IMG/VR virus record: IMGVR_UViG_3300009079_000095
Location: 1-27,886 of that record
Strand: one strand, 5' to 3'
DNA: 27,886 bases
From: a virus
Shown: one piece after another, positions 1 to 27,886 of the stretch
Position numbering within the stretch: position 1 is the stretch's first letter
Layout of the letters: every line of letters begins with the position of its first letter
Program-made: the position numbers and the translations under genes
Notes under the pieces: generated by a model
Database searches by the model: none
Told to the model about the DNA's origin: nothing
What the model saw: only the letters and a program-made list of their open reading frames with translations

Positions 1-1
1 T

Positions 2-286
2 ATGAGTAGACATTCTAAAAAATTAACAGAGCATATCACAATATGGTATGGTAACGATCACGCTATTGGAAAATGGTTTGATGTACACGATAGCAGAGCT
101 GAAGATATAGATGATGATGGAATGAATGAAGGCTATGTATATGAGTGGAGTCAGATATTTCCTAAAGGAACTAATCTAATAGGCTATGAGAAGCCAGACA
201 TCTTTGAACTTACTGATGATAATGAAATGACAATTATCATACAGAAATGCGATGAATATATTAATAAATTAAATCAGAAAAACTAA
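2..286 (+). CDS. Hypothetical small acidic phage protein (possibly 5'-partial)
   Basis: A 94-residue protein of no family I recognise. It is acidic in the middle (a run of Asp/Glu around residues 33-42) and rich in Tyr and Trp, suggesting a small folded cytoplasmic protein; there is no signal peptide or membrane segment. The ATG is at the second base of the window, so the true start could lie further upstream. Its TAA stop shares a base with the ATG of the next gene (TAATG), so the two are probably translationally coupled. It is the first visible member of the early-gene operon that ends at the terminator near 2302. Confidence 0.7.
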   Translation: MSRHSKKLTEHITIWYGNDHAIGKWFDVHDSRAEDIDDDGMNEGYVYEWSQIFPKGTNLIGYEKPDIFELTDDNEMTIIIQKCDEYINKLNQKN

Positions 287-696
287 TGAGCAAATCACAC
301 GTAAGTTTAGAACAAAAAATATGTGTTGTCACAGGACAACCATATGACACAGACAATTTACTGTTAGACACAAGAATTGATAGGGAAACAGGACGATTGA
401 AACAATCCTTAAAACTTAATACTATCACTGGTTGGGGTATCTCACCTGAAGTACAAGAGAAATTTGATAATGGTTTCTATGCACTTGTAGGTTGCGATGA
501 ACATAAAAGCGAAAAGTTCTCTAATGGAACTATCAATCCAGAGGGAGCATATAGAACAGGAGAGATTATCTATATGAAAGCAGAAGCTTTCCATAGAATA
601 TTTGATACTAATGCAGAAGCTATGAAAAAGAAAGTAGCTTTCATTGGAGATGATGTTATAGAGTTTTTAAAAGACCTTGAAAAAAACGCTCAATAA
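286..696 (+). CDS. Conserved phage protein with a degenerate Cys motif near the N-terminus
   Basis: A 136-residue soluble protein. The pattern of an N-terminal Cys-x-V-x-G motif (residues 13-17), an LLLD segment, a TGWG motif (48-51), a GFYALVGCD stretch and a later AYRTG motif resembles a widespread family of uncharacterised phage proteins that often carry a CxxC zinc knuckle there. In this copy the second Cys of the knuckle is a Thr, so zinc binding at that site is doubtful. That family link is from memory of sequence pattern, not a search. It starts with a TAATG overlap with the upstream gene and ends with another TAATG overlap, placing it inside a coupled operon. Function unknown. Confidence 0.7.
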   Translation: MSKSHVSLEQKICVVTGQPYDTDNLLLDTRIDRETGRLKQSLKLNTITGWGISPEVQEKFDNGFYALVGCDEHKSEKFSNGTINPEGAYRTGEIIYMKAEAFHRIFDTNAEAMKKKVAFIGDDVIEFLKDLEKNAQ

Positions 697-1043
697 TGTT
701 TATCAAAGATATATTATCGTTAGCAGAACAGACTTTAAGTTATGAAAACTCTCATTTGTTTAATGGCAACTTTTATATTTGTAACACAATTAAAAAGTTA
801 CATGGACAAGGAACTATAACAGATAAAGAAATGAATAGAACATTAGCTTATATAAGAAAGCATAGACCATCAAAAGATAAGTATGTAAAGTTCTATAAAA
901 ATATTCATTATAATAAAAATGAATACTCTTACTCTTGGTGGGATATGGCTTGGTATTATGAAGATGAGCATATGAAAGAAATCATAGAACAAAAGAAACT
1001 ATTTTTAAAACATTTAATAGCAAGATTATGTCCAAAGAGGTAA
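696..1043 (+). CDS. Hypothetical basic protein
   Basis: A 115-residue Lys- and Tyr-rich protein without a recognised domain. The N-terminal half looks helical, and the segment around residues 67-90 is unusually aromatic (a YSYSWWDMAWYYED region), ending in a basic tail. No membrane helix or signal sequence is evident. It is coupled to both neighbours by TAATG junctions, so it is co-translated with them. A role in early host interaction is possible by position only. Confidence 0.65.
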   Translation: MFIKDILSLAEQTLSYENSHLFNGNFYICNTIKKLHGQGTITDKEMNRTLAYIRKHRPSKDKYVKFYKNIHYNKNEYSYSWWDMAWYYEDEHMKEIIEQKKLFLKHLIARLCPKR

Positions 1044-1186
1044 TGCTTGTAGAAGCAATAATAGTAATATCATCCTCTATTTTTATAGGGTTTTATTTTG
1101 GTGTATTGTTTACAAAACGACACGCTCAAAAGATATTCAAAGAATTAAGAAACGAGATTAATAATTATAAAAACCAGAACAAATGA
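1043..1186 (+). CDS. Small single-pass membrane protein (47 aa)
   Basis: A short reading frame filling the space between two longer genes. It encodes 47 residues: a hydrophobic segment at about residues 4-24 (rich in Ile, Val, Phe and Gly) followed by a basic, probably cytoplasmic, helix containing TKRHAQK. The arrangement predicts a one-pass inner-membrane protein with the C-terminus inside. It starts in a TAATG overlap with the upstream stop and ends in an ATGA overlap with the next gene, which strongly supports it being real. Function unknown; small membrane proteins of phages are often involved in lysis control or superinfection exclusion, but nothing here decides that. Confidence 0.7.
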   Translation: MLVEAIIVISSSIFIGFYFGVLFTKRHAQKIFKELRNEINNYKNQNK

Positions 1187-2028
1187 AAGTAACAACAGTA
1201 ATGACAGATGGTATTTTAAGTAAAGTATCATTTGAAACAGAATCAATTTCAGAAAACATCATAGATGTTATTCAAGAGTTTCTTTATCAACAAGAAAAGA
1301 CTGATACAGAGATTTTAAAAGAAGAAAAGGTAGAAACACCTATCAAGAAGAAGAAAGTAGCTAAGAAGAAGCCTATTGAAGTCATAGCACCAATTGAAGG
1401 TAGTTTTAAAAGACCTACATATGTAGCTACTGGAAACTTAACAGCTAAAGTTATCACTGAAGAAGAAATAGAAGTTATAGAAGATAGCTTTGCTTTACCA
1501 TTGATAACACCACAAGAAGCATTCGAAGTTAATGAGCCTTTAAAAGAAGCTATTATAGAGAAAGCACCAGCACCTTTAAAACCAATCATAGAAGAAAAAG
1601 TTGTAGTAGCTACTATGAAGAAAGCTGAAAATGCTGTAAAAGAACCAAAGGTTAAAATACCATTGCCACCAATATCTGATGTATCATTACAACCTAAAGA
1701 TGTTATAGAACAGATTAAGAAAAACAAAGGAGAAAACTATCTTAATCGTAGAGGTGTAATGGTTATCGTTAAAGACATTCCTAAAATAGCACCACCACCT
1801 GTAGTTGAGGAAGTAGTAGTAGAAGAACTACCTACTTTAGTAATGCCTGAAGAAGATATAACTGAATTAAAGGAACGCTTTGATGAAGTTATCAGAAAAG
1901 CTGTAGAGTTAGGTTTTCCACAAAAGAGCATTGATGCTATCAAATGGGAACAGAACAATACAGATTTAAGAATTTCACAATTAGAAAAAGTAATTAAAGA
2001 CCAAGAAGCAAAGAAGAAGAATAAATAA
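1183..2028 (+). CDS. Lys/Pro/Glu-rich, largely disordered protein
   Basis: A 281-residue protein of low complexity. Residues about 40-65 contain Lys-rich clusters (KKKKVAKKK), and residues 60-220 are rich in Pro, Val, Glu and Lys with repeated short APxxP/PPP-type stretches. The C-terminal 60 residues are predicted helical, ending in a very basic tail. The composition suggests an extended, intrinsically disordered linker or scaffold with a C-terminal helical module that may bind nucleic acid or a partner. The LNRRGVMVIVKDIPKI segment (about residues 186-201) stands out as an ordered island. No family recognised. It is coupled upstream by ATGA and downstream by TAATG. Confidence 0.75.
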   Translation: MKVTTVMTDGILSKVSFETESISENIIDVIQEFLYQQEKTDTEILKEEKVETPIKKKKVAKKKPIEVIAPIEGSFKRPTYVATGNLTAKVITEEEIEVIEDSFALPLITPQEAFEVNEPLKEAIIEKAPAPLKPIIEEKVVVATMKKAENAVKEPKVKIPLPPISDVSLQPKDVIEQIKKNKGENYLNRRGVMVIVKDIPKIAPPPVVEEVVVEELPTLVMPEEDITELKERFDEVIRKAVELGFPQKSIDAIKWEQNNTDLRISQLEKVIKDQEAKKKNK

Positions 2029-2297
2029 TGAAATATATCATCCCAAAATTAGAATGGCAAGACTTTAGAACTCTTGATAATGACATCAAGATTACAGAGC
2101 TTGACAAGTTTGCTGATATATCATTTGATAATGGTAATTCAGCAAGAATATCTACAGGTCAAATGGCACATACCAATATAGCTTTTCCTTATGAGTTAAA
2201 CATATTGTATGCTAATGGCAATAGAGATATGATACCTAAATTAAATTTATCTGATTTGAATTTATGGTTAAATAATTTAGATAACGGAAAATTTTAA
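2028..2297 (+). CDS. Hypothetical protein, last gene of the first operon
   Basis: An 89-residue protein with alternating hydrophobic/polar residues suggestive of a small beta-rich fold; no recognised motif. It starts in a TAATG overlap with the preceding gene and is followed within a few bases by a strong hairpin terminator, so it is the promoter-distal gene of the first operon. Function unknown. Confidence 0.7.
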   Translation: MKYIIPKLEWQDFRTLDNDIKITELDKFADISFDNGNSARISTGQMAHTNIAFPYELNILYANGNRDMIPKLNLSDLNLWLNNLDNGKF

Positions 2298-2301
2298 TAT
2301 T

Positions 2302-2335
2302 AAAACCACTTATTAATTTAAGTGGTTTTTTTATG
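2302..2335 (+). terminator. Intrinsic terminator closing the first small-gene operon
   Basis: Perfect 11-bp inverted repeat (2302-2312 pairing with 2319-2329, arm AAAACCACTTA) with a 6-base loop, followed by a T-tract running to about 2332. It sits five bases after the stop at 2297 and before the gene starting at 2359. This is a textbook hairpin plus T-run; the A-rich upstream side means it could act weakly on the opposite strand too. Confidence 0.85.
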
Positions 2336-2358
2336 TTTAATATTTAAAATATAATAAG

Positions 2359-3273
2359 ATGAAAGTAAAAACAATTAACAAAGTAATTAAGAAGAAAATG
2401 GAAGATTGGTTATCAACAATAACCGATGAAGTTCTAACTATTGAAGTAAGAGAAAATATCTTACTATCAGGAGGCTCAATAGCAAGTATGCTATTAAAAG
2501 AAGATATCAATGATTTTGATATTTATATACAAGACCATTCTGTATTATTAAAATTAGCAAAGCACTATGCTAAATTTAATGACCTTACTGTACTTGATGG
2601 TAATAACAGAGAACATTATTTAGGATTGTTACCACCTGAAGAAAACTATACGGATATGCCTTATGGTAACACTTCATTTATGGCAGTAATGTATAAGTCA
2701 TTACATCCTGGTCAAGTGAAATTACAAATTGATGGTGCTGGTATAGCTATTGCAAATGAAGATATAGAAGAACAAAAAGCTAAAGGAAAGAAATACTTTC
2801 CTATTTTCTATTCTCAAAATGCAATATCATTATCAGATGATATTCAGATAGTATTACGTTTTAGTGGTACAGCTGAACAGATACACGAATCATTTGATTT
2901 CATACACGCTACAAATTATTGGACTTATAAAGATGGTTTGGTAACAAATATCAGAGCATTGGAAAGTCTATTGACTAAAGAGCTACGTTATCAGGGAAGT
3001 AAATATCCTTTAACCTCTGTAATACGAATGAAGAAATTCATTACGCGTCAGTGGACTATTAACGCAGGAGAAATATTGAAAATGTTATTTCAAATTTCAG
3101 ACTTAGACCTTAAAAACCCTGTCATATTAGAAGAACAATTGATAGGTGTAGATATAGCTTATTTCAGTCAGCTGATAAATATCATAAGAGATACTAAACC
3201 AGAGAAACTAACCAATAGTTATTTGGTACAGCTGATAGACAAAGTGTTTAACAATTTTGATGGAGACGAATAA
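2359..3273 (+). CDS. Nucleotidyltransferase-fold protein
   Basis: A 304-residue protein with the signature of the polymerase-beta-type nucleotidyltransferase fold: a GGS motif at residues 38-40 followed after one helix by D52-F-D54, the usual two metal-binding aspartates. A possible third acidic residue is D125 in a KLQID strand. The remainder has conserved-looking helical segments (FDFIHATNYW near 176; a region around 200-235 with the SKYPL and INAGE motifs) that I associate with phage-encoded members of this fold. Such enzymes transfer NMPs to proteins, RNA or small molecules; the substrate here cannot be deduced. It is the first gene after a terminator, so it probably has its own upstream promoter, and it is coupled to the next gene by TAATG. 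Confidence 0.65.
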   Translation: MKVKTINKVIKKKMEDWLSTITDEVLTIEVRENILLSGGSIASMLLKEDINDFDIYIQDHSVLLKLAKHYAKFNDLTVLDGNNREHYLGLLPPEENYTDMPYGNTSFMAVMYKSLHPGQVKLQIDGAGIAIANEDIEEQKAKGKKYFPIFYSQNAISLSDDIQIVLRFSGTAEQIHESFDFIHATNYWTYKDGLVTNIRALESLLTKELRYQGSKYPLTSVIRMKKFITRQWTINAGEILKMLFQISDLDLKNPVILEEQLIGVDIAYFSQLINIIRDTKPEKLTNSYLVQLIDKVFNNFDGDE

Positions 3274-3455
3274 TGGGATATTTAATTCCTGTAGCTTGTA
3301 TAGACCAGTCCGTAAATGGACTGTTTCTATACGATGTAGATTGTGATTGGAGTGCTGAACGCATAGAAGAATTTTTAATAGAACAGGGAAGACATATATC
3401 AAACTGTTCTTGGGGAATATTTGATGGAGAAATAACAGATTTAAGAAACGAATAA
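3273..3455 (+). CDS. Hypothetical 60-aa protein
   Basis: A small acidic protein with three cysteines and no recognised motif. It overlaps the stop of the nucleotidyltransferase-like gene by TAATG, so the two are likely coupled and expressed in fixed ratio. A partner or inhibitor role for that enzyme is possible from position but nothing in the sequence shows it. Confidence 0.6.
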   Translation: MGYLIPVACIDQSVNGLFLYDVDCDWSAERIEEFLIEQGRHISNCSWGIFDGEITDLRNE

Positions 3456-3457
3456 TT

Positions 3458-3910
3458 ATGACATTAGAAGAATTTAGAAGAACAAGAGTTGAAATGAATC
3501 AACAACAATATCATACATTATATGATATTGACCATGAAATGGTTAAAGGAACTGCAAAGCTACATGTTTATGAAGGTGCTTTATACATTAGAGAAATGCT
3601 TGATGGTAGTTTCACATTAGATTTAGATACTAATGATTATACTCCAGATACTTCATTATATCGAGTTGAAGAAGACTTTTGGAATATATTCGCTAAAAAC
3701 GATATGAATCCAAAACCTAATCTTTCTGTTGAAGCCTATACTTTACTGAAAAACTTTAGAGAGGCACAGAATAAATTATTGATACATTGGTTAACTGAAG
3801 AAGATGATGCTGATTTAATGAATGAGCACTATCCTGAAGATGTAATGGAATTTGAAGAGATGACTCTTAAGTTATCACAGTGGGTTCAAGAAACTACCAA
3901 ACACGCATAA
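3458..3910 (+). CDS. Hypothetical acidic protein (150 aa)
   Basis: A 150-residue acidic, probably mainly helical protein of unknown family. Notable is an Asp/Glu-rich stretch at about residues 110-132 (TEEDDADLMNEH onward). The ATG follows the upstream stop after only two bases, in the AATTATG context used repeatedly in this window in place of a Shine-Dalgarno site. Its stop overlaps the next start. No signal peptide or membrane helix. Confidence 0.65.
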   Translation: MTLEEFRRTRVEMNQQQYHTLYDIDHEMVKGTAKLHVYEGALYIREMLDGSFTLDLDTNDYTPDTSLYRVEEDFWNIFAKNDMNPKPNLSVEAYTLLKNFREAQNKLLIHWLTEEDDADLMNEHYPEDVMEFEEMTLKLSQWVQETTKHA

Positions 3911-4116
3911 TGTATAAATTTTATAGAAAATTAGCAAGTGGTAAATGGAAGTATTCAGAAACTTTCAAGAGCACATTAGACCCATACTATCACGAACTTA
4001 TTAATTATTGTAATGATAATAAAGAAGGTGTGATAGATTGGAAATTAGTAAGAGATTTTGATAAGAAGATTATGTATAGTAATTGTAATGAATTAATTAA
4101 TACAATAGATAAATGA
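3910..4116 (+). CDS. Hypothetical basic protein (68 aa)
   Basis: Although the frame is open from 3880, I choose the ATG at 3910 because it forms a TAATG junction with the upstream stop, the dominant arrangement here, and avoids a 31-base overlap. The product is 68 residues, Lys/Tyr-rich with an amphipathic N-terminal half; no domain recognised. Its TGA stop is overlapped by the next small gene (ATGA). Confidence 0.6.
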   Translation: MYKFYRKLASGKWKYSETFKSTLDPYYHELINYCNDNKEGVIDWKLVRDFDKKIMYSNCNELINTIDK

Positions 4117-4283
4117 GCTACAAAATCAAATTAAGTATTACAGTTCCAACATTAAGAGAAGCTAAACTTGTATTGGAACGTTTAAAGAACTCTGTTAATT
4201 CAAACTTTGGAGAGTATGAAATAAACCTTAAAAAAGTACAACAGATAATTCCAAAAGATGAAAAAGAAGTTAATATTTTATAA
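4113..4283 (+). CDS. Hypothetical 56-aa protein
   Basis: A short frame recovered in the apparent gap after 4116. It begins in an ATGA overlap with the previous stop and ends with TAA at 4281-4283, ten bases before the next ATG. The 56-residue product has a plausible strand-helix-strand pattern (KIKLSITVPT, then REAKLVLERLKN, then YEINLKKVQQI), which looks like a small ferredoxin-like or beta-alpha-beta module, though this is inferred from pattern only. Function unknown. Confidence 0.6.
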   Translation: MSYKIKLSITVPTLREAKLVLERLKNSVNSNFGEYEINLKKVQQIIPKDEKEVNIL

Positions 4284-4292
4284 AAGAAAATT

Positions 4293-4556
4293 ATGAGAAC
4301 AATTAAAGTCAGAAGTAAAGGTGACTTAATGAAAGCTGTTTATACAGAAGAAGAATTAAGGCACATCGACAGTGCGTTACCAATAGCTTATTGGGACGGC
4401 AAAGACCCGACAATTCAAGTCGATACAGCATCACACGTTGTAAACTACAATCCACCTAACAGTTGGGGAGTACTTGAAAATATGCATCTTATAGCGAAAG
4501 CAAGAGGTATTAAGATAGAATGGATTTCAGCTAACGATTATACATATGTAGACTAA
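4293..4556 (+). CDS. Hypothetical 87-aa protein
   Basis: A small soluble protein with a basic N-terminus and a C-terminal helix-strand segment (HLIAKARGIKIEWI). No family recognised. It lies ten bases after the previous stop and is coupled to the next gene by TAATG at 4556. Confidence 0.6.
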   Translation: MRTIKVRSKGDLMKAVYTEEELRHIDSALPIAYWDGKDPTIQVDTASHVVNYNPPNSWGVLENMHLIAKARGIKIEWISANDYTYVD

Positions 4557-5236
4557 TGGGAGCAGGTAATCCAATAATAAAAAGTTTTGATAGTAGTAGG
4601 TATAATCCTACTACTTTCTTTTTAGACTTTACTGAATCATATCCTGATAAAGATAAAACTGTTAAAGAACGTGTAGAGGATATTGACGAAGAGAAATTCG
4701 AAGACCTTACACAAGATGAAATAGATACAAAATACGAACTTATATGTGAGTATGAAGTTGCATCTTTTCAAGATGATTATTTCTTTAATATTGATGAATC
4801 AGAAGGTATATGCGATTGGAGATTTCCAAACAAACATGATATGTATCATAGAGAACTATCAGCAGCATATATGGGTACAGCTATAGTATTAGCGATGAAT
4901 GATGATACATTGATACTAACTACTGATGAAGCTGAATTACATCACTATCCTTTAGGTGTTATTCCGAACTTTAAGTACGATGAAATTTGTGAAGAAATGT
5001 GGGAAATACATTCTCACAAAGAAGATTGGTATGAGTCCAGAGGTAGAGATTTCAATGATAGAATCAATGAGTTAGCAGAGAAAGAATATGATAAGAGGCT
5101 TGAAAAATGGAAAAACAAATACGAACCATTTATGAGAATGTTTCATAAGCATTGGGGAAATATTATGTCCATAAGAAATGGTGCTTGGCAAAGCACTTCA
5201 ATTAAAACAATAGGAGAAACATATAAATTTTTATAA
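4556..5236 (+). CDS. Hypothetical acidic protein (226 aa)
   Basis: A 226-residue, strongly acidic protein with many Asp/Glu and aromatic residues. The first 70 residues contain a dense acidic tract (about 34-62); residues 80-140 look like a mixed alpha/beta domain; residues 150-200 form a charged, probably helical stretch rich in Glu, Lys and Arg. No motif ties it to a known enzyme. Its acidic character is reminiscent of DNA-mimic inhibitors encoded by phages, but that is only a possibility. It starts in a TAATG overlap with the upstream stop. Confidence 0.65.
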   Translation: MGAGNPIIKSFDSSRYNPTTFFLDFTESYPDKDKTVKERVEDIDEEKFEDLTQDEIDTKYELICEYEVASFQDDYFFNIDESEGICDWRFPNKHDMYHRELSAAYMGTAIVLAMNDDTLILTTDEAELHHYPLGVIPNFKYDEICEEMWEIHSHKEDWYESRGRDFNDRINELAEKEYDKRLEKWKNKYEPFMRMFHKHWGNIMSIRNGAWQSTSIKTIGETYKFL

Positions 5237-5237
5237 A

Positions 5238-5462
5238 ATGATAAAAGTATTAGTAGAATATGATGGAGAAGGCAGAAAAGAATGCCCTTCATATTTCTAT
5301 ACAAATAATGTACCGAGAATAGGAGAGCTTATTTCTTTTCCTGTAAGAGACACAGAACGAGATCTAAATTGGACTACTTTCAAAGTTAAGGGTATTGATT
5401 ATTTAATCAATAATGAGAACTTATGTAGAGAAGTTGAATTATTTGTAGAAATTGAAAGATGA
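5238..5462 (+). CDS. Small protein, tandem paralogue A
   Basis: A 74-residue beta-rich protein beginning MIKVLVE. It and the next gene share the first 20 bases exactly, plus a similar overall strand pattern (an N-terminal strand, a central PRIGELISF segment comparable to the neighbour's PIEGQRLGI, and a C-terminal strand ending in VEIER versus VVDYE), so they look like diverged tandem duplicates. No known family. The stop overlaps the next start by ATGA. Confidence 0.65.
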   Translation: MIKVLVEYDGEGRKECPSYFYTNNVPRIGELISFPVRDTERDLNWTTFKVKGIDYLINNENLCREVELFVEIER

Positions 5463-5746
5463 TAAAAGTATTAGTAGAGTTAGACCCTTTTAAAACAGAT
5501 GGCTGTTGCCATACTGAAGAAGATTATATCAAATACTATAAACCACAAGGATGGTTATACGATAAACATTATGAAGCTATTTATTATGAAGTAGAACTTC
5601 CTTTTATGCCAATAGAAGGACAAAGACTTGGAATAATAGATGGAATAGCTATTGTTACTTATGCTATATATGAAATAGGAGAAGAAAAAGTTTTAGACAA
5701 AAATTCTTTTTATAATAGAACGAGAATTGTAGTAGATTACGAATAA
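5459..5746 (+). CDS. Small protein, tandem paralogue B
   Basis: A 95-residue protein, the probable diverged duplicate of the gene just upstream (same MIKVLVE start and shared strand pattern), with an inserted aromatic loop containing adjacent cysteines (DGCCHTEEDY, residues 14-23). Function unknown. Translation is likely coupled to its partner through the ATGA overlap, suggesting the two proteins may be made in similar amounts and could form a heteromer, which is inference only. Confidence 0.65.
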   Translation: MIKVLVELDPFKTDGCCHTEEDYIKYYKPQGWLYDKHYEAIYYEVELPFMPIEGQRLGIIDGIAIVTYAIYEIGEEKVLDKNSFYNRTRIVVDYE

Positions 5747-5769
5747 TATTAATAAAACAATAAACAATT

Positions 5770-5988
5770 ATGGCATTAAAATCTAAATCAGATTACGAAA
5801 AGTATTTAAACTTTCTACATAACGTAGATGTAGTAATGGACTTAACAGAACATTGTTGGGCTGGTAACGACAAGAGTTCTATAGATAAGAAGTGTGCTAA
5901 ATCATACGCAAAAAGAGGTATGTATGGTACAGTAATAAGAAAATTCGACTCAATAGCTTTTGAAGTCGGTTATAACGAATGGAAATAA
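5770..5988 (+). CDS. Hypothetical 72-aa protein
   Basis: A small helical-looking protein with two cysteines (about residues 29 and 42) and a basic middle. No family recognised. It is preceded by a 23-base A/T-rich spacer after the previous stop without visible hairpin, and followed after one base by the next gene. Confidence 0.55.
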   Translation: MALKSKSDYEKYLNFLHNVDVVMDLTEHCWAGNDKSSIDKKCAKSYAKRGMYGTVIRKFDSIAFEVGYNEWK

Positions 5989-5989
5989 T

Positions 5990-6436
5990 ATGAAAACACT
6001 ACCGAATAGATGGGATATTATATATCTCGGAACAGTAGGCTTTGCACAAGTAGGTACAGATACCTATAAAGCTAAAGCAGCGATTGAACGACAAATAATG
6101 ACAGCTTTCTTTACAGAGAGTGATCAGTTGAAAGTACCATTGAAATTTCACGATAAAGCATATTTCTATTGGAATTTATGTCCTCACGATTTTGGCTCTT
6201 ATTATGACTTTCAAATAGCATATGATAGAGATACCATAGATGATTGGGAAGATGATGATGAAATGTTACAAGATTATGCAGAGTTTTGGGATTGGGCTAA
6301 TAATTGTGAAAATGCTATTAATCAATATGAAGAAGAAATCACAGTACTATGCAATGAGCTCTATCGTAATGCTATTACAATGGAAGTCGTACATAAACGT
6401 ATAGAAGACAAGAATGAAGGATTAAAAGTTGTTTAA
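5990..6436 (+). CDS. Hypothetical acidic protein (148 aa)
   Basis: The frame is open from 5960, but I prefer the ATG at 5990, directly after the upstream TAA, because starting earlier would overlap the previous gene by 29 bases. The 148-residue product is acidic, especially at residues 80-98 (a WEDDDEM core), with a helical C-terminal third. No domain recognised. It ends in a TAATG overlap with the next gene. Confidence 0.6.
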   Translation: MKTLPNRWDIIYLGTVGFAQVGTDTYKAKAAIERQIMTAFFTESDQLKVPLKFHDKAYFYWNLCPHDFGSYYDFQIAYDRDTIDDWEDDDEMLQDYAEFWDWANNCENAINQYEEEITVLCNELYRNAITMEVVHKRIEDKNEGLKVV

Positions 6437-6861
6437 TGGACTTGATAGAACTTTATAGTAAACCTAAAGATTATAAGTTTACTAAAAGGGAAATAAAGTT
6501 CATAAAGAAACACTTACCTAAACATTCTTTTAGAGCTAAATACGCTCTCTACAACAAGAAAAGTTCCAAAGGTTTACAAATAGCCTTTATCATAGATACA
6601 ATGCCTTACCAATCACGTAAGAGTGGCGTAGAGAACTATTGGACTTACATATGTGATAGACCATTAACAAATATAGAATACGATGAGATTATCGAAAATT
6701 ACGGTATGAACAATCGTAGGTTTAAAGTATGGTACTATAAACACATAGAGAAACTTATCCTCGATGATATGAAGTATAACCTGGAAACACCTGAAGAATT
6801 TGTTAAGATTTGTAAAGACAAAGGATATACAGGTGACTTTCAATTAAAAATAGAATTTTAA
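6436..6861 (+). CDS. Hypothetical basic protein (141 aa)
   Basis: A 141-residue Lys/Tyr-rich protein, basic overall, with no recognised domain. The N-terminal 40 residues form a strongly basic region that could bind nucleic acid, by composition only. It is coupled by TAATG to the upstream gene and followed three bases later by the next ATG in the AATTATG context. Confidence 0.6.
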   Translation: MDLIELYSKPKDYKFTKREIKFIKKHLPKHSFRAKYALYNKKSSKGLQIAFIIDTMPYQSRKSGVENYWTYICDRPLTNIEYDEIIENYGMNNRRFKVWYYKHIEKLILDDMKYNLETPEEFVKICKDKGYTGDFQLKIEF

Positions 6862-6864
6862 ATT

Positions 6865-7065
6865 ATGTTTATTGGAGCTGAAATAACAGTTAAAGAGGCT
6901 ATAAGCCTTTGGAATGAAAGAGCCATATTTGCTTATGATATTATAGCAGAAGTAGATTGGCAAATAAATATTCAAGACGCTTGCGACCAACGTAGTGTCT
7001 ATGAAATATTAGAACAAGAAATGAGTAACAATCAAGATATTGTTCTTTACGTAGAAACAACTTAA
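6865..7065 (+). CDS. Hypothetical 66-aa acidic protein
   Basis: A small acidic protein of unknown family; the central part contains a single Cys and a helix-forming tail. The start is in the stop-AATTATG context common here, as is that of the following gene, so this and its neighbours are read from one message. Confidence 0.55.
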   Translation: MFIGAEITVKEAISLWNERAIFAYDIIAEVDWQINIQDACDQRSVYEILEQEMSNNQDIVLYVETT

Positions 7066-7067
7066 TT

Positions 7068-7376
7068 ATGGAAAGTAAATCGTTTCACAATACTACCAAT
7101 GAAAAACCAGAGGTAGTAAAAGTAAGAGTAAAAGAAACTCAATCGCAAGAAGAAATAGTAATGAACATAATGAGGAAGCATATTAAGTTATCAGCTTCAT
7201 TAGTTTGGGAGAAATACCCTAATAATATTAGTGTTCCACTAACGTCAATAAGACGTGCATTAAGCAATTTAGCTTTTAATAAAAAGTTAGTAAAACTTGA
7301 AGATAAACGTACAGGTATTTATGGCGCACCTGAATGTTATTACTCTATGCCATTAGGACAACAAACATTATTTTAA
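7068..7376 (+). CDS. Winged-helix DNA-binding protein (probable)
   Basis: A 102-residue protein whose residues about 24-92 fit a winged helix-turn-helix: a first helix (SQEEIVMNIMRKH), a second helix ending in WEKYP, a recognition-type helix (PLTSIRRALSNLAFN, residues 57-71) and a hairpin wing (LVKLEDKRTGIYG). This SIRRALSNL...L...G..GAPE pattern is common in small phage winged-helix proteins that act as transcription or replication regulators. The N-terminal 20 residues look flexible and the C-terminus ends in a short GQQTLF tail resembling a sliding-clamp binding motif (Q-x-x-L-F); that tail interpretation is an inference. Likely an early regulator, with targets unknown. Confidence 0.6.
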   Translation: MESKSFHNTTNEKPEVVKVRVKETQSQEEIVMNIMRKHIKLSASLVWEKYPNNISVPLTSIRRALSNLAFNKKLVKLEDKRTGIYGAPECYYSMPLGQQTLF

Positions 7377-7391
7377 AACACAATAAATATT

Positions 7392-7703
7392 ATGAGCAGA
7401 AGTTATCCAATCTGGCTTGATGTTACAGCATGTAAATACAAATCAGACAAATCATTTGGTTTCAAACAAACAGGAGAAATCAAAATCAAAGTAGGGAGTT
7501 CAAAATCAAATTCTCACGATTTTTTACAAACTGTTATTACTAAAAGAGCAGGTATATACAAGAATATTAATGTATGGATATTCAAATATTCTGTAGATGA
7601 TATCGTTTTAAAGATATCAGTCTTTCAAGATAACAAAGGTAAGCCGGGCGATCATTGGTTTGACAAAACAAAACTAACAGCAATCAAATCCTTAAAACTA
7701 TGA
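7392..7703 (+). CDS. Hypothetical basic protein (103 aa)
   Basis: A 103-residue, Lys-rich, probably beta-rich protein without a recognised family. Alternating strands around residues 25-35 and 55-80 suggest a small barrel or sandwich. It is separated from the winged-helix gene by 15 bases, and its TGA stop is overlapped by the next small gene (ATGA). Confidence 0.6.
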   Translation: MSRSYPIWLDVTACKYKSDKSFGFKQTGEIKIKVGSSKSNSHDFLQTVITKRAGIYKNINVWIFKYSVDDIVLKISVFQDNKGKPGDHWFDKTKLTAIKSLKL

Positions 7704-7870
7704 CAGAAGCAGTAAAAGATTTAGTAACCCAAAAATTATCAGAATGGGTAATCTCTTCATTAAAAGAACATGCTAATTCATTAGTAGAAGAATATTTCGA
7801 AAATGAACCTGGAGAAAATAAAGATGAAATGTATAATAAAATAATAGCTAAAGTAAAATATAGATTATGA
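7700..7870 (+). CDS. Hypothetical 56-aa helical protein
   Basis: A short frame filling the gap between two longer genes. It starts in an ATGA overlap with the upstream stop and ends in an ATGA overlap with the next start. The 56-residue product is acidic and almost wholly helical by appearance. Having coupled junctions at both ends makes it very likely real. Function unknown. Confidence 0.65.
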   Translation: MTEAVKDLVTQKLSEWVISSLKEHANSLVEEYFENEPGENKDEMYNKIIAKVKYRL

Positions 7871-8061
7871 CAACAGAAGAAATAGAAATGCAACGTATAT
7901 GTGATATTGCACGTAAATTAGATAGATGGGAAATAGAAGCTCTATTGGAAGATATAGGAATAGCTTGTTATGATTACGAACCTACACAACTATTAATTGA
8001 ATGTTTAGTTGAAAATGTTATTTCAGGAAACATAGAAGAATATCAACTTACAAATGAATAG
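7867..8061 (+). CDS. Hypothetical 64-aa acidic protein
   Basis: A small acidic helical protein with two or three predicted helices and no recognised motif. It starts by ATGA overlap with the previous small gene and ends with a TAG, one of the few amber stops in the window; a second in-frame TAG follows one codon later. The next gene begins inside its last codons. Confidence 0.6.
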   Translation: MTTEEIEMQRICDIARKLDRWEIEALLEDIGIACYDYEPTQLLIECLVENVISGNIEEYQLTNE

Positions 8062-8221
8062 GTATAGAGTTCAAAAACGTGAATGGTCAGCTGATGTTGT
8101 AGAAAAGAATATCAGTAGTGACCCGAAGAAACCTATATGGAAAGTCTATATAGCACCAATATCGCATAGACACGATATTGTAGCAGGAGTAATATGTGAA
8201 TTTTTAAATGAAAAGTTATGA
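8054..8221 (+). CDS. Hypothetical 55-aa basic protein
   Basis: A short frame recovered from the gap between two longer ones. It starts eight bases before the upstream TAG stop ends and finishes in an ATGA overlap with the next start. The 55-residue product is basic with a strand-like WKVYIAPI segment followed by a helix that begins with histidines. No family recognised; the junctions support it being a gene. Confidence 0.55.
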   Translation: MNRYRVQKREWSADVVEKNISSDPKKPIWKVYIAPISHRHDIVAGVICEFLNEKL

Positions 8222-8433
8222 GCAAAACAATGAGTAAATTACAAATGATAGCCAGAGAGCAAGGCTATAGAACTATTGATGAACTATTAATGGAAACAAT
8301 GTTGAGAAGTATTGTTCCTGGTATATGTATGAATGATGGCTGTAATGCTGTCTATCAATATGAACCTGACCAAGATAAAGGTTATTGTCACGTATGTAAA
8401 ACAAAAACAGTTAAGAGCTGTCAATTGATATGA
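8218..8433 (+). CDS. Small zinc-ribbon phage protein
   Basis: A 71-residue protein with an N-terminal helix and a C-terminal four-cysteine cluster: C37-x4-C42 and C57-x2-C60, with an intervening YEPDQ motif and a VKSCQL end. This arrangement (xCxxxGCxxxYEPDQxxGxCxxC) is familiar from many tiny phage proteins of unknown function and indicates structural zinc binding. It probably binds nucleic acid or a protein partner. It is coupled to both neighbours by ATGA overlaps. Confidence 0.7.
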   Translation: MSKTMSKLQMIAREQGYRTIDELLMETMLRSIVPGICMNDGCNAVYQYEPDQDKGYCHVCKTKTVKSCQLI

Positions 8434-8660
8434 AACATTGGGAACCGATAGAGTACCACTATATTGCTAACAATATGATTAAGTACGGTGGTGGTTTTTT
8501 CAGACAAATTGGATATGCTATTAAAAAAGCAGACCAAGTAAACAGGAACAAATTATCAAGAACTTTTGCTAAAGAATTTAGCAAGTACTATGAAATGACA
8601 GACATAGAAGATTATAATTCAATAGAAGATATAGAAGATGAAAACAACGAAAGCGTTTAA
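8430..8660 (+). CDS. Conserved small phage protein of unknown function (76 aa)
   Basis: A 76-residue protein: basic, Gly-rich N-terminal half (MIKYGGGFFRQIG, residues 16-28), a helical segment with a KADxxNxxKL pattern, and a very acidic C-terminal tail (residues 55-76). The GGGF...A...AD..N..KL...F pattern recurs in small uncharacterised proteins from many phages, but I know of no assigned function. It starts by ATGA overlap and overlaps the PcfK-like gene by 23 bases. Confidence 0.6.
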   Translation: MKHWEPIEYHYIANNMIKYGGGFFRQIGYAIKKADQVNRNKLSRTFAKEFSKYYEMTDIEDYNSIEDIEDENNESV

Positions 8661-9048
8661 GGAAGCAATTCTAAAAGACTTAAATGAAAGAGCATCCGAA
8701 GATCCTTTCTTTGAGGTTAGATTTCAAAATGAAGAAAAGAATATAGATGATTGTATTACCTATATTCTAAATCAAGTTCAGAAAAGTGGATGTAATGGAT
8801 TTGAAGATAGTGAGATATTCAATATGGCTTATCATTATTACGATGAAGATAATATTGAAATAGGTGGTGCATTTAATGGTAGTGTTGTTGTTAATCACGT
8901 AGTAGTTCTTACAGAAGAAGAAAAAGCTGAAGCTAAACAGAAAGCTATCGACAGTCTTATACAACAAGAACGAAATAAAATGTTAAAGAAACCAGAGGCA
9001 CCTAAAACCTCAACATTATCAAGTGATAACGAACCTACTTTATTCTAA
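8638..9048 (+). CDS. pcfK: PcfK-like protein
   Basis: A 136-residue protein matching the PcfK family pattern from Bacteroidota conjugative elements: an N-terminal MKxTxAFK start, KNIDDCITYIL (residues 34-44), SGCNGF (50-55), AYHYYDED (64-71) and VVNHVVVLTEEEK (84-96), then a charged coiled segment and a C-terminal PTLF end. The matching of the extreme N-terminus supports the start at 8638 despite the 23-base overlap with the previous gene. PcfK and PcfJ are commonly encoded side by side on plasmids and integrative elements; biochemical function is not established. Here PcfJ follows immediately through a TAATG overlap, so the pair is preserved. The terminal LF-type tail could be a clamp-binding peptide, as in other replication-linked proteins, but this is inference. 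Confidence 0.8.
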   Translation: MKTTKAFKEAILKDLNERASEDPFFEVRFQNEEKNIDDCITYILNQVQKSGCNGFEDSEIFNMAYHYYDEDNIEIGGAFNGSVVVNHVVVLTEEEKAEAKQKAIDSLIQQERNKMLKKPEAPKTSTLSSDNEPTLF

Positions 9049-10382
9049 TGCAAGCAAAGACTAAATTTCAGAGAGAGATAGTGGCTTTAGATAAAAAGCT
9101 ACCAAAGATAACTCAAACCCAAATGAAGTGGGCCAGAGAGAACGCACATAGCTTTGTTGCTTTCCGTAATAAGTCAGGAAATATCCATTGTCTACATTGT
9201 GGTCACGTATATAAAGTTCATACTACACAAGGTTGGCAAGATGAAGTAATGGGTGATAACTGTCCTAACTGTAAGCATAAACTAAAAATAGTTTCAACGC
9301 AACATAGAACATACGGAGAAACAAGAGAGTTCAGAATAATAACAACTTTCAAAGAGTATCAAGTTATCAGACTATTTGAAATACGATGTACCTACAAAAC
9401 GAAAGAGAAAGGTGTTTATTGGATTTTTGAAAATTCAAGAATATATCTTAACGAACAAGGTAAACACGCTATCATTGGTTATGGTAGAATGGCTGGTTGG
9501 TATGGTAGTAGATTTTTTGGAGAGTTCTCTCTAAAGAATAACAAGTCTATCAATGCACACGACCAACATGTAAACTATACTTATCCACGTATTAAATATC
9601 TACCTATCATTAAAAGAAATGGTCTTGAAAAATACGATGATAATATTACACCGTTTACTACGTTCTGGTTATTGCTTACTTTTCCAATAGCTGAAACATT
9701 GCTAAAACTTGGATATGTAGATGGCTTTCAAACTTGTTGTTATAGCTACAGAAGAGAGCAGATACAGAAATATTGGTCTTCATTTAAGATAGTATTTAGA
9801 AATAAATATAAGATAAAGAAAATGGAAAATTATTTAGATTACTTAAAGCTTTTAGAAGAATTTGGTAAAGATTTAAGAAGTCCTAAATATGTTTGTCCAG
9901 AGAACTTTAAAGAAGCTCATAATGTCTATGTCAAGAAAAAACAAAAGCAATATGAAGCTATAAGAAGAATGAAAGATGAAGAACGTAAACAAGCAGAGCT
10001 TGAAAAATTACGTAAAGATAAAGAGTGGTATAGTAAACGTATGGAACGATGGAAAGAACTTGAATTTAAAAATGGAGATGTAATGATCACAGTTATAAAA
10101 ACTGTAGATGAAGTAGAGAAATTAGGTAATCTTTTTAAGCATTGTATTCATACTAATGGATATCATAGAGAAGAAGATGCACTATTACTTTGTGGTTACT
10201 ATAAAGGAAAACCTAAAGAAACTATAGAAGTTTCATTAGAGAATTTTACCATAGTTCAATCCAGAGGTTTAGGCAATAAAGCATCAAGGTATAATAAACC
10301 TATTATAGCTACTCTTACAAAGAACCTTAGAACTATCAAGAAGATAGCAAAGCAAAAAGAAGTCAAATTAAAATCAGCATAG
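9048..10382 (+). CDS. pcfJ: PcfJ-like protein with N-terminal zinc ribbon
   Basis: A 444-residue protein with two visible modules. Residues 48-75 form a zinc ribbon (C48-x2-C51 and C72-x2-C75). The C-terminal part (about 340-435) carries the PcfJ-type signature: a leucine-rich lead, LFKHCIHTN with its HC pair, a KPKETIEVSLENFTIVQSRG strand pair, then GNK. Between them lies a charged helical stretch (about 290-340, rich in Lys, Glu and Arg). PcfJ proteins are known from conjugative plasmids (named in pCF10) and are widespread in Bacteroidota mobile elements; a nucleic-acid-linked role is likely but unproven. It is coupled to PcfK upstream and followed, in the same frame after a TAG and one codon, by the DnaB-type helicase. 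Confidence 0.75.
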   Translation: MQAKTKFQREIVALDKKLPKITQTQMKWARENAHSFVAFRNKSGNIHCLHCGHVYKVHTTQGWQDEVMGDNCPNCKHKLKIVSTQHRTYGETREFRIITTFKEYQVIRLFEIRCTYKTKEKGVYWIFENSRIYLNEQGKHAIIGYGRMAGWYGSRFFGEFSLKNNKSINAHDQHVNYTYPRIKYLPIIKRNGLEKYDDNITPFTTFWLLLTFPIAETLLKLGYVDGFQTCCYSYRREQIQKYWSSFKIVFRNKYKIKKMENYLDYLKLLEEFGKDLRSPKYVCPENFKEAHNVYVKKKQKQYEAIRRMKDEERKQAELEKLRKDKEWYSKRMERWKELEFKNGDVMITVIKTVDEVEKLGNLFKHCIHTNGYHREEDALLLCGYYKGKPKETIEVSLENFTIVQSRGLGNKASRYNKPIIATLTKNLRTIKKIAKQKEVKLKSA

Positions 10383-10385
10383 ATT

Positions 10386-11750
10386 ATGGAAAAAACAGAG
10401 AAAAATTATGATGTCTATCATAGGATAAATATTGAGATACAAGTATTGGCAAGTATTATAGGAGCCGATAATAAGAGTGGTGTTAAAGAACTTGTTCTAA
10501 AACACAACCTTACTATATTAGACTTTCATTCTTTTACTCACCAATTTATTTTTAAAGCAGTATTAGAATGTTATGAGAATGGCATTATACCAACAGTAGT
10601 TACTATTTGTCAATTTAGACCTGATAAGTTTAGATTTAATAATGCAAAGACTTTTGAGTATGAAGTTATTGATATTCTACAAAAAGGAATTAACTCTCAC
10701 GTACTATTAGAGCATCACATAATGATGCTTAAACAATATGTGTTATTTGATTTCTGGAACCATAAAGCCTACGATGTGCTTTATGGGAATTGGAACAATC
10801 GAGATGTACTTCAAGTTGGAGATAATATTATTAGTGCCTATAATAAACTTTATAATAGGTTAACTGTTAATATTACTACGCAACAAGAAAATGATTACGA
10901 AACTGAAATACGTAATAAGGTTAAAAATAAATCAGAAGGTAAGTCTACAGGTATTACTACCTCTGTAGATGCTATTGATTCATTTACAGGCGGTTATTCT
11001 TTAGGCGAATTAGTTATCATAGCAGCAAGACCAGGTATGGGTAAAACTACCTATGCTTTAATATCAGCTTGGAACTCTGCAATGGAAGGTAATCACGTAG
11101 TATTCTTTTCATTAGAAATGGCACGTAATCAGTTGAAATCTAAATTGATTGGACTGATCACTGGTATTGAATACAAAAGAATAAAAAAAGGGGAACTGTC
11201 TAATGATGAATTGATGAAAGTAATACAAGCTGATAGGTATATAGAGCAATCAAATCTTGTTATTGATGATAAAATCAGAACTATTGAGGACATAGTACGA
11301 AAGTCTAAAGAATATGTAGCTAAGTTTAATACTAAGCTATTCTTTTTAGATTACATACAAAGAACTGGTAGTGTTGATAAGATGGAACTAAGAGTATTAG
11401 TGACTATTATTACAAGAGAGTTGAAATCTATAGCTAAAGAGCTTTATGTTGCTTTTGTTGCTTTATCTCAATTAAGTAGAGCAGTAGAGAACAGAGAGAA
11501 TAAAAGACCTAAACTATCAGATTTAAAAGAGTCAAGTAGTATAGAAGAAGATGCTGATATTGTAGCATTCTTATATAGAGAAGCTTATTATGATGAACAG
11601 AAAGGACAAACACCTGGTTTCTCTGAACTGTTCCATACGGAGTTTATTATAGGTAAGGGGAGAGATATTGGAACTACTACTATTCACTTGTTTATTAATC
11701 CTATTAATATGACTATTAATAGTTATAATTTTAGTGGTAAGTATGAATAA
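10386..11750 (+). CDS. dnaB: Replicative DNA helicase, DnaB-like
   Basis: A 454-residue protein of the length usual for DnaB. Residues about 8-150 correspond to the N-terminal helical domain, and residues 185-450 to the RecA-like motor. The Walker A loop reads ARPGMGKTT with K220-T221, followed by the FFSLEMA element (H1a-type) and a Walker B strand LFFLDYIQ with D322. Downstream, ALSQLSRAVE, a KESSSIEEDAD motif and a C-terminal GKGRDIGTT segment match the DnaB hallmarks. It unwinds the replication fork 5'-3' as a hexamer. No primase domain is fused, so primase must be elsewhere in the genome or host-supplied. It is the last gene before a hairpin and noncoding region. Confidence 0.93.
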   Translation: MEKTEKNYDVYHRINIEIQVLASIIGADNKSGVKELVLKHNLTILDFHSFTHQFIFKAVLECYENGIIPTVVTICQFRPDKFRFNNAKTFEYEVIDILQKGINSHVLLEHHIMMLKQYVLFDFWNHKAYDVLYGNWNNRDVLQVGDNIISAYNKLYNRLTVNITTQQENDYETEIRNKVKNKSEGKSTGITTSVDAIDSFTGGYSLGELVIIAARPGMGKTTYALISAWNSAMEGNHVVFFSLEMARNQLKSKLIGLITGIEYKRIKKGELSNDELMKVIQADRYIEQSNLVIDDKIRTIEDIVRKSKEYVAKFNTKLFFLDYIQRTGSVDKMELRVLVTIITRELKSIAKELYVAFVALSQLSRAVENRENKRPKLSDLKESSSIEEDADIVAFLYREAYYDEQKGQTPGFSELFHTEFIIGKGRDIGTTTIHLFINPINMTINSYNFSGKYE

Positions 11751-11751
11751 A

Positions 11752-11785
11752 AAAGAGAGGCTTAATATCCAAATAGCCTCTCTTT
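11752..11785 (+). terminator. Hairpin after the helicase gene, probable terminator
   Basis: Perfect 11-bp inverted repeat (11752-11762 with 11775-11785, core AAAGAGAGGCT) with a 12-base loop, starting two bases after the helicase stop. The stem begins with A's and ends in T's, and the 3' side continues TATATATC rather than a pure T-run, so termination may be partial. It could act in both directions. Confidence 0.65.
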
Positions 11786-11858
11786 ATATATCTAATGAAG
11801 TAGTGATTATCTCACATTTTGTAGAACTTCGAGCCAAAGGTAGTTGTTTTTTTTTATT

Positions 11859-11890
11859 AAAACAACACTACTATGGTGTTGTTTCTATTT
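11859..11890 (+). terminator. Second hairpin upstream of the HU/IHF-like gene
   Basis: A 9-bp inverted repeat (11860-11868 AAACAACAC with 11876-11884 GTGTTGTTT) with a 7-base loop, followed by CTATTTTTTG. Together with the hairpin at 11752-11785 it makes a double terminator-like arrangement that isolates the helicase operon from the next. The T-rich stretch just upstream of the stem also fits a terminator on the opposite strand. Confidence 0.5.
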
Positions 11891-11896
11891 TTTGTT

Positions 11897-11904
11897 TATA
11901 TTTG
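11897..11904 (+). promoter_or_regulatory. Bacteroidota-type -7 promoter element (TAnnTTTG)
   Basis: TATATTTG is an exact match to the -7 consensus TAnnTTTG of Bacteroidota primary sigma factor promoters, 14 bases before the ATG at 11919. The expected upstream TTG element is only weakly placed (a TTG at 11879-11881, spacing about 15, shorter than usual). The start point would be near 11911, giving a leader of only about eight bases. It would drive the HU/IHF-like, unknown and SSB genes. Confidence 0.5.
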
Positions 11905-11918
11905 TTAAAAAATCAGAT

Positions 11919-12206
11919 ATGCATTTTAAAGAATTTAATAGAGAAGTATCAGAAAAGTTTGGTCTTTCTCTTAAACAAAGCAAAGATATTTTAGCATTTG
12001 TGGAAAACAGTATGTTAGAAAAGATAAAGTTTGGTACTCATATTACATTTAGAGAGTTAGGTACTATTCTAATAAAAGTAAGACAGAAGAAAAAGTATTT
12101 AAACTTTCAGAAAGATGTAATGGTTACATCACCAAAGAAATACTACATATACTTTAGAGTACCTAAAAAGCTGAAGAAATTCTTATCAGAAAAAGTCTGT
12201 TATTAA
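11919..12206 (+). CDS. HU/IHF-like DNA-bending protein
   Basis: A 95-residue basic protein of the size of HU/IHF subunits. Residues 3-36 give the two N-terminal helices, followed by ITFRELGTILIKVR (42-55), the counterpart of the HU GFGTF strand region, a basic arm (KKKYLNFQKDVMV) and a C-terminal KKLKKFL helix as in HU proteins. I chose the ATG at 11919 rather than the upstream ATG at 11844, because the extra 25 residues are hydrophobic, cover the hairpin/promoter, and would make the protein too long for the family. It bends or compacts DNA and may aid replication initiation; IHF-type genes are known from crAss-like phages. Coupled to the next gene by TAATG. Confidence 0.7.
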   Translation: MHFKEFNREVSEKFGLSLKQSKDILAFVENSMLEKIKFGTHITFRELGTILIKVRQKKKYLNFQKDVMVTSPKKYYIYFRVPKKLKKFLSEKVCY

Positions 12207-12544
12207 TGTACATTAAAGACTTATCACAAGACAAAAGTAAAAATGTCAGAAAATTTACTTCACAATCCGATTGTTACAGTTACTTAACTAATGAGGTCTT
12301 TTTAAAAGAGGACTTCATTAGGCACGTAACTGATACGGCTAAGGCTAACAATGTTAGCTATATAGTAGCATACACAGTAATAACTAATTATTTAAACAAT
12401 ATCTTATATGAAGTAGACACACAAATAATATCCAAAAGAAAAAAGAGCAAAATTCGCATTCATAGTTATTTCTCCATATTGATTGGTTTTAGACTCAATG
12501 CAAGTAAACGATTATATTCATATTTAAAAACAGTACAGAAATGA
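12206..12544 (+). CDS. Hypothetical 112-aa protein between HU/IHF-like and SSB
   Basis: A basic, helical-looking protein with no recognised motif. The C-terminal 40 residues are strongly basic (a SKRKKSKIRIHS stretch at 74-85), fitting DNA binding by composition only. It is locked between two replication-linked genes by a TAATG start and an ATGA end. Its coding sequence contains an unusually long imperfect inverted repeat at 12277-12332 (reported separately). Confidence 0.6.
   Translation: MYIKDLSQDKSKNVRKFTSQSDCYSYLTNEVFLKEDFIRHVTDTAKANNVSYIVAYTVITNYLNNILYEVDTQIISKRKKSKIRIHSYFSILIGFRLNASKRLYSYLKTVQK
12277..12332. repeat. Long imperfect inverted repeat inside a coding region
   Basis: Outer arms CAGTTAC (12277-12283) and GTAACTG (12326-12332) pair perfectly. 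After a 4x4 internal mismatch, the inner arms 12288-12298 and 12311-12321 pair over 11 positions (seven Watson-Crick pairs, one G-T, three more pairs) around a 12-base loop. In total this is about 18 base pairs of dyad symmetry. It could form an mRNA hairpin or a DNA cruciform, or serve as a protein-binding site. Confidence 0.6.
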
Positions 12545-13485
12545 ACGCAAATGATTTTATAGTACCTAATTCTTCAAAGAAGAGATTAGACAAACAAGTT
12601 TTAGAAGCAGGACCAAATCCTGGTATTTTATATTCCATAGTTGATTGTGGAACACAGTACAATAAGTACTTTGACAAAAGCTCACGTATAGTGAGATTGA
12701 TATTTGAATTTCCTTTATTAAAGCAATTATTTAATGAGGGAGATACAGAAGCACGCTCAACAGTAGTGAGCCAAGAGTACACTTTTATGTTAGGGGAAAC
12801 CTCAAACTTAAAGACCAAGATTATTGATGGAGCAGAAGGTAGAATTGTACCTAAAAGCGAATACAAAAATGGTTGGAGTATAGGTCAATATTTAGGTAGA
12901 ACATTTATTGTTGATATCATAAATAGACCAAAGAAAGACGACCCAACTATTATTTATAATAACATTGGAAGTATTAAAGGTCTTACTGATAAGTTGAGAA
13001 CAACTTATAATTTTGATTGGGAATCAGTAGTGAGAACTAATGATTTATTATCTTTTATGATTGATGAAAAAGGAGAATGTTTTAGAACTGAAGAGTTTAC
13101 TAAACTACCTGATTATCTTCAAAAAATGATAAAAGAAAGTGAGGAAGCAGTACGTTACGCAAATAATGGTGGTGCTTTTGCTACAAGAGAACAATTTACT
13201 AATAATGGTACAGGACAAGCACCTAAAGCAGCTCCACCTATTCAGAGAGCACCTGTATCTTCAACAGAACCTATCAAGCAAATGCTTGTAACTGATTTCA
13301 CATATGAAGAATATATAGCTTCAAATTGGACAGATGATTTATTAGTAGCACATGGTAAGATGGAAATAATTCAGCCACCTAAAGTTGCTACACCACCAGC
13401 ACCAGCAGCAGCACCAACAGCTCCTGTTTCTTCAGCACCTACATTAGATATGGTAGATGAAAATGAAGATGATGTACCATTTTAA
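12541..13485 (+). CDS. ssb: Single-stranded DNA-binding protein
   Basis: A 314-residue protein with an N-terminal OB-type region (about residues 20-140), a linker, and a Pro/Ala-rich flexible segment near residues 279-302. It ends in the acidic tail DENEDDVPF, the classic SSB C-terminal tip that recruits partner proteins. The body pattern (GPNPGILYSIVDCGTQ near 24-39, VVSQEYTFML, and WSIGQYLGRTFIVDI) matches the phage SSB-like proteins of this size in crAss-like and other tailed phages. It coats single-stranded DNA at the fork and interacts with the helicase and nucleases encoded nearby. It starts by ATGA overlap and is the last gene before a large stem-loop. Confidence 0.8.
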   Translation: MNANDFIVPNSSKKRLDKQVLEAGPNPGILYSIVDCGTQYNKYFDKSSRIVRLIFEFPLLKQLFNEGDTEARSTVVSQEYTFMLGETSNLKTKIIDGAEGRIVPKSEYKNGWSIGQYLGRTFIVDIINRPKKDDPTIIYNNIGSIKGLTDKLRTTYNFDWESVVRTNDLLSFMIDEKGECFRTEEFTKLPDYLQKMIKESEEAVRYANNGGAFATREQFTNNGTGQAPKAAPPIQRAPVSSTEPIKQMLVTDFTYEEYIASNWTDDLLVAHGKMEIIQPPKVATPPAPAAAPTAPVSSAPTLDMVDENEDDVPF

Positions 13486-13494
13486 TTAACTTTT

Positions 13495-13557
13495 GAAGAG
13501 AGGTCTCGCCTGAGCAATGGGTAAGGTTTACAGCAATTTTCCTTACCGCCTCTCTTC
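13495..13557 (+). terminator. Large two-part stem-loop after SSB
   Basis: Outer stem GAAGAGAGG (13495-13503) pairs with CCTCTCTTC (13549-13557). An inner stem GGTAAGG (13520-13526) pairs with CCTTACC (13541-13547) around a 14-base loop, leaving a 16-base bulge on the left side only. It is followed by ATTTTTAAC, so termination after SSB is the simplest reading, but the size and the asymmetric bulge are more than a terminator needs. Confidence 0.65.
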
Positions 13558-13575
13558 ATTTTTAACAACAATTCT

Positions 13576-13851
13576 ATGCAAATATTAAGAGGGTTAATTC
13601 TATTAGGTAGTTTAGGTAGAGTATGGGCGACTTCAAGAAAAGCAAGAAACGTTTATCAGTCTATTTCTATATTGGCTTACTTCAAAATTATGAATGATAT
13701 GGAGAGCAATAGGGAAACAGTTATCCCAACTATTAAAGCTGATAATCCACCTCAAATTATCCAACAGATGAAATCTTATCAATTTAAAACAAGAAGAATG
13801 AAAACAATACAATGTATTCAGGAAATAAATCGAGTAACGAATGATTATTAA
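13576..13851 (+). CDS. Hypothetical 91-aa basic protein
   Basis: A small basic protein with a hydrophobic N-terminus (residues 1-15, ILRGLILLGSLG) that might associate with the membrane, although it is short for a full helix. The rest is charged and helical. It is the first gene after the big stem-loop, and the following gene begins within its last codons. No family recognised. Confidence 0.55.
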   Translation: MQILRGLILLGSLGRVWATSRKARNVYQSISILAYFKIMNDMESNRETVIPTIKADNPPQIIQQMKSYQFKTRRMKTIQCIQEINRVTNDY

Positions 13852-14044
13852 TATCATTATATATGTAGCAATCTATGTATTAATCGGAGTATTAATACAT
13901 CATGAAACAGAACCTTTATTACGTAAACGTCATTTTATGGACTATTCAAGAAGCAACTTTATTACATTACTATTAGACTATGTATTTTGGTTGCCTATGC
14001 TTATAATTTATGTAATTGTAAAAATCAGACAATGGATATCATAG
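13841..14044 (+). CDS. Small two-helix membrane protein (67 aa)
   Basis: Two hydrophobic segments (about residues 2-19 and 41-61) flank a charged loop with the sequence LLRKRHF, predicting a hairpin inner-membrane protein. It overlaps the preceding gene by 11 bases and the exonuclease gene by 13 bases. No family recognised; its size and topology would suit a small holin-like or membrane-targeting protein, but its location inside the replication block argues against simple assignment to lysis. Confidence 0.6.
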   Translation: MIINIIIYVAIYVLIGVLIHHETEPLLRKRHFMDYSRSNFITLLLDYVFWLPMLIIYVIVKIRQWIS

Positions 14045-14844
14045 TACCAATGCACACACCTTTGATGATTAATAAGATTGGACTTATAGATGCTGATTTT
14101 ATGTATAGAGTTATCAATAAAGTTCTTAAAGAAATGGAGAGCAAAGAGATTAAAATTTATGATAAGACCACTAACAATATAGCTACCTATACTCAACAAG
14201 AGATAGATAGATTATTGGATTGGTTTAACCCTAAAGGACTAATCTTTTGTTTTTCAGGTGTTACAGAGCATACATACAGATATAATGTTGCTTATGAGAA
14301 AAAGTATAAAGGAAACAGAACCAGTCAGCTCTTATATGAGAAACAAGAAGATGATAAGTTTAGTGTTATAAAATACATTAAGGAACGATATCCAACACTT
14401 CTATTCAAAGATTTAGAAGCAGACGATTTAATATCTATGCTACAAGATGAAGATACTTTTATCTTGTCAGAAGATAAAGATGCAGAGCAATGTCCGGGTA
14501 CACATTTCGATATGAAGAAAGGTGAATTTAAAGAAATATCTAAAAAAGATGCTTGGGTATTTTTAATGAGACAGATGCTTTTAGGTGACACTGTTGATAA
14601 CATAGGAGGATTAAAGTCTTATGGTGAGATAACTGTATATGAGTTATTAACAAATACTAAGGTATCTGATTATCATACAGCTGTACTTAAAGCCTATACA
14701 GATATCTATGGTCTTACAGAGGGTATAGATAGATTTACAGAAACTTGGAACCTTGTTAAATTAAGATTGAACAGAGGTACTTATTTTAAAAGTAAATATC
14801 AATTAGCATTCGATACATTAGAAATGATAAAACTACAAAAATGA
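14032..14844 (+). CDS. 5'-3' exonuclease / flap endonuclease (FEN-like)
   Basis: A 270-residue protein with all the acidic motifs of the T5 D15/T4 RNase H/PolI-exonuclease family. They are IDAD (D20, D22), the YR...YKGNR region (82-96), EADD (E129, D131, D132), SEDKD (D148, D150) and GDTVDNIGG (D186, D189), the last leading into the helix-hairpin-helix region. These residues bind the two metal ions. It removes 5' flaps and RNA primers and may degrade DNA for recombination. I use the ATG at 14032 rather than the earlier one at 13987, which lies deep inside the preceding membrane protein gene; an ATG at 14050 is a further option. Coupled downstream by ATGA. Confidence 0.9.
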   Translation: MDIIVPMHTPLMINKIGLIDADFMYRVINKVLKEMESKEIKIYDKTTNNIATYTQQEIDRLLDWFNPKGLIFCFSGVTEHTYRYNVAYEKKYKGNRTSQLLYEKQEDDKFSVIKYIKERYPTLLFKDLEADDLISMLQDEDTFILSEDKDAEQCPGTHFDMKKGEFKEISKKDAWVFLMRQMLLGDTVDNIGGLKSYGEITVYELLTNTKVSDYHTAVLKAYTDIYGLTEGIDRFTETWNLVKLRLNRGTYFKSKYQLAFDTLEMIKLQK

Positions 14845-15119
14845 TAATAACAGCTAAAGAATTTGGTTCATATTTCATTGAAGTTGATAATTACAATCAT
14901 ACATTGAAATTTGCCACAGGTAGAAGAAATGATAAAGACATACCTATTACAGAAATTATAGGGTACTACAATTCAGTAGAGAACGCAGTAGCAAAGATTA
15001 TACGATTACGTATGAACGAACTACATACAGATAATATGCTAACAATGGAAACGTATATCAAAGATTTAAAAACAATAAAAGAGGAATTATTAAAAGCAGA
15101 ATATAATGTCCAAAAATGA
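14841..15119 (+). CDS. Hypothetical 92-aa protein
   Basis: A small protein with an N-terminal beta-hairpin pattern (YFIEVDNYNHTLKFATG, residues 11-27) and a helical C-terminal half. The layout resembles small phage proteins of the DUF5405 kind, but I am not sure of that. It is coupled to the exonuclease by ATGA and overlaps the next gene by 14 bases, so it is likely expressed with the recombination genes. Confidence 0.55.
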   Translation: MIITAKEFGSYFIEVDNYNHTLKFATGRRNDKDIPITEIIGYYNSVENAVAKIIRLRMNELHTDNMLTMETYIKDLKTIKEELLKAEYNVQK

Positions 15120-16152
15120 AGAACCAACTATGATCACTGTAATTAATACAGATGAATTTAAAAAGTTACCACCTTCTACACAGAAGTTAATAACCAAACT
15201 TACCAAAGATTTAAAGGTAAGTGGATTGAACCTACTAAATCCTTTAGTGGAGAGTATGGTTATTATTGATGGCTTTAAAGCTATCAAATACGATGCTGAA
15301 AATGCAGAGACTATTCAGCAGTATAAAGATGCGAAAGCTACTATTCGTTCATTTAATGCGAGTACACGTAAGGCTAAGAAAGAAATCAAAGCACCTTTAC
15401 TTGCCACAGGAAAGGATTTAGACCGTATAGAGAAGACTTTCTTAGAGGAAGCTAAGGAAATACAAGAAAAGTATTTAGACGTTGAATTTAAGCCTTATAT
15501 AGATGAGGAAGAAAGAAAGAAAGAAGAAGCATTAGCTAAAAAGAATGCAGCAACTACAGCGAAGATAGCAGAGCTTAGTGAGGAAACGACAGAACAAAAG
15601 ATAGCTTTAGAACGCTCTAATGTTTTTGGAAAGTATAGCAGAGAATATCAAGAGATATTAAATGCTACTATTGAAAAGATAGACCATTATTCTATAAAAG
15701 CATTGGATAATGAAAAACATATACTTGAAGCCTCTGAATTTTCTTTACCTGAAGAACATATTAATACATTGTTACCAGACCAAGTAGAGAACTTAAAAGC
15801 CTCATACAATGGTATTATTTCAACTTCATTGCGATTAATTAATTCAAAGATTGATGATATACATCAGAAAATTGAATTAGAAAAAGCAAAGGAGAAAATT
15901 GAAAGCACAGAGAATTATGGTATAAAAGAAATGATAGCACCAGTTATTGACGATGATATACCACAAGTTCCTGGTCCTGATATTACTTTTGGAGAGAACT
16001 TTAAAGGTGCTATGGAAGCTCTTATAGAATATATAGGAGAACTACCTACTACTTGTGAAAAAGAAGAAAAAGCTAAAAGTTCAGCAGTAGCTGGATTAGG
16101 AAATTATATGCTTAAAATCTTAAACTTCTTGAATAATGAAGACGGAAATTAA
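15106..16152 (+). CDS. Coiled-coil protein of the recombination block
   Basis: A 348-residue protein dominated by charged helices: residues about 60-160 form a long coiled coil (rich in Lys, Glu and Ala), and a second helical region spans about 195-270. The N-terminal 50 residues look globular. The pattern (a helical core with RKAKKEIKAPLL, then a Glu/Lys coiled coil) resembles DUF1351-like accessory proteins often found beside phage recombination genes; this is a tentative comparison from memory. It sits between the exonuclease and the putative PD-(D/E)XK nuclease, supporting a role in DNA recombination or nuclease organisation. An alternative start at 15130 is possible. Confidence 0.65.
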   Translation: MSKNEEPTMITVINTDEFKKLPPSTQKLITKLTKDLKVSGLNLLNPLVESMVIIDGFKAIKYDAENAETIQQYKDAKATIRSFNASTRKAKKEIKAPLLATGKDLDRIEKTFLEEAKEIQEKYLDVEFKPYIDEEERKKEEALAKKNAATTAKIAELSEETTEQKIALERSNVFGKYSREYQEILNATIEKIDHYSIKALDNEKHILEASEFSLPEEHINTLLPDQVENLKASYNGIISTSLRLINSKIDDIHQKIELEKAKEKIESTENYGIKEMIAPVIDDDIPQVPGPDITFGENFKGAMEALIEYIGELPTTCEKEEKAKSSAVAGLGNYMLKILNFLNNEDGN

Positions 16153-16807
16153 TGGCATAGAAACCTATTTTGAATGGTGGCTTTTAGAAATGCAAAGTTC
16201 AGGCTATATAAAATCATTCGAAAGAGAAACAGAAGTGTTCTTAGTAGCGCCCATAGCAGAATATGGGCGTTACAAACGCTTTAAAAGGAAAGAAAAAGAG
16301 ATAGAAGCTTTTGCTTTATTTCCAAAGATTGAGTATTCATATGATTATAAAATATATTGGAATAAAGAAGCTGAATATCTATTTTATGAAGAAATAAATG
16401 AATCAGAAATATTTCAATTCGGAAGACCTGTTTTTGTAGCTCATAAAAATAAACATGAGCAAACAGATGAAAATGATGACTATCCAATAGTATCATATGT
16501 AGACGTTAAGCCAACCAATAGCGTACAACGTAAAGGTGGCAAAGTAAGTTCAAGTATAACCTTTCCTTTAAAGAATAGAATACTTTGGGATAGGAGTAGA
16601 ATTTATATCAATAAGGTAGTTCCTATGCCTATGAGTGGAACAGGATTTAAGTCAGCCTTATTTATTAAAACCTTTACACCTCAACGTTATTTATTAACTG
16701 ATGGTGGTAAACAGTTACGAAAGATTAAATATCCAGTAACAACAATGTTAGCCTATGTAAACAAACAAAAAACAGAAATAGAAACCTTATTAAAAAACAC
16801 TATATGA
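16136..16807 (+). CDS. Probable PD-(D/E)XK nuclease
   Basis: A 223-residue protein. The pair D70 (in EYSYDYKIYW) and D123-V-K125 (in SYVDVKP) fits the PD-(D/E)XK catalytic core, with the strand order seen in TnsA/T7 endonuclease I-type phage enzymes, where a Y-x-x-D-x-x-I strand is followed about 50 residues later by a (D/E)-x-K strand. Aromatic and basic residues surround the site, as expected for a DNA-cutting enzyme. It could resolve junctions or trim DNA ends together with the FEN-like exonuclease. No Holliday resolvase signature is certain. The gene overlaps the coiled-coil gene by 17 bases and contains a compact GC-rich hairpin near its 5' end (16248-16269). Confidence 0.55.
   Translation: MKTEINGIETYFEWWLLEMQSSGYIKSFERETEVFLVAPIAEYGRYKRFKRKEKEIEAFALFPKIEYSYDYKIYWNKEAEYLFYEEINESEIFQFGRPVFVAHKNKHEQTDENDDYPIVSYVDVKPTNSVQRKGGKVSSSITFPLKNRILWDRSRIYINKVVPMPMSGTGFKSALFIKTFTPQRYLLTDGGKQLRKIKYPVTTMLAYVNKQKTEIETLLKNTI
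16248..16269 (+). repeat. Compact hairpin inside the nuclease gene
   Basis: CGCCCATA (16248-16255) and TATGGGCG (16262-16269) are perfectly complementary with a 6-base loop. This makes it one of the most GC-rich dyads in a very AT-rich window. It falls about 112 bases after the nuclease start codon, so it may be an mRNA structure affecting translation or stability, or a coding coincidence. Confidence 0.45.
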
Positions 16808-17319
16808 GTCCAATTGCTATTATAATTATTACCTTATTCTGTATCGCACTTGCTACAGCTGTAATTTATCAATATGTAACTTTTAGGTCAAGAAACAATC
16901 CTTTTACAAAAGGGCTTGACTATCATTACATACCAGCTAAATTAGGAACTTTAGAACAGCATTTATTTACACTTATTAATACTTATAGGAAAGACTGTAA
17001 TGTTGATAAGGTATTAAAAGCTGATAGCTATGCTACTGAATTATCTAAACTAAGATGCCTTGAAATGATATCTCAAAATGAATTGAGTCATTTACAATGG
17101 GTAGATGAAGCTAATGAGTTAATTCAGCTTGGTGCTGATAGTGTAGGAGAGAATATAGGTTTTGGCTATAACAGTCCTGATGGTGTATTTAATGCTTGGG
17201 TAAAAAGTGAAAGCCATAGAAAGAATATGCTTAATGCTGAATGGGATTACATAGGTATAGGAATTGTAAAAAGTAGTAGTAACAGATATTGGTATTGCAC
17301 CTTATTTATAACACAATAA
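16804..17319 (+). CDS. Membrane-anchored CAP (SCP/PR-1-like) domain protein
   Basis: A 171-residue protein with an N-terminal hydrophobic helix (residues 3-25) followed by a CAP domain from about 48 to 171. The domain shows the usual signature: H96 in SHLQWVDEA, GENIGFG with E116, then W132, H138 in SESHRKNML, and a C-terminal GIGIV strand pair. The two His and Glu are the conserved cavity residues of CAP proteins. The helix could be an uncleaved anchor or a signal peptide; there is no lipobox. CAP domains are usually extracytoplasmic, so it may act at the cell envelope. Finding one among replication/recombination genes is unusual. ATGA-coupled to the nuclease gene. Confidence 0.75.
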   Translation: MSPIAIIIITLFCIALATAVIYQYVTFRSRNNPFTKGLDYHYIPAKLGTLEQHLFTLINTYRKDCNVDKVLKADSYATELSKLRCLEMISQNELSHLQWVDEANELIQLGADSVGENIGFGYNSPDGVFNAWVKSESHRKNMLNAEWDYIGIGIVKSSSNRYWYCTLFITQ

Positions 17320-17322
17320 ATT

Positions 17323-17469
17323 ATGAAAATAGACTTATCAAAAGTAGACAGAGTTATCGTTTTAAATCAAGATAATGAAGTAACAGAAGATTTCGCTATT
17401 CATAGCGTAGAACTTGTAAGTGGACAACTAACAGGTAGAATTTTAAAGCTAAAGAAAACTACTTACTAA
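17323..17469 (+). CDS. Hypothetical 48-aa protein
   Basis: A short frame filling the gap after the CAP gene. It starts at an ATG in the stop-AATTATG context, three bases after the preceding stop, and ends in a TAATG overlap with the next gene. The 48-residue product looks like a small beta-hairpin protein with a basic C-terminus. Function unknown. Confidence 0.6.
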   Translation: MKIDLSKVDRVIVLNQDNEVTEDFAIHSVELVSGQLTGRILKLKKTTY

Positions 17470-17696
17470 TGGTTATTTATTTTTCGGAACGCAACAAGAT
17501 ATTAATACAAGAACATGAAGATATGTTTGAGAATACATTGAATGAATTTACGAAGTCATTAGGTATAAAAAACTATTATCCTGTTTTTGTAAACTTCTTG
17601 AATATTCCAATGAAAATAAATTATGATGTTAATTTTTATAAACTTAATGATGATATTTATGTAACAAATATTATCGTTTCAAATATTAAAGAATAA
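17469..17696 (+). CDS. Hypothetical 75-aa protein
   Basis: A small protein with a helical N-terminal half and strand-like C-terminal half, rich in Asn, Tyr and Phe; no recognised motif. Both ends are TAATG junctions, tying it to its neighbours in one coupled unit leading to the NinB-like gene. Confidence 0.6.
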   Translation: MVIYFSERNKILIQEHEDMFENTLNEFTKSLGIKNYYPVFVNFLNIPMKINYDVNFYKLNDDIYVTNIIVSNIKE

Positions 17697-18013
17697 TGAA
17701 AATAGAAATTCATGAAAGTAAGATAGATGTCTCTGATGTTTATCTTAAAGAGAAATATCCACATACTGGTTTGTTTTATAATACACAAGCCAATGTAGTT
17801 ATATATGTGAGCAAAGATTTTGTTATATATGTAGCACCGTATGATGAACTTAAATCTTTGGAGTTTAAACAAGCAAGTGAAGAAATGCATAAGCAACCAA
17901 TCAAATTTGAACAACCAATAGGAGTTCCATTACATAGACCTCATGTGAGTGAAGAATTTGCATTAAAAATGGTAGCATTATTAAAAGGACAAAAATTTGA
18001 AGACTTAGTGTAA
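17696..18013 (+). CDS. Hypothetical 105-aa protein
   Basis: A mixed alpha/beta protein without recognised family; an N-terminal strand region (VVIYVSKDFVIYVAP, residues 34-48) and a Pro/His-containing middle precede a C-terminal helix. It starts and ends in TAATG overlaps, the latter with the NinB-like gene, so it is likely co-produced with that recombination protein. Confidence 0.6.
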   Translation: MKIEIHESKIDVSDVYLKEKYPHTGLFYNTQANVVIYVSKDFVIYVAPYDELKSLEFKQASEEMHKQPIKFEQPIGVPLHRPHVSEEFALKMVALLKGQKFEDLV

Positions 18014-18444
18014 TGAAACAGTTTGAAATCATAACTGAAATAAAGAATGGTAGCTTCTCTCGTAATATTAATCGTATTAGAGAAGCTATCACTTCTTTTA
18101 ATGGCAAGACAGTAACTCTAACTATTAAAGTCAATAGTAAAGAGCGTAGCGTTAAGCAGAACAGATATTACTTTGGTGTTATTGTTGTTATCTGGCAGAA
18201 GTTGTTAGAGCAAGAATGGGGAGAGTATCTTACAGCACAAGAAGTTCACGAATTTCTAAAGTTCAATTGTAACTATGAAGAAAAGCATACAGATACAGGA
18301 GAATATGTAAGAATGTCTAAAAGCACTAAAGAGAATAGTACTACAGATCAAGAAGAGTTCCACGAAAAATGTAGACGTTTAGCAATGGAAATCTTTACTT
18401 GTGAAATACCTTTACCAGAAGAACAAATTAAAATCAAATTATAA
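18013..18444 (+). CDS. NinB-like recombination protein
   Basis: A 143-residue protein with the NinB/Orf family layout: an N-terminal strand and helix, VTLTIKVNSKERSVKQNRYYFGVIV (residues 34-58, compare lambda NinB's IVVTI...RSLDQNRKLWACLGDV) and a C-terminal helical part. Lambda NinB (Orf) binds ssDNA and SSB and stimulates RecA-independent phage recombination; a similar role here would suit its place with exonuclease, nuclease and SSB genes. The start codon shares a base with the upstream stop (TAATG). A perfect 10-bp inverted repeat lies close to its 5' end (18051-18088). Confidence 0.7.
   Translation: MKQFEIITEIKNGSFSRNINRIREAITSFNGKTVTLTIKVNSKERSVKQNRYYFGVIVVIWQKLLEQEWGEYLTAQEVHEFLKFNCNYEEKHTDTGEYVRMSKSTKENSTTDQEEFHEKCRRLAMEIFTCEIPLPEEQIKIKL
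18051..18088. repeat. Inverted repeat near the start of the NinB-like gene
   Basis: Arms TAGCTTCTCT (18051-18060) and AGAGAAGCTA (18079-18088) are perfectly complementary over 10 bases. The 18-base spacer can pair further (18064-18067 with 18075-18078). It lies 38 bases inside the coding sequence. It may fold in mRNA or bind a protein; chance in AT-rich coding DNA is less likely because the arms are fairly GC-containing. Confidence 0.5.
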
Positions 18445-18447
18445 ACA

Positions 18448-18819
18448 ATGGCTAATAAGGCTAAAGCTCATTACTTTGCAACAAAAAAAGAAGTCAAGAT
18501 AATGTCTATATGCTTAAAATATGGATATCAGGTATATCCACATATAGATAATTATAGCAAACATTGGCCTTTAGTCCGATTAGCTTATCAATATAGATAT
18601 GAAAGACCTGTACTATCAAAAAAAGAACCGTTTGTCCAAAAGTATTTAGGGTATGAGATACATCAACTCTATAAACTTCTTTATGAGAAGAAAGTCAAGC
18701 CTGAAATTGAGAGGCAAAACAATATTGTACAGGCACCAAAAAAGATAATAAGGTTTCCACCACCTCCACCAAAAAGAATGGCACCACCACCGCCTCCACC
18801 TCCACCACCTAATTTATAA
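18448..18819 (+). CDS. Hypothetical protein with a polyproline C-terminus
   Basis: A 123-residue basic protein: a globular, Tyr/Lys-rich part (residues 1-90) followed by a proline-rich tail with runs P104-P108 and P113-P121 (nine consecutive prolines) separated by KRMA. Such tracts form extended polyproline II helices that bind SH3/EVH1-like partners in other systems; in bacteria they need EF-P for efficient translation. No family recognised for the globular part. It lies three bases after the NinB-like gene. Confidence 0.65.
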   Translation: MANKAKAHYFATKKEVKIMSICLKYGYQVYPHIDNYSKHWPLVRLAYQYRYERPVLSKKEPFVQKYLGYEIHQLYKLLYEKKVKPEIERQNNIVQAPKKIIRFPPPPPKRMAPPPPPPPPPNL

Positions 18820-18822
18820 ATT

Positions 18823-19008
18823 ATGACTAAAAAGAAAAAATATATAACGACAATAAAAGATTTAGAAGAACTTATGAATGAACTTTCTAAAAATCGTCCT
18901 AAAAATTATTGGAAAGAATTAGATGAAAATTTAACGCCCCAACAAAGAAAAGCTTTTGATGAGGCGCTTAAAAGGGAAGCTAAAAATATTAAATGGAAGA
19001 AATTATAA
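18823..19008 (+). CDS. Hypothetical 61-aa basic protein, last gene of the plus-strand block
   Basis: A small basic, helical protein with a Lys-rich N-terminus and KWKKL C-terminus. It starts three bases after the previous stop, again in the AATTATG context. Its TAA stop lies inside the end of the giant minus-strand gene: the two 3' ends overlap by six bases with no intergenic space for a terminator. Function unknown. Confidence 0.6.
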   Translation: MTKKKKYITTIKDLEELMNELSKNRPKNYWKELDENLTPQQRKAFDEALKREAKNIKWKKL

Positions 19009-22000
19009 TCCTTTCCCTTCCATAGCTACTGCATCAGATGTTGGTGCAAGACCACTTAGCATATTTAAAATTGTTCTTACTGAAGATGGCATAGCTTTAA
19101 ATTCAAGCTTGCTGGTATTTACTAAATAATTAGCATCACCAGTAAGCTCTCTTGCTACACCTAAATTCATAGTTTCTCCTGCTATAATAGCTACAGAAAT
19201 CATTGCCAATCCTTTTAGTCCTGCATCAAAACGAGCTCTTATTTGAGGTTCTAATCCTGCCCGGTAAGCACCAAGTTGACCGATAGGTATTTCACCACCT
19301 GTAAACTTAGCTATCATTTCCCATACAGCTGTTAAGCTACCAATATGTTTTTCTCCGTAGATATTTACATCTTCTTTAGCAAACTTGTCATATACCATTG
19401 TAGGTATAAAACGACTGAACTGCATAATAGCTCTACCCCAAGAGTAACGTTGTATCAATCTCTGGTCTGTAGGTGTGTAACCTTTACCATGTGAGTTCTT
19501 AACTTCATTCTCCATTTTAGTAAGCTCTTGTGCTGTTATTTCAGTCTCTCCTACTTTGTAGTTACCATTTTCATCAAATTTATCATATTGCTCTTTTGAT
19601 AACATTCCTAAAAAGTGTACACCTTGAATCCATTTCTCTGAAGCCATCATAGGCCAAAGAGCAATATCAGTAAATATAGAATCTAATCCTGATGAGGATT
19701 GTAAGTTCACATCGTCATAGAAATTAGCATCTGTAAAGTTTATAGTTTTTAAGATACCCATAGCTTTTTTATGTTTACCCCAAAATCTACTCTCTCCCAT
19801 TAACCAGGCTTTACCACCTTGATTTTTAATGTTGTTATACTTTCCTACTACAACATTTCCAATAGTGTACATTCCTTTACCTACTGCTAATAGTTTCCAA
19901 CCCATTATGTATAATAGGTTTCCTCTAACAATAGCATCTATCACTCTATCTCCAGAACTGTCTTTTTGTAATTTCTTAGCTTTTAAGAAATACTCCTTAT
20001 AAACCTTTCTAACGAACTTGTTTTGGTTTACAAAGCCTTTCATCTTGTTATGTAATAAAAGTCCATCTACAGTAGCTTGTAGTGCTTTAAAACCTTTAAA
20101 GTTCTTATTACCTGTAATGAATAGTTGAGTATGTGTAAAATCAGAGAGTGCTTTGTTTAAATCTAATGAAGCCATATGGTCTGCATTTATCCAACCACCA
20201 TTCGCAAAGTTGTTTACCATTCCATCACCTAAGATAGTATGGTTGAACACATCTTCATGCTTAAACATAGAGCCATCTTCATTCTTTTTAACTTTAAAGA
20301 GTTTCTTTGCTTTATTGCGAAGTTGTATATACTCTTTATTAGTTTTCCAACTGCTCTTTTTATCTTGTCTAAAGATATCTTCTATATGTTTAAATCTCAT
20401 TAATTGACCTTCAAACTCTAACTCTACATCACCTATAGCCTCATCTATTGGTCGAGAGTTAATTAAGACACCTAATAGTCCTTTCCTACCAAAAGACTCT
20501 AATCTTCCCATACCAATCGCTGGTATTCCTCCACCAATATATTTATCGTCATTTATCTTTGGGTCTAACTCATTAGTGATCTCACGAAATGTTTTAGCAA
20601 AGTTGTATTCAACTTGTGTGATTTCATTATTAGCTAATTTTTGTCGTAAGATATTATCAGATAATAATGCATATCGTTTTTGGTCTTTACCACGTTCTGT
20701 ACGATATTCTGTAGTAATAATATTGCCATAAAGAATACGGTAAATATCATCACGATTTTTAAATAGTAATACTGCAGCTCTCTGTATTTTCTTTATGAAA
20801 CTATTTTTAGCTGGATTGTAATTGAATTTTTCAGCATATAAGTTTTCTGTAGCATCATTGATACGCGTAAGATATTTCTTACGTTCATTCATAAAGCCTT
20901 TAAACTCTGTCTCTAATTCACGTTGTACAGCTTGTGTTGCTGGATGTGTAGAGTCTATGTTATTAGTTTGAAACCAAGCTTTGATTACACCAATATCATT
21001 TTGACCTTCTTGTACTTTAGTAAGTGCTGATTGTTCATTGGAAGCACGTTGGGTAAGTTCAAGCATAACAGGAACCATAATGTTAGCCGCTGCATAAGCA
21101 TCATATCTACCCCAAGTGTTATAAAGTTTTAAAACTTCTTCAGTATCTATATCTTGTAGATGCTTTTTAAATTCTCCTTCTTTATACTTTTCCAGGAAGC
21201 TGTTTGTCTTTTTCTTATCTCTTAGATAATTAAGCCAAATACGAGCCTCCTGAATGTATGTTAAAGATTGCTTATATTCATAAGCGTTCATTAGTTCTGA
21301 TTGGTCTAGTGAGTCCTCTCTTGTATAATTATAGTAATCATCTTTAAAAAATCTACCTACGACACTACTTTTTTTTTTAGAGTTCTTTTCTTCTTGCAAA
21401 ATAGCATCTTCATCAATAGCCTCTTTACTCAATATGTTAGGAACTACACCATCATCTTTTATAAAACCACCATTATCATCAGTTGAATTATCATTAATCA
21501 ATATCATATGAGCTCTCTTAGGCACATTATTACTTGTTTCTAATAATTCTAATTTAGGTTCTCCAACAAGTTTAAAACCTCTACTTGTTTTACTTGTTAT
21601 TAAATCTCTTGCTATAGCTGACCATTCGTCATTATCTTTAGCTTTAGACTCACTATACTCGGTTATACCATCATCTTTAGTAACATAAGGGCCAATAGCA
21701 TTAATTTCGATAACCTTATTTATTCTCTTACCACCACTGATATAAGATACATTTACTCTAAAGTTTTCTCTACCATTTATCCTATTGGTAACAGCTTTAT
21801 TGTGCCCTAATTTTTTATACAACTCTTCAAAAGATTTAGAGCTTGGATCGTCTGTTAAATTTGGAAGCTCTTTATTTAAAAAGACACTTGGCAAATAGTT
21901 CATATCATTTTCTTCTGCCGCTAATGATTCTAAATCACGTATTCTTTTGTACGCTTTTTTAATGATATTATCAGCAAATTCTTCTTCATTTTCTTTAAAC

Positions 22001-25000
22001 ATTTTAGCTCTTGAAGTTATATAAGATGTAATATCATAAGGGAAAATAGGATATAAAGACTCTTCTCCATTCCAACCATTTTTCACTAAATCATACAATA
22101 CTAATTTACGTTGTAAGGCTAATGGCAATTCAGAAAATTCATTCTGTAGCATTATTCTATCAGGGTGCGTATAATGTTGTTGTAATACTTGTGGATTTAG
22201 TTTTATTTTTCCAGCTTCTATAATGATACCTTGCTTGAATAAACGAGAACGTGTATAATCAGTATCTTTATTTCCAACATTGTTTGGGTCTTCCCAATAA
22301 GTATGTAGCTCATCATCTAACATTTCTGCATAATTCTTCAACTCTGTAGCTAATGGCAATAGCGCATCTTCTCCAACTGCAATTTCATCTTCATATTGGA
22401 AAATATCATTTATCTCTGATACGTCAATATTATTAACACCTAACAATCTACCATAGATAAAAGGAACAAGATATTCAGAAAAATGCTTTAACTCTCTACC
22501 ACTTAAAGCAGAAGCTGTCACTTTATCTTTTACAAGTGTAATAATATCTCTAATAGAAGGGTTTTCAATAATACTCAAACGTCTTTGATGCTTGATAAAT
22601 TCTAAAGCCATTCTCTTATAATGCTTTAATTCAGGACTATCTATAATTAATGGTTCTATTGAATTTTCAGCTAAATCAGATTTCTCTCTAAAATAAAGAG
22701 TAGAATTTTTCTTTCCTTCTTTTTTACCAACCATTTCAGCTTCACGCTTCTTGTTAGTTATTAAAGCATTTAGATCCGTTACTTGCTTCTCTAAAGCAAA
22801 TACATTTAATTCCATCTTGTTATGACCTGAAGTAATATCAGTTATGATTGAAATATCATCACTTATTTTGGATAAATAATGCATCAGTCTTAGAATAGCA
22901 AATCCATTTTCATCACTATTATAACGATTTGACTTTGGGTCTACAGTAACACTAAATTCACTTGGATTGCTATAGATCTCTAAAGAGGTATTTTCATACT
23001 TCTCTTTATATTTATAAATTATAGACTTATAACTACCAGTTTCCAAATAGTCATTCCCCATTTCATTACGTTTCTCTATGTATTCTTTTGCCATAGGGTG
23101 ATTAAATAGTAACCCTATTTTCTGAATATCAAACCCTAAGTTCACTAATATCATTGCTGAAGAAATACTATTAATGTTTAAGTTTAAAGCATCAGCGTGT
23201 CCATTCTTAGTACTATCCAATACGATATTGGCAAGAATAGTAGATAAGTGAATACGTGAATTAATACCTTTATTCTTATTTATTGGTTTGTCTGCATTCC
23301 TATCTGTAAAACCTCTCTCTACTTGTCCATCTATATTGATGTTTACTAATTTTGGTTTTTCAGTTATTTCACCTTTTGAATTTTTACCTTTAACAGTACC
23401 ATTAGATAACATTGTTTCATAGGTAGCTAATAAGTTCAAGGCTCTATGCGTATTAAAAGCGATACCAATAGTCTGTTGAGCAACTACAGAGTTGTTATAT
23501 TGCTTTGTGTAATGTTCAGTACCAAAAGGAATAACAAAGTCTGCCTCCGCTTTTATAACAGCTAACTTTTTTTCAAAAGCTTTTTGGTCTATAAGACCTC
23601 TATTTAGTTTTTCTTCTAATGCTCTTTGTTGTTTATATTGCTCTGGATTTAAAGCTTCATTATTTTCTTCTATGATAGCATCCATATTACTCTCAAAACG
23701 CAATGGTGTTTCTAAAGTTATACGCATATCTTCAGCTGTCCATTGTTCTATTAACATATCAAATGCTTTATTCCAATTTCCATATCCAGCTTCTCTAATA
23801 GTACCTTTATCCTTAGCAGCCGAAGAGTCTCCCATTCTCTCATCTATAGAACCATCTTTTCTTTTAGAGGCTTGATAAATAAATAAAGCATCTCCATCGT
23901 GGTCAGCTCCGACTAACCAACTATATTCAGCAGGAACAATAATATTTGAAGCTCCGGTATCGTGAAAACCTACCACTTCTGCAACACCTACGAAAGCTGG
24001 TCCGTTATGTGGTATTCTTGTAAGCATTACTGTTTCTCCAGGTATATAAGTACCAATACGATTTCTTTCGTTTTTTACAGGAGATGAGTAGATACCATTT
24101 TCTTCAAGCATTAAATCCATAGCTTCTGTATTTACAGTACCATTAGGATGTAATAACTTTAATCTTTTTAAGGTATTGAAATTCGTTAAAAAACCTTTTT
24201 TATTTCTATGTAATAACTTTCCTCTTGCATTATCAACACCGCCAAACTCATCATATATAGACTCTCTTGCTACAGTCTGATCTCCAGGTAATGGTTCAGG
24301 AAGTACAATTTCAAATGGAACAGTAACTTGTTTCCCATCGACAATTTTCCAACCATAAGAGTTTAGCTTTGAAGTACCATTTATATATTCTTTAGATACT
24401 TTAGGATTGTTTTTTCTTCTTACATTCCCTTGCTCATCTATAAACTGTTCTACAGCTGGATAAGTTTTATCTCTATTCGGTCTATTTATAAAACCTTCTA
24501 CATTTTTATCAGTTACAAATTTATATCCCATATCTGAAATGGTCTGTCCATAAGTACCTGTTACTTTTAGATTGTTACCATGTCTGATAATTTGAGCTCT
24601 AAATTGGTTTCCTGCGAAATCAGCAACGTGAGGTGAATAAGGTAACTCTCCATAAGTTAAAGCCGCAATAGTATAAGGGTCTGAATTTAATTTATTAGCA
24701 GCTTCTCTTATAAATCTACTGTATTTAAAATCATCATCAATTTCATAACTCGCCATTTCATCAAGAACAGCCTTTTTAAAGTTTACCCATTTCTGTTGAT
24801 TGATAAGCTCTTGTATACGCAATGCATTATTCAGTGGCGCTCCTTTCTTAGCGTGTGGTATAGACGTTAATACTTGCGTTCCGAATGTCGCTTGTGTATA
24901 ACGCTTATCCATTATCTGTTGAGGTCCAAAATTAGAACCATCTAATCCTACAAAACCACTTTCAGTATAGTATAGTTTATCTAATAAAGCTTCATATTCT

Positions 25001-27885
25001 TTTTGTACTTCAGGGTTTTTAAGTTGCTCTAAACTGAATTTAGTCTTTAAACCTAATAGTTCTTTTGTATGAAATAACCCAGCTTTTTCAGCACTTACAG
25101 GTGTTACTATTGGAATGTATTTAGGTCTATCACTATCAACACTTGTTTGAGTTCTGAAATTAGGATCATATTCTTCTCCATATTTCTTTAGATAGTCGGC
25201 TTTAAACTTCTCATTTCTATTGGTAAGAATTTTCCATATAGGGTACAGATGCTGTTGATTACCATTAGTCACAGCTTCTTCTGTAAGTACAGTGGTATAA
25301 CCTTTCATTTGAGAAGTCTGATTTGCAAACCAAGCATTCTCTTTCTCTATAGTATGTGAGTATAGCTTATAACCTTTATTGAAATCTTTATTTAAAGCTT
25401 GTATAGCATCAGCGTGTTCTGGTAAGATATATTGAATACCATCATTACTAACGATAACATTTTTCTCCCATTGCTTAAAACGCTTTCTAAAAGCAGCTTC
25501 TGTTTCCTTACCATTTTCATCTTTTAATGGTCTGGTTAATTTAAACTCATCATCCATAGGTAGCATTTCAACTCTTAATCGAGGGTCTAATGCTATTACA
25601 GGCGCTACATGTCCTTTGTTATTTTTGGTAAGTCCATCTAAAAATAAACCTGGACTCATCATTTCGTGAACATAGAATGTATTGGCTACTCTATTAAAGA
25701 TAAAGTTCTTTATTAAAGTTTCTCCTTCTTTAGTTAGTTTATTAAGGACTGTTCCATCTTTAGTTTGATAGAATGGCTGTAAACTTTTTACTTTAGATAA
25801 GCTTTCAGAATGTTCAGCAAGATATTTTATCCATTTGTCAGCATCCTTTTTAATGGCTTTTTCAAATTGAGGAAAGTTAGCACCTATTTTATTAGGTATG
25901 CCTTCCATTGCTTTTTTCTTATCCTTGTTTAAAGACTCATAAATACTAAAAATCTTATTAAGATGGGAGGCTCCTTTAGCATTGAAATTGCCATCAGCAG
26001 TAAGTATATTTTCAATACGTGGCAATCCTACTAATAAACGTCTTGATGAGTTCCCTAAAATATCCATAGAGCCTAAATAATTAGAATCTTCATTCTTGAT
26101 ACTCTCTGTAAATTGTAACAACTCATTGATAAGTTGCTGTTCAGCAGACATATCTTTATAATTTTTAGCTTTATTGAACATTTCATTCTTACTACCAAAG
26201 TCAAGAACCATTAAAGGCAACTCTCCTTTCAAATGGAAGTTGTCATAAAACGACTCTAAAAGAGGGTTAAAAGAAGATACTGTTACAGATTTATCACTAT
26301 TAGAATATTTCGTGATAAATTCTTTCTTAGCTTTACCAGTATATTCAGAGTTTTTTAAATCAACAACAATCTTATTGAATAATTTAATAGCGTGATTGCT
26401 AAACATTCTTGTGGTAACATTGTTCCCAGTAGGCCCCTTAACAACACTTGTAGAACCAAAACGTTTTCCTGTTAATAGAATAGATGATATAATTCTCTCA
26501 TTTCTATCTTTTATAGGCTTTAACTTAGTTCTCACAGTACCAGCCATCATAAATTCATCATTAGACTTGTTTCCAGTAAAAGGAATAATCTCCTGTTCAG
26601 TAGCATTTAATAATTGCTTTAAAGCTGATACAATAGGAACGTTTTTCTTATTTATAATAAGATATCCATTTCCAATTATCTTTTTAGCAATGTTTAAATC
26701 ATGACCATAGAACTTGATTATTTCAGCAGCAGCTTCTTGAACTTCTCTAGTTTCAATATCACCTCTCTCTAAAATATCAATAGCATCTTCTAATAGATTT
26801 TTCTGTTCTATAGTTTTACGAGATAATTGTTTTAATGTTCTTTTAATGATAATAGGGTCATTAGCTGATTGAGCTGTTACAGAAGTGTATTCTCCATTCT
26901 TATCAACAGTATGAATGATACCAGGTATTATTGCTGTATTTCCATATAGCAAATGCATAGTTACTAACCTCTGTAATGCATCTTGTTTAAATTCAGCATT
27001 AAGATGTTTCATAAATTCTTTTTGATGAATATCATTTGTTTGTTCTAAAACTCTGATAAAATCAATAGGTGAATCATACATATAAGCTAAATCCATTAAT
27101 CCCTCTGTAAACTTATTAAGGTTAATACCTTCAGTGTACATAGCATCAACTTTCTTAGCATTAGGATCATTTTTAACAGCTTCTATTTCAGCTGATTTTC
27201 TTTCGTTAGATACTTTATTAAATTGCTCTACAAAGTGTTTTATAACTTCTGTAGTTTTCATCATTGTGGCATTGTAATTATCATCCCACATTGTTCCTAT
27301 GTTAGTTTCTATGTCTTGATTTAATTTCTCTAACGCATCAACTTGTGAAAATTCTTCATTCGCTTCTGGTAAAGGTCTATCCCATAAATCCCAATCATCT
27401 ACAAGAGTACCCTTTTTATCCTCATCTATTTTGATAGGAGCATAAAAAGCCTCTACCATTTTTATATCTGCTTTGTTTTGCTTATTTCTTGATTTAGCTT
27501 GCTCTTCACGTAGCCTTTTCATAATATCTAAATTATCCTCTTTGGTAATTGTACTCTTTTCATTGTCAAGAGCAAATCTACCACCTACAGTAACAGGCTT
27601 TCCTTGTATCATAGATACAAAGTTATTCATGATATGGTCGTTGATATTAGTACCATCTAATTTTTCTTCAGATAATTTTTGAGCTAAATTGAAGTTGTTA
27701 TCTTCTTGCTTTTTAGCTTTATCTTTAATACGTCTCCACCAATTTTTAACTTGTGCTTGTCTTGGTAAATCTGTTCTTGGATTGAAATATTTAGAGAACT
27801 TTTTAGACATAGGTCCTTGTAAGTAATTAGCAAACAATTCATCCATAATAACAGGTTGTTCGTGCATAGGAGCTTTACGAGCCAT
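19003..27885 (-). CDS. Giant crAss-like phage virion RNA polymerase polyprotein (5' end at window edge)
   Basis: A 2960-residue frame read right to left, with an ATG at the window's edge, so the protein may extend further. At about residues 1275-1340 is a double-psi beta-barrel segment of multisubunit-type RNA polymerases: a YIPGETVMLTRIPHNGP lead (the counterpart of the beta' LHRLG region) and the metal-binding motif D1328-H-D1330-G-D1332 (ADHDGDALF). This matches the D-x-D-G-D triad of the YonO/QDE-1-like enzymes known as gp66 in phage phi14:2 and relatives, which are packaged in the virion and injected to transcribe early genes. The first ~1000 residues and the region ~1400-2300 are long and mostly helical or mixed; I cannot assign the second barrel. 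The last ~300 residues contain two hydrophobic stretches (about 2655-2680 and 2888-2907), suggesting a membrane-active ejection or portal-tunnel part. No in-frame stop interrupts the whole length. Confidence 0.8.
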   Translation of the reverse strand: MARKAPMHEQPVIMDELFANYLQGPMSKKFSKYFNPRTDLPRQAQVKNWWRRIKDKAKKQEDNNFNLAQKLSEEKLDGTNINDHIMNNFVSMIQGKPVTVGGRFALDNEKSTITKEDNLDIMKRLREEQAKSRNKQNKADIKMVEAFYAPIKIDEDKKGTLVDDWDLWDRPLPEANEEFSQVDALEKLNQDIETNIGTMWDDNYNATMMKTTEVIKHFVEQFNKVSNERKSAEIEAVKNDPNAKKVDAMYTEGINLNKFTEGLMDLAYMYDSPIDFIRVLEQTNDIHQKEFMKHLNAEFKQDALQRLVTMHLLYGNTAIIPGIIHTVDKNGEYTSVTAQSANDPIIIKRTLKQLSRKTIEQKNLLEDAIDILERGDIETREVQEAAAEIIKFYGHDLNIAKKIIGNGYLIINKKNVPIVSALKQLLNATEQEIIPFTGNKSNDEFMMAGTVRTKLKPIKDRNERIISSILLTGKRFGSTSVVKGPTGNNVTTRMFSNHAIKLFNKIVVDLKNSEYTGKAKKEFITKYSNSDKSVTVSSFNPLLESFYDNFHLKGELPLMVLDFGSKNEMFNKAKNYKDMSAEQQLINELLQFTESIKNEDSNYLGSMDILGNSSRRLLVGLPRIENILTADGNFNAKGASHLNKIFSIYESLNKDKKKAMEGIPNKIGANFPQFEKAIKKDADKWIKYLAEHSESLSKVKSLQPFYQTKDGTVLNKLTKEGETLIKNFIFNRVANTFYVHEMMSPGLFLDGLTKNNKGHVAPVIALDPRLRVEMLPMDDEFKLTRPLKDENGKETEAAFRKRFKQWEKNVIVSNDGIQYILPEHADAIQALNKDFNKGYKLYSHTIEKENAWFANQTSQMKGYTTVLTEEAVTNGNQQHLYPIWKILTNRNEKFKADYLKKYGEEYDPNFRTQTSVDSDRPKYIPIVTPVSAEKAGLFHTKELLGLKTKFSLEQLKNPEVQKEYEALLDKLYYTESGFVGLDGSNFGPQQIMDKRYTQATFGTQVLTSIPHAKKGAPLNNALRIQELINQQKWVNFKKAVLDEMASYEIDDDFKYSRFIREAANKLNSDPYTIAALTYGELPYSPHVADFAGNQFRAQIIRHGNNLKVTGTYGQTISDMGYKFVTDKNVEGFINRPNRDKTYPAVEQFIDEQGNVRRKNNPKVSKEYINGTSKLNSYGWKIVDGKQVTVPFEIVLPEPLPGDQTVARESIYDEFGGVDNARGKLLHRNKKGFLTNFNTLKRLKLLHPNGTVNTEAMDLMLEENGIYSSPVKNERNRIGTYIPGETVMLTRIPHNGPAFVGVAEVVGFHDTGASNIIVPAEYSWLVGADHDGDALFIYQASKRKDGSIDERMGDSSAAKDKGTIREAGYGNWNKAFDMLIEQWTAEDMRITLETPLRFESNMDAIIEENNEALNPEQYKQQRALEEKLNRGLIDQKAFEKKLAVIKAEADFVIPFGTEHYTKQYNNSVVAQQTIGIAFNTHRALNLLATYETMLSNGTVKGKNSKGEITEKPKLVNINIDGQVERGFTDRNADKPINKNKGINSRIHLSTILANIVLDSTKNGHADALNLNINSISSAMILVNLGFDIQKIGLLFNHPMAKEYIEKRNEMGNDYLETGSYKSIIYKYKEKYENTSLEIYSNPSEFSVTVDPKSNRYNSDENGFAILRLMHYLSKISDDISIITDITSGHNKMELNVFALEKQVTDLNALITNKKREAEMVGKKEGKKNSTLYFREKSDLAENSIEPLIIDSPELKHYKRMALEFIKHQRRLSIIENPSIRDIITLVKDKVTASALSGRELKHFSEYLVPFIYGRLLGVNNIDVSEINDIFQYEDEIAVGEDALLPLATELKNYAEMLDDELHTYWEDPNNVGNKDTDYTRSRLFKQGIIIEAGKIKLNPQVLQQHYTHPDRIMLQNEFSELPLALQRKLVLYDLVKNGWNGEESLYPIFPYDITSYITSRAKMFKENEEEFADNIIKKAYKRIRDLESLAAEENDMNYLPSVFLNKELPNLTDDPSSKSFEELYKKLGHNKAVTNRINGRENFRVNVSYISGGKRINKVIEINAIGPYVTKDDGITEYSESKAKDNDEWSAIARDLITSKTSRGFKLVGEPKLELLETSNNVPKRAHMILINDNSTDDNGGFIKDDGVVPNILSKEAIDEDAILQEEKNSKKKSSVVGRFFKDDYYNYTREDSLDQSELMNAYEYKQSLTYIQEARIWLNYLRDKKKTNSFLEKYKEGEFKKHLQDIDTEEVLKLYNTWGRYDAYAAANIMVPVMLELTQRASNEQSALTKVQEGQNDIGVIKAWFQTNNIDSTHPATQAVQRELETEFKGFMNERKKYLTRINDATENLYAEKFNYNPAKNSFIKKIQRAAVLLFKNRDDIYRILYGNIITTEYRTERGKDQKRYALLSDNILRQKLANNEITQVEYNFAKTFREITNELDPKINDDKYIGGGIPAIGMGRLESFGRKGLLGVLINSRPIDEAIGDVELEFEGQLMRFKHIEDIFRQDKKSSWKTNKEYIQLRNKAKKLFKVKKNEDGSMFKHEDVFNHTILGDGMVNNFANGGWINADHMASLDLNKALSDFTHTQLFITGNKNFKGFKALQATVDGLLLHNKMKGFVNQNKFVRKVYKEYFLKAKKLQKDSSGDRVIDAIVRGNLLYIMGWKLLAVGKGMYTIGNVVVGKYNNIKNQGGKAWLMGESRFWGKHKKAMGILKTINFTDANFYDDVNLQSSSGLDSIFTDIALWPMMASEKWIQGVHFLGMLSKEQYDKFDENGNYKVGETEITAQELTKMENEVKNSHGKGYTPTDQRLIQRYSWGRAIMQFSRFIPTMVYDKFAKEDVNIYGEKHIGSLTAVWEMIAKFTGGEIPIGQLGAYRAGLEPQIRARFDAGLKGLAMISVAIIAGETMNLGVARELTGDANYLVNTSKLEFKAMPSSVRTILNMLSGLAPTSDAVAMEGKGL

Positions 27886-27886
27886 A

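Follow-up and report, generated by a model that had tools for sequence, protein, structure and literature searches.

The PcfK-PcfJ pair carried by the virus studied here is probably a two-protein, sliding-clamp-associated module for the replication or processing of the DNA of mobile elements. Attachment to the clamp is suggested by two features, described here for the first time: the PcfK family ends in a putative clamp-docking peptide, Q-x-[S/T/D]-L-F, and a gene for a DnaN-type sliding clamp is the commonest neighbour of viral pcfK-pcfJ, lying next door in many related phages. This reading is moderately secure for the family and less so for the copy in the window, i.e. the whole stretch of 27,886 nucleotides that was analysed, a virus record of 27.9 kb. 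The features of the window that are needed below are the following.

8638-9048, plus strand: pcfK, 136 aa, PF14058 (Pfam E 3.8e-45)
9031-9045, plus strand: EPTLF, residues 132-136 of PcfK, a degenerate copy of the putative clamp-docking peptide of the family
9048-10382, plus strand: pcfJ, 444 aa, PF14284 over residues 262-413 (Pfam E 3.4e-26)
9189-9272, plus strand: zinc ribbon of PcfJ, C48-x2-C51 / C72-x2-C75, the four cysteines being invariant in 121 PcfJ
10047-10352, plus strand: C-terminal domain of PcfJ, residues 334-435, weakly GNAT-like, with conserved H365, C366, Y372, E391, E394, Q404, R406 and N410
10386-11750, plus strand: dnaB, replicative helicase, PF03796 (E 9.3e-67)
12541-13485, plus strand: SSB-like protein ending in EDDVPF, NCBIfam NF046043 (75 bits), part of a conserved replication block

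Both proteins belong to the families to which the initial annotation had assigned them, with scores far above the Pfam gathering scores that serve as membership cut-offs. Indeed, PcfK obtains 153.8 bits against PF14058 (cut-off 27 bits; residues 2-136 on positions 1-137 of a model of 139) and PcfJ obtains 92.3 bits against PF14284 (cut-off 25 bits; residues 262-413 on positions 2-138 of a model of 147). The coordinates, the PcfK peptides (KNIDDCITYIL, SGCNGF, AYHYYDED and VVNHVVVLTEEEK, all within 8638-9048), the TAATG overlap between the pcfK stop and the pcfJ start and the zinc ribbon of PcfJ had all been read correctly, as had the DnaB-type helicase directly downstream, whose start (10386) lies 3 nt after pcfJ.

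The two genes are tightly linked well beyond this virus. Among 262 PcfK ORFs from viral contigs, Bacteroidota genomes, phages and one plasmid, 257 have PcfJ downstream, mostly at a spacing of -28 to +13 nt, and those without it are mostly found at contig ends or are broken or duplicate ORFs. At several Bacteroidota genome loci (L160, L162-L167, L169, L172, L177 and L180), pcfK and pcfJ are separated by about 570 nt. The pair is also common on Bacteroidota plasmids; on the two plasmids inspected, it lies near SSB, toprim, TraM-recognition and ArdC genes. A fusion of PcfK and PcfJ on plasmid CP126057.1 was considered as Rosetta-stone evidence for a complex and was rejected, as it is due to the deletion of a single T in a T6 run in comparison with a sister plasmid. 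This one-base deletion (L021:9990-10000, compared with L325) falls at the LF-stop end of pcfK and reflects either an assembly error or a slippery site; the fusion is annotated as a "Cas9 inhibitor AcrIIA9 family protein". In another contig, binned as Oscillospiraceae and probably derived from a stop-recoded phage, a PcfK with the tail QPTLFD (L171:4935-5342) can be read through only if its two in-frame TAG codons are translated as glutamine.

Phage-borne PcfK-PcfJ has already been annotated in the Polaribacter phages Danklef and Freya and in the Bacteroides phage BS-TP3. These are likewise phages of Bacteroidota and carry the pair in the same order and with the same spacing as the window, but they have no dnaB directly downstream, and their pair follows replication-initiation/recombination genes. 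Their PcfK tails are canonical (NQISMF, QQMSLF), whereas that of the window is degenerate. The open-access full-text literature, to which the search was confined, gives almost no function for PcfK or PcfJ and no link to the clamp.

Members of the PcfK family consist of a conserved helical domain, a charged and poorly conserved linker and the peptide Q-x-[S/T/D]-L-F, with a few more residues after it in some members. The AlphaFold2 model of the window PcfK comprises a helical N-terminal domain, a long helix and a low-confidence C-terminal tail (mean pLDDT 77, tail 53-61). Within the tail, the columns are conserved at 80% (Q), 65% (S), 96% (L) and 99% (F), and the linker before it mostly at less than 50%. 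A strict motif, Q-x-x-[LM]-F within the last 15 residues, is present in 33 of 52 non-redundant PcfK against 24 of 3078 control ORFs, i.e. the remaining ORFs from these loci (Fisher P ~2e-49, a value that counts related genomes as independent and serves as a guide only), and a looser [x]LF motif in 47 of 52 against 142 of 3078; shuffled PcfK tails give the strict motif at a rate of 0.3%. The tail is kept in divergent Bacteroidota PcfK (LTLFDL), and a PcfK from a Firmicutes genome (PF14058 E 2.3e-8) ends in IQLSLF.

The consensus of the PcfK tail corresponds to the clamp-binding motif described for bacteria, QL[S/D]LF (PMC3919608, PMC4549789); positions 1, 4 and 5 of it weigh most, and some polymerase groups keep positions 4-5 alone (PMC3919608). 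Transposases of several IS families bind the clamp through a C-terminal QLxLF (PMC4549789) and resemble PcfK in being mobile-element proteins with a C-terminal peptide of the clamp-docking type on a variable tail. PcfK differs from them in being no transposase, in relying on another protein, PcfJ, as its presumed effector and in often having the clamp encoded alongside. In the window, EPTLF keeps L4 and F5 and has E instead of Q at position 1. Q is also missing from this position in two more distant relatives of the window (ESTTLF in L016 and DELKLF in L267, compared with NEPTLF in the window), so that the lineage has E or S/T there, and the clamp-docking reading is weaker for the window copy.

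Furthermore, the neighbourhood of the pair points to the clamp. Many phages carry the pair, often beside a gene for a sliding clamp, an SNF2 helicase or DnaB, and when 150 direct neighbours were scanned against Pfam, DNA polymerase III beta came first, with 16 members. A clamp gene is encoded in 26 of 97 virus records with pcfK-pcfJ, on the same strand as the pair in all 26 cases and within about 600 nt of it, on either side, in 24 of them, including two loci (L032 and L054) where it directly abuts the pair downstream; random placement would bring about 4.4 clamps within 1.5 kb of the pair. When loci were collected from the clamp gene instead, pcfK-pcfJ was found just upstream in 22 of 30, in a set that overlaps the pair-seeded one. 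Related genomes are not independent in these counts either, but adjacency on both sides of the pair argues for a repeated association. Two phage loci (L092 and L237) show the order clamp-pcfK-pcfJ-Lin1244/DUF7833 protein-dnaB. About three quarters of the virus records with pcfK-pcfJ, which may be fragments, show no clamp of their own, and a search for a clamp gene gave no match in the 78.9-kb sister contig of the window, a record that may likewise be a fragment.

The confident AlphaFold2 model of PcfJ (mean pLDDT 95.9) combines the zinc ribbon with a beta domain, helices and a further long helix, and has an alpha/beta domain at its C-terminus. In this last domain, H365, C366, Y372 and N410 are invariant across 121 PcfJ and E391, E394, Q404 and R406 nearly so, and these residues suggest an active or ligand site. 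The structural matches of the domain listed by VIA-align are GNAT acyltransferases only, with a best Z of 7.3, short of the 8 at which such a match becomes trustworthy, and the consensus of the PcfJ family does not retain the R/QxxGxG/A loop of GNAT enzymes as such. Foldseek searches of the PDB with the PcfK and PcfJ models gave no match at E<=0.001, searches of PDB sequences with single proteins and profiles found no match for PcfK and, for PcfJ, only zinc fingers of a generic kind, and PADLOC gave no meaningful match. PcfJ-like proteins of Listeria LP-064, Enterococcus EFDG1 and Bacillus Shbh1 are distant structural matches of the PcfJ model (BFVD).

In the mechanism proposed here, PcfK would be the tether and PcfJ the effector. 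The helical domain of PcfK would hold PcfJ, and its flexible linker would allow the C-terminal peptide to dock into the DnaN pocket, be it that of the phage's own clamp, where one is encoded, or otherwise that of the host clamp. In PcfJ, the zinc ribbon would probably contact DNA, and the C-terminal domain would bring the conserved H/C/E/Q/R/N site; the complex may act on phage DNA that has just been replicated or carries a loaded clamp. For the window copy, this scheme is less secure because EPTLF is degenerate and searching the lineage for a clamp gene gave none; its PcfK may therefore target the host clamp, or its link to the clamp may be weakened.

Three near-identical contigs are present in IMG/VR, the longest measuring 78.9 kb. 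This contig has two opposed gene blocks; its TerL and portal protein match PHROG profiles, there is a weak match for the major head protein as well, and two of its ORFs are as long as 3268 and 4163 aa. Its TerL shares 22-26% identity with Crassvirales TerLs, and the virus may be a relative of crAss-like phages, a placement by distant similarity alone. A giant ORF of the window (19003-27885, minus strand) codes for a protein of 2960 aa with an ADHDGD motif at residue 1327; it has no PHROG match, and tblastn against phages gave no match either. We take its DHDGD motif to recall the RNA polymerases of crAss-like phages, and the protein is possibly a virion RNA polymerase of the crAss type. Both this motif and the gene layout fit a crAss-like virus.

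The window shares the gene order pcfK-pcfJ-dnaB-HU-x-SSB-like-exonuclease with its relatives L016 and L267. The two syntenic sister contigs L269 and L270 (44.5 and 35.7 kb) keep the order from dnaB to the exonuclease and lack both PcfK and PcfJ. Upstream of dnaB, they carry ArdC-like, Prok-E2_D and ThiF genes (L270:577-3915, and likewise in L269), a region that resembles the PRTRC cassette of plasmids, here in a crAss-like phage. The SSB-like gene matches a profile named after an NGO0469-type replication initiator, yet its product has an acidic tail (EDDVPF in the window, EDDLPF in L267, DDDMPF in L270). Acidic tails of this kind are a signature of single-stranded DNA-binding proteins. Neither PcfK nor PcfJ occurs in eight crAss-like genomes (seven classified Crassvirales and one unclassified record), so that the suggested survey of such genomes for the pair next to dnaB yielded none (0/8). 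With L016 and L267 keeping the pair and L269, L270 and the eight genomes lacking it, the pair is accessory in the window lineage.

The main rival to the clamp role, or a function complementary to it, is anti-CRISPR activity, which is newly drawn in here by way of AcrIIA9, a reported anti-Cas9 protein with a PcfK domain (domain assignment from PMC6739104). AcrIIA9 is a protein of 141 aa obtained by functional selection against SpyCas9 in E. coli (PMC6739104, PMC6538845); it shares its Pfam domain and approximate size with the window PcfK (136 aa) and has 351 RefSeq homologues (PMC6739104). PcfK could accordingly be primarily a Cas9 inhibitor of the AcrIIA9 type with PcfJ as its partner, serving counter-defence, its position among early genes securing early expression only. 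In keeping with this, a plasmid PcfK that is 48% identical is annotated as a "Cas9 inhibitor AcrIIA9 family protein", the name being carried over by annotation pipelines, and the matching slot of L269 and L270 holds, among others, the ArdC-like antirestriction gene. We nevertheless regard it as unlikely: an Aca neighbour accompanies only one of the 351 AcrIIA9 homologues (PMC6739104), and the near-obligate tie to a zinc-ribbon protein of 440 aa and the frequent adjacency to a clamp gene are unlike a stand-alone inhibitor. Moreover, Cas9 inhibition was tested for AcrIIA9 alone, to which the window copy is linked by its domain, whereas PcfK proteins are nearly always paired with PcfJ. Inhibition of the AcrIIA9 type and clamp binding can also coexist. 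Speculatively, a clamp-binding protein could act indirectly in an anti-Cas9 selection in E. coli. A bolder version of this idea is less probable still. In it, PcfK-PcfJ would be an enzyme complex tethered to the clamp, often one supplied together with the pair, and would modify proteins or DNA at the replication forks of both phages and conjugative elements; AcrIIA9 would then counteract Cas9 as a side effect of docking to the clamp and would not inhibit it directly.

A specific accessory role for DnaB, as loader or helicase modulator, would explain the position of the pair directly upstream of dnaB, with a gap of 3 nt in the window and the same order in L016 and L267; in phage Freya, the pair is also directly preceded by a gene for a DnaC-like loader. 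This role is quite improbable, since L269 and L270 keep the dnaB-HU-SSB-exonuclease block without pcfK-pcfJ, the pair being thus optional for the helicase module. A general link to DnaB was rejected on the same ground and on counts: DnaB lies within three genes of the pair at six loci among about 131 non-redundant pairs, and a DnaB_C match is present in just 4 of the 11 first-hit viral records (which may be fragments), three of them from the window lineage. The initial idea of a replication or processing function independent of conjugation, which had been drawn from the position next to dnaB, is therefore right in direction, given the many phages with the pair, the clamp, SNF2 and DnaB neighbours and the putative clamp-docking tail, and the evidence suggests the sliding clamp rather than DnaB as the partner. 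It is hardly credible that the pair plays no role in the phage and is only a passenger that came from conjugative elements: it is common on Bacteroidota plasmids and missing from the eight crAss-like genomes, but its overlapping start and stop codons, its presence in many unrelated phages and its long retention and divergence within phages (38% identity for PcfJ and 51% for PcfK between the window and L016, with the invariant residues retained) all speak against this.

PcfK and PcfJ are widespread in mobile elements of Bacteroidota, and the conserved tail together with the adjacency to clamp genes provides a testable idea for the whole family. If it acts at the clamp, the pair would belong to replication or repair rather than to conjugation, and the putative clamp-docking tail matters for understanding the action of AcrIIA9, which is listed as a Cas9 inhibitor and comes from the PcfK family.

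Follow-up and report, generated by a model that had tools for sequence, protein, structure and literature searches.

A giant gene in an environmental viral contig very probably encodes the virion RNA polymerase (RNAP) of an environmental crAss-like phage lineage, a three-in-one protein that would be packed into the particle, ejected and used to transcribe the early genes. Profile comparisons suggest that the 4,163-aa protein unites three crAss virion RNAP proteins, fused in collinear order, since both of its ends match the partner proteins and the decoy controls were clean. It is a large, well-conserved form of an enzyme already known and does not represent a new kind.

Full length and environmental distribution of the giant ORF

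The window, i.e., the whole stretch of DNA analysed here, comprises 27,886 nt (positions 1 to 27,886 of the IMG/VR virus record IMGVR_UViG_3300009079_000095). A giant ORF on its minus strand extends over 2,960 codons without an internal stop, from a start codon at 27885 to a stop ending at 19003, and the plus strand over 19003-27885 is full of stops. An earlier note on this DNA had described an unbroken 8.9-kb frame of 2960+ residues; the frame is indeed unbroken, but 2,960 is a cut-off length, with the ATG lying one base from the contig end. The note had also supposed that the true start was missing, which was borne out when a search of viral contigs gave two longer contigs with 99.9% identity to the window (L002, 78,890 bp; L003, 60,291 bp), in both of which the same gene encodes 4,163 aa. 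Residue 1 of the window ORF is residue 1204 of the full protein, and the 1,203 N-terminal residues outside the window include a conserved HExxH motif. The features are collected in Table 1.

Homologs were gathered from environmental viral contigs with the TerL of the longer contig, followed by profile searches. This yielded 37 distinct homologous proteins, including 29 complete ORFs of 3,744-4,230 aa (median 3,917). Because all 37 keep both the frame and the catalytic motif, neither is a product of chance. The domain profiles of the N-part, the zincin, the RNAP core and the C-part match almost all of these proteins, and the predicted three-part fusion holds across this large environmental lineage. 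The most divergent member, a protein of 4,230 aa encoded at L113:893-13585 on a contig of 152,878 bp, carries its DSDGD at 3078, about 600 residues later than in the others, and its 1,502-aa neighbour ORF carries another HExxH. No relatives were found in a search of bacterial and archaeal genome contigs, so no host link was obtained.

Table 1 Features of the giant ORF, with nucleotide positions in the window
Feature	Position	Strand	Evidence
Portion inside the window (residues 1204-4163) of the fused virion-type RNA polymerase ORF (4,163 aa in full), lacking its 5' end	19003..27885	-	contig ends
DELFANYL helix, E16 (full-length E1219), candidate third zinc ligand of the putative zincin	27820..27843	-	E 35/37
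AlphaFold2-modelled region (window aa 697-1597)	23095..25797	-	pLDDT 83.1, pTM 0.81, best PDB match 6vr4_A
Predicted two-barrel RNAP core as aligned with crAss RNAPs (window aa 719-1865)	22291..25731	-	hhalign Prob 99.9, E 2.2e-33, 834 columns
K840...K861, near-invariant lysines 21 residues apart	25303..25368	-	K2043 36/37, K2064 37/37 (full numbering)
PGETVMLTRIPHNGP, residues 1282-1296, predicted strand of beta'-type barrel	23998..24042	-	TRIP: R2493, P2495 37/37
D1328-H-D1330-G-D1332, predicted catalytic metal-binding motif	23890..23904	-	all three D and the G, 37/37
C-terminal module (window aa 2642-2951; full-length 3845-4154)	19033..19962	-	hhalign Prob 98.5, E 2.4e-15

A crAss-type two-barrel polymerase core

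Single-sequence searches gave nothing usable for the window protein (phmmer against the PDB, Pfam and PHROGs scans, and tblastn against INPHARED), and tblastn of the core at E 10 returned weak matches alone (E 0.1-1), which lay at the motif region of crAss RNAPs. A profile of 9 sequences had no match in the PDB, and an AlphaFold model from the same number of sequences showed a poor barrel (pLDDT 61), its sole significant PDB match being 6vr4. The poor barrel was cured in the AlphaFold2 model of window aa 697-1597, which was built from 36 sequences. In a Foldseek search of the PDB with this core model, the best match was the phi14:2 virion RNAP (6vr4_A; E 9e-14, probability 1.00, TM 0.52 by query length). 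QDE-1 structures ranked next (E 2.8e-4), and weaker matches came from RDR2 of plants and from the largest Pol I and Pol II subunits. Among predicted viral structures, 38 matched at E<=1e-3, all with probability 1.00; the named ones are mostly crAss-like phage proteins, several of them mislabelled as helicases. The hhalign comparison of the core with Crassvirales RNAPs reached the E-value given in Table 1, against 0.78 for a reversed decoy, and that with phi14:2 gp66 alone reached 3.6e-13. By Foldseek and hhalign together, the two-barrel single-chain core is closest in structure to phi14:2 gp66. Acinetobacter phage vB_AbaM_ME3 gave a further match to the RNAP model, though a weak one (E 0.017).

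The DxDGD motif was found in all 37 homologs, with the three aspartates and the glycine identical throughout. Taken with the match to 6VR4 and the profile E-value of 2e-33, this bears out the claim of a crAss-like RNAP with a catalytic motif, and the motif sits, as structure prediction had been asked to show, in a predicted two-barrel RNAP fold with phi14:2 gp66 as the best PDB match. The same evidence, namely the predicted fold, the invariant catalytic residues and the profile match, makes it scarcely credible that DHDGD arose by chance in an unrelated tape-measure or other virion protein, or belongs to a dead polymerase, although the empty single-sequence searches would fit such an explanation. 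The enzyme is probably catalytically active, and K840 and K861 are candidate nucleotide-contacting lysines of the beta-type barrel.

ADHDGDALF occupies residues 1327-1335, not 1326-1334 as first given, and the accompanying numbering of D1328-D1332 was right. The second position of DxDGD is taken by N (8), K (6), M (6), L (5), H (4), F (3), Y (2), D (2) and S (1) in the 37 homologs. Because this position varies freely, with nine residues seen, the histidine, which had been singled out as replacing a phenylalanine, is on present sequences unremarkable and without special meaning. The motif contexts align (window, SNIIVPAEYSWLVGADHDGDALFIY; crAss002, STIVVPDEWVLQTGADFDIDSIYGIY). D-F-D-G-D had been quoted as the phi14:2-type motif; the crAss RNAPs checked, phi14:2 included, in fact carry DFDID or DFDVD, and Fpv3 carries DYDID. 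As far as these alignments go, it is the glycine at the fourth motif position, not the histidine, that sets the lineage apart from the known crAss enzymes, which have I or V there.

Terminal modules and the candidate zincin

In hhalign comparisons, full-length residues 118-454 aligned with the N-terminus of the crAss002 gp32 group (E 5.5e-13), and a shorter stretch of the N-part matches phi14:2 g067 (7e-8) and crAss001 gp47 (2.5e-5). This N-terminal match spans about 340 of about 1,000 residues, and the N-part did not match that of the Suoliviridae (E 0.027). At the other end, the C-terminal module is homologous to the C-terminus of crAss001 gp49 / phi14:2 g065, with E 7e-11 against phi14:2 g065 alone and 7.5e-9 against the gene downstream of the cr1_1 RNAP; the conservation profile of the whole protein peaks in this module. 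Non-cognate pairs and reversed controls for the end modules all had E-values of at least 0.001. The order of the modules is that of the phi14:2 genes g067, g066 and g065. A fusion of the polymerase with other ejected virion proteins, which the earlier note had proposed from the extra length, is therefore supported, since the N- and C-terminal extras match crAss virion RNAP-associated proteins. As a separate observation, tblastn with phi14:2 g065 gave matches in two phage records from Acinetobacter baumannii; together with the weak match of the RNAP model to vB_AbaM_ME3, they make a wider spread of the module possible.

HEFAH lies at full-length residues 1122-1126, just outside the window. HExxH is kept in 34 of the 37 homologs and the downstream acidic E in 35, i.e., the motif occurs together with a conserved acidic ligand as in a zincin. 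The domain had no Pfam match, and its profile, compared with gut crAss zincins, stayed below significance (E 0.03); it is a candidate zincin-type peptidase domain, called at the motif level, which may have peptidase activity. Its conservation is in keeping with a polyprotein, in which the zincin would cut its own chain, either inside the particle or once ejected, to release the three parts found separately in phi14:2 and crAss001; the conserved blocks are moreover separated by poorly conserved stretches, and the three parts are separate proteins in the Steigviridae. We nevertheless regard such processing as unlikely, given that no cleavage site or processed product is known, that two members (L140; L107, HExxxH) seem to be without an intact HExxH yet keep the full-length frame, and that crAss002, ctbg_1 and jaberico already have the zincin on a protein other than the RNAP. 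Somewhat less likely again is the more specific proposal of a previously unremarked environmental crAss-like lineage whose whole injected transcription complex sits on one chain and is cut by the zincin during or after ejection.

Arrangement of the same parts in known phages

The three-in-one virion RNAP that we favour was compared with known systems. Phage phi14:2 (PDB 6VR4; Crassvirales, Steigviridae) has the same two-barrel single-chain RNAP core and the same order of the three parts, but on three ORFs of 1,797, 2,180 and 1,421 aa (g067, g066 and g065), with DFDID instead of DHDGD and no HExxH in g067. The arrangement of the Steigviridae is mostly one of three ORFs. The records of phi14:2 g065, g066 and g067 all carry an MS/MS virion note, and MS of crAss001 virions revealed gp47, gp49 and gp50 (PMC10172136).

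The Intestiviridae pairs (crAss002 gp32+gp33; ctbg_1) share the homologous N-part, the zincin motif at the C-terminal end of the N-part protein, directly upstream of the RNAP gene, and an RNAP carrying the gp49-like part (E 1.6e-6); they differ in having the N-part and zincin on a separate ORF. The pair in ctbg_1 is labelled 'RNAP associated protein fused to zincin protease' and RNAP. The Suoliviridae (cr1_1, cr10_1, cr4_1, cr60_1, cr50_1, cr118_1 and cr113_1) likewise have a single RNAP ORF, of 4,328-4,946 aa, and in cr1_1, cr10_1, cr4_1 and cr60_1 an HExxH precedes the catalytic motif by about 1,430-1,520 residues, compared with 1,409 here. In this family, however, the gp49-like part is on a separate downstream ORF (shown for cr1_1, elsewhere assumed by position), the motif is DFD(I/V)D and the N-part has no detectable homology to that of the window lineage. 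The Suoliviridae RNAP ORFs (L151, L153, L154, L155, L160, L161 and L163) are labelled hypothetical, nuclear pore complex-like, DNA helicase or DprA-like, and those of cr4_1 and cr60_1 are open only with TAG read as a residue. Flavobacterium phage Fpv3 gp32 (L148:33939-46802; 4,287 aa), labelled virion structural protein, has DYDID at 3116, in the setting typical of crAss RNAPs; it also has an HExxH, which at 4065 follows the motif instead of preceding it.

In the known crAss phages checked, the complex is split into 2 or 3 ORFs, although some of them already have single ORFs as long as 4,100-4,950 aa; all parts in one ORF were not found in the known records examined. One-ORF forms are not claimed here as previously unknown, because a review gives RNAP genes of up to about 6,000 aa with 1-3 subunits (PMC10136315). 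A literature search for a zincin with a crAss-like RNAP returned nothing, and a prior account in the phi14:2 RNAP paper or the 2018 crAss family paper is possible.

A giant of another type is gp96 of the Thermus phage P23-45 (5,002 aa), a tail-tape-measure-fused virion RNAP (PMC10770324). It too is a virion RNAP of giant size joined to further parts that are ejected from the virion, and it has a metallopeptidase domain as well as DFDGD (PMC10770324), but it combines a siphovirus tape measure with an RNAP at the N-terminus that belongs by structure to a different two-barrel clade. An assignment of the window protein to this type was rejected in view of crAss-type short-tail virion genes and no tape-measure match.

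Genomic context and placement of the phage

The longer contig gave Pfam matches to crAss_MUZ (Crassvirus muzzle; E 1.4e-66) and CrAss_Ring_2 (E 1.4e-11), a match of its TerL to crAss TerL (1e-22), and head-and-packaging matches for TerL, portal and MCP. The RNAP gene lies beside these crAss-type structural and cargo genes, downstream of them on the same strand, with cargo-size ORFs just upstream. An intracellular, non-virion RNAP made during infection, like P23-45 gp64, is improbable against this background: the gene sits in the structural gene block, all three parts are homologous to virion-detected proteins, and in P23-45 itself the virion RNAP is the fused giant one, not the small one (PMC10770324). 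The crAss muzzle makes up residues 120-1425 of the 3,268-aa muzzle protein at L007:1867-11670, and Ig-like, DUF5122 beta-propeller and DUF285 repeats come after it; the next ORF (L007:11699-12955) encodes the muzzle C-terminal domain.

In the RNAP tree, a branch with support 0.997 separates all 37 environmental proteins from the known crAss families and Fpv3, and no placement inside a named Crassvirales family was obtained among the families sampled. Such a placement would matter for assigning a family, whereas crAss-like status does not depend on it. The phage is best called crAss-like or Crassvirales-related, as a lineage that lies outside those named families that were sampled.

The remaining 18.8 kb of the window form a convergent block on the opposite strand, with genes for a DnaB helicase, a 5'-3' exonuclease and an HU-like protein. 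A PcfJ-like protein (9048-10379; Pfam E 3.4e-26) is encoded directly upstream of DnaB, and a CAP (cysteine-rich secretory/PR-1-like) domain protein (16804-17316; Pfam E 8.8e-13) with an N-terminal hydrophobic segment also lies in this presumed early gene block.

Discussion

In the model that we propose, one late-transcribed 4,163-aa chain would comprise, in order, a g067/gp32/gp47-like N-part, an HExxH zincin-type domain, the two-barrel RNAP and a gp49/g065-like C-part. By analogy with phi14:2 and crAss001, this chain would be packed into the capsid as cargo, and it may leave through the tail with the DNA by threading and refold in the host. The injected RNAP, with Mg2+ held by D1328/D1330/D1332 during transcription, would then transcribe the early genes, plausibly the opposite-strand block of the window, whose DnaB helicase, 5'-3' exonuclease and HU-like genes are of the sort that such an enzyme would be expected to transcribe first. 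Presence in the virion and early-gene transcription are suggested here through the homologs only.

Overall, these results indicate that the three large crAss virion RNAP proteins are parts of one unit: the same modules occur as three ORFs in the Steigviridae, as two ORFs split at different joints in the Intestiviridae and Suoliviridae, and as one ORF in the window lineage, which supports the view that the three proteins travel and act together. The poorly annotated gp49/g065 and gp47/g067 proteins would thereby gain a role tied to the polymerase, and the large, diverse alignment supplied here makes their structures predictable. Finally, the passage of so long a chain through a podovirus portal makes the question of unfold-and-refold ejection concrete.
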